Assembly (NCBI RefSeq): GCF_003384035.1
Contig: NZ_QQAK01000009.1
Span: forward strand, 1-64,000
Source: Sporosarcina sp. BI001-red
GTDB taxonomy: Bacteria; Bacillota; Bacilli; Bacillales_A; Planococcaceae
Reading direction: 5' to 3'
Length of the DNA: 64,000 bases
The stretch's first letter is position 1. The number at the start of each line of letters is the position of its first letter. The position numbers were made by a program, and so were the translations under genes. A model generated the notes under the pieces. It ran no database searches and had not been told where the DNA came from. It saw only the letters and a list, made by a program, of their open reading frames with translations. Shown here in pieces: positions 1 through 64,000 of this stretch.

Positions 1-1070
1 TAATGGCGTCTCGACTCGGAAAGTCACAAAGGTAGTGGAACAGCTTTGCGGCGAGAGCGTTTCTAAATCCTTCGTCTCCTCCTTAACCGCAAAGCTTGAT
101 CCTGTGGTCAAGGAGTGGGCGAACCGTGCGTTGAACACCAAGTACTATCCATACGTATTGGCAGACGCTATGTACATCAAGGTGCGGGAACACAACCGTG
201 TCGTTTCAAAAGCCGTCTATCTGGCTTTTGGCATCGACGAGGAAGGACACCGGGAAATCATTGGTCTCCAGGTGGATCACAACGAAAGCTTCAAAAGCTG
301 GTCTTCCTTTTTCTCCTCTCTCATTTCTAGAGGACTCCAGTCACCAAAACTCGTGATCTCCGATGCCCATGAAGGACTCAAAAAGGCAATCCAACAATGC
401 TTTGTCGGTACTTCATGGCAGAGGTGTACCGTCCACTTCAAGCGTAATGTCATTGAGGCACTCCCTAAGAAAAACAGCGAAGAAGCTGTCAGCCTTCTGA
501 AAAGCCTCTTCGCCGCTGAAGAGATGGATACACTCCGTAAACTCAAGGAACTGTTCTTCCAGAAGTATGAAAGGGAAGCAAAGTATGAGAAGTCCTTGAA
601 AATCCTCGATGATGGATTTGAAGATTCCATTCAATATATGAATTTCCCTATCCCCCATCGAAAGCACATCCGCACGACCAACAGTGTGGAACGGATGAAC
701 CGGGAAATCCGCAGACGCGAGAAGGTGATCGGTATCTTCCCAAACACCCAGTCCGCCTTCCGCCTCATTGGCGCAACATTGATGAGCTATACCAAAACCA
801 ATGCCAATTGGAACAGGAAACTATTTACGAAAAAGAAATCGTAAGCCGTCTGACAACCTAAGCAACTTGACACGGAGCCTCTGCGGGCATGACTCCCAAG
901 CCAGGAAATCCAGCACATAAGGTTGGCTTTTTCGGCCGAGCCTATCATGCCCACCCCTCCATGTAAAGTTGCGAGCAGTCGAATCGATGACCGCCAGGTA
1001 GAGTTTATAACCATCTGAACTAATGCGCTGAAAACAAATCTAGGAATTTACACAATACTTAGGACTTGAC
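1..1070 (+). mobile_element. Right part of an IS256-family insertion sequence
   Basis: The transposase plus about 225 bases of downstream non-coding sequence. The right boundary is placed near 1070 because the host 20-bp repeat array resumes at once (TCATAACCC from 1072) after the sequence AGGACTTGAC. The preceding array unit would have read AAAGTGATCATAA; only its last bases remain, which suggests insertion inside the array. The left end and target duplication lie outside the window, so the exact end is inferred. Confidence 0.65.
2..844 (+). CDS. IS256-family (Mutator-type) transposase, 5' truncated by window edge
   Basis: DDE transposase that cuts and joins the ends of its own element. The reading frame is open from base 2, so the true start lies outside the window; the first in-frame start codon visible (GTG at 35) is internal. 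Family signatures run in order: an aspartate in LADAMYIK (near base 164), a second in LVISDAHEGLKKA, the W-x-RC-x-VHFKRN block of the mutator group, and the TTNSVERMNREIRRRE segment with the catalytic glutamate close to the C-terminus. The visible part has no stop or frameshift and looks intact. It is followed by about 220 bases of non-coding sequence before the 20-bp repeat array. Family assignment is firm; subgroup is not determined. Confidence 0.93.
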   Translation, partial: NGVSTRKVTKVVEQLCGESVSKSFVSSLTAKLDPVVKEWANRALNTKYYPYVLADAMYIKVREHNRVVSKAVYLAFGIDEEGHREIIGLQVDHNESFKSWSSFFSSLISRGLQSPKLVISDAHEGLKKAIQQCFVGTSWQRCTVHFKRNVIEALPKKNSEEAVSLLKSLFAAEEMDTLRKLKELFFQKYEREAKYEKSLKILDDGFEDSIQYMNFPIPHRKHIRTTNSVERMNREIRRREKVIGIFPNTQSAFRLIGATLMSYTKTNANWNRKLFTKKKS

Positions 1071-1360
1071 TTCATAACCCGTGGAAAGCGCTCATAAATT
1101 GGGGAAAGTGATCATAACCCGTGGAAAGCGCTCATAAATTGGGGAAAGTGATCATAACCCGTGGAAAGCGCTCATAAATGGTGGAAAGTGATCATAACCC
1201 GTGGAAAGCGCTCATAAATGGTGGAAAGTGATCATAACCCTTGGAAAGCGCTCATAAATCGGTGAAAGTGATCATAATCACTGGAAAGCGCTCATAAATC
1301 GGTGAAAGTGATCATAACCCATACAAAGCGCTCATAAATCACAAAAAGTGATCATAACCC
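1071..1360. repeat. Period-20 repeat array 1, two alternating 13-base cores
   Basis: Fourteen consecutive 20-base units (1081-1360) plus a partial unit at the left. Each unit has a near-fixed 13-base core, AAAGCGCTCATAA or AAAGTGATCATAA, followed by a 7-base variable part. The two cores alternate strictly: AAAGCGCT at 1085, 1125, 1165 and so on to 1325, AAAGTGAT at 1105 to 1345. Each core contains a 6-base palindrome (AGCGCT or TGATCA). The variable part is mostly CCCGTGG or ATTGGGG/ATGGTGG and decays to the right. The period is not a multiple of three and TAA recurs in every frame, so it does not encode protein. A relative lies at 62675-62947. Function unknown. Confidence 0.95.
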
Positions 1361-1406
1361 CCACATCCGCCCTCTGTCCGCCGACCCCCATGCAGCCCCT
1401 TCAACA

Positions 1407-1450
1407 TAAAAAAACAGGTGGAGAGAAATCATCTCTCCACCTGTTTCATT
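1407..1450 (-). terminator. Rho-independent terminator of spxH
   Basis: Arms AACAGGTGGAGAG (1413-1425) and its complement (1433-1445) around a 7-base loop. On the minus strand the stem is followed by a run of seven T. It lies about 30 bases past the spxH stop codon. Confidence 0.85.
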
Positions 1451-1475
1451 TAACTACCATATCCAACCACTAACT

Positions 1476-2285
1476 TTATCGCTTGCGCCAAAGAATTTTA
1501 TCCTCAATAAAGATACGTTCTAGCTCTTGTTTCAGTAGAAGTTTCTTGAGCTCCCGTTCGCTCTCTTTTTCAGGAACTCCGTATATGGCTGCGATTTCAG
1601 CGGATGCGAGCATTTCGAACCGGCTGAACAATTCTTCCAATGACGGAGCACGATCTCGGATGATTGGGGAACCGGTAAGTTCCTCTAGAATTTGTTCGTA
1701 AATTTCATAGCTGTATGAACCATCCACCATGAGACCTTCATCTTCAATGTTTCCGTTGAAAAAGACGAAGGTCGGGGATTTCACAACTTCCATCTCTTTT
1801 GCTAAATGTAAATCCACTTGTAAAGATTGTAGAACATTTTTTGAGAAGAAGTCACTGATGAACTCCTGTTTGTCCAGGTTCAGTTTCTCGGCTATTTCAA
1901 CGAGTACAGAAAATGATTTAACGTTACGTGATTTTAAAAATGAATACTCGAATAGTTTTGTGAGAAATCTAAAGCCAGCACGCTTTCCTTGGAACTCCGC
2001 TGCCTTGATCGCAATACTAGGGAACGCAGGATGTTCTTTTTCAAATGCGCTCTTTTCTTCGCACCCATCCACTAAAGGGAGTGCTTTGTAATTCATCTTC
2101 GGTAGGGAAGTGAGTAGACCGATGCGCAATGTGAAATACCGTTCGTATTCTACTTGTAGTCTTCTCAATATGGGTTGCAAGGCCCAACAATCTTGACATA
2201 AGGGATCTAAAAATACGTATAATTCGATTGGCCGAGGATGTGATATCGGCTGCTGTTCCACTTCTGCAAAAGTTCTTCGATTCAC
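1476..2285 (-). CDS. spxH: ClpXP adaptor protein SpxH (YjbH)
   Basis: DsbA/thioredoxin-fold adaptor that delivers the redox regulator Spx to ClpXP for degradation in the cytoplasm. The N-terminal region carries YVFLDPLCQDCWALQP, the CxxC-type segment typical of YjbH. At 269 residues the length is close to the family's. The start is GTG at 2285, preceded by a strong GAGGAGGGA site, and overlaps the stop of the hemoglobin gene by four bases (GTGA), implying translational coupling. The spxH/yjbI pairing matches B. subtilis yjbH-yjbI. A terminator follows at 1407-1450. The identification rests on sequence resemblance plus synteny. Confidence 0.9.
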   Translation of the reverse strand: MNRRTFAEVEQQPISHPRPIELYVFLDPLCQDCWALQPILRRLQVEYERYFTLRIGLLTSLPKMNYKALPLVDGCEEKSAFEKEHPAFPSIAIKAAEFQGKRAGFRFLTKLFEYSFLKSRNVKSFSVLVEIAEKLNLDKQEFISDFFSKNVLQSLQVDLHLAKEMEVVKSPTFVFFNGNIEDEGLMVDGSYSYEIYEQILEELTGSPIIRDRAPSLEELFSRFEMLASAEIAAIYGVPEKESERELKKLLLKQELERIFIEDKILWRKR

Positions 2286-2674
2286 TGATCTCCCTCCTCG
2301 TTCCGGTTCACCATGTGATTGGCTGTTAAGACGAGGCGTTGGTAATAGATTTCGCGAAGAGGCCCATCGAGACCGACCTCATCCATTGCTTCAGCCATGC
2401 AGGCAAGCCAAGCCTTAGCGCGTGATGGTGTGATTGCAAATGGCATATGTCGGGCTTTCATCATCGGATGTCCGTGTTCTTCTGTATATATATTAGGTCC
2501 GCCCAGATACTGCGTCTGGAATTGCTTTTGCTTACGGGCAGTTTCTGTTAGGTCTGCTGGGAAAATGGGAATTAAGTCCGGATGCACAGCCACTTTGGCG
2601 TAAAACCGGTCGATGAGTTCCGACAAACGTGCTTCACCGATCTCCTCATAGGGTATCAAAGGCTTTCGTGTCAT
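2282..2674 (-). CDS. yjbI: Group II truncated hemoglobin (YjbI family)
   Basis: Small heme protein of the globin O type, likely binding oxygen or protecting against reactive oxygen and nitrogen species. Seen in the sequence: FPADLTETARKQKQFQTQYLGGP, then EEHGHPMMKARHMPFAI with the proximal-helix region, matching the YjbI family end to end. ATG at 2674 is chosen over the upstream in-frame ATG at 2683 because AAGGAG lies about 10 bases before 2674 but only 2 bases before 2683. It is co-transcribed with and overlaps spxH by four bases. In staphylococci YjbI is reported to be linked to YjbH function, which fits this coupling. Confidence 0.9.
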   Translation of the reverse strand: MTRKPLIPYEEIGEARLSELIDRFYAKVAVHPDLIPIFPADLTETARKQKQFQTQYLGGPNIYTEEHGHPMMKARHMPFAITPSRAKAWLACMAEAMDEVGLDGPLREIYYQRLVLTANHMVNRNEEGDQ

Positions 2675-2769
2675 GAATGTCATTCTCCTTTGTTGTTACT
2701 CTGTACTTCTATTTTATCAACCACACAAAACATTCACAAATAAATAGCATTACTTACGTTAAATTCACC

Positions 2770-3477
2770 TTACACATTAAAGGTATTATAGTTGTTCATA
2801 ACTTTAGTTACATAATTTTGTGTCTCTTGGAATGGCGGGATACCTCCGTATTTACGGACATTTCCTGGGCCTGCGTTATAAGCGGCAAGCGATAATTTTA
2901 AATCGCCGCCGAACTGGTCGAGCATTTGTCGCAAGTATTTAGCGCCGCCCATAATATTTTGCTCAGGATCAGATGCATTCGAAACGCCTAGAAACTTAGC
3001 AGTTCCAGGCATAAGTTGCATCAGTCCTGTTGCACCTGCATGGCTCACTACATCTTTGTTGAAATTCGATTCTTGTTTGATGACAGCAGCAATCAGTGCA
3101 GGAGGAACGTCATATTTTTTCGCAGCTTTGGAAATTAAAGGCGAATAAGCTGTGTTAACACTACCTCCGCCATACGTTAAAGGTGGGCGACTCGCTGAAA
3201 CTTGGTCAATATATTGCAGTGCATCAGTAGGCGAATGAACAGATGGAGTTGAGAAAAACGCAAATGGATCCGTCCCTTGTGGCGCTTGAATACTACCAAG
3301 TGTAGTCGCTGAGAAGCTTGAAAGCGAATCAGAAATGGAACTCTCACTCGTCATTTCGTTTAATAATGATTGAAAGAAATCCGTGCCTCCTGTTTCCGTT
3401 TCAGTTGCAGAGCGAACAGCCCCTAGTGACTGTAGTGAATTCAATTCAAACAGTGTGCGAATCATTTTCGTGTCCAT
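2770..3477 (-). CDS. Lytic transglycosylase, SLT domain (YjbJ-like)
   Basis: Murein-cleaving enzyme that cuts the MurNAc-GlcNAc bond with formation of an anhydro product. The C-terminal half holds the SLT fold: [11 protein letters not shown] with the catalytic glutamate, [17 protein letters not shown], and [14 protein letters not shown]. The N-terminal 100 or so residues are low-complexity, rich in Ser/Thr, and no signal peptide is evident, as in B. subtilis YjbJ. Start is ATG at 3477, about 8 bases from GGAAAGGA; the longer frame from 3516 lacks a ribosome site. It lies just upstream of yjbI on the same strand and holds the yjbJ position in the syntenic block. Confidence 0.88.
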
Positions 3478-3634
3478 ACTAATCGATCCTTTCCGATACT
3501 TAATCGTCCGTGGCAATTCTAGTTCTTCTTTCAGTATATCAATTTCATTGCTGAAAGCACAATCCTGACTGCAACCATGGCGACTCTATGGTAAACTATT
3601 CATACTGACTGGTAGGGGAAGGGAAGAGGGAAAA

Positions 3635-4027
3635 GTGCGTATTGAACACCGAATTACAGAAGGACAATTAAAAAAAGAAATTGTTTGTTTCACTTATGAA
3701 GGAACGATGAGAATGCTTGGAGACTCCCCCTCAGGGAAGATGATTACCGATTCTGATGCACTCAGTTTTGTGTATCTATTTGAAGATGGGGAAGAATATC
3801 AATACCTGCATTTTACGAAGCAAGTATGGCCACTCATGCAACAACTTATTGAAATAGATAATGGGGATCCTATATTAGAGTGTGAAGATGGATCTATTCA
3901 ACTAAGTGGATTCACAGAAGAATTGATAATGTTGGTTTTCAATATAGAAGGTAATGGAAATTACGGGGAAGAGTTCATGCTTGCTGTTGAGCAAGCATTC
4001 GAAGAGACACTGCAGCAAACTAGCTAA
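3635..4027 (+). CDS. yjbL: UPF0738 family protein (YjbL-like)
   Basis: Acidic 130-residue cytoplasmic protein without recognised catalytic motif; by position and general resemblance it corresponds to B. subtilis YjbL (UPF0738), of unknown function. It starts with GTG at 3635, four bases after GAAGAGGG, and no in-frame ATG precedes the conserved region. It is followed after 27 bases by relQ. In B. subtilis yjbK (a CYTH-domain protein) sits between yjbJ and yjbL; no such gene is present here. Assignment depends mostly on synteny. Confidence 0.7.
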   Translation: MRIEHRITEGQLKKEIVCFTYEGTMRMLGDSPSGKMITDSDALSFVYLFEDGEEYQYLHFTKQVWPLMQQLIEIDNGDPILECEDGSIQLSGFTEELIMLVFNIEGNGNYGEEFMLAVEQAFEETLQQTS

Positions 4028-4054
4028 CATGAACGGACAGGAGGCGGCCTTTGT

Positions 4055-4729
4055 ATGAGAATGTGGAATGATTTTCTTGCTCCATATAAGCAAGCTGTAG
4101 TGGAGCTCAAAGTGAAGTTAAAAGGCTTGCGGCATCAATACAAATTGGAAGACCTGCATGCACCAGTTGAGTTTGTAACAGGGCGTGTTAAACCACTCGC
4201 TAGTATTTACGACAAGACTCTCGAAAAGAACATTCCTTTCGAGCCATCTCCGGAACTGGCTGCGGAAGTCCCTGATATTGCAGGATTGCGGATTATGTGT
4301 CAGTTTGTCGATGATATCAGTAGCGTAGTCGGCATGCTCAGACAGCGGAATGACTTAAAGATTGTCGAAGAGAGAGACTACATATCGAACAAAAAACAGA
4401 GCGGTTATCGCTCGTTCCATATAATTATTGAATACCCTGTCGAGACCATCCGTGGCGAAAAGACGATTCTTGCTGAAATCCAAATTCGCACCCTTGCGAT
4501 GAATTTTTGGGCTTCGATTGAGCACTCTTTGAATTATAAGTACCAAGGTGAACTCCCCGACGTGATACGACAGCGTCTTGAAAAAGCAGCAGAAGCCGCG
4601 TTCCGACTTGATGAAGAAATGTCACTCATACGAGATGAAATACATGAAGCGCAATCGTATTTCAGTTCATTTAAAGAAACGGAAAAACGAGATATTCAAG
4701 ATACCTCATGGAAGGGGGAACCAGAATGA
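4055..4729 (+). CDS. relQ: Small alarmone synthetase RelQ (SasB, GTP pyrophosphokinase)
   Basis: Transfers pyrophosphate from ATP to GTP/GDP/GMP to make (p)ppGpp or pGpp. This is a synthetase-only protein of 224 residues: no HD hydrolase, TGS or ACT domain. Recognisable segments are [43 protein letters not shown] and the [22 protein letters not shown] block of RelA/SpoT-type catalytic domains. Start ATG 4055 has an AGGAGG site 9 bases upstream. Its stop overlaps the nadK start (ATGA at 4726-4729), indicating coupling. Corresponds to B. subtilis yjbM. Confidence 0.93.
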
Positions 4730-5535
4730 TGAAGTTTGTCATCCAATCACGTGGTGATGAGTTATCCAACCGTCTAATGGCGGAAGCAAAAGATTATTTA
4801 GTGGAGTTTGGTTTGGAATATGACGAGGTGGAACCAGATATCGTTCTTTCAATCGGCGGAGATGGAACACTATTGCATGGTTTCCATAAATACGTCCATC
4901 GCTTGAACGAAACTGCATTTGTCGGGATTCATACAGGACACCTTGGGTTTTATGCAGATTGGAAACCTGAAGAAATCGAGAAGTTAGTCATCATGATTGC
5001 GCGGAAAGATTACCACGTCGTGCAATACCCACTTCTTGAAGTAGAAATTTCATATACGCATTCAGAAGAGAAATCCGCGTATCTCGCCTTGAACGAATCG
5101 ACGATCAAATCACCTGAAGTCACTCTTGTCATGGATGTTGAACTGAACGGAGAACATTTTGAGCGATTCCGTGGGGATGGTTTATGTATGTCGACACCGT
5201 CAGGATCCACTGCCTATAGTAAATCATTGAACGGTGCGATTTTGCACCCCTCATTGTCATGCATGCAACTGACTGAGATGGCGTCAATAAACAACCGCGT
5301 TTTCCGGACTGTTGGCTCACCTTTAGTCCTTCCTGCGCACCATTCATGTTTATTGAAACCAGTCAAAGGACCGGATTTCATGGTAACCGTCGATCACCTG
5401 CAGTTACTTCAAAAAGATGTGAAGTCCATCGAATACAAAGTATCAAAGGAACGTATTTCGTTCGCCCGTTTTAGACCTTTTCCGTTCTGGAAGCGTGTGT
5501 CCGAATCGTTTGTCGCTAGCGATGAAGAAAAATAA
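4726..5535 (+). CDS. nadK: NAD kinase (NadF/PpnK, YjbN)
   Basis: Phosphorylates NAD+ to NADP+ using ATP. The GGDGT motif of the kinase family lies at about residues 44-48 ([14 protein letters not shown]), followed by [15 protein letters not shown] and the substrate-binding block [21 protein letters not shown]. At 269 residues the length is normal. Start is ATG 4726 (a second ATG follows at once) with GAAGGGGG 7 bases upstream, overlapping the relQ stop by four bases; the frame extends upstream but without a better start. It lies in the relQ-nadK-rluD-like-prpE block. Confidence 0.95.
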
Positions 5536-6472
5536 TCCTTCGCCGTTATTACTAAGATTCATAACAGATGAACGGATTCTTCTAAGGGACTTCCTTAAAC
5601 TAAAAGGCATTTCTAAAAGAGCTCTGACTGCCGTGAAGTTTGAAGGTGGGCGGATCTTAGTCAATCAGGAAGAACGAACGGTTCGGTGGATGCTTGAACA
5701 AGGGGATCACATAATTATTGAGTTTCCGCCTGAAGAGATAGGAGAAGGCTTGACGCCTGAGCATGGAGAGCTTTCAATTTTACACGAAGATGATTCTATA
5801 CTGATCGTAGAAAAACCTGCGGGTCAAGGAACTATTCCTTCAAGAAATCATCCGAGCGGGACACTCGCAAATACAGTTTATGGAAAATACTCAACTGAGC
5901 GCCATCCAGCGACTGTTCACGTAGTAACCCGATTGGACACAGACACATCCGGTGTTGTCTGTATCGCAAAAAATCGCCATATCCATCACCTTATGAGCAC
6001 TCAAATGCAGGAAACAGGGTTCGATAGGCGGTATATTGCATTCGTAAGTGGTTGGGTAATTGAAGAAACGTTTACGATAGAATTACCGATTGGTAGGAAA
6101 GATGGCAGCATTATTGAACGCGTGGTTCGTCCAGATGGGCAATATGCGCGTACCGATGTGCATGTAGCAGGTCACTTCGAGATGGACGGCAGTCGATACA
6201 CGATTGTCGAACTACAATTGCACACTGGAAGAACCCATCAAATCCGAGTCCATATGGCGCATATCGGACACCCCGTGCTTGGTGATGATTTATACGGTGG
6301 TCCGTGTGACCTGATTTCTAGACAAGCCCTTCATTGTAGTTCCGTTTCGTTTGTGCATCCTTCTTGGAACAAAAACGTTTCTTATGAGAGCGGACTTCCT
6401 AAAGACCTGGTAAGGCTCCTCCCAATGGAAATGAATTCTCAGGATGAATACACGGTAAACTTCTCAGGCTGA
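5522..6472 (+). CDS. RluA/RluD-family pseudouridine synthase (YjbO-like)
   Basis: Isomerises uridine to pseudouridine in RNA, probably 23S rRNA. Residues about 10-70 resemble an S4 RNA-binding domain ([19 protein letters not shown]). The catalytic domain follows with [14 protein letters not shown] and [17 protein letters not shown]; the R-L-D of that motif contains the catalytic aspartate. [22 protein letters not shown] is the usual late motif. ATG 5522 is chosen although no good ribosome site precedes it; it overlaps the nadK end by 14 bases, suggesting coupling. The last 34 bases overlap prpE on the other strand. Target site not predictable. Confidence 0.88.
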
Positions 6473-7179
6473 AACGGTTGTTGGGAATCTACCGAGACGG
6501 TTTCGAGTTCTGGCCATCGAAGTGCAGTCAATTTACCACCAAACACACATCCTGTATCAATATTAACGGTATGCTGCATAAAGCGACGCTCGAAAACTGG
6601 AGTATGACCGTAAACTATCCAAGGAGATCCGTCGTAAGATTTCGCCCAGTCTCGTCGCTCTGGACTTCCGTCAGGTAAGGTTTTTCCTGAAACATCTCCG
6701 TATAGGACAAATGTGCGGACATCTCTCGATATCGGAGCACCTATCATTTGCTCAGAAAGACCTGCGTGTGCAACGATTAGCTTTCCGTCATCTAACTGGT
6801 GGTAAAGAGGCAATGCTTCATAAAATTGCTTGTAACGGTTCAGAGTTTGTGCTCGGTTTTCCGTAGATAAGGAGTCTAACTCTGCAATCGTTGTTTCTAA
6901 ACCGTGTGTATGGTGGACGTTATTCCCCATTGCATACCGATACAATTTATTACAATGATTTCCCGGGGAATAAATGAGTGTATTTTTATCCTGCATCGCA
7001 AACAAAAGTTGCATCACTTGTAAGGAGGAAGGCCCACGATCCATGCCATCTCCGACAAAAGCAAGCTCTCTACCGGATGGGTGGATTGGTATTCCGGATT
7101 TCAGGGAATAGCCAAGAGTGGTTAGTAAGTCCAGTAGTTCATCATAACAACCGTGTATGTCGCCGATAATATCATACAT
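6439..7179 (-). CDS. prpE: Bis(5'-nucleosyl)-tetraphosphatase PrpE
   Basis: Calcineurin-like metallophosphatase; the family hydrolyses Ap4A, and B. subtilis PrpE also affects spore germination. Metal-ligand motifs seen are GDIHGCYDEL near the N-terminus, FVGDGMDRGPSS (more often GDLVDRGP; the core Asp and Arg are kept) and SPGNHCNK, with later histidines in VAHAGLS and VYGHTPVF. Length 246 matches the family. Start ATG 7179 has AAGGGAG about 10 bases upstream. It is convergent with the pseudouridine synthase and the two coding ends overlap by 34 bases. It holds the yjbP position. Confidence 0.9.
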   Translation of the reverse strand: MYDIIGDIHGCYDELLDLLTTLGYSLKSGIPIHPSGRELAFVGDGMDRGPSSLQVMQLLFAMQDKNTLIYSPGNHCNKLYRYAMGNNVHHTHGLETTIAELDSLSTENRAQTLNRYKQFYEALPLYHQLDDGKLIVAHAGLSEQMIGAPISRDVRTFVLYGDVSGKTLPDGSPERRDWAKSYDGSPWIVYGHTPVFERRFMQHTVNIDTGCVFGGKLTALRWPELETVSVDSQQPFQPEKFTVYSS

Positions 7180-7271
7180 ATGAATACACTCCCTTTTACA
7201 AAGTATTTGTTACGTATACCAGTAGTATACCGGAGTCGTGCCAATTGGCGAAAAGAAAGGAAGGTGTAGCC

Positions 7272-8645
7272 ATGGAAACACCAGAGGGTCGCAAAGAAGA
7301 AGTGGATTTCAACGAAGAGAAGCTACGGGAAGATTTAGAACGGCAAGATATCAAAGCGTTCCGTGATGAGTATTTGCTACTCCATCCTTATGATCGCGCA
7401 ATCTTCTATGAAGAAGCTGGAGCTGAACTTCGGAAAACGATGTACTACTTCCTATCTCCTAAAGAAATGGCGGAGATTTTTGAAACAAGTGAAATTGACG
7501 AAGATGAATACGAAGAGTTCCTTCAGGAGATGGAGGCGACGTATGCCGCAGAGATGATTTCTTACATGTTTGTGGATAACGCGGTCGATGTCCTGAAAGA
7601 ACTCGATAAGTCTCAAAGCGTCAGCTATTTGACGCTCATGGACAAAGAAGCAGCTAATCAAATCAAGCAGCTATTGCATTACGAAGAGCACACTGCTGGA
7701 TCCATCATGACAACGGAGTACGTAACAATACCTCAGAATTCCACTGTTCGATCCGCAATGAATATCTTACGAATTCAAGCTCCAAGTGCTGAAACGATTT
7801 ACTACGTCTTTGTTGTGGACGATGACAACCGTCTAACAGGGGTTGTGTCGTTACGTGACTTAATCACCTCTGAAGAAGATGTCCTAATTAACACCATTAT
7901 GAATGAACGTGTTGTCAGTGTACTCGTATCAGACGATCAGGAAGATGTTGCCCGTACTACACAAGATTATAACCTACTTGCTGTACCAGTCGTGGATTTT
8001 CAGCAACATATACTAGGAATTGTTACAGTCGATGACGTGCTCGATGTCCTCGAAGAAGAAGCATCGGATGACTACTCAAAATTAGCCGGTGTATCTAATA
8101 TGGATACATTTGACAAAAACTCATTATCTGCAGCGAAAAAACGAGTACCGTGGCTTATTATTTTACTTATACTTGGAATGATCACGGCAAATTTGATTGA
8201 TATGTTTACAGATACAATTTCCCAAGTGGCATTGCTCGCTGCTTTTATTCCTTTGATTGCAGGAACTGCTGGGAACAGTGGTACACAAGCTCTCGCCGTT
8301 GCCGTTCGAGGAATTGCAACAAGGGATATCGAAGAAGAAAGTAAGCTCAAGCTATTGATAAGAGAAGCGGGTACCGGTCTCATCACTGGATTCATATGTG
8401 GAGTCTTTGTGATCGGGTTGATCTTTTTCTGGAAACATGAGTTGATTATTGGAATGCTAGTCGGAGCCGCGATTTTTGTTTCGATTTTTGCGGCGACTAT
8501 ATCTGGATCGTTCATCCCGTTGTTTATGCACAAAATGAAAATTGACCCTGCAGTCGCTTCAGGTCCGTTCATTACCACATTGAATGACTTAATCAGTATT
8601 TTAATTTACTTAGGATTGGCCACTACATTCATCAACCTTCTATGA
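7272..8645 (+). CDS. mgtE: Magnesium transporter MgtE
   Basis: Mg2+-gated channel of the plasma membrane, about 457 residues. Order of parts: acidic N domain, paired CBS domains (from TAGSIMTTEYVTIPQ through VVSVLVSDDQEDVARTTQDYNLLAVPVVD), then five transmembrane segments with the PLIAGTAGNSGTQALAVAVRG pore block. ATG 7272 is chosen because AAGGAAGGTG precedes it by 6 bases; the frame runs up to a TTG at 7245 with no site. Only 92 bases separate it from prpE, too short for the M-box magnesium riboswitch often seen before Mg transporter genes. No partner genes nearby. Confidence 0.93.
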   Translation: METPEGRKEEVDFNEEKLREDLERQDIKAFRDEYLLLHPYDRAIFYEEAGAELRKTMYYFLSPKEMAEIFETSEIDEDEYEEFLQEMEATYAAEMISYMFVDNAVDVLKELDKSQSVSYLTLMDKEAANQIKQLLHYEEHTAGSIMTTEYVTIPQNSTVRSAMNILRIQAPSAETIYYVFVVDDDNRLTGVVSLRDLITSEEDVLINTIMNERVVSVLVSDDQEDVARTTQDYNLLAVPVVDFQQHILGIVTVDDVLDVLEEEASDDYSKLAGVSNMDTFDKNSLSAAKKRVPWLIILLILGMITANLIDMFTDTISQVALLAAFIPLIAGTAGNSGTQALAVAVRGIATRDIEEESKLKLLIREAGTGLITGFICGVFVIGLIFFWKHELIIGMLVGAAIFVSIFAATISGSFIPLFMHKMKIDPAVASGPFITTLNDLISILIYLGLATTFINLL

Positions 8646-8693
8646 CATCATTCACGCATGGGCAGCCGTTGCATATAATGCAGTAAAAAGGAT

Positions 8694-9113
8694 GTGGCGC
8701 ATATTTTCCTTCAAGTTCCTTTGCTATTTATCGACGGCCCCCCTATGGTATCAATTGTGGAAGTTGTTAAAGAAGAGAGTACCTCAATTTACTGGTCAGG
8801 TAATGCTGTGGAGCCGTTGGAACAAAACGAGCAAAAGCAAGAAGAAATCGTGCCTCAGCAGGTGATTGAAGCGACGGTGGATTCACCGGTTGTGAAAAGG
8901 TTACGTTACCTAGCTGAACCGTTTCCTCGCAATGCATATCGTCCTCTTCAGTTTCTTGTGGACGGTCAATTATTGACAGGCGGTATTTCTGCAATGACCG
9001 ATTCACAGATTGCGATCGAAGTAAATCAAGAGAGCAAAGATTTGAACGAAATCCGTACATTGGATTTACAGAAGATAGAAGAAGTGTTCTGGAAAGGGGC
9101 ACCATTCACATGA
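8694..9113 (+). CDS. Probable spore coat protein, CotO-like
   Basis: A 139-residue protein I assign tentatively to the CotO (YjbX) coat morphogenesis family. The start (QVPLLFIDGPPMVSI) resembles the PLLYI-type opening of CotO, and the C-terminal half (AEPFPRNAYRPLQFLVDGQLLTGGI...) resembles the conserved CotO tail. The centre is Glu/Gln-rich. It lies next to cotZ, as yjbX does in B. subtilis. The start is uncertain: GTG 8694 comes almost directly after AAAAAGGA, while ATG 8745 has no site. A CATATAAT sequence at 8672 could be a mother-cell promoter -10. Alternative: an unrelated Planococcaceae protein. Confidence 0.55.
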   Translation: MAHIFLQVPLLFIDGPPMVSIVEVVKEESTSIYWSGNAVEPLEQNEQKQEEIVPQQVIEATVDSPVVKRLRYLAEPFPRNAYRPLQFLVDGQLLTGGISAMTDSQIAIEVNQESKDLNEIRTLDLQKIEEVFWKGAPFT

Positions 9114-9151
9114 AAAAACACCTCAGACTAACGAGTCTGAGGTGTTTTTTT
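9113..9151 (+). terminator. Terminator of the CotO-like gene
   Basis: Perfect arms AAAACACCTCAGACT (9115-9129) and complement (9134-9148) with a 4-base loop, followed by T. It begins at the stop codon itself. Confidence 0.9.
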
Positions 9152-9154
9152 ATA

Positions 9155-9196
9155 CAAAAAGAAAGGAGACTACCCATATGGGCAGTCTCCTTTTGC
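9155..9196 (-). terminator. Terminator of cotZ
   Basis: Arms AAAGGAGACTACCC (9162-9175) and GGGCAGTCTCCTTT (9180-9193), one mismatch, loop ATAT; on the minus strand followed by CTTTTTGT. Lies about 20 bases past the cotZ stop. Confidence 0.75.
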
Positions 9197-9214
9197 GCAT
9201 CGCGGGGGTGATGC

Positions 9215-9754
9215 TTAATCTCGTGTATTACACTGGGTGATAAATGTGTCTGTTACACATTGAATTGCACAGAAACAATTCAAGTCAACTGTGATACAAG
9301 ACTTTGTTGCTCTAAATCGCTCAACTTTGCAAAGTCTTTCAAGACAAACTTTACCGCAATCGATAATATCCACTGGTTTACCCTCTTTGTCTAATGGCTC
9401 AAGTACCATTAGAGTTGCACAGCAATTGTCAAAGATGTTTTGAACTCTGAAGAAAACAGAGAAACAATTGACACCATGATGAGGTGTATGACTCTTCGGA
9501 CGATACATCGCTTTAAAGAAGTCACCGTCCTCTGTCAGTAAAGAAAACACCCGGGTATTGAAACGTTCGCTAGCTGGACTTACTAAGCTGCCAAGAGGTC
9601 TCATAAAGCAGTCTGTATCACAGTCGAAGCAATCGTCATCTGTGTGCGTATCCTGAAGACGTTTGATGAAACGAACTGCCTCACAAACACAGTGTCCTTG
9701 ATTTGGGTTTACCTTATCCCCCGTATTTTCGTTCTTTCCACATCCACAACTCAT
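9215..9754 (-). CDS. cotZ: Spore outer-coat/crust protein of the CotY/CotZ (ExsY) family
   Basis: Cysteine-rich structural protein that self-assembles by disulfides in the outermost spore layer (crust or exosporium). The N-terminus is MSCGCGKN followed by HCVCEAVRFIKRLQD and DDDCFDCDTDCFMRPLG, all diagnostic of CotY/CotZ/ExsY; further cysteines continue to the end (QCVTDTFITQC). At 179 residues it is within the family's size range. Start ATG 9754 is preceded by GAGGAGG. A sigma-K-like -10 lies at 9785-9793. Only one family member is present where B. subtilis has several neighbours (cotX, cotY, cotZ). CotY and CotZ cannot be told apart here. Confidence 0.9.
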   Translation of the reverse strand: MSCGCGKNENTGDKVNPNQGHCVCEAVRFIKRLQDTHTDDDCFDCDTDCFMRPLGSLVSPASERFNTRVFSLLTEDGDFFKAMYRPKSHTPHHGVNCFSVFFRVQNIFDNCCATLMVLEPLDKEGKPVDIIDCGKVCLERLCKVERFRATKSCITVDLNCFCAIQCVTDTFITQCNTRD

Positions 9755-9784
9755 TGATCATTTCCTCCTCTCGTTTGTTCTCTA

Positions 9785-9793
9785 TACCTTATG
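9785..9793 (-). promoter_or_regulatory. Candidate sigma-K -10 element for cotZ
   Basis: On the minus strand reads CATAAGGTA, fitting the sigma-K consensus CATAnnnTA, about 30 bases before the cotZ start. No convincing -35 AC was found at the exact spacing, so this is a candidate supported mainly by the known mother-cell expression of the family. Confidence 0.45.
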
Positions 9794-9831
9794 GTCATAC
9801 ACAGCCTATTGGCAGGGCGCTTGAACCGCTA

Positions 9832-9861
9832 TGAATAAAATGCAGTGTATTTAGACATACT
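9832..9861 (+). promoter_or_regulatory. Sigma-G-type forespore promoter for the spoVA operon
   Basis: TGAATA (9832-9837), an 18-base spacer, then CATACT (9856-9861), an excellent fit to forespore sigma-G/sigma-F promoters (TGAATA, 17-18, CATACTA). It ends 19 bases before the lipoprotein start, with AGGAGGGG between. The B. subtilis spoVA operon is sigma-G dependent, which agrees. Confidence 0.75.
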
Positions 9862-9879
9862 GGTGTAAAAAAGGAGGGG

Positions 9880-10281
9880 ATGACAATTCGTAAAATACTG
9901 CTCCTTGGATTCATCCTAGTACTACTAGCAGGTTGTTCGACATCAATTGGTTTCAAAACCGTCAATACAACAGATGTAGATGGACAACGAGCGGAAACGT
10001 TGGTGAAAGAAGACAAACGTATTAAAAATGCAGTCATTCTAATCCACGACGATCGTCTGATTGCGGGTTTACGCGTGAATACATTTGAGAGATTCAAGAA
10101 GCGAAAGATTGCCAAAGAGCTTTCAAAGGAACTGGAAAAGTTGTATCCGGAAATGAAGATTACCGTATCTGCTGATAGTAAAGTGTTGCTAGAAACAAAC
10201 AAGTTGATCGATGAAAAGAACGAAAAGAACTATGCAAAGAAAATGAAAAAAATCAGTTCGTTAGTAAAGGAAGAGACGTAA
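9880..10281 (+). CDS. YhcN/YlaJ-family sporulation lipoprotein
   Basis: Predicted lipoprotein of 133 residues: hydrophobic signal LLLGFILVLLAGC with the LAGC lipobox, then a charged domain. Its central region (ALVKEDKRIKNAVILIHDDRLIAGLRV-like pattern) resembles the YhcN/YlaJ family, members of which sit in the spore inner membrane and influence germination. Start ATG 9880 has AAGGAGGGG directly upstream. The stop overlaps the spoVAC start by one base (TAATG), so it is the first gene of the spoVA operon. An accompanying YhcN/YlaJ gene is characteristic of the mobile-type spoVA2mob operon rather than the canonical spoVA operon. Confidence 0.75.
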   Translation: MTIRKILLLGFILVLLAGCSTSIGFKTVNTTDVDGQRAETLVKEDKRIKNAVILIHDDRLIAGLRVNTFERFKKRKIAKELSKELEKLYPEMKITVSADSKVLLETNKLIDEKNEKNYAKKMKKISSLVKEET

Positions 10282-10736
10282 TGGATGAAAAAAAGTATCA
10301 GCAACTAGAACAACAAATTACACCTAAGCCTAAATATGTGAAAAATTGTGTCGCTGCATTTTTAGTAGGAGGTTTGATTTGCTTAATTGGTCAATTCGTC
10401 GCACTTTTCTATATTAGTTTTTTTGACTTTACTGAACGTACCGCAAGTAATCCTACTGTCGCAACGATGATCTTTATATCGATGCTTCTAACTGGGTTTG
10501 GCTACTATAAAAAAATTGCCCAAGTCGGTGGTGCAGGGAGTGCTGTTCCAATTACCGGATTTGGTAATGCAATGATTTCAACAGCAATCGAACACAAGTC
10601 GGAAGGGTATGTATTAGGTGTCGGAGGAAATATGTTCAAACTGGCAGGTTCCGTCATTGTATATGGAGTTTTTTCGGCATTTGTCGTTGCTCTTATTAAA
10701 ACGATTCTTGTTGGATTAGGGGTGGTATCTTGGTGA
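10281..10736 (+). CDS. spoVAC: Stage V sporulation protein AC
   Basis: Integral membrane subunit of the SpoVA channel that moves dipicolinic acid into the spore and out during germination; SpoVAC is described as mechanosensitive. 151 residues with about four membrane segments (VAAFLVGGLICLIGQFVALF, MIFISMLLTGFGYY, a C-terminal pair) and the conserved VPITGFGNAMISTAIEHKSEG loop. Overlaps the lipoprotein stop by one base and the spoVAD start by four, so the genes are coupled. Confidence 0.95.
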   Translation: MDEKKYQQLEQQITPKPKYVKNCVAAFLVGGLICLIGQFVALFYISFFDFTERTASNPTVATMIFISMLLTGFGYYKKIAQVGGAGSAVPITGFGNAMISTAIEHKSEGYVLGVGGNMFKLAGSVIVYGVFSAFVVALIKTILVGLGVVSW

Positions 10737-11737
10737 ACAAACGAGGGTTATTGACATTTGCATCGAAACCAGTCATCGCGTCAACCGGAGTCACAGTTGG
10801 GCCGTTGGAGATGAAAAAAAGTCCATTTTCTAAATATGCTGACAAGAATTATGATGACGAACGTTGTGGGTTGAAGACGAACGAGCAAGGACACGCAAAA
10901 ATGATGGAAGATGCCTGCATGATAGCAATGAGCAAGCTGGACAAGACTCCTGCAGATGCAGAATTTGTATTAATGGGTGACTTAGTGAATGAAATGACCC
11001 CATCCAACTTTGCAGCCAGTACAATCGGGGTACCGTATATCGGTATGTTTTCAGCTTGTGCCACATCCGTCTCTTCTCTATTGATGGCTGCATTATTAAC
11101 AGAGTCTGGAATGGCTGAATTAGTAGTGGCCGGGTCTTCCAGTCAACATAATTCAATTGAACGGCAATTCCGTTATCCACTCCAATATGGGAGTCAAAAA
11201 GGTGCCACAGCTCAATGGACAGCTAGTGCAGCTGGAGTTGCAACAATTATCCCTTATATAGAAGGAGCTCCAATTATCACATGTGGAACGATTGGAATTG
11301 TAACGGATCTAGGATTGACGGATCCATTAAATATGGGGGCGGCGATGGCACCTGCAGCTGCGGATACTTTTAAGCGGCATTTGGAAGGTCATGGCTCCAC
11401 GGTAGAAGATTATGATCTGATCATGACAGGTGACTTAGGAAAAATCGGATTTGAGCTATTTAAAACCTTATTAGACCGCTGGGAGTTTGATGTGTCTAGT
11501 ACTTTTCGAGATGCGGGAGCAGAGTATTATGGCAAACATCCTGAATTTCTTGCAGGAGCAAGTGGCTCAGGATGTTCAGCATCTGCTTATTTCTCTGAAG
11601 TGTACGACAAGCTACTGTCTGGGGTGTATAAGCGGGTGTTACTCATTGCGACAGGATCCTTAATGTCTCCGCTTTCTTATCAGCAAGGTGAAACGATTCC
11701 CTGCATTGCCCATGCGGTGGAAATCCAAATGAAATGA
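10733..11737 (+). CDS. spoVAD: Stage V sporulation protein AD
   Basis: Soluble thiolase-fold subunit of the SpoVA complex that binds dipicolinic acid. Family markers: FASKPVIASTGVTVGPLE at the N-terminus, GDLVNEMTPSNFAA, and IGMFSACATSVSSLLMAA, a thiolase-like block. About 334 residues, normal length. GTG 10733 is preferred to the TTG just before it because of the GGGGTGG site at about 8 bases and the typical GTGA overlap with the spoVAC stop. C-terminal QGETIPCIAHAVEI is the usual end. Confidence 0.95.
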   Translation: MNKRGLLTFASKPVIASTGVTVGPLEMKKSPFSKYADKNYDDERCGLKTNEQGHAKMMEDACMIAMSKLDKTPADAEFVLMGDLVNEMTPSNFAASTIGVPYIGMFSACATSVSSLLMAALLTESGMAELVVAGSSSQHNSIERQFRYPLQYGSQKGATAQWTASAAGVATIIPYIEGAPIITCGTIGIVTDLGLTDPLNMGAAMAPAAADTFKRHLEGHGSTVEDYDLIMTGDLGKIGFELFKTLLDRWEFDVSSTFRDAGAEYYGKHPEFLAGASGSGCSASAYFSEVYDKLLSGVYKRVLLIATGSLMSPLSYQQGETIPCIAHAVEIQMK

Positions 11738-11747
11738 GTGGTTTGAA

Positions 11748-12110
11748 TTGTTATCCATTTATATAACAAGTTTTATAGTCGGTGGACTGATTTGTGTCAT
11801 CGGTCAGTTGATGATGGACGTCGGTAAACTCACACCAGCACATACGTTATGTACTCTCGTTGTAGTAGGCTCCATTATGGATGGCTTTGGTCTGTATGAG
11901 CCACTAATTGACTTTGCTGGAACAGGTGCTACGATTCCTATCACCTCTTTTGGTAATGCCCTGACCCATGGTGCACTTGCTGAAGCGGAGAAGCATGGGA
12001 TTATTGGTGTGTTGACAGGAATGTTTGAAGTGACCAGTTCGGGAATCAGCGCTGCGATCATATTTGGATTCATTGCTTCACTCATCTTTAAGTCAAAGGG
12101 AACCATCTAA
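11748..12110 (+). CDS. spoVAE: Stage V sporulation protein AE (SpoVAEb)
   Basis: Third conserved subunit of the SpoVA channel, 120 residues with about three to four membrane helices. Seen: FIVGGLICVIGQLMMDVGKL, TPAHTLCTLVVVGSIMDGFG, PITSFGNALTHGALAEAEKHG and GISAAIIFGFIASLIF, the standard SpoVAEb pattern and clearly homologous to SpoVAC. It starts at TTG 11748, ten bases past spoVAD. It is the last gene of the module: spoVAA, AB, AEa and AF homologues are not adjacent. Confidence 0.93.
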   Translation: MLSIYITSFIVGGLICVIGQLMMDVGKLTPAHTLCTLVVVGSIMDGFGLYEPLIDFAGTGATIPITSFGNALTHGALAEAEKHGIIGVLTGMFEVTSSGISAAIIFGFIASLIFKSKGTI

Positions 12111-12164
12111 ATCGTCACCTCAAAATAAATATGCGAATGTCCCGCCCGCTTCGCTGTGTCTTTG

Positions 12165-12173
12165 CATAGGATA
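12165..12173 (+). promoter_or_regulatory. Candidate sigma-K -10 element for the YjcZ-like gene
   Basis: CATAGGATA matches the sigma-K -10 consensus CATAnnnTA and sits 25 bases before the start of the small coat-type peptide, with the ribosome site between. The -35 side is not convincing. Confidence 0.4.
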
Positions 12174-12198
12174 CAGGGAAGAGAGGGGGGATTTTCTT

Positions 12199-12339
12199 AT
12201 GTACGGAAACTATTGTTACGGAGAACCGCGTTATGAAGGTGCAAACGACCGTGGTTGTAATCAAGGAGGCGGTTCGACGTTCGTATTGCTCGTCGTATTG
12301 TTCATCTTGCTAATTATTGTCGGAAGTACGTTCTGCTAA
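12199..12339 (+). CDS. YjcZ-family small sporulation membrane peptide
   Basis: A 46-residue peptide. The N-terminal half is Tyr/Gly/Asn-rich with three cysteines (MYGNYCYGEP, DRGCNQGGG); the C-terminal half is one hydrophobic helix (STFVLLVVLFILLIIVGSTFC). This GGG-x-FVLLVVLFILLIIVG pattern is typical of the YjcZ/SscA group of small spore proteins. The ATG at 12199 is preceded by GAGAGGGGGGA at proper distance; the longer open frame upstream is not needed. Directly followed by spoVIF. Role inferred from family and location. Confidence 0.8.
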   Translation: MYGNYCYGEPRYEGANDRGCNQGGGSTFVLLVVLFILLIIVGSTFC

Positions 12340-12360
12340 ATGAGAGGGGGGAATGGGAGT

Positions 12361-12612
12361 ATGAATGACTCCTTCTTCAAGAAAATAGAGTCAAAAACTG
12401 GTGTTCCGATGACAGAAGTATTTGCTCTCGCGAATGCAATTCAACATGCGGATTTTAAAGATGAGAATCAAGTAAGGAGAATTATCCAGAATGTGGGGAT
12501 GCTTGCAAATAAGAATGTCCCCAAACATTTGGAAGATGACCTCGTTAAATCACTCGTTTCAAGTGGTCAGCCTGTAAATATAGCTGAAATTCAAAGAATG
12601 CTAGGTAAATAA
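12361..12612 (+). CDS. spoVIF: Stage VI sporulation protein F
   Basis: Mother-cell protein needed for late coat assembly and for GerE-dependent events in B. subtilis. 83 residues; DSFFKKIESKTGVPMTEVFALANAIQHADFKDE aligns well in pattern with the known N-terminal half (FFKNIEKKT...LANSVQNANFKDE), and the protein ends IAEIQRMLGK as expected. ATG 12361 is chosen over 12340 because GAGGGGGG lies about 9 bases before 12361. It occupies the yjcC position downstream of the cot genes. Confidence 0.9.
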   Translation: MNDSFFKKIESKTGVPMTEVFALANAIQHADFKDENQVRRIIQNVGMLANKNVPKHLEDDLVKSLVSSGQPVNIAEIQRMLGK

Positions 12613-12683
12613 TAAAGAGGTTTGGTCTCTCTAGTAATCGGGTATAGAGTTATATCAGACTTAGAAGAAGGAAGGTGGAGGCA

Positions 12684-12995
12684 ATGGGTTACCTACTGCC
12701 GATTCAGAATATCCAATCACAAATGTATGCAAACCGTATGGAGAATGTTTCGCCATCTTTTGCGTATATTAACAGAGTACAATCTGTTAAATTACAGACA
12801 CAAGATGAAGAATGGCAAAAGGTTCTTCGACGCGAGCAGGAGAGGAATACTGAACGGGAGTTTGGTGAAGAAGTGAATTCGAAACACCCATTGTCTCCAG
12901 CTAAAAATGGTTTTATCCAACCGGATCCAACAACTCTATCAAAGCAAGTGGCAGTGGTTGTTGGAAAAGGCATGGCCGTAAACGAGTACGCATAA
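12684..12995 (+). CDS. Conserved hypothetical protein in the spore cluster
   Basis: A 103-residue hydrophilic protein that I do not recognise by name. It begins MGYLLPIQNIQSQMYANRM, is rich in Gln, Glu and Arg in the middle (DEEWQKVLRREQERNTERE) and has no cysteine or membrane segment. ATG 12684 has AAGGTGGAGG directly upstream. An overlapping frame (12622-12876) has no ribosome site and is discarded. It lies between spoVIF and a terminator at 13014, so it may belong to the sporulation set, but no function is claimed. Confidence 0.65.
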   Translation: MGYLLPIQNIQSQMYANRMENVSPSFAYINRVQSVKLQTQDEEWQKVLRREQERNTEREFGEEVNSKHPLSPAKNGFIQPDPTTLSKQVAVVVGKGMAVNEYA

Positions 12996-13013
12996 GTCAA
13001 TGCACTACACAAA

Positions 13014-13047
13014 AGAACCCATTCCGATTTCAGGAATGGGTTTTTTA
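13014..13047. terminator. Bidirectional terminator between the hypothetical gene and yjcF
   Basis: Arms AACCCATTCC (13016-13025) and complement (13033-13042), 7-base loop, followed by six T on the plus strand and A-rich sequence that serves the minus strand. Confidence 0.85.
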
Positions 13048-13050
13048 GTT

Positions 13051-13494
13051 CTATTTGAGTGCTGGCTCTACTTGCTTTTCCATAGCACGATGAGGAATAT
13101 CCGCATCCATGAATTCGGGTGAGGTGACAGCATATCCGAGTTTCTCATAAAAAGGAATAGCATAAGACTGAGCATTCAACAAGATCTTTTGAATCCCAGC
13201 ATTTTTGGCATGCTCTTCTAGAGAATTCATAATCAACACGCCAAGATGTTGACCGCGATATTCTTTCAACACACAAACCCGTTCTACTTTTCCTACTTCG
13301 CTCGCGACAGTTCGGATACGACCTGCTGCGATTGCTTTTGGACCGTCATAGACGACGAAATGGGATGCAGATGAGTCGTGTTCATCTATTTCCATTGTTA
13401 GTGGAACTCCTTGTTCTTCTACAAATACTTTCTTCCGTACAGTAAATGCAGCTTCACATTCTTGTTCAGACGTGGCAATCTTCACCTCGAACAA
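13051..13494 (-). CDS. yjcF: GNAT-family N-acetyltransferase (YjcF-like)
   Basis: Acetyl-CoA-dependent acyltransferase of unknown substrate. Markers: RKKVFVEEQGVP near residue 20, SASHFVVYDGPKAIAAGRIR, the acetyl-CoA motif KVERVCVLKEYRGQHLGVLI, and LNAQSYAIPFYEKLGY. 147 residues. The start appears to be TTG 13494, two bases beyond the yjcG stop with AGAGGA about 8 bases upstream, so it is coupled to yjcG. Order yjcF-yjcG-yjcH matches B. subtilis. Confidence 0.85.
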   Translation of the reverse strand: MFEVKIATSEQECEAAFTVRKKVFVEEQGVPLTMEIDEHDSSASHFVVYDGPKAIAAGRIRTVASEVGKVERVCVLKEYRGQHLGVLIMNSLEEHAKNAGIQKILLNAQSYAIPFYEKLGYAVTSPEFMDADIPHRAMEKQVEPALK

Positions 13495-13495
13495 A

Positions 13496-14014
13496 TCAGT
13501 TTTCCTCTTGTAGACGGAACGTTTCGTGCACAGTCCAAGATCCGTCCTCTAGCTGATAGAGAAGGTGAATGCGATCAATGATTTCTGAGTGATCTGCACC
13601 AACCATCTTCAGTTGACCGATAATATCATCATGCTCACCGGAAGTTAAACTTTGAGCAATCGTTATGTGAGGAACAAACCCGTATTGGGGAAGTGGACCG
13701 AAAAATCCATCATTATTGAGTGCTCCGTGCAATGCAAGTAATTCATCATTAAGTGCTACTTTAAAAAATATCGTATTTGTAATCGGAGCGAAAGAACTTA
13801 CTTTTGAAACACTTAGTTCGAATGGCTTGTGTTTCTTTGCTACATTACGTATTGCTTCAGCCACTTCTCTAATTTCAGTTTCATCCGCATCAAAAACACC
13901 TTTTACTGTCATATGGGGAGTAATCTTAGCGTAATGAGGATCATACCGTTTGCGATATCCATTTGATAGATCTTGCAATTTTTTTGATGGAAATGCTACA
14001 ACACCGTATTTCAT
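13496..14014 (-). CDS. yjcG: 2H phosphoesterase-family protein (YjcG)
   Basis: LigT/2'-5' RNA ligase-like fold with two H-x-T motifs: HMTVKG in the N-terminal half and HITIAQ in the C-terminal half, together forming the active site of 2H phosphoesterases. 172 residues beginning MKYGVVAFPSKKLQDLSNGYR. ATG 14014 is chosen because a perfect AGGAGG lies 8 bases upstream; the 14-residue longer frame lacks one. Followed by yjcF. The cellular substrate is unknown. Confidence 0.87.
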   Translation of the reverse strand: MKYGVVAFPSKKLQDLSNGYRKRYDPHYAKITPHMTVKGVFDADETEIREVAEAIRNVAKKHKPFELSVSKVSSFAPITNTIFFKVALNDELLALHGALNNDGFFGPLPQYGFVPHITIAQSLTSGEHDDIIGQLKMVGADHSEIIDRIHLLYQLEDGSWTVHETFRLQEEN

Positions 14015-14089
14015 GTGAAAACCTCCTAAGGAAAGTGAATACAATTCTTCTTTCAAGTATACCAGAATTGTTTGTAATTGTCCGATTGG

Positions 14090-14812
14090 TTACTGTCCAT
14101 AGACCATTTGGATAGCACGTCGCACATCTGGTTGCCAGTATTTCCAGGTGTGCTCTCCATTAAATTCTTCATAGAAGTACGGAAATCCTTTATTCTCGAA
14201 TAATTTGTTGAGTTCGCGATTTGGAGTCAAGAAGTCTTGTTTCCCATCGACAGTTGTTACTACTTCGGTTTCCTCAGTTCCGATTACATGATACACCGAT
14301 AGGCCCGATGGGTTTTTAGCTGAATGGACGGCCTCAAGCACTTTTTCGTCCACATAAGGAGAATGGAGAATGACCTGTCCAAAACAATTCGGGTAGTGCA
14401 AAGCGGTTTGTAATGAAACTGTGGCGGCTAGAGAATCGCCGATTAGTCCGCGACCGCCACCAATTTGGTAAGTCGGGTAATGCTCGTCTATATAAGGAAC
14501 GAGTTCGTGCACGAGGAAACGAATGTAGTCTTTTTGGCGATCCCCGTCTGGATGATACATTCTGCGCCGTTCGGAAACAGTTTTATAAGGTATACCAATC
14601 ACAATAACATTTTCAATTTCTTCTTTATCTAAATACTCATCGATGACTTTCCCGATTCTTCCGTACTGAAAATAGTCTTTTCCATCTGATGCGAAAAGTA
14701 CAGAGTATTTATAAAGTGGAGAATAATTATGGGGAAGGTGAATGAGCAATTCCATTTCTTCCTGAAGTGCTTCGCTATAAAAAAGAATATCATGTATCTT
14801 TCCGTAGTTCAT
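14090..14812 (-). CDS. yjcH: Alpha/beta-hydrolase, putative esterase (YjcH-like)
   Basis: Member of the esterase D/enterochelin-esterase-like group. The nucleophile elbow is GLIGDSLAATVSL, with a late histidine in FNGEHTWKYW and an acidic partner before it. 240 residues, no signal peptide. The start ATG 14812 is preceded by AGGGGGC. Upstream member of the yjcH-yjcG-yjcF set. Substrate not known. Confidence 0.83.
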   Translation of the reverse strand: MNYGKIHDILFYSEALQEEMELLIHLPHNYSPLYKYSVLFASDGKDYFQYGRIGKVIDEYLDKEEIENVIVIGIPYKTVSERRRMYHPDGDRQKDYIRFLVHELVPYIDEHYPTYQIGGGRGLIGDSLAATVSLQTALHYPNCFGQVILHSPYVDEKVLEAVHSAKNPSGLSVYHVIGTEETEVVTTVDGKQDFLTPNRELNKLFENKGFPYFYEEFNGEHTWKYWQPDVRRAIQMVYGQ

Positions 14813-14929
14813 TTTGTTGCCCCCTTCACGAGTCTATTCAAGGAAATTGTAACATAGGATGGGTAGAGGGTATAATGTGCACGATTGGCGGAAAAATCGT
14901 TCAGCTATAAACTAGAAGGGGATGGTAGC

Positions 14930-15481
14930 ATGTTTGATGGAAAAAGCAAAGTACGTTCAGAAGTAATTGCAACCGCAACGAAAGAAGCATTACAGCGTCG
15001 TGGGGTGGAGCTGATAGATATTGCGAAAATCGTCTATGAAATGCAAGCACCTTATAACGAGGAACTTCAGTTGGAACAGTGTGTAGATTCGGTTGTGAAT
15101 GTACTAAAGAAGCGGGAGCTACAACATGCGATTTTAGTAGGAATCGAGCTGGACGAGCTTTGCGAGCAAGGCAAATTATCGACCCCATTACAAGAAATCG
15201 TCCATTCGGATGAAGGTTTATTTGGAGTGGATGAAACAATTGCGCTTGGAGCGGTGTTCACGTATGGTTCAATTGCCGTGACGACTTTTGGTCACTTGGA
15301 TAAAAATAAAGTCGGGATTATTAATGATTTAGACACTAAAAAAGGGAATAAAGTCCATACATTTTTAGATGATTTAGTTGCGAGTGTAGCGTCTTGTGCA
15401 GCGGCACGCATTGCTCACCGATCTCGAGATCTAGAAGAAGCAGGCTTAACGTTTGACGATGTGAAGGACGCGGCGAAGTGA
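14930..15481 (+). CDS. Phosphatidylglycerophosphatase A-family protein (YutG-like)
   Basis: The family dephosphorylates phosphatidylglycerophosphate; the Bacillus YutG/YpjQ members are soluble. Recognisable pattern: RGVELIDIAKIVYEMQ, KRELQHAILVGIELDELCEQG, SDEGLFGVDETIALGAVFTYGSIAVTTFGHLDKNK. About 183 residues from ATG 14930, which has AGAAGGGGATG upstream; the longer frame from TTG 14885 has no site. Monocistronic, with a terminator immediately after. Confidence 0.82.
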   Translation: MFDGKSKVRSEVIATATKEALQRRGVELIDIAKIVYEMQAPYNEELQLEQCVDSVVNVLKKRELQHAILVGIELDELCEQGKLSTPLQEIVHSDEGLFGVDETIALGAVFTYGSIAVTTFGHLDKNKVGIINDLDTKKGNKVHTFLDDLVASVASCAAARIAHRSRDLEEAGLTFDDVKDAAK

Positions 15482-15499
15482 GGTGATTATTAAAACTAG

Positions 15500-15537
15500 G
15501 GATGAAAAGAGTAGTCAAATGCTCTTTTCATTTTTTT
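15500..15537 (+). terminator. Terminator after the PgpA-like gene
   Basis: Arms ATGAAAAGAG (15502-15511) and CTCTTTTCAT (15522-15531) followed by seven T. Confidence 0.8.
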
Positions 15538-15550
15538 ATTCTTTTATAAA

Positions 15551-15564
15551 TGAAAACGTTTTTA
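15551..15564 (+). promoter_or_regulatory. cre-like CcpA site upstream of the TRAP transporter
   Basis: TGAAAACGTTTTTA fits the catabolite-responsive element TGWAARCGYTWNCW at 13 of 14 positions. It lies about 25 bases before the candidate -35 of the TAXI gene and just after the preceding terminator, so any effect would be on the transporter operon. Confidence 0.5.
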
Positions 15565-15587
15565 ACTAATTTTATTTTTGAAAGAGA

Positions 15588-15618
15588 TTGACAATTGAAC
15601 CCGCTTACATGGTAGAAT
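15588..15618 (+). promoter_or_regulatory. Candidate sigma-A promoter of the TRAP operon
   Basis: TTGACA (15588-15593), then TAGAAT (15613-15618). The spacer of 19 bases is longer than ideal. It ends 39 bases before the TAXI start, with AGGGGG between. Confidence 0.45.
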
Positions 15619-15657
15619 ATACATTACTAGAGTAATAGATAAATAGGGGGTCATTGG

Positions 15658-16650
15658 ATGAATAAGAAACTTTTAGGGCTAATCTCGATGTTACTCATTG
15701 CAGTGCTTGCACTTGCGGCGTGTAACTCAACAGATGATGCGGGGAAAAAAGATGGAGCAAAAGGGGATTCAGATAGCTCTAAAGAGTATAAGTTCCTTAG
15801 TGTATTGACTGGTGGAACTCAAGGTACGTATTATGCACTTGGTGGTGCAATTGCTGAATTCATCGAAACAGATACGGGTGTGAAAACTTCAGCTGAAGTA
15901 TCTCAAGCATCTGCAGCAAACATGACTGCACTTAAAGATGGGAAGGCGGAAATCGCTTTCGTTCAAACGGATATCGCGTATTATGCTCAAGAAGGCGAGC
16001 TCATGTTTAAAGACGATAAAGTCGATACGGTATCTGCAATTGGGTCACTATATCCTGAAACTGTACAACTTGTGACACTCGAGAAAACAGGGATCAAGAC
16101 ATTTGAAGATTTAAAAGGTAAATCAGTATCTGTTGGTGCGCCAGGTTCTGGAACTTACGCGAACGCAGAGCAGCTTCTTGAAATCCACGGATTGACGATG
16201 GATGACATCAAACCGCAAAACTTGGACTTTGGGGAGTCTCAGGAGAGTTTACAAGCAGGTCAGATTGATGCAGCATTCATTACTGCAGGAACTCCTACTG
16301 GTGCTGTTGAAGGTTTGAATGCAGTAGCTAAAGTATTCGTAGTACCTGTCGAAGATGACAAAGCTGATGAGCTGATCAGCAAGTATCAGTATTATGCAAA
16401 AGAAGTTATTCCAGCTGGAACTTATGGGTTGGCTGAAGATACTCCAACTGTTTCAGTAGGAGCTATGCTTGTTATCCAGAACGAAGTACCAGAAGATCTC
16501 GCTTATGAAATTACAAAAGCAATTTACGACAACGCACCAAAACTTCAACACGCAAAGGGTAAGTTGATCAAAGCTGAAACTGGTCTTGACGGAATTGGTA
16601 TCCCAGTTCACCCAGGCGCTCAGAAGTACTTTGATGAAGTAAACAAGTAA
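15658..16650 (+). CDS. TAXI-family TRAP transporter solute-binding lipoprotein
   Basis: Extracytoplasmic solute receptor feeding the TRAP permease downstream. Signal peptide with lipobox LALAACNS, a Ser/Asp/Lys linker, then the TAXI fold: LSVLTGGTQGTYYALGGAIAEFI, AEIAFVQTDIAYYAQEG, and KGKSVSVGAPGSGTYANAEQLL. 330 residues, normal. ATG 15658 follows AGGGGGTC. First gene of a three-gene operon with DUF1850 and the fused permease. TAXI systems elsewhere carry dicarboxylates or glutamate; the substrate here cannot be read from sequence. Confidence 0.92.
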   Translation: MNKKLLGLISMLLIAVLALAACNSTDDAGKKDGAKGDSDSSKEYKFLSVLTGGTQGTYYALGGAIAEFIETDTGVKTSAEVSQASAANMTALKDGKAEIAFVQTDIAYYAQEGELMFKDDKVDTVSAIGSLYPETVQLVTLEKTGIKTFEDLKGKSVSVGAPGSGTYANAEQLLEIHGLTMDDIKPQNLDFGESQESLQAGQIDAAFITAGTPTGAVEGLNAVAKVFVVPVEDDKADELISKYQYYAKEVIPAGTYGLAEDTPTVSVGAMLVIQNEVPEDLAYEITKAIYDNAPKLQHAKGKLIKAETGLDGIGIPVHPGAQKYFDEVNK

Positions 16651-16737
16651 GAGTTGAATGATGGAATGGGGCGGTGAGGCGATCGATGCTTCATCCGTCC
16701 CTTCTGCATTCATAAGACTTTAAAAAGAGGTGAGCGG

Positions 16738-17304
16738 ATGAAACGATGGAGGATTCCGCTTGGATTATTCGTTGTGATGGTTCTGATTGCTGGCGTTCTG
16801 ACGATCCCTGTAAAGCGTGCATACACGTTCACAGAAACTAGGACTGAGCACCCGAAACTGGTGTATTGGCTTTTAGAAGACGAATCGGAGTTTCAAATCC
16901 GGTATATCCATTCGATATTTTTGACCAATGTCCTCGAAACTTACCGTGTGTTGCCCGATAGCACATTGAAATTTTTGACGATGCGTTATGAAGATGTTGG
17001 AATTGGGCTCCCCGCGTATGCGGAAAAAGGAGAGACATTAGAGGTAACAAATGATGGGATTTATACACTTACATATGAGGACAAAGAGATTGATTCCTTT
17101 ATACTGTATATCGGAGACATAGACGCGCAATTAGCGTTTCGATACAAAGGGATCGAAGCGGATTTGAAAGCTTACTTAAAACGAGGGCACTCGTACGAAT
17201 TCTGTGTCAAAAAACTAACAGTGTTTGAACTCATGAAAGGAGTTAACATGAATGGCAAAGCGAAAAAAAGAACGGAAAGTGGAACCGATAACGGATCCAA
17301 ATGA
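16738..17304 (+). CDS. DUF1850 protein of the TAXI-TRAP operon
   Basis: 188 residues with one N-terminal membrane anchor (GLFVVMVLIAGVLTIPV) and an extracytoplasmic beta-rich domain containing IRYIHSIFLTNVLETY, the conserved HSI/E segment of DUF1850. It is found regularly between TAXI receptors and their permeases. ATG 16738 follows AAAGAGGTGAG. The last 53 bases overlap the permease gene in another frame; the C-terminal tail (KKRTESGTDNGSK) looks unconserved and arises from that overlap. Function unknown. Confidence 0.85.
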   Translation: MKRWRIPLGLFVVMVLIAGVLTIPVKRAYTFTETRTEHPKLVYWLLEDESEFQIRYIHSIFLTNVLETYRVLPDSTLKFLTMRYEDVGIGLPAYAEKGETLEVTNDGIYTLTYEDKEIDSFILYIGDIDAQLAFRYKGIEADLKAYLKRGHSYEFCVKKLTVFELMKGVNMNGKAKKRTESGTDNGSK

Positions 17305-19291
17305 TGAGAGGTTCGAGACGCTCACTGAGTCAGAACAATTAGAACTTCTTCAAAAATATGATCCTGAATCCAATACAAGGGATTTAGTTGGGATTTTTGG
17401 TAAGATTGTCTTCTTTGGTTTACTGGCATTCTCAATTTTTCAGTTATACACATCGATCGGTAAACCGTTCACTGCATATATTCAGCGTTCGATCCACTTA
17501 GGATTTGCTCTTTCTTTAATTTTTATACTATTTCCAGCACGTAAAAAACCGGGTGTCAAACGAAATAAAGTTCCATTCTATGACGTGATTTTGTCGATTA
17601 TTTCGATTGGCGTCGGATTATACTGGCCACTCAATATGAACGAACTCATCTTAAGAGTGGGTCGTGTATCTGACTTAGACTTGATTGTCGGAATTTTAGC
17701 TGTACTGTTGACAATGGAAGCAGCTAGACGAGCGGTTGGTATGCCAATCACGATTATTTCGGGTGTTTTCTTAGTTTACGCATTTTTCGGCCCTTACTTC
17801 CCAGGGTTCCTAGCGCACCGTGGTCAGGACATAGACAGTCTCGTACAACTTATGTTCTTTACAACAGATGGGATTCTAGGAACGCCAATAAGTGTATCAG
17901 CCACATTCATCTTCGTATTCCTGTTATTTGGGGCATTCCTCGTGAAAACGGGTGTGGGGAATTACTTCAATGATTTGGCAGTTGTTCTCGCAGGTAGATT
18001 GACAGGGGGGCCTGCGAAAGTTGCGATTTTCTCAAGTGCGTTGCAAGGAACGATTTCTGGTAGTTCCGTTGCAAACGTTGTGGGCTCCGGTTCATACACG
18101 ATTCCGATGATGAAAAAGCTCGGGTATCGTAAAGAGTTTGCGGGTGGCGTTGAAGCTGCTGCGTCAACAGGCGGACAAATCATGCCACCGATCATGGGGG
18201 CCGCTGCGTTCCTGATGGTTGAATTCATTGGAGGGGTTACGTATTGGGAAATTGCTAAAGCGGCAACGATTCCCGCGTTACTGTATTTTACAGGGATCTG
18301 GATAATGACGCACTTTGAAGCAAAGCGTATTGGTCTTAAAGGAATGAGTCCCGAAGAAATCCCTAATCGGAAAGAAACATTGAAAAAGATTTACTTGTTG
18401 CTTCCGATTATCGGTATCATCGTGTTCCTATTACTCGGAATTCCAACGATGAAAGCAGCATTATTAGGTATTGTTTTAACACTTGTTGTTAGTTCGTTCA
18501 ATAAAGAAACAAGACTTAGTTTCAAAGATATCATTCAAGCTTTGGTGGATGGAGCACGGACAGCATTAGCTGTAGCTGCTGCGACAGCATGTGCAGGTAT
18601 TATCGTCGGGGTAGTTGTGAAAACAGGACTAGGATTAAGCTTGGCGAATGGTCTTGTTTCTGCTGCGGGTGGTAACATCTTCCTTACGCTCGTCTTTACA
18701 ATGTTTGCGGCAATCGTGCTTGGCATGGGTTCACCGACCACAGCTAACTATGTCATCACTTCTACGATTGCAGCTCCTGCAATCATAACATTGCTCATGT
18801 TAGATACACCGGATGCAACAGTGCCAGTAGTCGTTGCGATTTCTGCTCACTTGTTCGTATTCTATTTCGGAATTATAGCTGATATCACGCCGCCTGTGGC
18901 ACTTGCTGCGTTTGCAGCTTCAGGTATTTCAGGTGGAGATCCTATTAAGACCGGTGTGACATCGGCTAAACTCGCCATCGCGGCATTCATCATTCCATAT
19001 ATGTTTGTCTTTAATCCTGCGATGCTGATGATTGACGCCAGTGTCGGGGAGATTATATGGGTCACTGCCACGGCTATAATCGGAATGATTGCGATAGGTG
19101 CAGGTATGATTGGTTTCTGGTATCGAAAAATCAATTGGATCGAAAGGATCATTACGGTTGCGACTGGCTTGATGCTGATCTATCCAGAAACGAAAACGGA
19201 TTTCATCGGACTAGGGTTGTTTGTCATTCTGTTTGCAATTCAACTTATCACTAAGGACAAAAACAAAAAAGAAGAAACCGTAACTGTATAA
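17252..19291 (+). CDS. TRAP transporter permease, fused small and large subunits (DctQM type)
   Basis: 679-residue membrane protein. After a charged N-terminus, about four helices correspond to the small subunit and roughly a dozen to the large subunit. Conserved parts: SALQGTISGSSVANVVGSGSYTIP (keep: ISGSSVANV), AAASTGGQIMPPIMGAAAF, and MGSPTTANYVI and DITPPVALAAF near the end. Uses an ion gradient to import the solute bound by the TAXI receptor. ATG 17252 has AAAGGAG upstream inside the DUF1850 coding region. Terminator follows. Confidence 0.92.
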   Translation: MAKRKKERKVEPITDPNDERFETLTESEQLELLQKYDPESNTRDLVGIFGKIVFFGLLAFSIFQLYTSIGKPFTAYIQRSIHLGFALSLIFILFPARKKPGVKRNKVPFYDVILSIISIGVGLYWPLNMNELILRVGRVSDLDLIVGILAVLLTMEAARRAVGMPITIISGVFLVYAFFGPYFPGFLAHRGQDIDSLVQLMFFTTDGILGTPISVSATFIFVFLLFGAFLVKTGVGNYFNDLAVVLAGRLTGGPAKVAIFSSALQGTISGSSVANVVGSGSYTIPMMKKLGYRKEFAGGVEAAASTGGQIMPPIMGAAAFLMVEFIGGVTYWEIAKAATIPALLYFTGIWIMTHFEAKRIGLKGMSPEEIPNRKETLKKIYLLLPIIGIIVFLLLGIPTMKAALLGIVLTLVVSSFNKETRLSFKDIIQALVDGARTALAVAAATACAGIIVGVVVKTGLGLSLANGLVSAAGGNIFLTLVFTMFAAIVLGMGSPTTANYVITSTIAAPAIITLLMLDTPDATVPVVVAISAHLFVFYFGIIADITPPVALAAFAASGISGGDPIKTGVTSAKLAIAAFIIPYMFVFNPAMLMIDASVGEIIWVTATAIIGMIAIGAGMIGFWYRKINWIERIITVATGLMLIYPETKTDFIGLGLFVILFAIQLITKDKNKKEETVTV

Positions 19292-19336
19292 GTCAAGCCT
19301 GTCTGTAAAAAACTTGCAGACGGGCTTGTTTTTTTG
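19292..19336 (+). terminator. Terminator of the TRAP operon
   Basis: Arms CAAGCCTGTCTG (19294-19305) and CAGACGGGCTTG (19317-19328), one G-T pair, followed by a run of T. Confidence 0.85.
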
Positions 19337-19393
19337 AAACTTTGTGCCTTGCTAAACGTCTATTGAGTAACGTAATGAAGGAGGAAAAAGAGC

Positions 19394-19819
19394 GTGAAGT
19401 TTATCAAAAGACTGCTCATGACAGTTGTGATATTGGCACTACTAATAGGAGCCGCATATTATTTCGGAACCAATTGGATTGCGGACAAAGCAATGGAGCA
19501 AGTGACAACTCAGCTAGAAAGTAATGGTCAACTGGATTCAGTCAAACAAGAGATCACTAGCAATCCAGATGTACAAGCGTATTTACAAGACGCAAAAACG
19601 GCAGATCGTAGTAAATTGCCCATACAAACTAAAGAGCAAGCCACTCGCGTTGTGCTGAAAAAATTCAGTGTCCGCGAATTGCAAGACATACAAAAAAAAG
19701 CACAGTCTGGGATGACTGCAGAAGAGCAACAACAGTTATTGCAACAAGTTGAAAGCCGTCTCACTGAAGAAGAACTTCTTTCTTTGAAGGTGTTGGCTCT
19801 GGACGAACTTTCGAAGTGA
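19394..19819 (+). CDS. Hypothetical membrane-anchored protein
   Basis: 141 residues, not recognised. One N-terminal hydrophobic helix (LLMTVVILALLIGAAYYFG) serves as signal anchor; the remainder is hydrophilic, Gln/Glu-rich and helical, with a possible coiled coil around TAEEQQQLLQQVESRLTEEEL. GTG 19394 is preceded by AAGGAGG at about 9 bases. It stands alone between two terminator-like hairpins. Confidence 0.65.
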   Translation: MKFIKRLLMTVVILALLIGAAYYFGTNWIADKAMEQVTTQLESNGQLDSVKQEITSNPDVQAYLQDAKTADRSKLPIQTKEQATRVVLKKFSVRELQDIQKKAQSGMTAEEQQQLLQQVESRLTEEELLSLKVLALDELSK

Positions 19820-19872
19820 ACATCATTTTGCTTATAAAAATCAATCCAAACAGGGACAGTTCCGCAGCTAAT

Positions 19873-20154
19873 TCAAAGCCGCCATGGACTGTCCCTGCCC
19901 TGGTTTGTCTTAAGCAACTGAATTTCGTTCGTCAAGTATTGAAGTTGTTCTCTTATCTCGCTTAACTCTTTCAGCACTACACCGTTGTTTGGCGTATTGT
20001 CTGTTTCATTTTTCTCTTCTTCAATTGCGAGCACAGCGGCATAGGTAGAGATGGAATCCCCGATAATGGAGACGATACTCCCAATCACATCTATTTTGGC
20101 AGCTTGCCCGCCGACTTCAATGCCTGTGAAATCCAGACTATCAGGATTTACCAT
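19873..20154 (-). CDS. Hypothetical small protein with C-terminal coiled coil
   Basis: 93 residues, not recognised. The first half is Gly/Ile/Ser-rich (IEVGGQAAKIDVIGSIVSIIGDS) and mildly hydrophobic; the last 35 residues (LKELSEIREQLQYLTNEIQLLK) form a heptad-like helix. ATG 20154 follows GGAGGG at 6 bases. A 10-base inverted repeat CAGGGACAGT/ACTGTCCCTG (19851-19860, 19888-19897) straddles its 3' end. It lies between a host gene and the tRNA-Val integration site; it could be host or mobile. Confidence 0.55.
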   Translation of the reverse strand: MVNPDSLDFTGIEVGGQAAKIDVIGSIVSIIGDSISTYAAVLAIEEEKNETDNTPNNGVVLKELSEIREQLQYLTNEIQLLKTNQGRDSPWRL

Positions 20155-20347
20155 GGCGCACCCTCCTATCAGAAAACTCCCTACTTCAATGTATGCATTG
20201 GGCAATGGGAGGTGAATGGGTAGAAAAACTATTTTACAAAATTGTATTGCAAGAAGTCCAGAATCATGATATTATCATACATGTGCTTAGTGACAGTACG
20301 TTGATTTTAAACGATTGCTTGTCATGATAGTCTACTGAAATATTCCC

Positions 20348-20420
20348 GATTCCTTAGCTCAGCTGGGAGAGCGCTACCTTGACAGGGTAGAGGTCGCTGG
20401 TTCGAGCCCAGTAGGAATCA
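20348..20420 (+). tRNA. tRNA-Val (GAC anticodon)
   Basis: Complete cloverleaf: acceptor GATTCCT/AGGAATC with discriminator A, D arm GCTC/GAGC, anticodon arm CTACC-TTGACAG-GGTAG with anticodon GAC, T arm GCTGG-TTCGAGC-CCAGT. CCA is not encoded. Its 3' 45 bases recur exactly at 22106-22150 and in degraded form near 23433, marking it as an integration target. Confidence 0.96.
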
Positions 20421-20516
20421 TTGGGTGCCAAACCCACGGAAAGACCGTAGGAACACGGTTTTTCTCCACAAGCAGTCCTATTAGGCCGTATGCCTAGGGG
20501 CTGTTTTTTTTGTGGT
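20376..20516 (+). repeat. tRNA-Val 3' end plus structured tail, copy A
   Basis: From the anticodon stem of tRNA-Val through TTGGGTGCCAAACCCA (20421-20436), a small hairpin ACCGT/ACGGT, then CAGTCC...AGGC-CGTAT-GCCT...GGCTG and eight T. The last hairpin with its T run should act as the tRNA terminator. Bases 20376-20424 equal 22106-22154 exactly (49 bases). Confidence 0.9.
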
Positions 20517-20519
20517 TTT

Positions 20520-21100
20520 TTAGCACTTCTCCGTTGCCGAATTACTCTGGAACCCCTTTTGTATAGCGCGATGAAATACATTAGCTACATCTCTAGATGT
20601 ATTAGAGATTAAATGAAGGTAGAATTCCAATGTGATCTTAGGATTCTCATGACCGAGTCGTACTGATATATTCACAACGTCGATACCTTCAGAGATTAGA
20701 ATGGATGCATGAGTGTGAATAACATGAAAGCGAATCTCCGTGATGTTGGTTTTTTTTATTAGCCGTTTCATTAATTTCTTGGATTTTGAAAAAATCCTGT
20801 ATTCGTGCAAATGACCAGATTCTGTTCCCGATATATATCTCTTACGAGTGCTCTCCATTCTTCTTGCTCCTTTTACGCTTTATAAGTTCATTCATTACGA
20901 AATCAGGTATCCGTATTTGACGTATAGACTTTCGTGTCTTTTGCGCCGTAAGAAAATATTCACTTTTAGGTAGATAGTAAGGGAATGATTTATGTGAATA
21001 ACTCTCTTAGTAAAGTCAATATCATTCCACTATAGCCCCAAAAGCTCTCTACGCCTCATTCCGATATATATAGCTAGTAGAAAGGTTAGCGAGTCTGCTT
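20520..21100 (-). pseudogene. Decayed tyrosine recombinase (prophage integrase)
   Basis: Fragments of one integrase in different frames. Near 21045-21095 the minus strand reads TFLLAIYIGMRRRELLGL then an in-frame TAG and WNDIDF (box I with its arginine). Near 20870-20950 another frame reads KTRKSIRQIRIPDFVMNELIK. The frame 20520-20858 reads GTESGHLHEY, then HVIHTHASILISEG and VRLGHENPKITLEFYLHL. The H-x-L-R of box II is damaged (the arginine is missing from FHVIHTHAS), while the tyrosine is kept. It points towards the tRNA, as integrases next to an attachment site commonly do. Not functional. Confidence 0.85.
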
Positions 21101-21252
21101 AAGCAAAAGCTGGATCTTAAATTTGGTGTATTTTGCGAATAAAACTCGAGTGTAAACATTTCAAGCAATAAAATTTTTAAAAAATCTTCTTTTCACTGCC
21201 TGTACCATCAGTAAAAAATAGCATATATATAATTCAAAGGAGGAGAAATAAA

Positions 21253-21393
21253 ATGTGGAAAAATAATTTTACAATTAAAGGTACTACATGAAATACGGTA
21301 CACTGTAAAAATGTTTCAGACGGTAGTGATATATTTTGGGTTAAAAAAGAAAAGAGTCTCGTGAAAGGAGATATTACAAAAAAGATAAAGTAG
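21253..21393 (+). pseudogene. Small phage-type gene interrupted by TGA
   Basis: ATG 21253 follows a strong AAAGGAGGAGAAATAAA site. The frame reads MWKNNFTIKGTT, then TGA, then continues open as NTVHCKNVSDGSDIFWVKKE and on to TAG at 21391-21393 (46 codons in all). A single TGG to TGA change would explain it. The next gene starts 8 bases later, so the arrangement is that of a compact phage operon. Read-through cannot be excluded. Confidence 0.55.
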
Positions 21394-21401
21394 GTGACAA
21401 C

Positions 21402-21818
21402 ATGAGCGACATGTTAAAAAAACTAAGTGAATCTATTGATAATCACGATACTAAAATCACTGTTTTAGATGGTCGAGTAGTCGGATTAGAAGAGTTAACA
21501 GGAATGCTTATAGAAAAGGATCGGCAACACGAAGAAAAACTTCATCAGATGGAGACGCAGAATCTTAAGTTGGAAAACACAGTGCTTTCCACAAGTCGTG
21601 AAACACAGGAAATTGTGAAAGCGCAGGCAGACAAGATGTACGAGCTTGCTAAGTCATCCATGAGCTATCAAACTGCTTCTGCGGAACAGGCTCATGAATT
21701 ACAAATGGCTAAATTGAGCGCTTGGTCTACATTCGCTCTTAAAATGAGCGGGGCAGTCGCAGGGTTAACTGGCACAGGGGGCTTGGTTTACTACTTGTTT
21801 ACACATTTTTTAAAATAA
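21402..21818 (+). CDS. Phage-type coiled-coil protein with C-terminal membrane segment (XhlA-like)
   Basis: 138 residues: a long hydrophilic coiled-coil region (DRQHEEKLHQMETQNLKLEN) and one C-terminal helix (MSGAVAGLTGTGGLVYYLF). The architecture is like XhlA-type proteins of phage lysis cassettes, though I see no strong signature. ATG 21402 has AGGTGA upstream. Placed between the broken small gene and a holin-like gene, 13 bases before the latter. Part of the tRNA-Val prophage remnant. Confidence 0.6.
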   Translation: MSDMLKKLSESIDNHDTKITVLDGRVVGLEELTGMLIEKDRQHEEKLHQMETQNLKLENTVLSTSRETQEIVKAQADKMYELAKSSMSYQTASAEQAHELQMAKLSAWSTFALKMSGAVAGLTGTGGLVYYLFTHFLK

Positions 21819-21831
21819 AGGAGACGATGAC

Positions 21832-22008
21832 ATGACAGCAGTACTGATTTTTTCAAAAATCTTGGCACCCATCAATTTAGCGGTGACAGAACTATTTAAA
21901 CGAACATTCAACCTACCTAAAACGATCAACCCACTCATCGTCTTTGCGGTGGGTCTTTTTATTGGCTTCGCAGCATCACCATTAGTCAGCGTTGGATCTC
22001 ATACTTAA
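21832..22008 (+). CDS. Short holin-like protein
   Basis: 58 residues with two hydrophobic stretches (VLIFSKILAPINLAVTELF and NPLIVFAVGLFIGFAASPL) separated by KRTFNLPKTI, the pattern of small phage holins. ATG 21832 follows AAGGAGACG. It ends within 100 bases of attachment copy B and may have lost its C-terminal part; phage holins of this look are usually longer with a charged tail. The expected neighbouring endolysin is 540 bases away, on the other side of copy B. Confidence 0.6.
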   Translation: MTAVLIFSKILAPINLAVTELFKRTFNLPKTINPLIVFAVGLFIGFAASPLVSVGSHT

Positions 22009-22105
22009 AAATTCGAGTCATTTCAAAGTAATTCATAGTACGCTTTGATTGTTGTTCAATTAGCTATTAGTACTCTTCTGAAGTCTTTAAAACACATACA
22101 TTATC

Positions 22106-22250
22106 ACCTTGACAGGGTAGAGGTCGCTGGTTCGAGCCCAGTAGGAATCATTGGATGCCAAACCCATGGAAGTATCGTCGAATCAACGATAAATCTCCAC
22201 AAAAAAGCAGTCCTATTTGGTCGTATGCCTAGGGACAACTTTTTGTGTGT
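22106..22250 (+). repeat. tRNA-Val 3' end plus structured tail, copy B
   Basis: Bases 22106-22154 are identical to the tRNA-Val 3' half and following five bases. The tail then diverges but keeps TTGGATGCCAAACCCA (22151-22166), a hairpin ATCGT/ACGAT where copy A has ACCGT/ACGGT, CTCCACA, and GCAGTCCTATTTGGTCGTATGCCTAGG-like sequence. The terminal hairpin is damaged and its T run is shorter. Copy B cannot form a tRNA (no 5' half). Confidence 0.9.
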
Positions 22251-22547
22251 TCAAGACCAACTGCTAAGCAATTCTTTAAAGACGACTCGCGTTTTTCATC
22301 AACTTTCATCCTAATTTATGAATTTATGTTCAATGGCTTCTTCATTTTTGTGATATGTGGACAATAACACGACATGGTAAAAAAATAAATCTCTTGAGAA
22401 CGCCAGCATCGGGTGTTCTAACACAAGGTTGTAAAATTGAGCTCTCGAAGAAAATACAATTAAAATAATTTACCTTAGTTCTAGCACGCATGTCTATGTC
22501 TAGGAAGAAAAATATTCATAGATATAACATAAAGGAGGAAAAAGAAA
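22251..22547. other. Gap between attachment copy B and the endolysin gene
   Basis: No gene is supported. An open frame at 22045-22314 only reads across the tRNA fragment and has no ribosome site. AT-rich, with no clear promoter or terminator; the endolysin ribosome site AAAGGAGG lies at the right end. Probably deletion-scarred phage sequence. Confidence 0.5.
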
Positions 22548-23321
22548 ATGAGCAAAATCTTTATTGATCCGGGCCATGGTGGTCACGATTCAGGGGCAGT
22601 TGGAAAGAGGTCAAAGGAAAAAGATAATGTGTTGAAAGTCGGGCTCAATTTGAAAGCGTTACTTGAAAGCTACGGGCATACCGTCAAATTGTCCCGCTCA
22701 ACGGATGTGTTTATTGCATTATCTGAGCGCGCACAGATGGCGAATCGTTGGGGGGCTGACTACTTTGTGAGTTTGCATAATAACTCGGCTACAAGCGATG
22801 CGTCGGGGTTTGAAACGTTTATTTACAACGGTAACGTCAGTAGTTCTACGACCAAGTTGCAAGCAGCTATCCACAACGCGATTTCAAAAGAAATTGGCAT
22901 TCGCGACCGAGGCATGAAGCGTGAGAGCCTTGCAGTATTACGTGAATCAAGTATGCCTGCTGTGTTGATTGAGTATGCGTTTATTTCAAATACTGTCGAT
23001 GAGACCATCTTGATCAACCAAGTGGAGAAATTGGCACAGTTAACTGCAAAAGGGATTGTCGCTCAAGCCGGCATAGTTAAACCTACAGCTCCTACACCTG
23101 GAGCAACACAAAAGGAGGAACCCAAATTGTACAAACCAAGCGCTTCAGCAATTCTTAACTCAACAGCAACTGTTTTAAAACGTCTCGAACAAAAAGTAGA
23201 CAATCCATTAGATCCTCAATGGCGAGAGAAGCTTTTGAAAGGTGAGTTAACGGAGTCCGATGCTATCGGATTGTTGTATGTGGCTATTGATCGTGGTCAT
23301 ATTGTAGGGAAAGCAGAGTGA
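22548..23321 (+). CDS. N-acetylmuramoyl-L-alanine amidase (phage endolysin, Amidase_3)
   Basis: Zinc amidase that cleaves the MurNAc-L-Ala bond. Residues 1-175 hold the catalytic domain: IFIDPGHGGHDSGAVG with the first zinc histidine, the glutamate/histidine region ADYFVSLHNNSA, and MPAVLIEYAFISN with the late catalytic glutamate. A Pro/Thr linker (KPTAPTPGATQKEEP) leads to a C-terminal region of about 60 residues that probably binds the wall. No signal peptide, fitting holin-dependent release. ATG 22548 has AAAGGAGG upstream. Intact frame of 257 residues although its surroundings are decayed. Confidence 0.92.
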   Translation: MSKIFIDPGHGGHDSGAVGKRSKEKDNVLKVGLNLKALLESYGHTVKLSRSTDVFIALSERAQMANRWGADYFVSLHNNSATSDASGFETFIYNGNVSSSTTKLQAAIHNAISKEIGIRDRGMKRESLAVLRESSMPAVLIEYAFISNTVDETILINQVEKLAQLTAKGIVAQAGIVKPTAPTPGATQKEEPKLYKPSASAILNSTATVLKRLEQKVDNPLDPQWREKLLKGELTESDAIGLLYVAIDRGHIVGKAE

Positions 23322-23432
23322 GTGATTCGAAGAAAGGAACAGTAAATATTGAGATTATACTATTCTTAGTTTAATTTCTCTTTATCCTCAAAACTTCTAG
23401 TCTTCCGTTACCTATAGAATACACTTGTAAAA

Positions 23433-23567
23433 GCCCTGTCCTTAAGTGTTTCGACCCATAGAGAAACATTGGTTGCCAAACCCACGCCAAGTACCGACAG
23501 GACAATGATACATCCCCCAAGAACATACCTATTAGGCTGGATGGCTAGGCTCTGTTTTTAGTATGTT
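23433..23567 (+). repeat. tRNA-Val 3' end plus structured tail, copy C (degraded)
   Basis: GTTTCGACCCATAGAGAAACATTGG corresponds imperfectly to the T arm and acceptor end; then TTGGTTGCCAAACCCA (23469-23484) and CCTATTAGGCTGGATGGCTAGG near 23528-23549 followed by a T run match copies A and B. It is the outer right boundary of the prophage remnants. The gap 23322-23432 holds nothing else recognisable. Confidence 0.75.
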
Positions 23568-23611
23568 AGGGCTAATCCGGAATTTAAATAAGAACGAGCC
23601 AACTGAAATAT

Positions 23612-23676
23612 AGCAAAGGGTAATTCATGCTAGCCACAACTTCTTGTCGTTGGTTAGCTGAATTACCCTTTTTAGA
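23612..23676 (-). terminator. Terminator of the membrane protein gene
   Basis: Arms AAAGGGTAATTCA (23615-23627) and TGAATTACCCTTT (23659-23671) with a partly paired centre; both strands carry flanking A/T runs. Confidence 0.75.
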
Positions 23677-24228
23677 TTATGCAGTCTGTACTTTTGTTGA
23701 AAAATAGAGAATAAAGAATAATTCTGCGACTAGTAACAGCATCATGGAAACATGGGCAGCCGCAGGAAGAGTGAAGAAAAGAATACCTGTAATGGTTAGT
23801 AGAATGAGTAGCAGTGCAGGAAATTTTTCGAGACTGGATATGTTAGAATAAGAGGTGAACTCATCCTCGTTATTACGGATAGCAAGGAAGAGTTTCTGAA
23901 TGATATAGAAAATCATGATCATACCAGCCACCGCTAGTGTTACTAGACTTAATGCGAAGATAGTTCCGATTCCGGTGGATAGTGAAATCGTTTTTATTGA
24001 ATGACCAGTTCCATTTAATAACGCAAAGCCAATGCTGTGCACTATCATGACAAGAACAAAAGGCTGGATGCTTCGAATGGCAGTTATTTCTCTACCTAGA
24101 CTTCTTAATCCAACGTACATCAAACTATAGCCGATAACATTCGTAATGTAGAACAAGAAATCAGTATCCAGGAATTGCAAATTGAATTTAGCGAATACAA
24201 ACAGTACGCCCAGTATGAAAAGTCCCAA
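23677..24228 (-). CDS. Hypothetical polytopic membrane protein
   Basis: 183 residues with about five or six hydrophobic helices (for example LFILGVLFVFAKF, PFVLVMIVHSIGFALL, IGTIFALSLVTLAVAGMIMI, FPALLLILLTITGILFFTL, HVSMMLLLVAELFFILYF). No motif recognised. The start at 24228 is not preceded by a clear ribosome site in what I can see, so the N-terminus is uncertain. It lies immediately outside attachment copy C. Confidence 0.6.
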   Translation of the reverse strand: MGLFILGVLFVFAKFNLQFLDTDFLFYITNVIGYSLMYVGLRSLGREITAIRSIQPFVLVMIVHSIGFALLNGTGHSIKTISLSTGIGTIFALSLVTLAVAGMIMIFYIIQKLFLAIRNNEDEFTSYSNISSLEKFPALLLILLTITGILFFTLPAAAHVSMMLLLVAELFFILYFSTKVQTA

Positions 24229-24352
24229 TAGATTCCTCCAATTGATAAGAGTATGTGTACATAGTTCAATGCATTAATTTTACAATATTCTTACAAATAA
24301 AACAAGGTGATTTCTAAGAAGTCGTTACCTACTAGCTAAGGAGTTTTCACAA

Positions 24353-25198
24353 ATGAATATTGAACTGAAGCTATCATTCCCATACGATTTTGATCGTGCG
24401 CTTGAAAGACTTTCAGGAACGCCGGTAAACGCGGTAGATCTTCAGCAGCGATTGACGCGCGTGCCTATGGAGGCGGGCAATCTGGTAACGGTTCAAGCAA
24501 CAGGGACATTACAAGAGCCAACTTTCCTAATTGAAGGATTAAAGGACGATGAGCAACTCACTCATCTTAAGTGGATTTTTCACTTTGAAGAATCTTTAGA
24601 AGGCATTGCAGCTCATTTTACCCAAACCGATCTTGCACCCATCTTTCTGGAACATATCGGTACACCGCTCGTCAGAAGCTTTTCACTTTATGGAGAGCTG
24701 ATGAAGAGCATCATCCACCAGCAATTAAATATGAAGTTTGCAAATACACTGCTTATGAGGTTTGTAGAAACATTTGGCTTTCAGCAAAAGGGAGTATGGA
24801 GATATCCAGATCCCCAAAGGATTGCCGCGGTTACAGTCGAAGAACTGCGCGAAATGCAGTTCAGTACTAGGAAAGCAGAATATGTCATTGGCCTTTCGCA
24901 AGCAATTACATCCGGGGCATTAAACTTGGAATCGATGCGAACGAAAAGTGATGAGGAAGTAACGACAGAACTCGTTGCTTATCGAGGAGTCGGACCTTGG
25001 ACCGCTCAAGGATTTCTAATGTTTGGTCTCGGTAGACCGAACTTGTTTCCAACTGCGGACATCGGACTTCAAAATGCACTAAAAGTACTTTGGAAATTAG
25101 ATCTCAAACCGACACAAGAGGAAATACGAGCTCGTTTTCCAGAGTGGTCTCCCTATCTAAGTTATGCAGCTTTATATCTTTGGAGAAGTATTGAGTGA
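24353..25198 (+). CDS. DNA-3-methyladenine glycosylase, AlkA/HhH-GPD family (YfjP-like)
   Basis: Base-excision repair enzyme that removes alkylated purines. 281 residues: an N-terminal domain of about 100, then the HhH-GPD domain with SIIHQQLNMKFANTLLMRF, the hairpin VAYRGVGPWTAQGFLMFGLG and catalytic aspartate in FPTADIGLQNAL. ATG 24353 has AAGGAG at about 9 bases. Monocistronic, ending at a terminator. Closest known relative in style is B. subtilis YfjP. Confidence 0.88.
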   Translation: MNIELKLSFPYDFDRALERLSGTPVNAVDLQQRLTRVPMEAGNLVTVQATGTLQEPTFLIEGLKDDEQLTHLKWIFHFEESLEGIAAHFTQTDLAPIFLEHIGTPLVRSFSLYGELMKSIIHQQLNMKFANTLLMRFVETFGFQQKGVWRYPDPQRIAAVTVEELREMQFSTRKAEYVIGLSQAITSGALNLESMRTKSDEEVTTELVAYRGVGPWTAQGFLMFGLGRPNLFPTADIGLQNALKVLWKLDLKPTQEEIRARFPEWSPYLSYAALYLWRSIE

Positions 25199-25205
25199 AA
25201 TGAAA

Positions 25206-25251
25206 AATAAGCAGTGGACTCATGTAAGTGAGTCCGCTGCTTATTTTTTTA
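25206..25251. terminator. Bidirectional terminator between the glycosylase and qoxD
   Basis: Arms AATAAGCAGTGGACTCA (25206-25222) and TGAGTCCGCTGCTTATT (25229-25245), one mismatch, followed by seven T. Confidence 0.9.
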
Positions 25252-25255
25252 GTTC

Positions 25256-25546
25256 TTATTTCACCATATAACCCCAATGCATTGTGAACAATGTCCCGAA
25301 AATCGTGACAAGGCCAACAAACAAGGCGTAAAGGATATTCATATACAGCGTCTTACTCTCTGCGTTCTCTTTCACGTGCATGAAGAGGAACAGCTGCAAG
25401 CTGGCTTGCACAATTGCTGTAACAACGAGAATCGTCAACCCTGCAGCAAATGATAAGTCAAACCATACTGTAACAAGAGCTACAAGTGTGAGTAGAAGGG
25501 AGAATAAGAACCCTAAAACATGTTGTGCTGGAAAAAGTTGTTTCAT
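25256..25546 (-). CDS. qoxD: Quinol oxidase aa3 subunit IV
   Basis: 96-residue protein with three helices (HVLGFLFSLLLTLVALVTVW, AAGLTILVVTAIVQASLQLFLFMHV, ILYALFVGLVTIFGTLFTM), the standard subunit IV layout. Last gene of qoxABCD; its ATG 25546 has AAAGGA upstream, and it begins one base after the qoxC stop. Small subunit supporting assembly of the terminal oxidase. Confidence 0.92.
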   Translation of the reverse strand: MKQLFPAQHVLGFLFSLLLTLVALVTVWFDLSFAAGLTILVVTAIVQASLQLFLFMHVKENAESKTLYMNILYALFVGLVTIFGTLFTMHWGYMVK

Positions 25547-25547
25547 C

Positions 25548-26144
25548 TTACATCAGTCCTTTCAAATAGACGAAGCTGAAGATGAAAATCCAAACAACGT
25601 CAAGAAAGTGCCAATACAATGAGAAGATGAACGACTTATTCGCAGTTTCTGGTGTAAATCCACGCTTTTTGATTTGTAGTAAAATCGAGCCGCCCCAAAG
25701 CAGACCGAACGTTACGTGCAAACCGTGTGTTCCTAGAAGAGTGAATAGGGCAGATAGGAATCCGCTCGTCTGAATCGTTGCGCCTTCGCCAACATACGTT
25801 ACGAATTCATATACTTCGACTCCAAGGAATGCCGCACCAAGGACTAACGTGATGCCAAAGAACGTCATCATCGGCTTTTTCAAGCCAAGTCGCATGGCGT
25901 GTACGCCTAATCCAATCGTGAAACTACTCGAAAGAAGCAAGATCGTTTCGATCATGACTGGACTTAGATGGAACAAATCAGAAGCAGAAGGTCCAACATT
26001 CGTATTCGTTTGTAACGTAAAGTACACGGCAAACAAAGTAGAGAAGAGGGCGATTTCCGCCCCCAAGAAGATCCAAAATCCGAGGATCTTCATTTTGTTT
26101 TCTTCGGTACTATATTCCAAAGGTACTGAGTGATCAATTTTCAT
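25548..26144 (-). CDS. qoxC: Quinol oxidase aa3 subunit III
   Basis: About 198 residues with five helices; seen are KILGFWIFLGAEIALFSTLFAVYF, the LLLSSSFTIGLGVHAMRLG segment, GTHGLHVTFGLLWG and YWHFLDVVWIFIFSFVYL, typical of heme-copper oxidase subunit III. ATG 26144 (MKIDHSVPLEYSTE) is preferred to the longer frame because AGGTGAAC lies just upstream; it then overlaps the qoxB end by 11 bases. Confidence 0.93.
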   Translation of the reverse strand: MKIDHSVPLEYSTEENKMKILGFWIFLGAEIALFSTLFAVYFTLQTNTNVGPSASDLFHLSPVMIETILLLSSSFTIGLGVHAMRLGLKKPMMTFFGITLVLGAAFLGVEVYEFVTYVGEGATIQTSGFLSALFTLLGTHGLHVTFGLLWGGSILLQIKKRGFTPETANKSFIFSLYWHFLDVVWIFIFSFVYLKGLM

Positions 26145-28083
26145 GCTGTTCACCTCGCAATGCGTTTTCTGTTCGTTCGATTTCTTCAACAGAAATGTAA
26201 TGACCATGATCTTTTTCGAATGAGCGGTATGCCATTGTTCCTAAAATCACAACTCCAAGTATGATAGCCGGAATCCACCAGCTGAATACCATGAAGAAGC
26301 CCCATAAGAAGAACGCAGCACCCATGATGATAGGAAGACCGCTATTATTCGGCATATGAATCGGTTCGTACTTACCACTCGTGAGTGATTTTCCTTCTTT
26401 TTTCGCAAACCAGTGAGCATCTAATTTATTCACAGTAGGGATCAGCGCAAAGTTATATTCAGGTACTGGGCTATGTGTGCTCCATTCAAGTGAACGTGCA
26501 TCCCATGGATCGCCCTTTATATTTCGTGGACTGTAACGAACACTCCAGTAAATATTGTACACAAGAATGATAAAACCGATCGCAAGACCGACTGCACCGA
26601 CCATCGACAACATGTTGAGTGGGCCGTAACCAGTACTTTCTGAATACGTATACATCCGACGTGTCATTCCGTTTAGTCCAAGAATGAAGAGAGGGAAGAA
26701 CGTAACGTTAAAGCTGATTATGATAAACCAAAATGATAGTTTTCCGAGCTTTTCGTTTAACATGAAACCGAATACTTTCGGGAACCAGTAATGGAACCCT
26801 GCAATTACCCCGAACACAGTACCAGGAATCAATACATAGTGGAAATGGGCAACTAAGAACATCGTATTATGATACTGGTAGTCAGCACTTGCCATCGCAA
26901 GCATGACACCTGTAACGCCACCAATTGTGAAAATTGGAATGAATGCCAGAGCATACAGCATAGGTGTCGTGAAGCTGATCTTACCTTTACGTAACGTGAA
27001 CAACCAGTTGAATATTTTCACACCGGTCGGTATCGCAATCGCCATCGTTGTGATGGAGAAGACACTGTTGACCATAACGCCGTGACCCATTGTATAGAAG
27101 TGGTGAGCCCATACAACGAACGATAGAAGCGAAATCGCAACCATACTGACGACCATGGATTTATAGCCATACAGGTTTTTACGAGCAAATGTAGATATGA
27201 TTTCACTGTAAATACCGAAGGCTGGCAAAATAACGATATACACTTCAGGATGTCCCCAAACCCAGAACAAGTTGGCCCAAAGCATATCCATACCGCCACT
27301 TTGCATGGCGAAGAATTGAGTACCAAATTGACGATCAAGTGTCATCAATGCAAGAGCTACTGTTAAAACAGGGAATGCAAAGACGATAATGACGTTTGTG
27401 ATCAAGACAGACCACGTAAACATCGGCATTTTCATGAGTGTCATACCAGGTGCACGCATTTTCAAAATTGTCACCAAGAAGTTGATACCTGTTAGCAGGG
27501 TACCGATTCCGGCAATTTGCAATGCGAGTGAATAGTAGTTATTTCCGACAGTCGGGCTGAACTCCAGACTTGCAAGTGGGAAGTATGCAGACCATCCAGC
27601 ATCTGGGGAACCACCAATGACGAACGAAATATTGAATAGCATAGCACCAGCAAAGAAGAGCCAGAAGCTGATTGCGTTTAATCGTGGGAATGCAACATCT
27701 CGTGCTCCGATTTGAAGTGGAATCACGACGTTCATTAATCCGATAATGAACGGCATTGCCATAAACAGGATCATAATAACCCCGTGTGTTGTAAAGATTT
27801 CATTGTAATGCTGACCGTCTAGCAATCCGTTATCAGGAATTGCTGTCTGAGCACGCATAAGTAGTGCATCGACGCCTCCACGGAAAAGCATAAGGAGGGC
27901 AGCGAGAACGTACATAACTCCGATTTTTTTATGGTCAACAGTAGTTAACCAGTTCGTCCAAAGCCAGTTCCACTTTTTAAAGTATGTGAGCGCAATCGGA
28001 ATCGCGAGAGATACAACAACAATACTTACCATCGCTGCGTAAATCATCGGTTCTCCGGTTACGAAAAATTCGTCCCATTTCAT
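26134..28083 (-). CDS. qoxB: Quinol oxidase aa3 subunit I (catalytic)
   Basis: 649-residue heme-copper oxidase subunit carrying the low-spin heme and the heme a3-CuB centre; reduces oxygen to water and pumps protons. Markers: TTHGVIMILFMAMPFIIGL with a heme ligand, WGHPEVYIVILPAFGIYSE with CuB histidine and cross-linked tyrosine, WAHHFYTMG with two CuB histidines, and HFHYVLIPGTVFG with the heme histidines. ATG 28083 follows AAAGGAG. Second gene of the operon. Confidence 0.96.
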   Translation of the reverse strand: MKWDEFFVTGEPMIYAAMVSIVVVSLAIPIALTYFKKWNWLWTNWLTTVDHKKIGVMYVLAALLMLFRGGVDALLMRAQTAIPDNGLLDGQHYNEIFTTHGVIMILFMAMPFIIGLMNVVIPLQIGARDVAFPRLNAISFWLFFAGAMLFNISFVIGGSPDAGWSAYFPLASLEFSPTVGNNYYSLALQIAGIGTLLTGINFLVTILKMRAPGMTLMKMPMFTWSVLITNVIIVFAFPVLTVALALMTLDRQFGTQFFAMQSGGMDMLWANLFWVWGHPEVYIVILPAFGIYSEIISTFARKNLYGYKSMVVSMVAISLLSFVVWAHHFYTMGHGVMVNSVFSITTMAIAIPTGVKIFNWLFTLRKGKISFTTPMLYALAFIPIFTIGGVTGVMLAMASADYQYHNTMFLVAHFHYVLIPGTVFGVIAGFHYWFPKVFGFMLNEKLGKLSFWFIIISFNVTFFPLFILGLNGMTRRMYTYSESTGYGPLNMLSMVGAVGLAIGFIILVYNIYWSVRYSPRNIKGDPWDARSLEWSTHSPVPEYNFALIPTVNKLDAHWFAKKEGKSLTSGKYEPIHMPNNSGLPIIMGAAFFLWGFFMVFSWWIPAIILGVVILGTMAYRSFEKDHGHYISVEEIERTENALRGEQHEN

Positions 28084-28146
28084 ATCGTTGAACTCCTTTC
28101 GTTTGTTACGTAATTGAAGGGTAGGTTGGAATTGCTATGCATGCAC

Positions 28147-29070
28147 TTAGTGAGCATCATGATCCATATCCATATCCATATCTTCATGTCCTTTGTCCTT
28201 ATCACCAGTAGATGTAGATCCACCATGATGATGTCCACCATGATCCATTTCAGGAGCAGGTCTAAATTCAAGGTGGTTAGAAGAATATGTCTTGCGACCA
28301 ACCTGTTCAGCTTTTAACAAATTGTCGAACTCATCTTCAGTGAGTTTTGGAGCTGTTGCTTTAACGTCAGCAACCCATTCCTTATAATCAGCATCGGACA
28401 GAGCTTGTGCTTCAAACTCCATTTGGGCAAAACCTTTACCACTGAAGTTCGAGTTTTTCCCCATAAATGATCCGGGGACGTCTGCAGACATATGGATTTT
28501 AGTGACCATGTCACTCATCGCATATTTTTGGCCTGCTAATTGTGGAATCCAGAAACTTGTAATCGGGCCATATGAATACAATCTGAATTCAATCGGGCGG
28601 TTCGCAGGGAAATTCACATAGTTTACTGTCTCAATTCCTTCTTCTGGATAGCTGAAATGCCATTTCCAGTTGGAAGAAGAAGCGTATATGACAACTGGTT
28701 TTTGATCTGCATAAGCGACAGATTTCTGCTCCACTGTACTAGTGGAAGATACTGTGACAAATGAAAGGACAACAACGAGAATTACAGGAATCGCTGTCCA
28801 AATAATTTCTAACCATTTGTTGCCTTCTTCGTGTGGCGGTTCGTAATCGTCGTTCAGTTTCGAAGCGCGATACTTCACTAGAACAACTGTGTAAAGTACA
28901 TAGACAACGAAAAGGATGCCTGCCATCATAGCCATAGAGAACAGGATCGTACTCGATAATGTCCTAGCTTGCGGTCCTTTTGGATCGAATATGAGTAGTG
29001 GGTTGTCACAACCGGCAAGGAAAATGGCTGTAATAGAAAATAGCGTAAGAGCTATCCACTTTTTCTTCAT
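28147..29070 (-). CDS. qoxA: Quinol oxidase aa3 subunit II, with His/Met/Asp-rich tail
   Basis: 307-residue lipoprotein: signal with LAGCDN lipobox, two helices, then the periplasmic-type cupredoxin domain. The CuA ligand motif is absent (no cysteine pair; GKNSNFSGKGFAQMEFEA stands there), which marks a quinol rather than cytochrome c oxidase. The C-terminus beyond residue 270 is odd: MDHGGHHHGG, a Ser/Thr/Lys spacer, then GHEDMDMDMDHDAH, with seven histidines in about 35 residues. ATG 29070 follows GAGAGGAG. First gene of qoxABCD. Confidence 0.94.
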   Translation of the reverse strand: MKKKWIALTLFSITAIFLAGCDNPLLIFDPKGPQARTLSSTILFSMAMMAGILFVVYVLYTVVLVKYRASKLNDDYEPPHEEGNKWLEIIWTAIPVILVVVLSFVTVSSTSTVEQKSVAYADQKPVVIYASSSNWKWHFSYPEEGIETVNYVNFPANRPIEFRLYSYGPITSFWIPQLAGQKYAMSDMVTKIHMSADVPGSFMGKNSNFSGKGFAQMEFEAQALSDADYKEWVADVKATAPKLTEDEFDNLLKAEQVGRKTYSSNHLEFRPAPEMDHGGHHHGGSTSTGDKDKGHEDMDMDMDHDAH

Positions 29071-29422
29071 GATAGAACTCCTCTCAATGGTGAAATGGTA
29101 ACAAAGGGAGTCGAATTAGTTTGATATCAAACTATATTCTGATAGTTAAAAACAACTCGTGTTTTTCAATTAAATGTAATTGACTCCCGTGCGAACTTTA
29201 TAATAGTCCCGTATAAACGATAATTCAATGCTCAGTTGGCTATGTCACAAAAGGTTCTTATCTATTCGGATTCAGGAGCGAACAAGTTGCGTTACCCATT
29301 AAATGGGTGTTATTATAAGACGAATTTGCTCAGTGAAGTTATTTGAAATATAGAGTTTGTTTGGTAAGTCGGACAGTTTTGAGGATTATAGAAGTGACAA
29401 GGTTGTCCATTTTTGGGCAAAC
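29071..29422. other. qoxA upstream region
   Basis: No gene supported (the frame 29357-29563 lacks a ribosome site and runs across a terminator). It holds the perfect 14-base palindrome at 29119-29132 and a second short palindrome ACCCATTAAATGGGT near 29295. The qox promoter must lie here on the minus strand; I did not find a strong -35/-10 pair. Confidence 0.5.
29119..29132. promoter_or_regulatory. Perfect 14-base palindrome upstream of qoxA
   Basis: GTTTGATATCAAAC, about 50 bases before the qoxA start. The size and symmetry suit a dimeric regulator's operator. No known consensus is matched. Confidence 0.4.
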
Positions 29423-29468
29423 AAAAACAGCTTTTCTTTTCGCATTTTGCAAAAGAAAAGCTGTTTTA
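29423..29468 (-). terminator. Terminator of the 47-residue gene
   Basis: Arms AAAACAGCTTTTCTTTT (29424-29440) and complement (29451-29467), 10-base loop; on the minus strand followed by TTTTTGTTT. About 50 bases past the stop of the small gene. Confidence 0.85.
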
Positions 29469-29518
29469 TGTACCAGTGTCATTGTGAAAAGTATGCTGAG
29501 CAAGTTGCGTCTTCAAAA

Positions 29519-29662
29519 TTAGTTAACGACCTCTTGAGTCAGTTCTTCGTCTTTAAAATATAGGAAGTGTTCTTCATCTAATTCTCTCATACGTTCTTTG
29601 TTCAAGCCTGCTGCCAAATTCCCTTCAAAAATTGTTTCCCACCAAGTATCAGTTGTTGTCAT
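29519..29662 (-). CDS. Small acidic protein of 47 residues, unknown function
   Basis: ATG 29662, preceded by AAGGGAGGAAC at proper spacing, opens a frame MTTTDTWWETIFEGNLAAGL and continues NKERMRELDEEHFLYFKDEE to a stop at 29519. It is acidic, has a tandem tryptophan and two phenylalanine/tyrosine-rich turns, no cysteine and no membrane helix. A strong terminator lies about 50 bases downstream on the same strand, so the unit RBS-ORF-terminator is complete. Not recognised. It lies alone between qoxA and the aldehyde dehydrogenase, pointing the same way as qox. Confidence 0.7.
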   Translation of the reverse strand: MTTTDTWWETIFEGNLAAGLNKERMRELDEEHFLYFKDEELTQEVVN

Positions 29663-29988
29663 GATAAGTTCCTCCCTTAAAGAATGTGGTTGGTTGCTTG
29701 TTATACACTCTTTACCCTAACTCTGTTTGCCTCAAAACGTAGTTCAGAAAAAAAGCTCCGATAGTCCTGTCCAAAACTTCCAATTTTGTAGAACTGCCTG
29801 ATGAAGTTAGTATATGTTCCGACAGCAGTTGCTAACCTGCGCATTTTGTCGGAATTAACGTTAACGAAAACAGATCCTTTTGAATGATTGACTTTTAAAT
29901 AGGTTTTTGATATTACGCAGTTTGGATTTTTGCGTAACACCCGAAAGGTCGTTAAGATAGAAGGAACCGCTTAAGAGGAGGAACGTTC
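29663..29988. other. Gap between the 47-residue gene and aldH
   Basis: No convincing gene. The minus-strand frame 29701-29940 starts at GTG with no ribosome site and is not accepted. The right end carries the aldH ribosome site (AGAGGAGG). Promoters for the two divergent neighbours are presumably here. Confidence 0.45.
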
Positions 29989-31377
29989 ATGAACTTTACA
30001 TCTAAAGACATAGAATCGATGATTGAGCGCCAACATGATTTTTATTTTTCAGGGGCAACCCGTCCTATTGAATTCAGAAAAGAAATGTTGATTCGTCTGA
30101 AAGCTGCGATTCAAGCACATGAGCAAGACATCGAAGAAGCGCTCTACCGAGACTTACGGAAAAATCCTTTTGAATCGTATGTAACTGAAATCAGGTTTGT
30201 TCTTTCAAGCATCGGCCACGTGCTGAAACATTTAGATGAATGGATGGAACCCGAAATAGCCAAAACTCCCCTCTATTTACAACCGGGGAAAAGCTATGTC
30301 ATCCGAGAGCCATATGGATCGGTTTTAGTGATTGGACCGTTCAATTATCCATTTCAATTAGTCATGGAGCCAATCGTAGGTGCGTTAGCTGCTGGAAACT
30401 GTGTAATTGCAAAACCATCCGAATCGGCACCGCATACTGCTGCTGTTGTAAGAAAAATTTTAGAACAGCAATTTCCGCCAGAGTATGTCCGTGTTGTAGA
30501 AGGGGCAAAAGAAGAAACTTCAGCCTTGATACATGCATCGTTTGATTCGATTTTCTTTACTGGCAGTGTAGCTGTAGGAAAAATCGTCATGAAAGCGGCG
30601 TCGGAACGTCTAACACCTGTGACACTTGAACTAGGTGGCAAGAGTCCTGCAATTGTCGATCATACAGCCAATTTGAAAATTGCTGCTGAACGGATAGTAT
30701 GGGGGAAATTTTCAAATGCAGGTCAAACCTGTGTCGCACCAGATTATGTAGTGGCTCATAAAGCAATTAAGGAACCGCTCTTAAAAGAGATTAAAAAGAC
30801 GATTCGACGTTTTTATGGAAAAGATGCATCTACAAGCAAGGATTACGGCCGGATCATTAATGAGAAACAATTCAATCGTTTGCAAACTATCCTTGAAAAA
30901 GAACAACACACTGTAAGTGCTGGAGGAAAGACTGACAAGGCGGACTTATATATTGAACCGACTGTCCTTGATGGTATTCGTTTTGACAGTCCTTCTATGG
31001 AAGATGAATTATTCGGACCGATTCTCCCGGTACTGGAGTATGAAAACTTGGGAGCCGTCTTACATCAGATTCGTAAAATGCCGAAACCACTTGCTGGGTA
31101 TATATTCACTGAAAATGAGGAAGCTGCTGAATACTTCACGGATCAGCTTCCATTTGGTGGTGGATGTATTAATGATACGATCTCCCATGTCGGCAATATC
31201 CACTTACCGTTTGGTGGGGTGGGTTCCTCTGGACAAGGTAATTATCATGGGAAAGCAAGCTTTGACGTATTCACCCACGAAAAAGCAATGATGAATCGCA
31301 GTACTGCAATTCCAATGAGGGCTGCTTTTCCTCCATACGGCAATAAGCTTAAATTCATTAAACCGCTGATTCGTTAA
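29989..31377 (+). CDS. Class 3-type aldehyde dehydrogenase (AldH/YwdH-like)
   Basis: NAD(P)-dependent oxidation of an aldehyde to the acid; the class prefers medium or long aliphatic and aromatic aldehydes. 462 residues. Motifs: VIGPFNYPFQLVMEPIVGAL, FTGSVAVGKIVMKAA (cofactor loop), LELGGKSPAIVD with the general-base glutamate, and NAGQTCVAPDY with the nucleophilic cysteine. The C-terminus (FIKPLIR) is of the class 3 type, with a hydrophobic end. ATG 29989 follows AGAGGAGGAAC. Monocistronic. Confidence 0.92.
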   Translation: MNFTSKDIESMIERQHDFYFSGATRPIEFRKEMLIRLKAAIQAHEQDIEEALYRDLRKNPFESYVTEIRFVLSSIGHVLKHLDEWMEPEIAKTPLYLQPGKSYVIREPYGSVLVIGPFNYPFQLVMEPIVGALAAGNCVIAKPSESAPHTAAVVRKILEQQFPPEYVRVVEGAKEETSALIHASFDSIFFTGSVAVGKIVMKAASERLTPVTLELGGKSPAIVDHTANLKIAAERIVWGKFSNAGQTCVAPDYVVAHKAIKEPLLKEIKKTIRRFYGKDASTSKDYGRIINEKQFNRLQTILEKEQHTVSAGGKTDKADLYIEPTVLDGIRFDSPSMEDELFGPILPVLEYENLGAVLHQIRKMPKPLAGYIFTENEEAAEYFTDQLPFGGGCINDTISHVGNIHLPFGGVGSSGQGNYHGKASFDVFTHEKAMMNRSTAIPMRAAFPPYGNKLKFIKPLIR

Positions 31378-31391
31378 GAACAGCGGTTTTT
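31360..31391 (+). terminator. Terminator of the aldehyde dehydrogenase gene
   Basis: Arms AAACCGCTG (31360-31368) and CAGCGGTTT (31381-31389), followed by T; the stem begins inside the last codons. Confidence 0.8.
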
Positions 31392-31413
31392 CATATGATT
31401 TGTTAATTCAGCC

Positions 31414-31442
31414 ATGACGTAGGCCTTAAAAAAACGTATAAT
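31414..31442 (+). promoter_or_regulatory. Candidate sigma-A promoter of murE
   Basis: ATGACG (31414-31419), 17-base spacer, perfect TATAAT (31437-31442). The -35 is weak. It lies 82 bases before the murE start. Confidence 0.5.
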
Positions 31443-31523
31443 GGTTTTATTGCCTGAAAAAACAGCAGTAGGTTGAACATCAAATGGTTACCACTGCAAG
31501 GTACGGCTGAACGGAGGAGTAAT

Positions 31524-33014
31524 GTGAATACAAGTAAATTATTGGCAATTTTGCCAGTTAAACGTGTGGTAGGAGAACTACCCGAAGAAGTAACGGATCT
31601 CTCGACAGACTCTCGTGAAATCAATGCAGGTGGACTTTTTGTTTGTATCGAAGGCTATACTGTAGATGGTCATCGATATGTCACTTCAGCAATTGAATCT
31701 GGCGCTCGCGTCATCATTGCATCTAAACCTATCGAAGTGGATTCGGAAAAAGTGGCAGTTGTCTATGTGGAGAGTACATCAGAGGCAGTCAGTTTGCTTG
31801 CTTCTGCCTGGTGTGGGTATCCTTCGAAACGAATGAAAATGATTGGTGTTACAGGAACAAACGGGAAAACGAGTGTTAGCAATGTCATTCATGGAATTTT
31901 GATGGGGGCAGGGGAACGTTCGGCTGTTTCTGGTACAATTGGATTCAACTTAGATGGTGTGTTGTATGAGACTGAAAATACGACGACTGACGTGTTGACC
32001 ACCCAAAAAATGATAGCCCGTGCAGCTGAAGAGGGATGCGACACGATGACGATGGAAGTATCTTCTCATGGTCTTGTCGAAGGTCGATTAGCCGGAACGG
32101 AATTTGACATAGCAATCTTCACGAACTTAACTCACGATCACTTGGACTTCCATGGTACGATGGAGAACTATGGAAATGCGAAAGGCTTGCTTTTTGCTCA
32201 GCTTGGGCAAGACTTCCAACAACAAAAAATTGCGGTGTTAAACGCAGATGATCCATGGCACACTAAAATGAAAGAGATGACATCTTTCCCTGTCCTAACT
32301 TATGGAATACATGCAGATGCCATGTTTACAGCTGTTAATATTGACCTTAGAACAGATGGTACTACGTTTACGCTACAATCGCCTGAAGGAAAATGGGAAG
32401 TGGAAATGCGGATGATCGGGGAGTTTAGTGTCTCCAATGCACTCGCTGCGATTACTGCTCTTTATGCAAAAGGGCTGGCAATCCCTGATATCATTGCGCC
32501 ACTTCGATATCTTGCACCCATAAAAGGGCGTATGGAACGAGTGGAAACTGAACTACCATTAACTATCTACGTGGACTATGCCCATTCTGCAGATGCAATT
32601 GAAAAAGCAATTGATGCTGTTCTTCCATATAAATCATCGGATTCAAAACTTATCTTTGTAATCGGTACAGGCGGAAATAGGGATCGGAAAAAGCGCCCTG
32701 TAATGGCTGAAAAAGCATCAGCTGCGGACTACGTTATTTTAACGACGGATGATCCAAGGGATGAGCCGTATGAGTCAATTACCTCTGAACTTGCAGCAGG
32801 AATGACCCATAAACAATTTGCCTGTATAGGGGATCGGGATGCAGCTGTAAGACATGCGATCGACGTTGCGAGCGAAGGCGATATCATCATCTTTGCAGGA
32901 AAAGGACACGAGGATTTTCAAATTATCGGCTCAACAAAATATCCACATTCAGATGCATTGATTGCGCTGGAAGAAGCCGGAAAGAAATTTGGTCAAGGCT
33001 TGATCGGCAAATAA
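31524..33014 (+). CDS. murE: UDP-N-acetylmuramoyl-tripeptide synthetase MurE (stand-alone copy)
   Basis: Adds the third stem-peptide residue (L-Lys or meso-diaminopimelate) to UDP-MurNAc-L-Ala-D-Glu. 496 residues from GTG 31524, which has GGAGGAG at 4-5 bases; the longer frame from 31473 is rejected. ATP loop MIGVTGTNGKTSVSNVI, substrate block NTTTDVLTTQKMI, FTNLTHDHLDFHGTMENY, and third-residue selectivity region TTDDPRDEPYES with GKGHEDFQI. The DDPR and GKGHE residues resemble the diaminopimelate type, whereas position next to prfC resembles the staphylococcal lysine-adding gene. Not in a division/cell-wall cluster. Confidence 0.92.
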   Translation: MNTSKLLAILPVKRVVGELPEEVTDLSTDSREINAGGLFVCIEGYTVDGHRYVTSAIESGARVIIASKPIEVDSEKVAVVYVESTSEAVSLLASAWCGYPSKRMKMIGVTGTNGKTSVSNVIHGILMGAGERSAVSGTIGFNLDGVLYETENTTTDVLTTQKMIARAAEEGCDTMTMEVSSHGLVEGRLAGTEFDIAIFTNLTHDHLDFHGTMENYGNAKGLLFAQLGQDFQQQKIAVLNADDPWHTKMKEMTSFPVLTYGIHADAMFTAVNIDLRTDGTTFTLQSPEGKWEVEMRMIGEFSVSNALAAITALYAKGLAIPDIIAPLRYLAPIKGRMERVETELPLTIYVDYAHSADAIEKAIDAVLPYKSSDSKLIFVIGTGGNRDRKKRPVMAEKASAADYVILTTDDPRDEPYESITSELAAGMTHKQFACIGDRDAAVRHAIDVASEGDIIIFAGKGHEDFQIIGSTKYPHSDALIALEEAGKKFGQGLIGK

Positions 33015-33047
33015 ATGCCGGGCTCGTATACGAAGGAGAATAAGGAA

Positions 33048-34622
33048 ATGACTAAAAATATGCAACAGGAAATTGCCTCACGACGAACATTCGCCATCAT
33101 TTCTCACCCGGATGCCGGGAAAACTACGATGACAGAAAAACTGCTTTATTTCGGTGGCGCAATCCGTGATGCTGGGACGGTTAAAGGAAAGAAGAGTGGG
33201 AAGTATGCCACGTCTGACTGGATGGAGATCGAAAAACAACGGGGTATCTCAGTGACTTCCTCTGTTTTGCAGTTCGATTACGATGGGAAACGGGTCAACA
33301 TTCTAGATACACCAGGACACGAAGACTTCAGTGAAGATACGTATCGTACGCTAATGGCAGTCGATGCAGCAGTCATGATGGTAGACTCAGCAAAAGGTAT
33401 CGAGCCTCAAACCATCAAGCTTTTCAAAGTTTGTCGCATGCGGGGTATCCCTATTTTTACATTCATCAACAAAATGGACCGACAAGGTAAAGAACCACTT
33501 GAGTTAATGGAAGAATTGGAAGAGGTTCTGGGCATCGAATCCTACGCAATGAACTGGCCAATCGGTATGGGAAAAGAATTCATAGGGATTTACGATCGCT
33601 TCAACAATCGCATTGAACAAGCCCGCGTTGAAGGGGAAGAAAAGTTTCTTGAGCTGAACGAAGAAGGTCAACTTGCCAATCCTCATCCTATGATGGAGAC
33701 ATCTTATTACAAACAAGCAGTGGAAGACGCACTGTTATTAGAAGAAGCCGGAAATTCCTTTGATGAAGCCCGTGTCACAAAGGGAGAGCTTACACCTGTA
33801 TTCTTCGGTAGTGCTTTGACAAACTTTGGTGTTCAGACATTTTTAGAGACATTTTTAAACTTTGCGCCCTCTCCTCAACCACGCATCACAGAGAACGAAC
33901 AATATGTCGATCCATTGACGGATGAATTCTCAGGATTCATCTTCAAGATTCAGGCAAATATGAACCCTGCACACCGGGATCGTATCGCATTCGTTCGAAT
34001 TGTGTCTGGTTCGTTTGAAAGAGGAATGACTGTTAACATTCCTCGTATAGGGAAAACAGTAAAGCTGTCTCAGACCACTCAATTTCTTGCAGATGATCGA
34101 GAAACCGTGAATGAAGCAGTAGCGGGAGACATTATTGGATTGTATGATACGGGGAACTATCAAATTGGGGATACTGTCGTTGGAGGCAAGGCCACGTACC
34201 AATTCGAAGCATTGCCGCAGTTCAATCCAGAGTTATTTGTTAGAGTCACTGCAAAGAACGTCATGAAGTCAAAACACTTCCATAAGGGTATTTTGCAGTT
34301 GGTTCAAGAAGGGGCTATCCAATATTATAAAACGCTTCATACGGAAGAAGTTATTCTGGGTGCAGTAGGTCAACTACAGTTTGAAGTATTTGAGCACCGT
34401 ATGAAAAACGAGTACAACGTCGAAGTCCAAATGGAGCATATTGGCTCAAAAGTAGCGCGCTGGATCGAAAACGAATCAGACGTAAAAGAATCCATGACAG
34501 GACCACGTTCCATGCTCGTAAAAGACCGTTTTGATAATTTAGTATTCCTTTTCGAAAACGACTTTGCAATGCGTTGGTTCAGTGACAAATTCCCGGATAT
34601 CCGATTATATAGTTTGTTATAA
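33048..34622 (+). CDS. prfC: Peptide chain release factor 3
   Basis: Translational GTPase that recycles RF1/RF2 after termination. 524 residues. GTPase motifs: [15 protein letters not shown] (P loop), the [12 protein letters not shown] switch I region, [14 protein letters not shown] (G3), and INKMDR (G4); elongation-factor-like domains follow, with the RF3-specific C-terminal part ending [19 protein letters not shown] 33048 is chosen because GAAGGAG lies 9 bases upstream; the ATG at 33015 lacks a site. B. subtilis has no prfC while staphylococci do. It follows murE by 33 bases. Confidence 0.95.
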
Positions 34623-34637
34623 GTAAACGAACACTTC

Positions 34638-34670
34638 AAAAACCCGTTACATATTGTGAACGGGTTTTTT
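34638..34670 (+). terminator. Terminator of murE-prfC
   Basis: AAAAACCCGTT (34638-34648) and AACGGGTTTTT (34659-34669) around a 10-base loop, with T run. Confidence 0.88.
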
Positions 34671-34764
34671 TACTATCTCAAAATTTTCAAACGTTCTGTT
34701 TGAACTCAAGCGTTGCATTGCATATGATGAAAGTACTGTATTTCAGATAAAAGGGGACGCGTAC

Positions 34765-37700
34765 ATGAAAATTAGTGATTTTTCGATTAAACGCCCAGTA
34801 TTTACGATCGTCACGATGTTTTTAATCATCATTCTAGGAGTCGTATCTTTTTTAAAGATACCCGTTACACTTATCCCGGATCTTAATCCGCCTGTCGCAG
34901 TAGTCGTTGCGAATTATGGGGGTGCTTCACCAACGGAAGTCAGTGAGAAGCTAACCAAGCCATTGGAAGAAAGCTTATCCACAGCCCCTGGATTAAAGTC
35001 CTTGCAATCCACTTCTCAAGAAGGCGCCACACTCGTTTTCATGATGTTTGACTGGTCTGCAAATATCGATGACGTCCAGCTCGATATCTTACAGCGCATT
35101 GATCAGGTACCAGTACCAGAAGGAGCGGACAAGCCCCGCTTCATGAAGTTTGACCCATCGCAATTCCCAGTCATTCAGCTCTCACTAAAAACAGCTTCTG
35201 AAGATGTAGATATTCGGAAGATTGCTGAAGAATTGGAAACTGAATTACGCCAAACGGAAGGCGTCGCAAGTGTTAGTGTATCTGGTAAACTAGTTGAAGA
35301 AATTCAAATTGTTTTAGATGAAAATAAGCTAGAAAAGAATGGATTGACTCAAGCAGACGTATTACAAGCAGTACAAGCTTCGAATGTAACGATGCCAGGT
35401 GAGCCTGTTAGTGCATCAGGGGGCAAACAGCTGACAACAAGAATTATTAGCACTCTTAATTCAGCGGAAGATGTGAAAAACGTCATCATTGGATCAAATC
35501 CAGTGACAGGAAAGCGGATGTACGTAAAAGATGTTGCATCTGTTGCCCGCGCAGAAGCTAATAGTGGTACGGTAACTCGTGCAAATGATCAACAAGCTGT
35601 ATTACTTTCTGTGCTCCAGGAATCAGGTGCGAATACCGCTGAAGTATCCAATTCTTTTAAACAATCATTAGATCGCCTTTTAGGTGAGGAAAAATTTAAA
35701 GGCATAGATGCAGATATATTGTTTGACCAAGGTGATTACGTGAAATTGGCCATCAATAACATAGGTCAATCACTCATTCTTGGTGGTCTCTTCGCCATGA
35801 TCGTGCTCTTCTTCTTCCTTAAGGGAATTAGAAGTCCAATTATTATAGGCGTTGCCATCCCTTATTCAGTTATTGTCACATTTGTTCTCATGTTCTTTGC
35901 AGACTTCTCGCTCAATATTATGACATTAGGAGCATTAGCTCTCGGAATCGGAATGCTCGTGGACAATTCCATAGTTGTCATTGAAAATATAGAACGACAC
36001 TTAGCGATGGGGAAAGATCGCAAAGTTGCAGCAAGCGAAGGGGCGAAGGAAGTCAGCGGGGCAATCATTGCGTCCACTTTGACGACACTGGCCGTCTTTG
36101 TTCCTGTTATTTTCATAAGCGGGTTGATTGGACAAATCTTTACACAATTTGCGTTAACCATTTCGTTTAGTCTATTTGCATCTCTTGTGGTTGCATTGAC
36201 CGTTGTACCAATGATGGCGAGCCGGATGCTACGCAAACCACGTCGCAACATAGAAGCTCGAAGACGACGCTCGAAGACGCTTAATACTTTTGAGAAATCT
36301 ATTAAATGGTCTTTGGCACATCGATTCCTCATTCTGTCTATGACTGTAGTTTTACTCGTTGTCAGTGCATTTGGACTGTTTAAAGTAGGGACGGAATTCT
36401 TGCCATCAACCGATGAAGGTTTTTTCAGTATTAACGTAGACCTTCCAAATGGATCTTCTCTCGAAACAACGAATGCAACAGTGAAAAAGGTTGAAGAGGT
36501 TCTGAAAGAACAAAAAGATGTGGATGTATACGTCAGTCTAGTTGGAGGAACCCAACAGTCTATCGCACAAGGAGGATCTCAAGCGGATACAGCAGAAATG
36601 TATGTGAAGCTGAAACCGTTGGGGGATCGAGAGCGTTCAGTGTTCGATTTCATGGATGATGTGAAACCGAAAGTAAACAAAGCGATTGGGGACACTGCTG
36701 AAGTTAGCTTTAACGTACAAGCTGCTGCAGGTTCAAGTCCTAATACGTTATCGTTTTCAATAGAAGACACAAACGAAACGCGTTTAAATGAAGCAACTGA
36801 AAAAATCGATGATACTCTCAGAAAGTTAGATGGGATTACAGAAGTATCTAATAACTTAATGGATACCGTTGAGGAAGTCCAAGTAACTGTCGATCAAAAG
36901 CTAGCTGCTGATTTTGGATTAGCTCCTTATCAAGTCGCTCAAACGATTACAGACGTTACGCGAGGTACATTTGCCACGCAGATTGTCGATGAAAATGATC
37001 AAGTGTTAACGGTGAAAGTCCAGTATGACAAAAAGTTTTATAAAGATACGGGCGCTCTACGAAAGATTAAACTCCGTACTCCGACTGGACAATTCGTCAA
37101 ATTAGGACAGATCGCTAAAATTGACATTGCTGAAGGGCCGGTCGCCATTCAACGTGTTGACCAGGCACACTCCGTTTCATATGATGTGAAGTATGAAAAT
37201 GATAAATCACTTGGGGAAATAACTAAATCCGTGAACGAAGCAATAGAAGGACTCAAGTTGCCCGATGAAGTGAAAATGTCCTACAGTGGGGACCGTGAAC
37301 TATTTGAGAGCGCAGCGAACGACATGTTGTTGGCACTCATACTTGCAGTCGTTCTTGTTTACATTGTAATGGCGGCGCAGTTCGAGTCTTTCAAATACCC
37401 ATTCGTTATCATGTTCTCTGTTCCATTGATGATAATCGGTGTCGCAATAGGGTTGTTCGCAACGAATACACCAATTAGTGTTACATCAATCATAGGGATT
37501 CTTGTATTAGTAGGAATTGTCGTTAACAACGGGATTGTCCTAGTTGACTATATTAATCAGCAAAAGGAAAAAGGGATGGGATCGTATGATGCGATTGTCA
37601 TCTCTGTGAAAAACCGGGTGCGTCCAATTCTTATGACAGCACTAACAACAATCCTGGGCTTGCTACCATTAGCCCTTGGCATCGGTGAAGGAACAGAAAT

Positions 37701-37854
37701 AAACCAGCCAATGGGAATTGCAGTAATTGGAGGACTTATCAGCTCCACGTTCTTGACACTCTTCATCGTTCCAATCATCTATAGTCTGTTCGATAAAGAA
37801 ACAAGGAGACGTGCACGTCCAATAAAAGCTGTCGATAAGCAAAACGATAACTAA
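34765..37854 (+). CDS. swrC: RND-family efflux permease (SwrC/YerP-like)
   Basis: 1029-residue proton-driven exporter of the AcrB/HAE1 type; SwrC of B. subtilis exports surfactin and gives resistance to membrane-active agents. Two similar halves: each has a first helix (RPVFTIVTMFLIIILGVVSF; HRFLILSMTVVLLVVSAFGLF), a large extracytoplasmic part and a block of helices; the proton-relay region ALALGIGMLVDNSIVVIENIE (helix 4) is present. A basic loop RKPRRNIEARRRRSK joins the halves. ATG 34765 follows AAAAGGGGACG. No adaptor or outer-membrane gene nearby, as expected for a Gram-positive. The substrate here is unknown. Confidence 0.9.
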   Translation: MKISDFSIKRPVFTIVTMFLIIILGVVSFLKIPVTLIPDLNPPVAVVVANYGGASPTEVSEKLTKPLEESLSTAPGLKSLQSTSQEGATLVFMMFDWSANIDDVQLDILQRIDQVPVPEGADKPRFMKFDPSQFPVIQLSLKTASEDVDIRKIAEELETELRQTEGVASVSVSGKLVEEIQIVLDENKLEKNGLTQADVLQAVQASNVTMPGEPVSASGGKQLTTRIISTLNSAEDVKNVIIGSNPVTGKRMYVKDVASVARAEANSGTVTRANDQQAVLLSVLQESGANTAEVSNSFKQSLDRLLGEEKFKGIDADILFDQGDYVKLAINNIGQSLILGGLFAMIVLFFFLKGIRSPIIIGVAIPYSVIVTFVLMFFADFSLNIMTLGALALGIGMLVDNSIVVIENIERHLAMGKDRKVAASEGAKEVSGAIIASTLTTLAVFVPVIFISGLIGQIFTQFALTISFSLFASLVVALTVVPMMASRMLRKPRRNIEARRRRSKTLNTFEKSIKWSLAHRFLILSMTVVLLVVSAFGLFKVGTEFLPSTDEGFFSINVDLPNGSSLETTNATVKKVEEVLKEQKDVDVYVSLVGGTQQSIAQGGSQADTAEMYVKLKPLGDRERSVFDFMDDVKPKVNKAIGDTAEVSFNVQAAAGSSPNTLSFSIEDTNETRLNEATEKIDDTLRKLDGITEVSNNLMDTVEEVQVTVDQKLAADFGLAPYQVAQTITDVTRGTFATQIVDENDQVLTVKVQYDKKFYKDTGALRKIKLRTPTGQFVKLGQIAKIDIAEGPVAIQRVDQAHSVSYDVKYENDKSLGEITKSVNEAIEGLKLPDEVKMSYSGDRELFESAANDMLLALILAVVLVYIVMAAQFESFKYPFVIMFSVPLMIIGVAIGLFATNTPISVTSIIGILVLVGIVVNNGIVLVDYINQQKEKGMGSYDAIVISVKNRVRPILMTALTTILGLLPLALGIGEGTEINQPMGIAVIGGLISSTFLTLFIVPIIYSLFDKETRRRARPIKAVDKQNDN

Positions 37855-37864
37855 AATTTGACTT

Positions 37865-37895
37865 AAAAGTAGAGGAGAAAATCCCTCTACTTTTT
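37865..37895 (+). terminator. Terminator of the RND gene
   Basis: AAAAGTAGAGG (37865-37875) and CCTCTACTTTT (37884-37894), followed by T. Confidence 0.85.
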
Positions 37896-38077
37896 CGTAT
37901 TCTAGGAATAGGACAATCATTCATATACTGCATCGATTTCTCATATAGTGTGAGTATCTGCAAAGGAATGTTTTAGGGAAAGAACAGCAGCTACAAAATA
38001 CGATTCTCCTGACTGGTCCCGATTGTGTCAAAACTAAAACATCTAGATGAAAATTATTTAAAAAAGTGGATGTTTAG

Positions 38078-38106
38078 TTTACAGAACAGCTGATGATTAG
38101 TATAAT
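38078..38106 (+). promoter_or_regulatory. Sigma-A promoter of the manganese riboswitch-ykoY unit
   Basis: TTTACA (38078-38083), 17-base spacer, TATAAT (38101-38106). Transcription would begin near 38113, about 30 bases before the aptamer. Confidence 0.75.
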
Positions 38107-38143
38107 AAAGGGAGAAAAGTACCCAACAACTGAATGTCTTTGA

Positions 38144-38267
38144 CGTTTGTCAAAGGGGAGTAGCTATAGGGAAACCTATTTCATAGTCGTCAATACATGG
38201 TGATACAGCGCCATCGGTTATGATAGCTGGATTTTTTACGAATTCCGACTTAGCGAGACCTTTGCCT
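38144..38267 (+). ncRNA. yybP-ykoY manganese riboswitch aptamer
   Basis: Conserved parts in order: CAAAGGGGAGTAGC at 38151-38164, a hairpin arm (TATAGGGAAACCTA), GTCGTCAATACA at 38187-38198, a second variable arm, and TAGCGAGACCTTTGCC at 38251-38266. These are the invariant loops of the yybP-ykoY family, which binds Mn2+. P1 pairs CAAAGG with CCTTTG (38259-38264). The downstream gene ykoY encodes a TerC-family manganese exporter, the commonest partner of this riboswitch. Confidence 0.95.
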
Positions 38268-38289
38268 TTTATTAGGTGAGGGTTTTTTT
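38259..38289 (+). terminator. Riboswitch expression-platform terminator
   Basis: CCTTTGCCT (38259-38267), loop TTTATT, AGGTGAGGG (38274-38282), nine pairs including G-T, then seven T. The left arm is the 3' strand of aptamer P1, so terminator and ligand-bound aptamer are mutually exclusive: Mn2+ should turn ykoY on. Confidence 0.88.
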
Positions 38290-38314
38290 GATTGAAAAAA
38301 AGGAGGAATTTTTC

Positions 38315-39073
38315 TTGGAATCGATTTTCTTTGAATACGCGTGGGTGCTACTCGTACTAATTATTTTGGAAGGTCTTCTCGCAGCAGATAATGCCGTGGT
38401 TATGGCAGTTATGGTGAAACACCTACCTAAGTTACAACAGAAGAAAGCATTGTTTTACGGACTGGTTGGAGCATTTGTTTTCCGATTCACTGCTCTGTTT
38501 TTCATCACTTATCTAGTGAACTATTGGGAAATCCAGGCGTTAGGTGCAATTTACTTATTGTATATATCGATCAAAAATATTTATGATCAAAAACATCATA
38601 AAAATGAAAATTCGACTAAGAAAAAACGTAAAGAGTCTGGTTTTTGGTTTACTGTATTGAAAGTGGAACTTGCAGATATCGCATTTGCACTGGACTCCAT
38701 GCTTGCAGCTGTGGCACTTGCTGTCACACTTCCAGAACTAGGTGACTTCCACATTGGTGGCATAAATGGTGGGCAATTTACCGTTATGTTGATTGGCGGA
38801 ATTGTAGGGCTTATCTTAATCAGATTCGCTGCTCGTCAATTTGTAACCTTGCTAGAGAAATTCCCTGCACTTGAAACAGCTGCCTTCCTAATTGTAGGAT
38901 GGGTAGGAGTTAAACTTGCGGTTATGACACTTGCACATCCTAATGTGCAAATTATCGATACAGAGTTTCCACACTCGACTATTTGGAAACTTATTTTCTG
39001 GACTGTCCTTGCAGCCATTGCTATAGGTGGTTATTTAACAGCTGTTGCAAGCAAGCGAAAAACTTCGAAGTAA
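38315..39073 (+). CDS. ykoY: TerC-family manganese exporter YkoY (MeeY)
   Basis: Polytopic membrane protein of about 252 residues; YkoY-type proteins export Mn2+ and help metalate secreted proteins. Signature segments: LEGLLAADNAVVMAVMVKHLP, AFVFRFTALFFITYLV, and the second acidic helix VELADIAFALDSMLAAVAL, whose Asp residues form the metal path; WVGVKLAVMTLAHP near the end. The start is TTG 38315, with a strong AGGAGG 8 bases upstream; the longer frame from 38276 overlaps the terminator hairpin and is rejected. Controlled by the Mn2+ riboswitch directly upstream. Confidence 0.93.
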   Translation: MESIFFEYAWVLLVLIILEGLLAADNAVVMAVMVKHLPKLQQKKALFYGLVGAFVFRFTALFFITYLVNYWEIQALGAIYLLYISIKNIYDQKHHKNENSTKKKRKESGFWFTVLKVELADIAFALDSMLAAVALAVTLPELGDFHIGGINGGQFTVMLIGGIVGLILIRFAARQFVTLLEKFPALETAAFLIVGWVGVKLAVMTLAHPNVQIIDTEFPHSTIWKLIFWTVLAAIAIGGYLTAVASKRKTSK

Positions 39074-39080
39074 TTCAATT

Positions 39081-39126
39081 AAAACTGTCCAGCGCGGATT
39101 AGATCCGTTGCGCTGGACAGTTTTTT
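39081..39126 (+). terminator. Terminator of ykoY
   Basis: AAAACTGTCCAGCGC (39081-39095) and complement (39110-39124), perfect 15-base stem, followed by T. Confidence 0.92.
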
Positions 39127-39277
39127 ACTTCCAATGAAAGAAATGCCTAGTGGATCGTAAATGCTAGGTTGAAAATGGTACTAGGTGCCCATGCTAAAAA
39201 GGAACTGAATTTCTCTGACAGGATAAATTCGATTATGGTATGATTATGTCCTCCTGAAGGAAAGGATCGGATATTAG

Positions 39278-40627
39278 ATGAAACTTAACCGTGAAAGTTT
39301 ACGCAGGTTCACACCTGCTCAATTAATCGTATTTTATTACTTTTTAGCTATCGCATGTTCTTTTTTGTTATTAAATTTGCCCGGCGTTTACAACCCCGGT
39401 GTGAAAATCTCATTCATTGACAGCTTATTCACCTCCGTGAGTGCGGTGAGTGTTACAGGATTGACTCCGATTAGTATTGCGGGCACGTATTCCGTATTCG
39501 GACTATGTATGCTCATGCTCGTCCTGCAACTAGGCGGTATCGGCATTATGTCGATAGGTACATTTTTTTGGCTACTTGTGAAGAAGCGTATCGGACTCCG
39601 CGAACGACAGCTAATTATGGTGGATCACAATCAGTACTCTTTAGCCGGCGTTGTTCAACTGATTAAACAAATTGTACGGATCATTTTCCTAATTGAACTT
39701 ATTGGTGGAATTATTCTGACCATTTACATTATGCCGGTGTATGGGTCATTTTCAGAAGCATTATTAAATGGCATGTTCTTGTCGGTCTCTGCTACAACAA
39801 ATGCAGGATTTGATATTACAGATGCCTCCCTATTGCCATACTTCAACGACTATTTTGTCCAAACTATTATCATGGTGCTGATTATTTTAGGGGCAATAGG
39901 ATTCCCAGTTCTTGTAGAAGTGAAAAGTTTCTTTTCAAAAAAGGTTCCTCATTTCCGTTTTTCGTTATTTACTAAAATCACGACATCCACATTCGGATTA
40001 CTTTTAGTATTCGGGGCAGTGATGATCTATATTTTAGAGTCTTTTCATTCTTTTAAAGGGATGTCTTGGCATGAAAAGATTTTTTCTTCCCTATTTCACT
40101 CAGTTTCAGCACGTTCTGCAGGTTTAACGACCTATAATATTACCAGCTTCAGTGACGCCACAGATATCGTCATCAGCTCGTTAATGTTTATCGGTGCTTC
40201 GCCAAGTTCAGTGGGCGGGGGGATACGAACAACAACCTTTGCGATTGCGGTCCTCTTTCTCATTAACTTTGCAAAAGGGAAAGATGTCATTCACATATTT
40301 AAACGACGTATCAAGCTGGTGGATATTTTCCGATCATATGCTGTCATTTTACTCGCGGGTTTCATGGTTATGACGGCTCTTCTCATTTTATTGATTACTG
40401 AGCCGGGAGTTCCGGTAGTCTCTTTACTGTTTGAGATTACCTCTGCATTCGGAACATGCGGTATGTCGCTTGGGATTACTGCTGATTTATCAATTCCGGG
40501 GAAAATCATCATCATGGCTTTAATGTTCATCGGACGAGTTGGGCTCATATCATTCCTCTTCACCTTAGGTGGGAAAGTGAACAAAACTTCTTTCCGCTAT
40601 CCGAAAGAGCGAGTGATAATAGGATAA
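39278..40627 (+). CDS. ktrD: Ktr-type potassium uptake permease (TrkH family, KtrD-like)
   Basis: 449-residue membrane subunit importing K+ (with Na+ dependence in Ktr systems). Four M-P-M repeats with selectivity glycines: SVTGLTPI, ATTNAGFDI, ARSAGLTTYN and TCGMSLGIT-like FGTCGMS. ATG 39278 follows AAAGGAT. No regulatory KtrA/KtrC gene is adjacent; in B. subtilis ktrD likewise stands apart from ktrC, and like here it lies near kinE. KtrB versus KtrD is decided by context only. Confidence 0.88.
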   Translation: MKLNRESLRRFTPAQLIVFYYFLAIACSFLLLNLPGVYNPGVKISFIDSLFTSVSAVSVTGLTPISIAGTYSVFGLCMLMLVLQLGGIGIMSIGTFFWLLVKKRIGLRERQLIMVDHNQYSLAGVVQLIKQIVRIIFLIELIGGIILTIYIMPVYGSFSEALLNGMFLSVSATTNAGFDITDASLLPYFNDYFVQTIIMVLIILGAIGFPVLVEVKSFFSKKVPHFRFSLFTKITTSTFGLLLVFGAVMIYILESFHSFKGMSWHEKIFSSLFHSVSARSAGLTTYNITSFSDATDIVISSLMFIGASPSSVGGGIRTTTFAIAVLFLINFAKGKDVIHIFKRRIKLVDIFRSYAVILLAGFMVMTALLILLITEPGVPVVSLLFEITSAFGTCGMSLGITADLSIPGKIIIMALMFIGRVGLISFLFTLGGKVNKTSFRYPKERVIIG

Positions 40628-40860
40628 TTGAATTTGTTTGGACATGAAATTCTTTGAGGCTATTCTAAAAAATCATCCATTATTTCTTAGAATAACCTTG
40701 TCTGGAAGAAAACTTGAACAATATAATTCCAAAGGCCTATATGAGGAATGGTCGAGATATGAAATAATCTGAATTATGCAGAATGATTCGTTTTCTATAT
40801 AAGTTATAATAACGGGTGCTATTTCATATCTTGTCTTGATAGTCTTTGAGGGGGTAAAGA

Positions 40861-42300
40861 ATGCTTGAACAATTAGAAAATGTGAGCAGTTATGAATCAC
40901 TTTTCGTTATGGACAATCGTCACCCTTGTATTTTGGTCAATATGGATGGTGTCATTGCTGAGGCAAATTTCGTTTTTTCGAAAAAGTTTTCAATAGGTAA
41001 AAGTGATAACTTATTATCGATACTTAAGAAAAATGGGTTGCGCAGCTGGAATGACTTCAAGGAAAATTGTAATGAGACAAAAATAAGTATGCTAGACAAT
41101 CTCGTCATGATTACTGAAGGTAACCTAGAGTGTTTATGTAACACTCATGCTTTTTACTCAAGTGACACAAACCAAGCTGTCTTAACATTTGTGTTACCAG
41201 CGATATGTACAGAACTGCCACCAAGAGATTATGTAGGTTGTTTTACGCATGCCTCGCAGTTAACGATGATCGTGAATAATGAAGGTTTCATTATCGATGT
41301 CAATAATAGGATTAGTGAATTATTCAATCTGACGAAAAGTGCAGTTATTGGAAAGCGCATTCAATCGTTATACAGAAAGTTTAATACACAAAAAAGCCAT
41401 GCTGAAGATCAATATGATGCGCACATGAATACACTTAAAACGTTCGGGAAAATCAAATTTACTGAACGCTTTGAAAACGAACCGAATACTATTCAATTCT
41501 TAGAAATACATGCTACTTATAATAGCGATTGTGACTTGTATATCGTGGAAATGCGTGACTGCACTGAAATGGAAATATTGCGCAGAAAACTCGATCATTC
41601 GGGATCTCTGTCAACAGTTGGACAAATGGCCGCAAGTATTGCACATGAAATCCGCAATCCAATGACGACATTAAAAGGATTTGTGCAGCTGATGGAAGTG
41701 ACTGCAACTGGAGATACAGCAAAATATTTGTCTGTAGTCGATGATGAATTGCAGCGGATGGAAGCCATTTTGAATGAAATGCTCATGTTGTCGAAACCAA
41801 CGGAAGAGAAATTTACACAGTTCTCCCTAGGTGTTCTGATTACAAAAGTACTCGAGATCATGAAGCCGAAAGCGATGTTTGAATCGATTCATATCGACTG
41901 GCATGATGCTTCCTTCTGTAATTCAATGATCTATTCCAATGCGGATAAGATTAAACAAGTTCTCTTGAATATCTTTAAAAATGCATTCGAAGCAATGGAA
42001 CCAGGAGGAATATTAACCTTGAAACTGGAAAAGGCAGAAGGGACCTCGTTCACACTTTCTGTTGCAGATACAGGAAAGGGTATGTCACCTCTACAAGTTA
42101 AAAATATGTTCATGCCATTTTACACGTCCAAACCTGAAGGAACCGGCTTAGGGCTCCCATTCGTGCTAAAAACGATGGAAGGTTTAGGCGGGGCAGTTGC
42201 AGTATCAAGTGAGTCAGGAAGTGGGACGACATTTAAGCTAGTATTCCCTCAGCACTATTTGGAGAACTGTACGATTAATGAGCGGTATTCAGCTAACTAA
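40861..42300 (+). CDS. kinE: PAS-domain sensor histidine kinase, KinE-like sporulation kinase
   Basis: Autophosphorylating kinase probably feeding the Spo0F-Spo0B-Spo0A phosphorelay. 479 residues, no transmembrane segment: two PAS-like regions (about 15-110 and 125-230), then the dimerisation box SIAHEIRNPMTTLKGFVQLM with the phospho-accepting histidine, N box NIFKNAFEAM, DTGKGM, and GTGLGLPFVLKTMEG. No response regulator accompanies it. ATG 40861 follows GAGGGGG. In B. subtilis kinE lies close to ktrD, as here. The sporulation role is inferred from synteny and orphan status. The 230-base upstream gap contains an imperfect hairpin near 40650-40690. Confidence 0.82.
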   Translation: MLEQLENVSSYESLFVMDNRHPCILVNMDGVIAEANFVFSKKFSIGKSDNLLSILKKNGLRSWNDFKENCNETKISMLDNLVMITEGNLECLCNTHAFYSSDTNQAVLTFVLPAICTELPPRDYVGCFTHASQLTMIVNNEGFIIDVNNRISELFNLTKSAVIGKRIQSLYRKFNTQKSHAEDQYDAHMNTLKTFGKIKFTERFENEPNTIQFLEIHATYNSDCDLYIVEMRDCTEMEILRRKLDHSGSLSTVGQMAASIAHEIRNPMTTLKGFVQLMEVTATGDTAKYLSVVDDELQRMEAILNEMLMLSKPTEEKFTQFSLGVLITKVLEIMKPKAMFESIHIDWHDASFCNSMIYSNADKIKQVLLNIFKNAFEAMEPGGILTLKLEKAEGTSFTLSVADTGKGMSPLQVKNMFMPFYTSKPEGTGLGLPFVLKTMEGLGGAVAVSSESGSGTTFKLVFPQHYLENCTINERYSAN

Positions 42301-42388
42301 TTTAAAATCATTATTTTTTTGACGAATTGTTATTTAACCGGCTATACTAACTTCATAGAACAAATTGGAAAACAGCGGGTGAATAATT

Positions 42389-42841
42389 ATGGAGAATGCA
42401 AACGAACGCGCACTTAAGTTGTTCGTAGTTCTATCACGAGCGAATAAAGTGCTGCATGAAGAGACGAATCGACTAATCTCATCTAAAGGGTTGAATCCGA
42501 CTGAGTTTGCGGTTCTTGAATTGCTGTATCACAAAGGTAAACAGCCTATCCAAAAAATTGGTGAAAAGATTTTAATGCGAAGTGGTTCGATGACGTATGT
42601 CATTAACAAATTGGAGTCAAACGGTTTTTTGCAACGTGAAGTCAACTCCATAGACAAACGTGTGACGTATGTAGAAATTACAGCGCAAGGTACACAGATT
42701 ATGGATTCCTTGTTTCCTGGGCATGCTGAAAACATCAGTAACTTGTTGTCTTCCTTGAGTAGCGAGGAGCAGGACCAGGCGACGAAATTGCTTCAAAAAT
42801 TAGGTATCTCCATACGTGATTTATCTTCGGAAAAAAGCTGA
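42389..42841 (+). CDS. mhqR: MarR-family regulator MhqR (YkvE)
   Basis: Winged-helix repressor; MhqR controls quinone-detoxifying dioxygenases and azoreductase genes in B. subtilis. 150 residues. ALKLFVVLSRANKVLHEETN, GLNPTEFAVLELLYHKGKQPIQ (helix-turn-helix approach), RSGSMTYVINKLESNGFL (recognition helix) and DKRVTYVEITAQGTQ (wing) match MhqR closely. The single conserved cysteine of OhrR-type sensors is lacking. ATG 42389 has a weak GGGTG site. No quinone-detoxification gene is adjacent. Confidence 0.88.
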   Translation: MENANERALKLFVVLSRANKVLHEETNRLISSKGLNPTEFAVLELLYHKGKQPIQKIGEKILMRSGSMTYVINKLESNGFLQREVNSIDKRVTYVEITAQGTQIMDSLFPGHAENISNLLSSLSSEEQDQATKLLQKLGISIRDLSSEKS

Positions 42842-42867
42842 ACAGCTATTCGCTGTTCAGCTTTTTA
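42831..42867. terminator. Bidirectional terminator between mhqR and the lipoprotein gene
   Basis: AAAAGCTGAACAGC (42833-42846) and complement (42852-42865), with T runs on both strands. Confidence 0.9.
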
Positions 42868-42875
42868 ACTTGTAT

Positions 42876-43616
42876 TTATTTTGCTTCAATCGTTTCAGCC
42901 ATATTTAAAAATTCTTTGTAATAACTTTCATCGGTGTTGTCGTACATCATGACCCGAACAATCATATCGTTTTTCTGAAAGATCATTGCAGTAATTGGTC
43001 CTTCAGTAGAGGCTACACGATAAGCTTGGACTTTTTCAAGATCTTTGTTAGTTGGAAGTTGTGTTTTATCTGTCAACTCAACTGGGGATGCGTCTGTACC
43101 CGTAGCTGCAAGTGTTTCTTTCATATTTTCGACAGCTTTGTCAAAATCAGTTTCAGAAGCTTGCATTGTTCCGATGACCATAAACTTATCATCGTGTTCT
43201 TTATGGGAGAGAATGTCACGCCCAGGTTCTTCACTCACCAATTTATAAGTAGGGAGTACTTGAATTTTGAAGTCTTGCTCATCGCTTAGAGTTTCCGTTG
43301 CACCTTCTAGTGCGCTTGTGTCATCAGTTTCACTGCTGTCAGCTGCGGAATCAGAATCATTAGTTGCTTCCTCTTCGTTTGTAGCGTCCTCATCAGTACC
43401 TTCAGTATCTTCAGCTCCCTCAGTTTCACTGTCAGTGGCTTCAGTACCTTCAGTATCGCTGTCAGTAGCTTCAGCACCATCAGTACCAGGATCTGTTGCT
43501 TGGTCGGTATTTTCAATCGGCTGCTTATCGCTGTCCTCATCACTCGTATCCGTACCACAAGCTGCGAGTAATAGTGAGGCAGAGAGTGCTGTGTAAAGTA
43601 TTTTTCTGTTTTTCAT
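42876..43616 (-). CDS. Lipoprotein with long Thr/Glu/Asp-rich spacer, unknown function
   Basis: 246 residues: signal LSASLLLAACGTD with lipobox, then about 90 residues made almost only of T, E, D, A, S and G in a degenerate ATDSxTEG repeat, then a folded C-terminal domain of about 130 (FKIQVLPTYKLVSEEPGRD to the end). The spacer is strongly negative and likely holds the domain away from the membrane within the wall. The gene is downstream of ykvS on the same strand and convergent with mhqR. I do not recognise the C-terminal domain. Confidence 0.75.
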   Translation of the reverse strand: MKNRKILYTALSASLLLAACGTDTSDEDSDKQPIENTDQATDPGTDGAEATDSDTEGTEATDSETEGAEDTEGTDEDATNEEEATNDSDSAADSSETDDTSALEGATETLSDEQDFKIQVLPTYKLVSEEPGRDILSHKEHDDKFMVIGTMQASETDFDKAVENMKETLAATGTDASPVELTDKTQLPTNKDLEKVQAYRVASTEGPITAMIFQKNDMIVRVMMYDNTDESYYKEFLNMAETIEAK

Positions 43617-43665
43617 TTGAACATCTCCTCCTTATGCAATTTGACGAAAACACATGAAATAAGTT

Positions 43666-43881
43666 TCAATTCACTTTTTTATGAAGGATTGTATAGCGTT
43701 TGTGGTTAACGACTGTTTTTTCTTCAATACCCAAATCCTCAAAGTTTTCCATGTACGTTAAATTTACAATAACCGAGTTATCATTCACTTTTTCCACAAT
43801 GCCTTGTAATCCATCTTTGAACTCAATAATAGTTCCCACTTCTGCGATATTCAACTCTTCTATTTCTTCCTTTTCTTCCAT
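43666..43881 (-). CDS. ykvS: YkvS family protein (DUF2187)
   Basis: 71-residue acidic protein, with a small beta-barrel-like pattern: VGTIIEFKDGLQGIVEKVNDNSVIV then the conserved ENFEDLGIEEKTVVNHKRY, the hallmark of YkvS/DUF2187. ATG 43881 is chosen because AGGAGGAG lies 9 bases upstream; a TTG nine bases earlier is too close. Function unknown. Confidence 0.85.
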   Translation of the reverse strand: MEEKEEIEELNIAEVGTIIEFKDGLQGIVEKVNDNSVIVNLTYMENFEDLGIEEKTVVNHKRYTILHKKVN

Positions 43882-43981
43882 CTGATTCAACTCCTCCTGA
43901 AACTGTTTAAACCTAGTATACTTAACAAAAGTAATACAGGTAAAGTATCATGAACCGATGGAATGTACAAATAATTATAGT

Positions 43982-44011
43982 TTCGACATTTATTTGTCAT
44001 GAATTGTCGAA
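43982..44011 (+). promoter_or_regulatory. Pair of Spo0A boxes upstream of the Spo0E-like gene
   Basis: TTCGACA at 43982-43988 (TGTCGAA on the minus strand) and TGTCGAA at 44005-44011: two perfect 0A boxes in opposite orientation, centres 23 bases apart. A TTGACA-like -35 follows at 44017-44022 with TATGAT at 44038. The second box ends five bases before that -35. Confidence 0.7.
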
Positions 44012-44086
44012 AGGTTTTGACACATATTTTTTTGCTTTATGATACGATATATTAAGCTTTGTAATAAATCGTCAGGAGGGCTGTCT

Positions 44087-44296
44087 ATGGATAATCTGGA
44101 ATATAAAATTGAAATGATTCGCCGGGAACTCTTGAAGACTGCAGAAGAAAGAGGTATGTCCTCCAAAGAGACGGTAAAACTGAGCGTGGAGTTGGATCAC
44201 TTGTTAAATTTACATGCATATGATCAAAACGGCTCCGGAGTAGATACGTGTATTTTAGAAAGTACTATACAACTTAAAAATAAAAAATTAGGCTAA
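44087..44296 (+). CDS. Spo0E-family aspartyl-phosphate phosphatase
   Basis: 69-residue two-helix protein. EYKIEMIRRELLKTAEERGMSSKETVKLSVELDHLLN carries the family pattern, ending in the SxELDxLL signature (here SVELDHLL). Spo0E-type proteins remove phosphate from Spo0A~P and so delay sporulation. ATG 44087 follows AGGAGGGCTGT. Preceded by paired Spo0A boxes, followed by a terminator; monocistronic. Target could also be another response regulator. Confidence 0.85.
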   Translation: MDNLEYKIEMIRRELLKTAEERGMSSKETVKLSVELDHLLNLHAYDQNGSGVDTCILESTIQLKNKKLG

Positions 44297-44366
44297 ATGT
44301 GTTTAAAACTTTGTCAAAAGGGCATATTACAATTGAACACAGCAACATTCTCATTTCCCCCTTTTG

Positions 44367-44399
44367 AAGACGGTCCTTTCCCAGGGCCGTCTCTTTTTT
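44367..44399 (+). terminator. Terminator of the Spo0E-like gene
   Basis: GACGGTCC (44369-44376) and GGGCCGTC (44384-44391), one G-T pair, then CTCTTTTTT. Confidence 0.82.
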
Positions 44400-44471
44400 G
44401 TTCTTAAGCGGGAAAATGACGAGTTTTAGGGTATTATTATGTAGGAAGATAAGTTTAAGGGGGAAGAGAAA

Positions 44472-45332
44472 ATGAAATGTATCTCATTTATCGGTACAGG
44501 TGTAATGGGGGCAAGTATCGTCAGTCATTTGCTTCAAGCAGGACATCCAGTAACTGTACATACGCGTACGAAGGAAAAAGCGGAGCCACTTATTGCTGCA
44601 GGCGCTAAGTGGGCTTCTACGGTCTCTGAAGCGGTACAAAAAGCGGATGTTATTTTTACGATGGTGGGCATGCCTAGTGACGTTGAAGAGATCTATTTAA
44701 AAGATAATGGGATTCTTGCTAACGGAACAAATGGACAAATACTAGTGGACATGACGACTTCAAGTCCTGCACTCGCAAAAAAGATTGAAAAAGCAGCTAT
44801 TGAAAAAGGAATGACATCACTCGATGCTCCTGTTTCTGGCGGAGACGTAGGAGCTAAAAATGGAACGCTCTCGATTATGTGTGGTGGGGATGAGTCCACT
44901 TTTGAGCAAGTCAAACCTATCTTTTCATTATTTGGAAGTCAAATCGTACTTCAAGGGCGTGCCGGTGCTGGCCAGCACACAAAAATGAGTAATCAGCTTG
45001 CCATTGCGACCAATATGATTGGCGTTTGTGAAGCACTTGCATATGCCGAAAAAGCTGGACTGGATCCTGAGCGTGTATTAGAGTCCATTTCTCCTGGAGC
45101 TGCTGGTTCTTGGTCACTTTCGAATCTTGGGCCTCGTATGCTAGCGGGAAATTTTGAACCTGGCTTTTATACGAAGCATTTCCTTAAAGATTTGCGTATT
45201 GCACTCGAGGAAGCGAAAGCCATGGATCTCGATCTTCCCGGATTGCAGCTAGCAATTCATTTATATGAAGACCTTATGGCAAAAGGATATGGTGACAAAG
45301 GTACCCAAGTTCTCTTCAAACAGTATCAATGA
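44472..45332 (+). CDS. ykwC: Beta-hydroxyacid dehydrogenase family oxidoreductase (YkwC)
   Basis: NAD(P)-dependent dehydrogenase related to 3-hydroxyisobutyrate and tartronate semialdehyde reductases. Rossmann motif FIGTGVMGASIVSHLL at the N-terminus, substrate loop SLDAPVSGGDVGAKNGTL, and catalytic lysine in GAGQHTKMSNQ. 286 residues. ATG 44472 follows AGGGGGAAGAG. The stop lies six bases before the IS1182-derived element. Substrate unknown. Confidence 0.88.
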   Translation: MKCISFIGTGVMGASIVSHLLQAGHPVTVHTRTKEKAEPLIAAGAKWASTVSEAVQKADVIFTMVGMPSDVEEIYLKDNGILANGTNGQILVDMTTSSPALAKKIEKAAIEKGMTSLDAPVSGGDVGAKNGTLSIMCGGDESTFEQVKPIFSLFGSQIVLQGRAGAGQHTKMSNQLAIATNMIGVCEALAYAEKAGLDPERVLESISPGAAGSWSLSNLGPRMLAGNFEPGFYTKHFLKDLRIALEEAKAMDLDLPGLQLAIHLYEDLMAKGYGDKGTQVLFKQYQ

Positions 45333-45407
45333 AAAAAAGGGACACGCCATTTAGGCGAGGCCACTAAAAAACTTACTTTTTTCAAGCTAACACGTTGTAT
45401 AATCAAA

Positions 45408-45580
45408 AAATAGGCACCATTTCGTCCGTTCTCTAGGCAATACTTACTCTTTAATACATCTAGAATGAAAGTGGAATCCAATAGTTCGTTAATTTGACGA
45501 AGCATATTGACCTTCGTGACAACAAGATCATAAATGGCCATATAGAGACTGAGTTGTAAGGTTTCTTGATTAGAAATCAT
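45408..45580 (-). pseudogene. N-terminal remnant of IS1182-family transposase
   Basis: The minus strand from ATG 45580 reads MISNQETLQLSLYMAIYDLV and then NMLRQINELLDSTFILDVLKSKYCLENGRN, the conserved opening of IS1182/DUF772 transposases. After GRN the match stops and the frame runs into the terminal repeat, so the catalytic region is deleted. An upstream in-frame ATG at 45604 is possible. Confidence 0.8.
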
Positions 45581-45628
45581 TGCGACACCAACTGAAATTA
45601 ACATGCTTACTATACAACAAATGCAAAG

Positions 45629-45666
45629 AGCCCATCACTTGTTTTATAGTGATGGACTCTTTTTTA
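45629..45666 (+). terminator. Terminator-like hairpin inside the IS1182 derivative
   Basis: GAGCCCATCACT and AGTGATGGACTC around TGTTTTAT, followed by six T. Its place just upstream of the transposase start, facing inward reads, suggests insulation of the element. Confidence 0.65.
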
Positions 45667-45721
45667 AAGTTCGATATTGAACATCCTTTTATAGATGACT
45701 GACGAAACCTCGTTGTTTGGA

Positions 45722-45842
45722 GCAAAAGGCGGTGACTCTGGAGGGATCAGTGAAGATTGAAGACCCCGCAGAAGAGAAGCGACGAGGAGGCTGAAATCAA
45801 GCCCCTCATAAAGCGTCCGACTGGAGCGGAAATCAACAGTTT
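45722..45842 (+). repeat. Bacillales dispersed repeat (GAAGACCCCGCAG...GGAGCGGAAATCAACAG)
   Basis: Contains GAAGACCCCGCAGAAG, GACGAGGAGGCTGAAATCAAG and ends CTGGAGCGGAAATCAACAG. I recognise this block from many Bacillales intergenic regions, often beside insertion sequences; here it lies inside the terminal repeats of the IS1182 derivative. GC-rich relative to its surroundings and able to fold (CTCGTCGC/GCGACGAG-type arms). No function known to me. Confidence 0.65.
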
Positions 45843-45903
45843 CCTACACATAACTAACTTTAAAGGACTTTTTCAGTGGCCTCGCCATTTAGGCATGTCC
45901 CTT

Positions 45904-46374
45904 TCATCTTTTCCCATCTAAATAGGAAGAACGAAAAACTTCAGTATTTGACACCCGTCTATTCTTTGTCGGTTGAGCTTTTTTTACTGAAGGTGTTGGT
46001 TCGCTCTCTTTCAGAATCCCCGTAAAATTAGTGAGCATATCACGAGCGGTCTTTAAACTCATCCGTTCCTGAGGATTCCTAAACTCCATATCTTGCTCGC
46101 CTAAATGTGGCAACTGTGCGAAGTCTTCTTTTTCAGGGAGAGTGTGAAAGAGGAATTCCCCGCAACGTACGAGGACGGTAGAATGCTGTTTGCTGTATTT
46201 TGGATTTTCTACAAAGTGCAACCCAACTTTTACGGCGCCACCTGTTTCTAGAAGTTTAGTGATGGCTACTTTCTTCAATTGGTAAAGTGGTCGATTATCC
46301 GGAGCTGTTTTAGCATGTCGGTTAACCGTATAGATTGCTACGGCTAGTTCCCGCAGTGAATTGGCGTCTGCCAA
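45904..46374 (-). CDS. ykyB: YkyB family protein
   Basis: 156 residues. LAVAIYTVNRHAKTAPDNRPLYQLKKVAI, GLHFVENPKYSKQHSTVLVRCGEFLFHTLP and FAQLPHLGEQDMEFRNP match the YkyB family, whose function is unknown. The start appears to be TTG 46374 with GGGAGGG upstream; no better start is seen. The stop codon lies two bases outside the IS1182-derived terminal repeat, and the last residues (SSYLDGKR) may have been altered by that insertion. Neighbour of fadH as in B. subtilis. Confidence 0.85.
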   Translation of the reverse strand: MADANSLRELAVAIYTVNRHAKTAPDNRPLYQLKKVAITKLLETGGAVKVGLHFVENPKYSKQHSTVLVRCGEFLFHTLPEKEDFAQLPHLGEQDMEFRNPQERMSLKTARDMLTNFTGILKESEPTPSVKKAQPTKNRRVSNTEVFRSSYLDGKR

Positions 46375-46547
46375 TATGTAGCCCTCCCATCTAATATTAA
46401 AAACATCAATTTGACAGTATTGTACTAGTAAATAAGAAATAAGTACACAAAAAGCGATAAAGACTTCGAAACTTTTGTTGTACGATTCTTGTTCAGTGCA
46501 CGGACAGATGAAGTGGATGTAAAAAAGTCAGAGTTGTGGTACAATTT

Positions 46548-46565
46548 TGAATGAATATTCATTCA
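46548..46565. promoter_or_regulatory. FadR operator in front of fadH
   Basis: TGAATGAATATTCATTCA is an 18-base perfect palindrome that fits the Bacillus FadR consensus TGAATGAnTAnTCATTCA at every fixed position. It overlaps the likely transcription start (TACAAT -10 at 46540-46545) and ends 21 bases before the fadH start, so bound FadR should repress until long-chain acyl-CoA releases it. Confidence 0.85.
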
Positions 46566-46586
46566 TTTTATAAGGGGGTAATAATA

Positions 46587-47345
46587 ATGGGAGAGCAAAA
46601 GGTTATTATCGTTACAGGCGGATCGAATGGTATGGGGAAATACATGGCGAAGAAATTTGCTCAAGACGGGGCAAATGTCATTATCACCGGAAGAGACTTG
46701 GAGAAGTTGAATGCTGCCAAAGTGGAAATAGGTGAAAATGCATATCCGTTTCAAATGGATGTTCGTGAAATTGAAACAATCGAAGCGCTCATCCAATATG
46801 CCGACAAAACGTTTGGTAAAATTGATGGACTTGTCAATAATGCGGCAGGGAATTTTCTTGTTCAGGCAGAAGACTTATCTCCAAATGGTTGGAAGTCAGT
46901 AATCGATATTGTTTTAAATGGAACATTTTACTGCTCAAGCGCTGTCATGAACTACTGGAAAGAAAAGCAGCAAAAAGGTGCGATATTAAATATGTTGGCA
47001 ACGTATGCATGGGATGCAGGCCCTGGGGTCGTTCACTCTGCTGCAGCAAAAGCAGGAGTTATGTCGTTGACAAGAACGCTTGCGGTTGAGTGGGGGAGAA
47101 AATATGGTGTGCGCGTTAATGGAATCGCGCCAGGTCCAATTGAACGTACAGGTGGAGCAGAAAAGTTGTTCCAATCAGAGAAAGCAGCACAGAGAACGAT
47201 TCAATCCGTACCTCTTGGACGTGTAGGTAAACCAGAAGAAATCGCTGAGCTCGCAGCTTTCATCATGTCTGACAAAGCTTCCTACATGAATGGAGAAATT
47301 GTGACATTGGATGGCGGTCAATGGCTGAACCAATATCCGTTTTAA
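46587..47345 (+). CDS. fadH: 2,4-dienoyl-CoA reductase, short-chain dehydrogenase type
   Basis: Reduces 2,4-dienoyl-CoA during breakdown of unsaturated fatty acids. 252 residues: cofactor loop VTGGSNGMGKYMAKKFA, NNAAGNFL, catalytic region LNMLATYAWDAGPGVVHSAAAKAGV (the usual YxxxK tyrosine is replaced in this family by other residues; the K of AAAKAG is kept), GIAPGPIERTGGAEKL and GEIVTLDGGQWL. ATG 46587 follows AAGGGGG; the 12-residue extension upstream would read through the FadR operator and is rejected. Confidence 0.9.
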   Translation: MGEQKVIIVTGGSNGMGKYMAKKFAQDGANVIITGRDLEKLNAAKVEIGENAYPFQMDVREIETIEALIQYADKTFGKIDGLVNNAAGNFLVQAEDLSPNGWKSVIDIVLNGTFYCSSAVMNYWKEKQQKGAILNMLATYAWDAGPGVVHSAAAKAGVMSLTRTLAVEWGRKYGVRVNGIAPGPIERTGGAEKLFQSEKAAQRTIQSVPLGRVGKPEEIAELAAFIMSDKASYMNGEIVTLDGGQWLNQYPF

Positions 47346-47418
47346 TGGATAGGTTGGCCATGAAGTGCACATCCTATTTCAACAGGTAGAAAAAAAAGCC
47401 TGTTGAGGAGGGGTAAGA

Positions 47419-47661
47419 TTGTTTGATATTTGGGCGATTCCAATTGGTGTTGTCGTTGCGGTGATTGTCATCATTGGCGTGCTGGCGATTCGTAAAAAGC
47501 CAGATTACAATCCGGATGGAGTTCTCAACAGACAGGATCGAAGTGTAGCAGAGCCAATTGAGGACCATCCCTTTACATTAAATCCGATTTTGTGGGTCAT
47601 TCTCGTAGCCGCTATATTTACTGTGATCGTTATTTTTTACTACTGGGCCTCTTTCTCATAA
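47419..47661 (+). CDS. Hypothetical two-helix membrane protein
   Basis: 80 residues: helix one IPIGVVVAVIVIIGVLAI, a central loop rich in Asp, Arg and Pro (KKPDYNPDGVLNRQDRSVAEP), helix two ILWVILVAAIFTVIVIFYYW. TTG 47419 has GAGGAGGGG at about 8 bases. It follows fadH after 73 bases without a terminator, so it probably shares the FadR-controlled transcript. No function known. Confidence 0.65.
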   Translation: MFDIWAIPIGVVVAVIVIIGVLAIRKKPDYNPDGVLNRQDRSVAEPIEDHPFTLNPILWVILVAAIFTVIVIFYYWASFS

Positions 47662-47796
47662 GAAAGAGGTTTTTTTGTGGGACTGGTAAATACTCCTACG
47701 ATTCGTTCATGACTTATTCATTTTATAGTGGTCTCTATGATATAGTAGAAGTGCAGCATTGCTTCAAGTAAATTGCTGCTGGAGGAGCGATTTAAA

Positions 47797-48237
47797 TTGG
47801 TTGCTTTGAATAATAGTGACTTTTTAGTCATGCCAATATCCGACTATCTGATTTCTTCTGAGAAAGTTGCACATGTACAGGTTGGAAATAATGCAGAGCA
47901 TGCATTACTCGTTCTCACAAAGACGGGATATTCAGCTATTCCTGTACTCGATGCAAAGTATAAATTAAGAGGGTTGTTAGGCATTGGGATGATTACAGAT
48001 GCAATATTAGGTTTAGAGAGAATTGAATATGAACGGCTTTCTGATCTTAAGGTGGATGAAATTATGCAAACCGATTTACCAATGATTAGGACGACTGACC
48101 GCTTTCAAAAGGGATTGGATTTACTCATTAACCACACGTTCTTATGTGTGACGGATGAAGATGGTACCTTTGCTGGGATCTTAACGCGCCGTGTGATGCT
48201 AAAGCAGTTTAAGAAGTATATATATAGCTCGAGATAA
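47797..48237 (+). CDS. darB: c-di-AMP-binding CBS protein DarB (CbpB, YkuL)
   Basis: Two CBS domains and nothing else, 146 residues. Pattern DFLVMPISDYLISSEKVAHVQ, GYSAIPVLDAKYKLRGLLG, VDEIMQTDLPMIRTTDRFQKGLDLL and DGTFAGILTRRVMLKQ matches YkuL. In B. subtilis DarB binds c-di-AMP and, when unliganded, activates the alarmone synthetase Rel and pyruvate carboxylase. TTG 47797 is chosen because GGAGGAG lies 10 bases upstream. It directly precedes ccpC as in B. subtilis. Confidence 0.88.
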   Translation: MVALNNSDFLVMPISDYLISSEKVAHVQVGNNAEHALLVLTKTGYSAIPVLDAKYKLRGLLGIGMITDAILGLERIEYERLSDLKVDEIMQTDLPMIRTTDRFQKGLDLLINHTFLCVTDEDGTFAGILTRRVMLKQFKKYIYSSR

Positions 48238-48263
48238 ACTGTGCGTGCTGATAGTTATCAACA

Positions 48264-48302
48264 GAAAAGAAGAGGCTCTTATCAAAGAGCCTCTTCTTTT
48301 TA
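48264..48302 (+). terminator. Terminator of darB
   Basis: AAAAGAAGAGGCTCTT (48265-48280) and complement (48285-48300), loop ATCA, T-rich end. Confidence 0.9.
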
Positions 48303-48365
48303 GATAGAATGAGAAGATACTAGTGATGAAGCGATGGCTTCTTGAAAAGGATGTTGAACAACTAA

Positions 48366-49259
48366 ATGAATACAACCGAAATTATGAAAGTCTTAGCGGA
48401 AGAAGGAAATATGAGAAAAGCAGCAGATCGGTTATTTATCTCCCAACCGGCGCTGTCGCAGAGGCTGCAATCCATTGAAAAGACATGGGGAGCCAAATTA
48501 TTTGTCCGTTCCCAAAAAGGACTAGTACCTACTGCTGCAGGTGAGTTGGTAATTGAGTTTGCGAAAGAAACTGTCCAGAGAAAAGAAGAAACGATCGAAC
48601 AAATTGCTGCGCTTGCAGACAGAGTGCACGGAACTCTTAAAATTGCATGTGCCTCCATTGTCGGACAAACTTGGCTTCCTGAAGTTCTTAAAGATTATGT
48701 AAAACAATACCCCGATTCGAAAATTTCGCTTATGACTGGTTGGACATCGGAAATTTTAAAAGCTCTCTATGAGGGAGAAGCTCATGTCGGGATTGTGAGA
48801 GGGGAAGTGGAGTGGAACAGTAGACGTACTTATTTGTTCCGCGATCAGTTGTATTTAGTGGATAAAGAAATCACTTCGCTACAGCAATTAAAAGATACAG
48901 AACGTCCTTATATTCAATTTAAAAGCGATTCCAACTATTATACGGAAATTCAACAATGGTGGCAAAAACATTTCTCGAAAAATCCAGGAAGACAATTGAC
49001 GGTTGATCAAATGGAAACATGTCGGCAGCTGGTCTTAAACGGAATTGGTTATGCCATTTTACCTTCCATTACGTTGCGCGGGGACGAACAGGTGAATAAA
49101 ATCCCATTGCTCAATAGTGAAGCGGAATTTGAACTGACGAGAGATACGTACTTGATCGGCTATGAGTCCAGTTTCGAATTAAAACAAGTGGATGCTTTTT
49201 CAAAAGTGATTGAAGCTCACGCACGCTCTTTAGAAAATGATTCCAATCTTCTCGGATGA
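48366..49259 (+). CDS. ccpC: LysR-type regulator CcpC
   Basis: Citrate-sensing repressor of citrate synthase and aconitase genes in Bacillus. 297 residues: helix-turn-helix NMRKAADRLFISQPALSQRLQ at the N-terminus, then the effector domain starting GTLKIACASIVGQTWLPEVLK, with ISLMTGWTSEILKALYEG and TCRQLVLNGIGYAILPS, all close to CcpC. An in-frame stop lies directly before ATG 48366, so the start is fixed, although the ribosome site (AAAGGATG) is distant. Confidence 0.9.
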   Translation: MNTTEIMKVLAEEGNMRKAADRLFISQPALSQRLQSIEKTWGAKLFVRSQKGLVPTAAGELVIEFAKETVQRKEETIEQIAALADRVHGTLKIACASIVGQTWLPEVLKDYVKQYPDSKISLMTGWTSEILKALYEGEAHVGIVRGEVEWNSRRTYLFRDQLYLVDKEITSLQQLKDTERPYIQFKSDSNYYTEIQQWWQKHFSKNPGRQLTVDQMETCRQLVLNGIGYAILPSITLRGDEQVNKIPLLNSEAEFELTRDTYLIGYESSFELKQVDAFSKVIEAHARSLENDSNLLG

Positions 49260-49336
49260 TGGAACTTTCTTGAAACTAAAACGTATTAATTACCGATATT
49301 AAGTAGAAAAATAATTCAGAAAGTGAGGCGAGCTAT

Positions 49337-51733
49337 TTGAAACAGTCATTATGGAAGCCATTTGCAATGTTACTAGTACTAGTCGGAATCATAACACTAT
49401 GGCCGATGACAACTACGTTTGCTGCACCTGACTTACATGTGTCCGTTAAGACAGGTTTAGACCAAAAAACAAAGGATGGCAAAGGAGCCCCTATAGTTTT
49501 CACAATTGAAAACAAAGGAACAGCATTTGCCGGAGATTTGATTGTCAATACGACAACAAGTCAAACGGGAGGCGTTGGTCAATCAATTGCATTGGCAATT
49601 GGAGAAGGCGAAAAGCAAACTGTTACACTGACAGTCGACTCCATTCAAGATCCGATGATGTATGGAAATCCAGTTAAGAAGAATATCTTTTTCTATGAAA
49701 ATGGTTGGAAATCGGGTGAAGAAGTACCACACTCCGGATCGCAACTCATTACATCCACAACTTTCCCCGAGCAAGCTCTTTTCATTGCAGGGCTAGCGGA
49801 TAATATCGATCGGTTATCTTCGTTGAAAGATTTATACTTAAAAGGCAGAGAAGGTACGCAACTTCTAAATTTAACAAAATTAGACCAATCTCCATTACCC
49901 TCTGAACCAGGAGGATGGGATGCAGTAGATATTATGGCTATCGATAACTTTTCCATAGCGGATCTCCCGTCAAAACAGCAGGATGCCATGTTGGAATGGG
50001 TTAAAGCAGGAGGAACACTACTGATCGGAGGATCTCAGAATGTGGCGGCTGAAGCGGGTGTCTTCAGTTCACTGTTGCCTCTCGAAATCAAGGACAGTAA
50101 AGAGTTTGCCCCGACCTTATTCAATGATAAATTCAAAGACCCTGTTCCAGGATTCCAAGCAGAGAAATTACCGGATGGAACCATTCTCTTACAGCAAGAC
50201 GACACGATTCTAGCAGCCTCTCAACTTGTAGGTTCCGGTTTGGTTCTACAGACAACTTTCTCAATCGGTAGTGAATCATTTAGGTCTTCTACAGGTGTCA
50301 AATCTTTTTGGACAGACTTATTGAACAAGAGTAGTCAGCAATTGAAACAGCGGTCTTCTCAAATATATTACACACCCCCAACGGATGATTTGATGTGGAC
50401 TGTTGGCGAAACAAACGAACTCTTCCCATCTTTTAAAGTATCTACGCCGCTACTGTTCGGCATTATAATTATTTACATTATTTTGGTTATTCCACTTCTT
50501 TATTTGTTTTTGCGCAAAAAAGATAAAAGGGAGCATGCTTGGTGGATTATTCCTGTCATCGCTGTAGTCGTTTCTTTTGCAATTTTTGCTTATGGAGGAA
50601 AGGATCGTTTGGGGAATTCACAGCTCCAGCATTCCGCTGTCTATCTCGTTGATCCTGACAAGACATTATCGGGATATTATGCTGAATCCCTATTAACAGA
50701 CAAGTCAGGCGACTTTACTTTTTCAATTCAAAAACCGAGTACAGTCACTACAAATTCATCGATGAACTCGATATTTGGAACTAATATTTCGGCTCTTGAC
50801 CGTGCTATTTTAGAAAAAGGCGCGACTGAAGAGGTTTTATCGTTCAGAAATCTAGGGTTTTGGAATGTCGCATCGATTTATGGTCAAACAGAACTTGAAG
50901 CGATTGGTAATTTTGAAACAGATTTAAAGCTAGAGGATAAGCAATTGACGGGAACAATTACGAATAACTTTCCGTTTTCAGTGAATGATGTTGCGATTTT
51001 GTCAGGTAGTAAAACGATTGAACTCGGTTCGATCCCTGCTGGAGAAACGATAACCGTTGAAAAAGAGGTGAAAGCAACTGCCTTGGGAGCACGAAGTTCT
51101 TCGCAAAATGGCTACATGAGCCCAGTGGCGAACAATCAAGACGACCTCATAAAAATGAGAAAAGAAGGACTCATGAGCTTTTCATCGATTCATATGAATG
51201 ATTCCTTGAAACCGACGTTGTCAGCAACGACAGGTACTCAAATTATGGAACTTTCATTAAATGATCGAAAAGCTAAAAACTCTCCCATTTCTATGTTGTT
51301 ACAGCCGATTGATATTGTAACGAAGCTAAAAGGAACGGTTACTGTTGATGGTGACTTGATGGAAATGCAACTTCTTTCCTCTTCAGGGTATCCTGCCGAA
51401 GAGATGGATGAGGTGAGTAAAGAATATTTGTTCTCGGAAAAGGAATACAGTCAGACGTGGCAACTGCCATTAGACTTTGCTGAGGAAGTTGAAAGTTGGA
51501 CGAAACTTCAATTGTTCGGTACAGATTTTAACCAATATGACGTCAGTGTTTTTAATGTGAAAACAGGCAGTTATGAGCTGTTGGAAGGGAAATCGTCGCC
51601 AACTGTAGAGCCTGCGAGTGATTATGTATCGAAGGATGGAAAAGTGATGATCAAACTGAACTTCAATGATTCGCAATTGGGTGAGCCCTCTCATCCACCG
51701 GAACTTCGTTTAACAGGGGAGGTTGCAAAATGA
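49337..51733 (+). CDS. Large secreted/membrane protein of the MoxR-VWA-ABC operon
   Basis: 798 residues, first gene of an eight-gene operon. Signal peptide (LLVLVGIITLWPMTTTFAAP), a beta-sandwich region (about 35-115, CARDB-like), a class I glutamine-amidotransferase-like region (about 120-320, with WDAVDIMAIDNFSIADLPSKQ and GGTLLIGGSQN), two helices at about 372-393 and 402-420, then a second extracytoplasmic part of nearly 380 residues. Start TTG 49337 with GAGGCGAG. The stop overlaps the ATPase start by four bases. No enzyme motif seen; likely a scaffold or accessory of the ABC transporter. Confidence 0.75.
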   Translation: MKQSLWKPFAMLLVLVGIITLWPMTTTFAAPDLHVSVKTGLDQKTKDGKGAPIVFTIENKGTAFAGDLIVNTTTSQTGGVGQSIALAIGEGEKQTVTLTVDSIQDPMMYGNPVKKNIFFYENGWKSGEEVPHSGSQLITSTTFPEQALFIAGLADNIDRLSSLKDLYLKGREGTQLLNLTKLDQSPLPSEPGGWDAVDIMAIDNFSIADLPSKQQDAMLEWVKAGGTLLIGGSQNVAAEAGVFSSLLPLEIKDSKEFAPTLFNDKFKDPVPGFQAEKLPDGTILLQQDDTILAASQLVGSGLVLQTTFSIGSESFRSSTGVKSFWTDLLNKSSQQLKQRSSQIYYTPPTDDLMWTVGETNELFPSFKVSTPLLFGIIIIYIILVIPLLYLFLRKKDKREHAWWIIPVIAVVVSFAIFAYGGKDRLGNSQLQHSAVYLVDPDKTLSGYYAESLLTDKSGDFTFSIQKPSTVTTNSSMNSIFGTNISALDRAILEKGATEEVLSFRNLGFWNVASIYGQTELEAIGNFETDLKLEDKQLTGTITNNFPFSVNDVAILSGSKTIELGSIPAGETITVEKEVKATALGARSSSQNGYMSPVANNQDDLIKMRKEGLMSFSSIHMNDSLKPTLSATTGTQIMELSLNDRKAKNSPISMLLQPIDIVTKLKGTVTVDGDLMEMQLLSSSGYPAEEMDEVSKEYLFSEKEYSQTWQLPLDFAEEVESWTKLQLFGTDFNQYDVSVFNVKTGSYELLEGKSSPTVEPASDYVSKDGKVMIKLNFNDSQLGEPSHPPELRLTGEVAK

Positions 51734-52680
51734 TAGAAATCTCCAATCTCACAAAAAAGTACGGGCAATTTAAAGCACTTGACGAGTTGACGTTGTCACT
51801 GGAAGAAGGAACTGTATTTGGTTTTGTTGGAGCGAATGGTGCGGGGAAATCCACGACTTTCCTTATATTAGCCACTCTCTTACAGCCTACTTCCGGAACT
51901 GTCACCATTAATGGAGTAGACATTACGAAGAAACCTGAAGAAGTTAGAAAACTCATTGGCTACATGCCTGACTTTTTTGGAATCTATGATCAGTTGAAAG
52001 CACATGAGTATTTAGATTTTTACGGGGCTAGCTATGGAATTCCAGTGGATAAAAGAAATCAACTCATAACGGAACTCTTGGAACTCGTCAACTTAACAGA
52101 CAAACGAGATGCATATGTAGACTCTCTTTCCAGGGGAATGAAGCAGCGTTTATGTCTTGCGAGAAGTCTTATACATGATCCGAAAGTTCTTATACTAGAC
52201 GAACCTGCATCGGGGCTGGATCCCCGAGCTAGAGTAGAAATGCGAGACATTTTACGTTCGTTGAAAAGTTTAGGGAAAACGATCCTGATTTCGTCACACA
52301 TTTTGCCTGAACTCGCGGAGATGTGTGATGAAATTGGAGTGATCGATAATGGCAAGCTGATCGCTCACGGATCTGTCTCGGAAATCCAGGCACAACTTTT
52401 AGGAGATAAAACGATTTCTGTAAGAATTGCAGAAGAGAGTGGTACAGCAATCTCGTTTTTTGAAGAAAGCCCATTTGTTTCCTCTATCGCTCATGAAATT
52501 CACGAAGGTGTGCTGTCATTTACGTTTAAAGGAAATGACATCCAGCAATTTCAATTGTTAAGAGAAGCTGTTTTATCAGGTATTCATATTGTGTCATTTG
52601 CGGAGAACTCTGTAGATTTGGAAGATGTATTCATGGAGATTACGAAGGGAGTGGAGCTTGATGAAAAGCAGACTAAATAA
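51730..52680 (+). CDS. ABC transporter ATP-binding protein
   Basis: 316 residues. Walker A GANGAGKST (about 35-43), Q loop YMPDFFGIYDQL, signature LSRGMKQRLCLARSL, Walker B LILDEPASGLDP, and H loop SSHILPEL. A C-terminal extension of about 90 residues resembles those of ABC-2 exporters. ATG 51730 overlaps the previous stop (ATGA); the end overlaps the permease by 20 bases. Forms an exporter with the next gene. Confidence 0.92.
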   Translation: MIEISNLTKKYGQFKALDELTLSLEEGTVFGFVGANGAGKSTTFLILATLLQPTSGTVTINGVDITKKPEEVRKLIGYMPDFFGIYDQLKAHEYLDFYGASYGIPVDKRNQLITELLELVNLTDKRDAYVDSLSRGMKQRLCLARSLIHDPKVLILDEPASGLDPRARVEMRDILRSLKSLGKTILISSHILPELAEMCDEIGVIDNGKLIAHGSVSEIQAQLLGDKTISVRIAEESGTAISFFEESPFVSSIAHEIHEGVLSFTFKGNDIQQFQLLREAVLSGIHIVSFAENSVDLEDVFMEITKGVELDEKQTK

Positions 52681-53509
52681 TCCTGTTCTTGCTAAAGAAG
52701 TGAAGCTCCGTTTTCGAAGCTCCAAAAGTTTTACTGGAGTGTTGCTCTATTTGCTTGCGATGTGTATTTTTGTTTTTGGCTTTATCTACACAACAACTAG
52801 TTTGACAGGAACGATCTATTTCAAGCCTTCGGAAAGTATCCTATTGTTTACTTTTTTAACATTCATCCAACTGGGGCTAGTGCTGTTCATTACTCCAGGA
52901 CTGACTGCAGGAACTATAAGTGGAGAGCGTGAACGACAAACACTACCGATGCTGCTTACGACATCTCAAAGTTCGTTCCAAATCGTAACAGGAAAGCTGT
53001 TGTCATCCGTTTTATTTTTACTTTTTCTAATCTTTGCGGGGTTACCAGTATATAGTATGGTATTTCTGTTTGGTGGAATCTCACCCGTATTGTTTTTGAA
53101 ATCCCTCCTATTCTTATTTGTCACGTTACTAGCGATAGGGAGTTTGGGTGTATTGTTTTCAACATTGGTTCGCAGAACAACGGTATCGATGATTGCTACG
53201 TATGGCAGTATGTTGTTTTTCACAGCTGTCATCCCATTCTTGTTTTTGATCATCATTCAAGTGAACCAGTTTGGAACGATGGGCATGACGCCTTCCAAAT
53301 CTTACGTAGCTCACTTTCTAGCATCCATTAATCCTGAAATTTTCTTCGCTTCTTTGTTGGCACCCGAACTTGGGATGAGTGTTCAAGAAATGACACAAGT
53401 AACATTTCCACTATGGATTGGCTATTTACTCTTTTATGGCTTGATCACTATAGTATCAATTTGGATCGCGACAAAACGACTACGTGTGAATATGAAAAAA
53501 AATAAATAA
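52661..53509 (+). CDS. ABC-2 type transporter permease
   Basis: 282 residues with six helices (for example SFTGVLLYLLAMCIFVFGFIY, LFTFLTFIQLGLVLFITPGL, VLFLLFLIFAGLPVYSMVFLF, FVTLLAIGSLGVLFSTLV). AGTISGERERQTLPMLLTT is the conserved EAA-like contact loop of ABC-2 permeases. ATG 52661 follows GGGAGTGG inside the ATPase gene; the longer frame lacks a site. Substrate unknown. Confidence 0.9.
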   Translation: MKSRLNNPVLAKEVKLRFRSSKSFTGVLLYLLAMCIFVFGFIYTTTSLTGTIYFKPSESILLFTFLTFIQLGLVLFITPGLTAGTISGERERQTLPMLLTTSQSSFQIVTGKLLSSVLFLLFLIFAGLPVYSMVFLFGGISPVLFLKSLLFLFVTLLAIGSLGVLFSTLVRRTTVSMIATYGSMLFFTAVIPFLFLIIIQVNQFGTMGMTPSKSYVAHFLASINPEIFFASLLAPELGMSVQEMTQVTFPLWIGYLLFYGLITIVSIWIATKRLRVNMKKNK

Positions 53510-53523
53510 GGAGGCGAGTAACT

Positions 53524-55053
53524 ATGGCTACGCAATCTGGATATTTGGAAATGATCAATCGGGCAATTAACAAAGTAAGAAGAAGTCTACTACTTGAGCA
53601 AGCAATTGTTTTCGCTATTCGTGGCACTACAATCGCGATTGGTACGGCAGCCCTAGTCATGGCAATATCCAGATTGTTCGTCCTTCCTTATTACAGTGTG
53701 TATGCATGGGGTGCTGCTTTACTAGTACTCTTCGCTTCAGGTTGTGCATTTTTGAAGAAACGTGTGAAGCGTACACAAGCAATCTATACATTGGATCGAT
53801 ACTTACCTGATAGTCTACTTTTGACGATATTAGATAAAGAGATTCAAGCCTCATCATTTGGCGGGATTTTACTGGAACGCGTCGGAGTTAGACTTCCAGC
53901 TGCAGAAAGCTTATTTTTATCGCGGAAAAAGAAACCGCTAGAGTGGAAGGTAATAGTTGGTGGAGTTTTGGCGGCTATGGTATGGAGTGCACTTTTTTTA
54001 GTACCTTCACCCGCACAACAAGAAGCACAAACCATAGTGAAAGAAAAAGAAGTCGTGAAAGACCTTGTAAAAGAAACGAAGAAACAGATAACGCGATCGA
54101 AAACACCTGCTATAAATAAGAAATTGGAGCAGCTTGCATCGGACTTAAAGAAAGCAGAAGGATCTGAAAAGGCATTGAAGGAATTCGTGAAAACTCAAAA
54201 AGAGTTGAAGTTGCAACAAATGCAGTTGCTTGAGAAGAAGCAAAGCAAAGAGGGTGGCCCAGGTAAGGCAGGACTGTCATCTGATGAAAAACAACAGTTG
54301 GCAGAATTGGAGAAGCTCTCAAGTCCTCTTGCAGAAAAGGCTGATCAAGCCTATCAAGATTTAGCGAGTATCGGAAAAGCCCCATCAATTCCACAATTGG
54401 CAGCTGGTCAATCTAGTGCAGGGGGACGTGAACCAGGAACATCACCTTCTTCCAATGGTGATAAAAATTCAACAACTGGAGGACAAAATCCAGCTTCAGG
54501 AAAACCTTCTTCTGGAACAGCCAAACCATCTGGAGGCCAAAGTCAGGGAAATGGGCAGAACCAAAGTCCAGGTCAAGGTCAAGGCCAGGGGAATGGGCAA
54601 AACCAAAGTCAAAGCAACGGACAAGGGCAAGGACAAGGACAAGGTCAAGGGCAAGGACAAGGACAAGGACAAGGACAAGGGCAAGGACAAGGACAAGGAC
54701 AAGGACAAGGTCAAGGGCAAGGGCAAGGTCAAGGGCAAGGACAAGGACAAGGACAAGGCCAGGGCAAAGGACAAGGCGGAGGTGGAATAGGGCAAGGGGG
54801 TAGAAACTTGCTATCCATTCCGAATAATCGTATTGGCAGTGATGCAGGTATGGATAAAGACAATGGAAAGCTCGGAGATGGAAATTCAATCGACTCCAAA
54901 GATAAACAAACAGCCAATGAACGAGGAACGATTAGACCTTATGAGGAAGTTGTAGGTCAATATAAAGATGCTTATTTAAAGCGTACAGAACAGCTACCCT
55001 TATCCCCGGAACTTGAAAAGATCTTAACTGATTATTTTTCATCTATTGAATAA
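53524..55053 (+). CDS. Membrane protein with coiled coil and (Gly-Gln)24 tract
   Basis: 509 residues. Three hydrophobic segments in the first 170 (GTTIAIGTAALVMAISRLFVL, VYAWGAALLVLFASGCAFL, WKVIVGGVLAAMVWSALFLV), a coiled-coil stretch rich in Lys/Glu/Gln (about 170-260), a low-complexity Ser/Gly/Gln part, 24 uninterrupted Gly-Gln pairs (about 366-413), and a conserved-looking tail RPYEEVVGQYKDAYLKRTEQ ending in LSPELEKILTDYFSSIE. The tail resembles the end of DUF4175-like proteins found in MoxR/VWA clusters. ATG 53524 follows AAGGAGGCG. Function unknown. Confidence 0.8.
   Translation: MATQSGYLEMINRAINKVRRSLLLEQAIVFAIRGTTIAIGTAALVMAISRLFVLPYYSVYAWGAALLVLFASGCAFLKKRVKRTQAIYTLDRYLPDSLLLTILDKEIQASSFGGILLERVGVRLPAAESLFLSRKKKPLEWKVIVGGVLAAMVWSALFLVPSPAQQEAQTIVKEKEVVKDLVKETKKQITRSKTPAINKKLEQLASDLKKAEGSEKALKEFVKTQKELKLQQMQLLEKKQSKEGGPGKAGLSSDEKQQLAELEKLSSPLAEKADQAYQDLASIGKAPSIPQLAAGQSSAGGREPGTSPSSNGDKNSTTGGQNPASGKPSSGTAKPSGGQSQGNGQNQSPGQGQGQGNGQNQSQSNGQGQGQGQGQGQGQGQGQGQGQGQGQGQGQGQGQGQGQGQGQGQGQGQGKGQGGGGIGQGGRNLLSIPNNRIGSDAGMDKDNGKLGDGNSIDSKDKQTANERGTIRPYEEVVGQYKDAYLKRTEQLPLSPELEKILTDYFSSIE
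54619..54762 (+). repeat. Hexanucleotide microsatellite coding for (Gly-Gln)24
   Basis: 24 tandem six-base units, GGNCAA (last one GGCCAG), all in frame. Unit variants GGACAA, GGTCAA and GGGCAA are in mixed order, so the tract is old or under selection for the peptide rather than a fresh slippage product. Slippage by one unit keeps the frame. Confidence 0.95.
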
Positions 55054-55077
55054 TTGAGCATGAAAGGAGAACTTTCT

Positions 55078-56070
55078 ATGAGCGAACTGCTACAACCGTT
55101 TGAACAAATGAGTCAGAAAATGAGTGGCGTCCGAACTGAAATCGAAAAGTTCATTGTAGGTCAGGAGCAAGCAATTGAATACACGCTTCTTTCTATTCTT
55201 GCGGATGGACATGCCCTTCTTGAAGGAGCTCCGGGACTTGGAAAAACAATGTTGATTCGTACAATTAGTGAAGCATTGGACCTTTCTTTTAAACGTATCC
55301 AATTCACACCAGACCTGATGCCCTCTGATATTACAGGTACCACTTTACTGGAACGTGATGGGGAGGGGCGTCAGCGATTCACTTTCAACGAAGGTCCATT
55401 ATTCAGCCAGCTCGTCCTAGCGGATGAAATCAACCGTGCCACTCCTAAAACCCAAAGTGCATTACTAGAAGCGATGGGAGAGAAGACCGTTACTGTTCTA
55501 GGAAACACCTATCCAATGGAAAAGCCGTTTTTTGTACTTGCAACACAAAACCCGATTGACATGGAAGGTACGTATCCCTTACCTGAAGCACAGTTGGACC
55601 GTTTTCTATGCAAAATCAATTTGCTTCATCCATCTCCAACTGAATTGAAAGAAATTGTGAAACGGACCACGGGTACTACTGTCATTACTATTCAGAAAGT
55701 GATTAGTAGGGACGAATTGCTCCTAGCACAGCGGCTTGTCCGTGAAATTGTTATTGCGGAAGAAATGGTTGATTATGCGATACAGCTCATTTCGATGACT
55801 CATGCTGAAACTGAGGGGGCTAATGAATGGTCCCAATACATTCAGTTCGGAAGTGGTCCTCGTGGCTTGCAGGCAATGATCCGTCTGGCAAAAGCGAGAG
55901 CCTTTCTGACAGGTCGTGTTCACGTATCCATCGGAGATATCCGGGCGGTTGCGAAACCTGCTCTTCTTCACCGTATTCAGTTGAACTATGAAGCGGAAGC
56001 TGAAGGAATTACAAATGAGACGTTCCTTGATCAGGTTCTAGCGAGCATGCGGAGGGAGGCAGTCGGTTAA
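55078..56070 (+). CDS. MoxR-family AAA+ ATPase
   Basis: Chaperone-like ATPase that works with VWA-domain partners. 330 residues. Walker A GAPGLGKT (about 50-57), FTPDLMPSDITGT, Walker B LVLADEINRATPKTQSALLEAM, sensor 1 VLATQNPIDMEGTYPLPEAQLDRF, and sensor 2 in GSGPRGLQAMIRLAKA. ATG 55078 follows AAAGGAG; the longer TTG start is not needed. The stop overlaps the DUF58 start by one base (TAATG). Confidence 0.94.
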   Translation: MSELLQPFEQMSQKMSGVRTEIEKFIVGQEQAIEYTLLSILADGHALLEGAPGLGKTMLIRTISEALDLSFKRIQFTPDLMPSDITGTTLLERDGEGRQRFTFNEGPLFSQLVLADEINRATPKTQSALLEAMGEKTVTVLGNTYPMEKPFFVLATQNPIDMEGTYPLPEAQLDRFLCKINLLHPSPTELKEIVKRTTGTTVITIQKVISRDELLLAQRLVREIVIAEEMVDYAIQLISMTHAETEGANEWSQYIQFGSGPRGLQAMIRLAKARAFLTGRVHVSIGDIRAVAKPALLHRIQLNYEAEAEGITNETFLDQVLASMRREAVG

Positions 56071-56936
56071 TGACTTCTTTCTTTCCTTCGAGCTTGTCGG
56101 CCCGTCTCGGTAGACTCTCATTTGTGCAGCATGGTGGGCGTCTTGGTCATCACAAAGGGAGCCATGTGTCTAAAAAGACGGGTGCCTCCTTGGAGTTTTC
56201 TGATTTTAAGAAATACCATCCAGGTGATGACATCCGTCATATCGACTGGAATGTGTACGCTCGAACTGATTCATATTTCATCAAGCAGTTTTTAGATGAA
56301 CAAGAAATGCGTGTCCATATAGTGCTAGATACGAGCAAGTCTATGAACTTTGAAGACAAATGGAAGTTTGCACAGCAAATTGCGATTGGGCTTGGACAAA
56401 TTGCATTAAAGAACGGTGATACGGTATCCATCAGTCGAATATTTAGTGGGAAGAAACAATTATTTACACGAAAAGGTGCGCGCCAGGCAGGTTCGTGGAC
56501 GACTTACATTAGTCGTTTTGAACAACCTTCTGAAACAACTGGGTTATTAGAAGGAATCCATACGATCCCTAAAGGCACGACGTTGTTATTTGTGGTGACG
56601 GATGCCTTGGAGCCAAATGAAGATCTCGACAAGCTGTTTAAACAGCTTTCAACGAGATGTCGGGATGTGCGCGTAGTGGCCGTTCGATCGAAATCAGAGC
56701 GCACCCCTAGCTATCAAGGAGACATCCGATTTATTGATAGTGAAAGTGAACGGATTTCAGAAGTGACAATGATGAACTCAGTTGAAATCGCGTATCAGCT
56801 TCAGCAAAAAAAACATCAACTACGTATGATGGAAAGTGCAGCGAAATACGGTATCGGGGTGCTCATGACGACACCTCAAGCAGGACCTGAAGATGTATTT
56901 ACGATGCAAATGCGTAGACAAGGTTGGGTGCGCTAG
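56070..56936 (+). CDS. DUF58 domain protein
   Basis: 288 residues. SDFKKYHPGDDIRHIDWNVYARTDSYF is the DUF58 hallmark, followed by VHIVLDTSKSMNF, a VWA-like MIDAS (D-x-S-x-S). DUF58 proteins accompany MoxR almost always. No membrane segment. Start ATG 56070 overlaps the moxR stop. Confidence 0.92.
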   Translation: MTSFFPSSLSARLGRLSFVQHGGRLGHHKGSHVSKKTGASLEFSDFKKYHPGDDIRHIDWNVYARTDSYFIKQFLDEQEMRVHIVLDTSKSMNFEDKWKFAQQIAIGLGQIALKNGDTVSISRIFSGKKQLFTRKGARQAGSWTTYISRFEQPSETTGLLEGIHTIPKGTTLLFVVTDALEPNEDLDKLFKQLSTRCRDVRVVAVRSKSERTPSYQGDIRFIDSESERISEVTMMNSVEIAYQLQQKKHQLRMMESAAKYGIGVLMTTPQAGPEDVFTMQMRRQGWVR

Positions 56937-56951
56937 AGAGGAGGAGTGAGG

Positions 56952-58697
56952 ATGGGGTTTGCTAGTTTGACCAACTTGTGGACACTGGTATTTCCAGTAA
57001 CAGTAGTCATCTATTATTTATTCAGAAAGCGTTTTGTACCAAAAACGATCTCATCTACCTTGTTTTGGGACGAAGACCGCCGTGAAGAGAACGTTTCACC
57101 GTTCATACGTAATTTGCAACGCAATGCTCTATTTTACTTGCAACTGCTAGCGCTTCTTGTATTTGTATGGATGCTCCTAGCTCCGTACACGAAGCACTCC
57201 CAAACTGAAGGCATTCCCCTCGTGTTCATCGTCGATAGTTCAGCTACGATGCTAGCAACTCCTAACGGTTCCACCCTCTTTGAGATGAATCAAGAGGAGA
57301 TGAAAAAGTTATTGGATTCAGAAGAAGGGCGTCCTGTCTCCGTCGTGATTACAGGGAAGGAACCCGAATTTGCTATACAAAACAGCGATTCACCTGCTGC
57401 TACAAAAGTGATAGAAGGGCTAACCGTTCGGTATGAACAAAGTCATTTGGATACGTCTATTGAGCTTGTGAAGTCGATGTATGGTGAGCAGGGAGCAGAA
57501 GTTCACATCTTTACGGATGCATTGGAGCGGACAGCTTTGGCCTATGAAGTCACTAACATGAGTTGGCATGTACATACGAATGGGCAAAAAATAAACAACC
57601 ATTCCATTGTTCGATTCGGAGCAAATCGACGTGAAGAAGGGGTAACAGCGATTGTGAAATTGCAACATGATACAGAGAAAGCACAGTCAGGAAAAATTCT
57701 ATTAAAAGAGTCTGCCACTGGGGAAGTACTTGCTGAAGAATCTTTTAATGGTGAACCGGGCAGTGAAGAATTGATTTCTTTTAAAAAGATTGAGACCGAA
57801 GCTACTGCGCTTCAAGCTGAACTGATTAGTTCTGACGACTATGGCGCTGATAACACTAGTTATGCGCTGCTTGCGACTGAACGTGCGCAAGTAGTAGTGG
57901 ATGGTAAACTTCACGAATTATTAAGAAAAGCTGCGCAGGCTATAGAAGAGGTCACGATCGATAGTGGAGAAGACTTCGATGAAGATACTATTTTAAGAAT
58001 AACGGGCTCTGAAAGTTTTCTAGATAAAGGGAAACGGCCGATTTTCTTAGTCGGACGGGATACGGTCAAGCCGATTGAAGCCAAAGGAGAAGTTACCGTA
58101 ATAAATGATTCTTTGTTTTCAATTGCAGCTCCAAAGGATATGTATGTAGAAGAAGTGTATCCTCCATTTAAAGACTATGAAGTGCTCGCGAGAATCGGGA
58201 AAGATCCTCTTATCCAACGCTCCCCTCGTGGAGATATTATCTTTCTTGCAGACTTGGAAGCGACAGACTGGCCATTGCAACCTACTTTTCCACTATTCGT
58301 GTGGAGTGTCGTAAAATCGTTGTCAGACGACGCTGAAACACTTGGAGTATTCACGTCGCTTCAACGGAAGTCTGTCGTAATGACGGAAGCTGCAGATATA
58401 TATGAGTTATCAGGCTCTTATTTGTACACTACAGAGTCAGCAAATACATTACAGGCTCCAGCAATACCTGGCATTTATAAAGCAACAGATGGAATAACGG
58501 ATAAATTATTTGCTGTTCATCTCGATTCCTCTGAAAGAAATGTAGGGACAGGAGATTCGTATTCAACCGGAAATCTTGCAGCAACAGGTGTGAAGAAGGA
58601 GCAATCAATTCCAATCATCTGGCCATTTCTTCTGCCACTCTTACTAATAGTGCTCATAGAATGGGAGGTGCAGCGACGACGTGGATATCCGTATTGA
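56952..58697 (+). CDS. BatA-like membrane protein with VWA-type domain
   Basis: 581 residues. N-terminal BatA-like helix pair (LTNLWTLVFPVTVVIYYLF then FYLQLLALLVFVWMLLAPY) around RRVRV-like basic sequence, VWA-like domain starting PLVFIVDSSATMLAT (D95; MIDAS is D-x-S-x-T rather than D-x-S-x-S), a long beta-rich region and a C-terminal helix WPFLLPLLLIVLIEW. ATG 56952 follows GAGGAGGAG. Overlaps the next gene by 17 bases. The extracytoplasmic part is presumably between the helices. Confidence 0.85.
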   Translation: MGFASLTNLWTLVFPVTVVIYYLFRKRFVPKTISSTLFWDEDRREENVSPFIRNLQRNALFYLQLLALLVFVWMLLAPYTKHSQTEGIPLVFIVDSSATMLATPNGSTLFEMNQEEMKKLLDSEEGRPVSVVITGKEPEFAIQNSDSPAATKVIEGLTVRYEQSHLDTSIELVKSMYGEQGAEVHIFTDALERTALAYEVTNMSWHVHTNGQKINNHSIVRFGANRREEGVTAIVKLQHDTEKAQSGKILLKESATGEVLAEESFNGEPGSEELISFKKIETEATALQAELISSDDYGADNTSYALLATERAQVVVDGKLHELLRKAAQAIEEVTIDSGEDFDEDTILRITGSESFLDKGKRPIFLVGRDTVKPIEAKGEVTVINDSLFSIAAPKDMYVEEVYPPFKDYEVLARIGKDPLIQRSPRGDIIFLADLEATDWPLQPTFPLFVWSVVKSLSDDAETLGVFTSLQRKSVVMTEAADIYELSGSYLYTTESANTLQAPAIPGIYKATDGITDKLFAVHLDSSERNVGTGDSYSTGNLAATGVKKEQSIPIIWPFLLPLLLIVLIEWEVQRRRGYPY

Positions 58698-61266
58698 TCA
58701 TCCTTTTTGGTTACTCGTTTTAGTCCCTATTGTGGTCTACATGATTTTTACATGGCGGACAGTTCAAAGGAAAACCACTAGGAGTGCACTTCTTTTTACA
58801 CTTCGAAGTGCTTCCATTCTATTTCTGGTTGCAGCACTAGTGTCGCCATTTCTTGTGCTCTACAATGAAGAGGAACAGATTTTGTTCCTTGCCGATCGTT
58901 CAGCTTCAACTTCAAGTACATCGGAAGAAATAGATGCATTCATTGAACAAAGTCTACGTTCCAAAAAAGTTGACCAGACGGTAGGACTCTATTCGTTTGC
59001 AGGTGATTTTAGGACGGACGCATCCTTAACTAAAGAGCAAGTGCGTATACCTGAGGTTGAATCATTGGGAGAAGTCGGTGATACAGATATCGAAAAGGCC
59101 CTTAGCCTAGCGAATGCGATTGGTTCTCAAGAATCTGCAAAGAGAATTGTTTTGCTAACTGACGGATTGCAAACTCGTGGGGATGCGTTAAGCTACTTAG
59201 AGAAATCCACGGATAGCCGTGTACAAATTGACGTTGCACAGTTGAACCATCAAACGTTTCCGGATGCCGCTTTGACGAAGTTGGATGTGCCACGAACTGC
59301 GTACGCAGGGCAACAGCAGCTCATGACAATTGAAGTGAATGCATCAGATCGTACAACCGGGACCCTACACTTGTATCAAGACGATCGACCGCTTGGTGAA
59401 GAGAGCATTGAACTGATTCCAGGTGAAAATCAATTCACTTACCCATTACCAGCAGTGGATGCAGGTTTAGTGAAGTATGAGGCGAAGCTAGTCGTTGAAA
59501 ATGATCATTTTTTAGAGAATAATCGGATGTTTGCTGCTGTGACTGTACAGGGTCAACCCTCCGTATTAGTTGTCGAAACGGATGATCATCCATCGGTCAT
59601 CCCTGGTTTGTTGGATCAGAACACATTGAACGTGGTAACACTTCAAGCGAAAGATTTGCCTTCAACACTATCAGGATATTTACCGTATCAAGCAATCATC
59701 TTCGATAACGTGCCCGGCACTGTAGTTGGTGAAGAAAAAATGGCTTTGATTGAACAGACGGTGAAAAACTTCGGAACGGGTTTCATGATGACTGGAGGAA
59801 CCGACAGTTTCGGGCTTGGTGGTTATTTTAAAACGCCGATAGAAACTCTATTACCCGTAGAGATGGAAGTGAAAGGAAAAGAAGAACTTCCTTCCCTTGG
59901 ACTCGTTATCACTATGGACCGGTCAGGGAGTATGAGCGGCTCGAAACTAGCGCTCGCGCGCGAAGCTGCAGCGCGGTCGGTCGATTTACTGCGGGAAAAA
60001 GACACGTTCGGCTTCACTGCGTTTGACGATAGCATCTGGGAAGTTGTGCCTGTGGGTCCTCTTGACGATAAAAAAGACGTGACTGAGAAAATTCTATCAG
60101 TCCCTGCTGCTGGAGGGACAAATATTTTCCCTTCGGTGGCAAAAGCTTATGAGGATCTGGCAGATCTGTCTCTCCAACGGAAACACGTCATTCTCTTAAC
60201 GGATGGACAATCTCCGATGCCTGCCGGATATCTTGAAATTATTGAAGAAGCTAAAAGTAACAATACGACGTTATCCACAGTAGGAATCGGTTCAGATGCC
60301 GATCAATCTTTATTAGAAGCGATGGCGGTAGCCGGAGGAGGACGTTATTACGGGGTTTCTGATGAGTCTACGGTTCCTGCGATCTTGTCTCGTGAAACCA
60401 TAACGATGACGCGGACATATATCGAAGACGATCCATTTTATATGAAACTCGGAAATATCGCAGAGTGGAATGAGTTATTTGCTAAAGGTATCCCACAGAT
60501 GAATGCCTACATTGCTACGACTGCTAAACAAACAGCTGACGTTGCTGCGATTAGCCCTAAAGAAGATCCAATCCTTGCTGAATGGAAATATGGTCTAGGT
60601 CGTACTGTTGCATTCACATCGGATTCATCCGGTAAATGGTCTGGGGAACTGGCTGCGTGGGAAAAGTATCCGGAATTTTGGAATACGGCAATGACAAGAA
60701 TATTGCCTTCTTACAGTTCTGCCCCTTACGTACTGACACAAAGTGCTGGTGGGAAATTCACCATTACAGATACGAGCGGGGAAGCAGCATTTCTTGAAGT
60801 GTCAGCAGTGACAGAGTCAGGCGAGGAAATAGATGTCATGGAAGACCAAACGTCCCCTGGTAAAACGAATATTTCACTCGAAGCCGCACCGGGACTTGTA
60901 TACATCAGTGTAACAGATGACCAAAATCGCCTGTTCGAAACAGGAGTCACGATTCCTTACGGGGAAGAATATAGACCGAAAGAGCCGAACGAAGACTTGT
61001 TAGCAGCGATCGCTAAAGAAACTGGTGGACGTGTATTGAATAATCCTAAGGAAGCATTCCGTTCACTCCCATATCGGGGAGAAGAGCGCAGATCGATTAC
61101 GACTTGGCTGCTGTTAGGATCTTTACTTCTGTTTTTTGCAGATATCACATTGCGCCGTTTTAGTAGATTTGCACCAGTAGTAAGAAAGAAACTCACTGTT
61201 AATGGACTAGAAACAGGGGGGCAGACGAGTGTCACTGAACTCCTCAAACAAAAGCGGAAACGATAG
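58681..61266 (+). CDS. Large membrane protein with two VWA domains and an amidotransferase-like fold
   Basis: 861 residues, last gene of the operon. Two N-terminal helices (PFWLLVLVPIVVYMIF; ASILFLVAALVSPFLVL), VWA domain 1 with ILFLADRSASTSS (D72) and IVLLTDGLQTRGD, a GATase1-like region near 280-385 (FMMTGGTDSFGLGGY), VWA domain 2 with TMDRSGSMSGSK (D413) and VILLTDGQSPM, a beta-rich part, and a C-terminal helix (WLLLGSLLLFFADITL). GTG 58681 follows GGGAGGTG within the upstream gene. Both MIDAS sites are complete, so metal-dependent adhesion or MoxR-assisted assembly is plausible. Confidence 0.87.
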   Translation: MDIRIDHPFWLLVLVPIVVYMIFTWRTVQRKTTRSALLFTLRSASILFLVAALVSPFLVLYNEEEQILFLADRSASTSSTSEEIDAFIEQSLRSKKVDQTVGLYSFAGDFRTDASLTKEQVRIPEVESLGEVGDTDIEKALSLANAIGSQESAKRIVLLTDGLQTRGDALSYLEKSTDSRVQIDVAQLNHQTFPDAALTKLDVPRTAYAGQQQLMTIEVNASDRTTGTLHLYQDDRPLGEESIELIPGENQFTYPLPAVDAGLVKYEAKLVVENDHFLENNRMFAAVTVQGQPSVLVVETDDHPSVIPGLLDQNTLNVVTLQAKDLPSTLSGYLPYQAIIFDNVPGTVVGEEKMALIEQTVKNFGTGFMMTGGTDSFGLGGYFKTPIETLLPVEMEVKGKEELPSLGLVITMDRSGSMSGSKLALAREAAARSVDLLREKDTFGFTAFDDSIWEVVPVGPLDDKKDVTEKILSVPAAGGTNIFPSVAKAYEDLADLSLQRKHVILLTDGQSPMPAGYLEIIEEAKSNNTTLSTVGIGSDADQSLLEAMAVAGGGRYYGVSDESTVPAILSRETITMTRTYIEDDPFYMKLGNIAEWNELFAKGIPQMNAYIATTAKQTADVAAISPKEDPILAEWKYGLGRTVAFTSDSSGKWSGELAAWEKYPEFWNTAMTRILPSYSSAPYVLTQSAGGKFTITDTSGEAAFLEVSAVTESGEEIDVMEDQTSPGKTNISLEAAPGLVYISVTDDQNRLFETGVTIPYGEEYRPKEPNEDLLAAIAKETGGRVLNNPKEAFRSLPYRGEERRSITTWLLLGSLLLFFADITLRRFSRFAPVVRKKLTVNGLETGGQTSVTELLKQKRKR

Positions 61267-61274
61267 ATGTATTA

Positions 61275-61314
61275 TAAAATCCCAAAGCGCAGTGTTTGCG
61301 ACTTTGGGATTTTT
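61275..61314. terminator. Bidirectional terminator closing the operon and the MFS gene
   Basis: AAAATCCCAAAG and CTTTGGGATTTT with inner CGC/GCG pairing, T on both sides (61276-61312). Confidence 0.88.
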
Positions 61315-61319
61315 GAAGT

Positions 61320-62516
61320 TCATGAACGTGTAGTAGATAAAATAACTGAATTTCTCTTTGCCCAAGTAGCAGCTAATAAGAAACAGGAGAGAAGTATAGC
61401 GGTGCCGAGAAAGTACGGTGCTGTCATTTTCCAATCGAAAACGAATCCTGCTAGGGCAGGTCCTACCATGTTGCCTAAGCTCATGTAGGCATTCATCATT
61501 CCAGCTGCATAGCCTTGTTCGTTACCAGCAAGTTTTGAAACTAACGTATTTACTGCGGGTCTTAATAAGGCGGTAGCGGTTGAGAAAATCGTTGCAACTA
61601 GCAAAATCGACCAGAACATATTCACAAATGTAATACTGAGCATGGCAGCCGCTGCAATCACTAAGTTAATGAGGATAACACGCATTTCACCGAAGCGCTT
61701 AAACAAACGATTGATGACAAACGTTTGGATGATGACTCCAACGAATCCGCCCACTGTTATAATGACCGCAATCATGAGGGGGGTGTAATTATACTTAATC
61801 CCTACATATAGAGAAATGGTCGATTGGAAGTTTGCTAGGCCAAACGAGAAGACAAACATAACCAGTAAGACGACGAAGTAGGAAGTCTTCGTTGAGCGGG
61901 CAATTTGTTGAAACAAATTTTCGGTGCGTCGTGGCCCATTTTCAGCCGCAGCGCTCGGTGTAGGATTTGGTAAAATATAAACCGACATGACTGCAGCGAA
62001 CAATGCAGCGCCTGCAGCAAAGTAGAAGGGGAACTGTAGTCCGAACTTAGATAGAAAACCACCGATTCCAGGTCCTATCATGAATCCGAGAGACATAGAA
62101 GCACCAAGTAAACCCATACCGCGACCACGTTCTTCAAATGTTGTAATGTCCGCAACAAAAGCCATCATCGGTGGAATTAAGAATGCGGAGCCGATACCAG
62201 AGAAGAATCGAGCTACAAAGAGCATCCAAAGTTCTGTAGAAAGACCAAAGGCAAGTTGGGAAACACCATAGAGAATGAGTCCGAAAATGATGATATTCTT
62301 TCGTCCGTGCTTATCTGAAAGAGAACCGGAAACCGGAGAAAATATAAATTGGGCAAACGAGAACACGGCAATAAGCGAGCCGAGTGCAGCACCAGCCACG
62401 CCAAAGGTTCCTAAGTAATCAGGCATGATTGGAATGATGAGTCCAATTCCCGACATGGTAATGAACATATTGAACATTAAGATATAAATTGCAAATGATG
62501 TAGATTTAGCGCCCAC
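61320..62516 (-). CDS. MFS transporter, DHA1 drug:H+ antiporter type
   Basis: 398 residues with 12 predicted helices. Motif A between helices 2 and 3 (SPVSGSLSDKHGRKNIII) and motif C in helix 5 (GFMIGPGIGGFLSKFG) identify the drug-antiporter group, similar to NorA/Blt and YkuC. GTG 62516 has AAGGAGG 7 bases upstream; the ATG two bases earlier is in another frame. Convergent with the MoxR-VWA operon. Substrate unknown. Confidence 0.88.
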   Translation of the reverse strand: MGAKSTSFAIYILMFNMFITMSGIGLIIPIMPDYLGTFGVAGAALGSLIAVFSFAQFIFSPVSGSLSDKHGRKNIIIFGLILYGVSQLAFGLSTELWMLFVARFFSGIGSAFLIPPMMAFVADITTFEERGRGMGLLGASMSLGFMIGPGIGGFLSKFGLQFPFYFAAGAALFAAVMSVYILPNPTPSAAAENGPRRTENLFQQIARSTKTSYFVVLLVMFVFSFGLANFQSTISLYVGIKYNYTPLMIAVIITVGGFVGVIIQTFVINRLFKRFGEMRVILINLVIAAAAMLSITFVNMFWSILLVATIFSTATALLRPAVNTLVSKLAGNEQGYAAGMMNAYMSLGNMVGPALAGFVFDWKMTAPYFLGTAILLSCFLLAATWAKRNSVILSTTRS

Positions 62517-62674
62517 GCATGTTCCTCCTTTTAATCAGTCGTATCCTCGCCTTAGTCTATCACACAGCTCGTCTCCACTGTGTTCGAACACCTCAGACAA
62601 TTCTAGCAGTATAGACTTCCCAATTTGTTTACTAGGAATGGAGGTTTAACATTCGGGATTGTCCACGGTTGTTG

Positions 62675-62947
62675 AAAGTGCTCGTAAACCTCAAAAAGTG
62701 ATCATAACCTCAAGAAAGCGCTCATAAATCTCGAAAAGTGATCATAACCACAAGAAAGCGCTCATAAATCTCGAAAAGTGATCATAACCACAAGAAAGTG
62801 ATCATAAATCCCGAAAAGTGATCATAACCTCAGGAAAGCGCTCATAAACCTCAAAAAGTGATCATAACCTCAAGAAAGCGCTCATAAACCTCAAAAAGTG
62901 ATCATAACCTCAAGAAAGCGCTCATAAATCTCAAAAAGTGATCATAA
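62675..62947. repeat. Period-20 repeat array 2
   Basis: Fourteen units, AAAG at every 20 bases from 62675 to 62935, with cores AAAGCGCTCATAA and AAAGTGATCATAA as in array 1 but different variable parts (CCTCAAG, ATCTCGA, CCACAAG). Alternation breaks at 62795, where a GTGATC core stands in place of GCGCTC; the first unit is a hybrid (AAAGTGCTCGTAA). It lies between the potD terminator and the MFS promoter region. The remainder of the 570-base gap (62517-62674 and 62948-63042) holds nothing recognised. Confidence 0.95.
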
Positions 62948-63042
62948 AACCATAAAACTACTTACTCCACCTTACCCAAACGCCCGCGTTACATAACTAT
63001 CGTCCACTCAATCGCCACCTCGCGACCAATCAATCCCTTCCA

Positions 63043-63072
63043 TAAAAAAACAGAAGCGACAATCCGCTTCTG
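63043..63072 (-). terminator. Terminator of potD
   Basis: CAGAAGCG (63051-63058) and CGCTTCTG (63065-63072), with seven T following on the minus strand; 15 bases past the potD stop. Confidence 0.82.
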
Positions 63073-63087
63073 CTGCAACATATCCAA

Positions 63088-64000
63088 TTATTTCATATTC
63101 ATCTTGAATTCCAAAAACAACTCATTGTACTTACCGAGCATTTCCAACCCAAGATTTTTGTACACTTCTAAGTGATCGCGAGCCGCTTCATCCGGATAAT
63201 ACCTCTCGTCCGTGACCACCTCGGGATCTAAGAGATCCAACGCTTTTTTATTAGGCGTTGAATAGCCAACGTAATCCGCATTTTGAGCAGCAACTTCGGG
63301 ACGTAACATGAAGTTGATAAATTCATAAGCCCCATCAATGTTTTTCACCGTCTTTGGAATAACGATGTTATCGAACCATAAGTTTGACCCTTCCTTAGGA
63401 ACTACATAAGTGATGTCTTCATTCTCAGACATCATATCCGCTGCTTGCCCGGACCAGATGAGTGACACGGCTGCTTCGTTATTCATCATCATTTGTGTCA
63501 CTTCATCCCCGATGACAGCTTTAATATTCGGGCTCAACCTTTTCAGCTTATCTGTCGCTTCACGAAGTTCGTCAATGTTCGTTGAGTTGAGTGAATAGCC
63601 AAGTGAATTCAAACTCATACCCATTACTTCGCGCGCACTATCTACAAGGACAGCTTCTTGTTTGAGTGAAGGATCCCATAAATCATCCCAACTCTCAAAA
63701 GTTTGACCATTTAACAAAGTTGGATTATAAGCGATTCCTAGTGTTCCCCAAAAATAGGGGATGGAATACGTATTGTCAGGGTCAAAGGGAAGATCCATAA
63801 AGTAGGGATCGATATTTTTGATGTTAGGAATCTTGTCGTAATCAAGCGGAACGAGCAAATCTTTTTCTTGCATCATCTCCACCATATACTCGGAAGGGAC
63901 CGTAATGTCATAAGAAGTCCCGCCTTGCTCGATTTTCCCCATCATTCCCTCGTTAGAATCGAAGGTTTCATAGATGACATTGATACCTGTTTCTTTTTCA
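63088..64000 (-). CDS. potD: Spermidine/putrescine ABC transporter substrate-binding protein, 5' truncated
   Basis: The minus-strand frame is open to the window edge (EKETGINVIYETFDSNEGMM), so the N-terminus with its signal is missing. Markers: YDITVPSEYMVEMMQEKDLLVPLDY, IPYFWGTLGIAYNPTLL, AVSLIWSGQAADMM and WFDNIVIPKTVKNIDGAYEFINFMLRPEVAA, all PotD/PotF-type. Normally last in potABCD, which agrees with the terminator behind it; the rest would lie beyond 64000. Confidence 0.92.
   Translation of the reverse strand, partial: EKETGINVIYETFDSNEGMMGKIEQGGTSYDITVPSEYMVEMMQEKDLLVPLDYDKIPNIKNIDPYFMDLPFDPDNTYSIPYFWGTLGIAYNPTLLNGQTFESWDDLWDPSLKQEAVLVDSAREVMGMSLNSLGYSLNSTNIDELREATDKLKRLSPNIKAVIGDEVTQMMMNNEAAVSLIWSGQAADMMSENEDITYVVPKEGSNLWFDNIVIPKTVKNIDGAYEFINFMLRPEVAAQNADYVGYSTPNKKALDLLDPEVVTDERYYPDEAARDHLEVYKNLGLEMLGKYNELFLEFKMNMK

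Follow-up and report, generated by a model that had tools for sequence, protein, structure and literature searches.

In the window, the stretch of 64,000 nucleotides from Sporosarcina sp. BI001-red that was analyzed here, the DNA between a complete tRNA-Val(GAC) gene (copy A), an exact partial repeat of it (copy B) and a worn one (copy C) is best read as an integration hotspot with the nested scars of two elements, the outer of which, ending at C, is the older; we give this reading a probability of about 0.72. As such, the locus is nothing unusual among tRNA genes at which elements accrete, and it shows one tRNA gene gathering layered mobile elements and how little of them survives. The ladder of copies being ordinary, what is worth follow-up is the trailer RNA behind the tRNA; this conserved trailer and its exchange by integrating elements may be the part that a specialist would not expect. 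The features are collected in Table 1.

Table 1. Features of the tRNA-Val ladder and its right flank, in window positions
Feature	Position	Strand	Basis
tRNA-Val(GAC), complete, host half of copy A	20348-20420	+	ARAGORN; Rfam RF00005, 62.2 bits
49-base exact core, copy A	20376-20424	+	Identical to 22106-22154
Trailer A	20421-20512	+	Conserved behind tRNA-Val in relatives; hairpin 2 covariation
Trailer A, hairpin 1	20422-20436		
Trailer A, hairpin 2 (loop AGGAAC)	20439-20464		
Trailer A, terminator	about 20471-20511		
Dead tyrosine integrase, residues 215-396 of a 410-aa relative, N-terminal half gone	20520-21089	-	Pfam Phage_integrase, E 3e-8; tblastn with G045 integrase, E 2e-35
Small gene remnant, early in-frame stop	21254-21393	+	Read from sequence
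XhlA-position protein, 138 aa, intact	21402-21818	+	Position and homologues
Holin, truncated	21832-22008	+	phrog_1299, E 1.2e-4
End arm of inner element, left of core B	22005-22105	+	Likeness to G044 orphan copy
49-base exact core, copy B	22106-22154	+	Identical to 20376-20424
Trailer B, hairpin 2 stem kept, otherwise nearly invariant positions lost	22151-22247	+	Trailer comparison
N-acetylmuramoyl-L-alanine amidase, phage endolysin type, 257 aa, intact	22548-23321	+	Amidase_3, E 5.7e-50; phrog_435, E 8e-61
Copy C, outermost scar: worn T-arm end of tRNA, trailer and terminator	23447-23567	+	Alignment, BLAST, shuffles
Native right flank: 183-aa membrane protein gene (-) and AlkA-type DNA glycosylase (+)	23677-25198		AlkA just behind the single trailer in G046, G079 and G008

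An earlier note on this DNA took copy A for the complete tRNA and copy B for an exact repeat of its last 45 bases plus four more, and both descriptions hold. Overlooked at that stage was the continuation of the repeat past the tRNA: the likeness between A and B extends about 100 bases further, with 83% identity over 144 bases, through a conserved trailer of two hairpins and a terminator. In copy B, all 45 tRNA bases are present, three trailer positions that hardly vary elsewhere are gone, and the core starts in the anticodon arm, one usual crossover region in tRNA genes (PMC4383910). Copy C, described as a worn copy of the tRNA end, is a true member of the repeat, scoring 74 against a maximum of 26 among 2,000 dinucleotide shuffles, but the signal comes mostly from the trailer, the tRNA part alone being matched by 31 of the 2,000 shuffles, and BLAST homology begins only at about tRNA position 51. 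It may originally have held only the T-arm end of the tRNA, or the remainder may since have been lost. Conserved trailer positions have been lost in B and in C. Since B keeps all of its tRNA bases and wear is much heavier in C, the older scar is probably the distal segment, in agreement with the order first proposed.

The segment between A and B measures about 1.7 kb and that between B and C about 1.3 kb, and both are remnants. As possible prophage remnants, they comprise an integrase remnant, a gene in the XhlA position and a holin in A-B, and only an amidase in B-C. The dead integrase and the broken small gene reported for A-B were both recovered, the former as the C-terminal half of the protein, spread over three frames with stops. 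Upstream of the small gene, positions 21198 to 21261 match the region upstream of a solo amidase in the relative G010 (L034, 9881-9943) at 77% over 64 bases. The gene proposed as XhlA-like does occupy the XhlA position, and its homologues precede a holin in Sporosarcina phage Lietuvens, G022 and G070, but profile searches of the 138-aa product against Pfam and phrog gave no XhlA family match. Identity is 76% to the G070 homologue, 74% to that of the G022 prophage and 47% to ORF29 of Lietuvens (MT104122), where the XhlA-position protein, holin and endolysin follow the tail genes in the same order, although within a phage of 64.5 kb.

The holin-like gene was likewise confirmed, but in truncated form: it encodes 58 aa, compared with 88 to 89 aa in the holins of G022 and G024, and is cut after about 50 residues, where an arm of about 100 bases begins. 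Arm, core and trailer of B together match an orphan copy in G044 with 72% identity across 228 bases, and because the three recur there as a set, the arm looks like the end of an element; the junction between holin and arm looks like a deletion scar. At a distance of 317 kb from tRNA-Val, the G044 orphan (L131, G044:C11:289347-289564, minus strand) neighbors four tandem tyrosine-recombinase-like genes and is followed by a large repeat protein. The endolysin noted in B-C proved to be an intact Amidase_3 protein, 75% identical to the solo amidase of G010. A DegV-like gene, which in G010, G020, G007 and G044 separates the outer trailer from the gene for the 183-aa membrane protein, is missing from the window between copy C and the native flank (23567-23677).

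Related genomes show the site both empty and filled. In G046, G079 and G008, the empty site consists of a transporter, two small genes, tRNA-Val, one trailer and AlkA, and its flanks are those found on both sides of A to C in the window. Three copies stand at tRNA-Val in G010 and G022, two and a trailer fragment in G045, two in G055, G070, G009, G059 and G080, and one with a trailer fragment in G020; an integrase lies directly behind the tRNA in the window, G045, G055, G070 and G076. Together with the left end of a temperate phage at tRNA-Val in G070 (integrase, metalloprotease, repressor, antirepressor, RecT and small terminase), these empty sites and recurrent ladders support site-specific integration at this gene, as had been supposed.

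The occupants themselves are diverse. That of G045 is, by reading, a metal-resistance island of 60.6 kb (L105-L108, G045:C30, about 100.3-161.1 kb), in which metal-transport and redox genes are numerous and which also has an intact integrase and an excisionase-like gene; that of G055 is a 29.7-kb element. The G010 ladder holds a phage-type integrase remnant and the solo amidase, followed by an ABC-transporter segment, and the occupants of G020 and G007 carry, by reading, coat and multicopper-oxidase-like genes. At least two integrase lineages use the site, one in the window, G045, G055 and G076 and the other in G070 and G010; the window remnant is 58% identical to the G045 and 54% to the G055 integrase, both from islands, versus 32% to the phage integrase of G070. 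A general integration hotspot is a safer reading than a prophage-only site. Of the two tandem prophage integrations that the earlier note had put forward, integration stands and two elements are likely, but the occupants are not all prophages (G045, G010, G020 and G007) and the window integrase is nearer to those of islands; for a second prophage in B-C, the segment offers one gene, the amidase. Among the relatives, no complete prophage ending in holin, endolysin and attR at tRNA-Val was recovered, the one in G070 being split over contigs, with the left end at tRNA-Val and the XhlA-holin pair on another; a scan of IMG/VR for the core-trailer junction gave no match.

Compared with known systems, the arrangement resembles the islands and prophages in tRNA genes, tandem arrays included, described for Islander (PMC4383910), which likewise have a complete tRNA, displaced 3' fragments downstream in the same orientation and a rebuilt target; an integrase remnant next to the tRNA is common to both. 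Copies A and B show this pairing of complete tRNA and downstream fragment, C shows it more weakly, and the empty site is found in relatives. The window differs in that both segments are shorter than the lower limit of 2 kb used there, in that only A-B has an integrase, a dead one, and in that the repeat runs on past the tRNA through the conserved trailer. Tandem accretion of IMEs, ICEs and CIMEs (PMC5704250) likewise involves a decayed resident element and another that enters the same target, whereas phage-type genes remain in the window and no conjugation or mobilization genes were seen.

We propose that an outer element would have integrated at tRNA-Val, leaving C as its far end. A later inner element, bearing a tyrosine integrase of the kind seen in G045, G055 and G076, the 3' half of the tRNA and a trailer and terminator of its own, would have entered the same gene, so that the tRNA was rebuilt at A with the element's trailer and the tRNA half and older trailer were pushed out to B. 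The inner element would then have lost most of its interior and whatever lay between the middle of the holin and the element's end arm, and the outer one all but an amidase. We infer this order of events, the origin of the B-C amidase in a separate element and the arrival of trailer A with the inner element. The proposal is supported by the trailer stems, of the element-side type in A and the native type in B, by the recurrent ladders and empty sites, by the intact G045 integrase and by the temperate-phage set of G070. Against it stand the lack of an integrase and the single phage-type gene in B-C, the position of the lysis halves on either side of B in the order of one intact cassette, the scarcity of tRNA sequence in C, a trailer order in G010 opposite to the rule given below, and the failure to recover a complete prophage with such an end structure.

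The order of the lysis genes could also be explained by one prophage, with a single XhlA-holin-amidase cassette ending at C, which was split later by an inserted arm-core-trailer unit (B). In the intact G022 prophage the holin and amidase nearly touch, and the window pair flanks B in that same order; moreover, such a unit can sit away from a tRNA, since G044 holds a free-standing copy next to recombinase genes. We nevertheless regard this explanation as quite improbable: a search past B did not recover the missing end of the holin, the 295-base stretch from B to the amidase (22253-22547) gave no hit in a homology search and matches no cassette, the exact 49-base identity of A and B fits ordinary attR formation, and ladders with different cargo in each segment do occur in relatives. 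Alternatively, the segments may never have been prophages and could derive from integrative islands that acquired single lysis genes, like the island occupants of relatives. The closeness of the window integrase to the island integrases of G045 and G055, and the metal-resistance rather than phage content of the G045 island, are consistent with this, but the XhlA-position gene and the holin occur together in phage order, and the former has its nearest homologue in G070, where a temperate phage occupies the same tRNA (on a separate contig); an origin in islands is therefore very improbable.

A further explanation concerns B-C, which might be a gene maintained by the host for its own use and not a relic. 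The amidase of this older and more worn segment is intact, whereas the nearby integrase is dead; the G010 ladder, too, has kept an intact solo amidase. Between these two amidases, pN is 0.16 and pS is 0.73, a ratio that would equally arise from evolution as a phage gene before decay and in which silent changes are close to saturated; dN/dS was rejected as a discriminator, being unable to tell phage selection on the amidase from host selection. Since, in addition, the solo copy of G007 carries a stop, we consider retention by the host unlikely, although host selection is a possible cause of the intact reading frame.

The trailer behind tRNA-Val consists of hairpin 1 (GGGU-GCCAA-ACCC), hairpin 2 with the loop [AC]GGAAC, and a terminator. 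Covariation in hairpin 2 is evident from a mean uninterrupted stem of 8.2 pairs, counted from the loop outward, versus 3.5 (maximum, 5.1) when the 3' arms were dealt among the sequences, with the reservation that the 49 distinct copies are related and this control flatters the result. The stem types are plain to the eye (GTATCGT/ACGATAC, GGTTGT/ACAACC and AAGCTTT/AAGTTT); RNAalifold misses hairpin 2 because the MAFFT alignment on which it was run is out of register. Most Sporosarcina genomes with the two-loop pattern have a single occurrence of it, whereas the ladder genomes G010, G022, G045, G055 and G070 have more; its place is always at tRNA-Val except for three seemingly unrelated hits. 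Beyond Sporosarcina, it is found in other genera of Planococcaceae, a few Bacillus-type genomes and genus g16 of another family. A search of Rfam 15 gave no match up to an E value of 1 except the tRNA and implausible weak hits, and nothing on the element was found in the open-paper literature on tRNA-linked motifs. A precedent for a tRNA 3' external transcribed spacer acting as a regulatory small RNA is 3'ETS-leuZ of E. coli (PMC8166272), a structured or stable RNA that immediately follows a tRNA as part of its transcript; the window trailer, a putative RNA known from sequence, has the corresponding position but differs in its two covarying hairpins, which belong to a single tRNA-Val and occur in Bacillales.

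Trailers next to the tRNA and displaced trailers have different affinities. Between G070 and its near relative G046, the tRNA-adjacent trailer is identical at 75 of 91 positions and the displaced one at 91 of 91; between G022 and G008, the far trailers agree at 88 of 90 and the near trailer at 76 of 91. Both patterns are those expected from integration of an element that has a trailer of its own. In the window, trailer A has the CCGT stem of the near copies in G070 and G022, and B has the native ATCGT type, but overall identity does not cleanly sort the two, both being nearest to G044. A rule of foreign near and native far trailers holds in G070 and G022, and by stem type in the window, and is reversed in G010; G045 and G055 are uninformative, both of their copies being alike. 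Judged from these comparisons, some elements bring their own version of the trailer and displace the native one. More tentatively, and with less than even confidence, the tRNA-Val(GAC) of Planococcaceae may be transcribed together with an undescribed functional RNA, defined by the two hairpins with their GCCAA and [AC]GGAAC loops, for which many integrating phages and islands would carry a working replacement, swapping the RNA yet keeping its structure. If the trailer is functional, elements at tRNA-Val restore not only the tRNA but also an RNA linked to it, and natural before-and-after pairs for testing this are provided by the displaced copies. That the trailer is indispensable was ruled out by G080, whose element brought none. 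There (L111), a 7.3-kb element supplied the tRNA end without a trailer, and the tRNA is now trailerless, with the native trailer at the far end.
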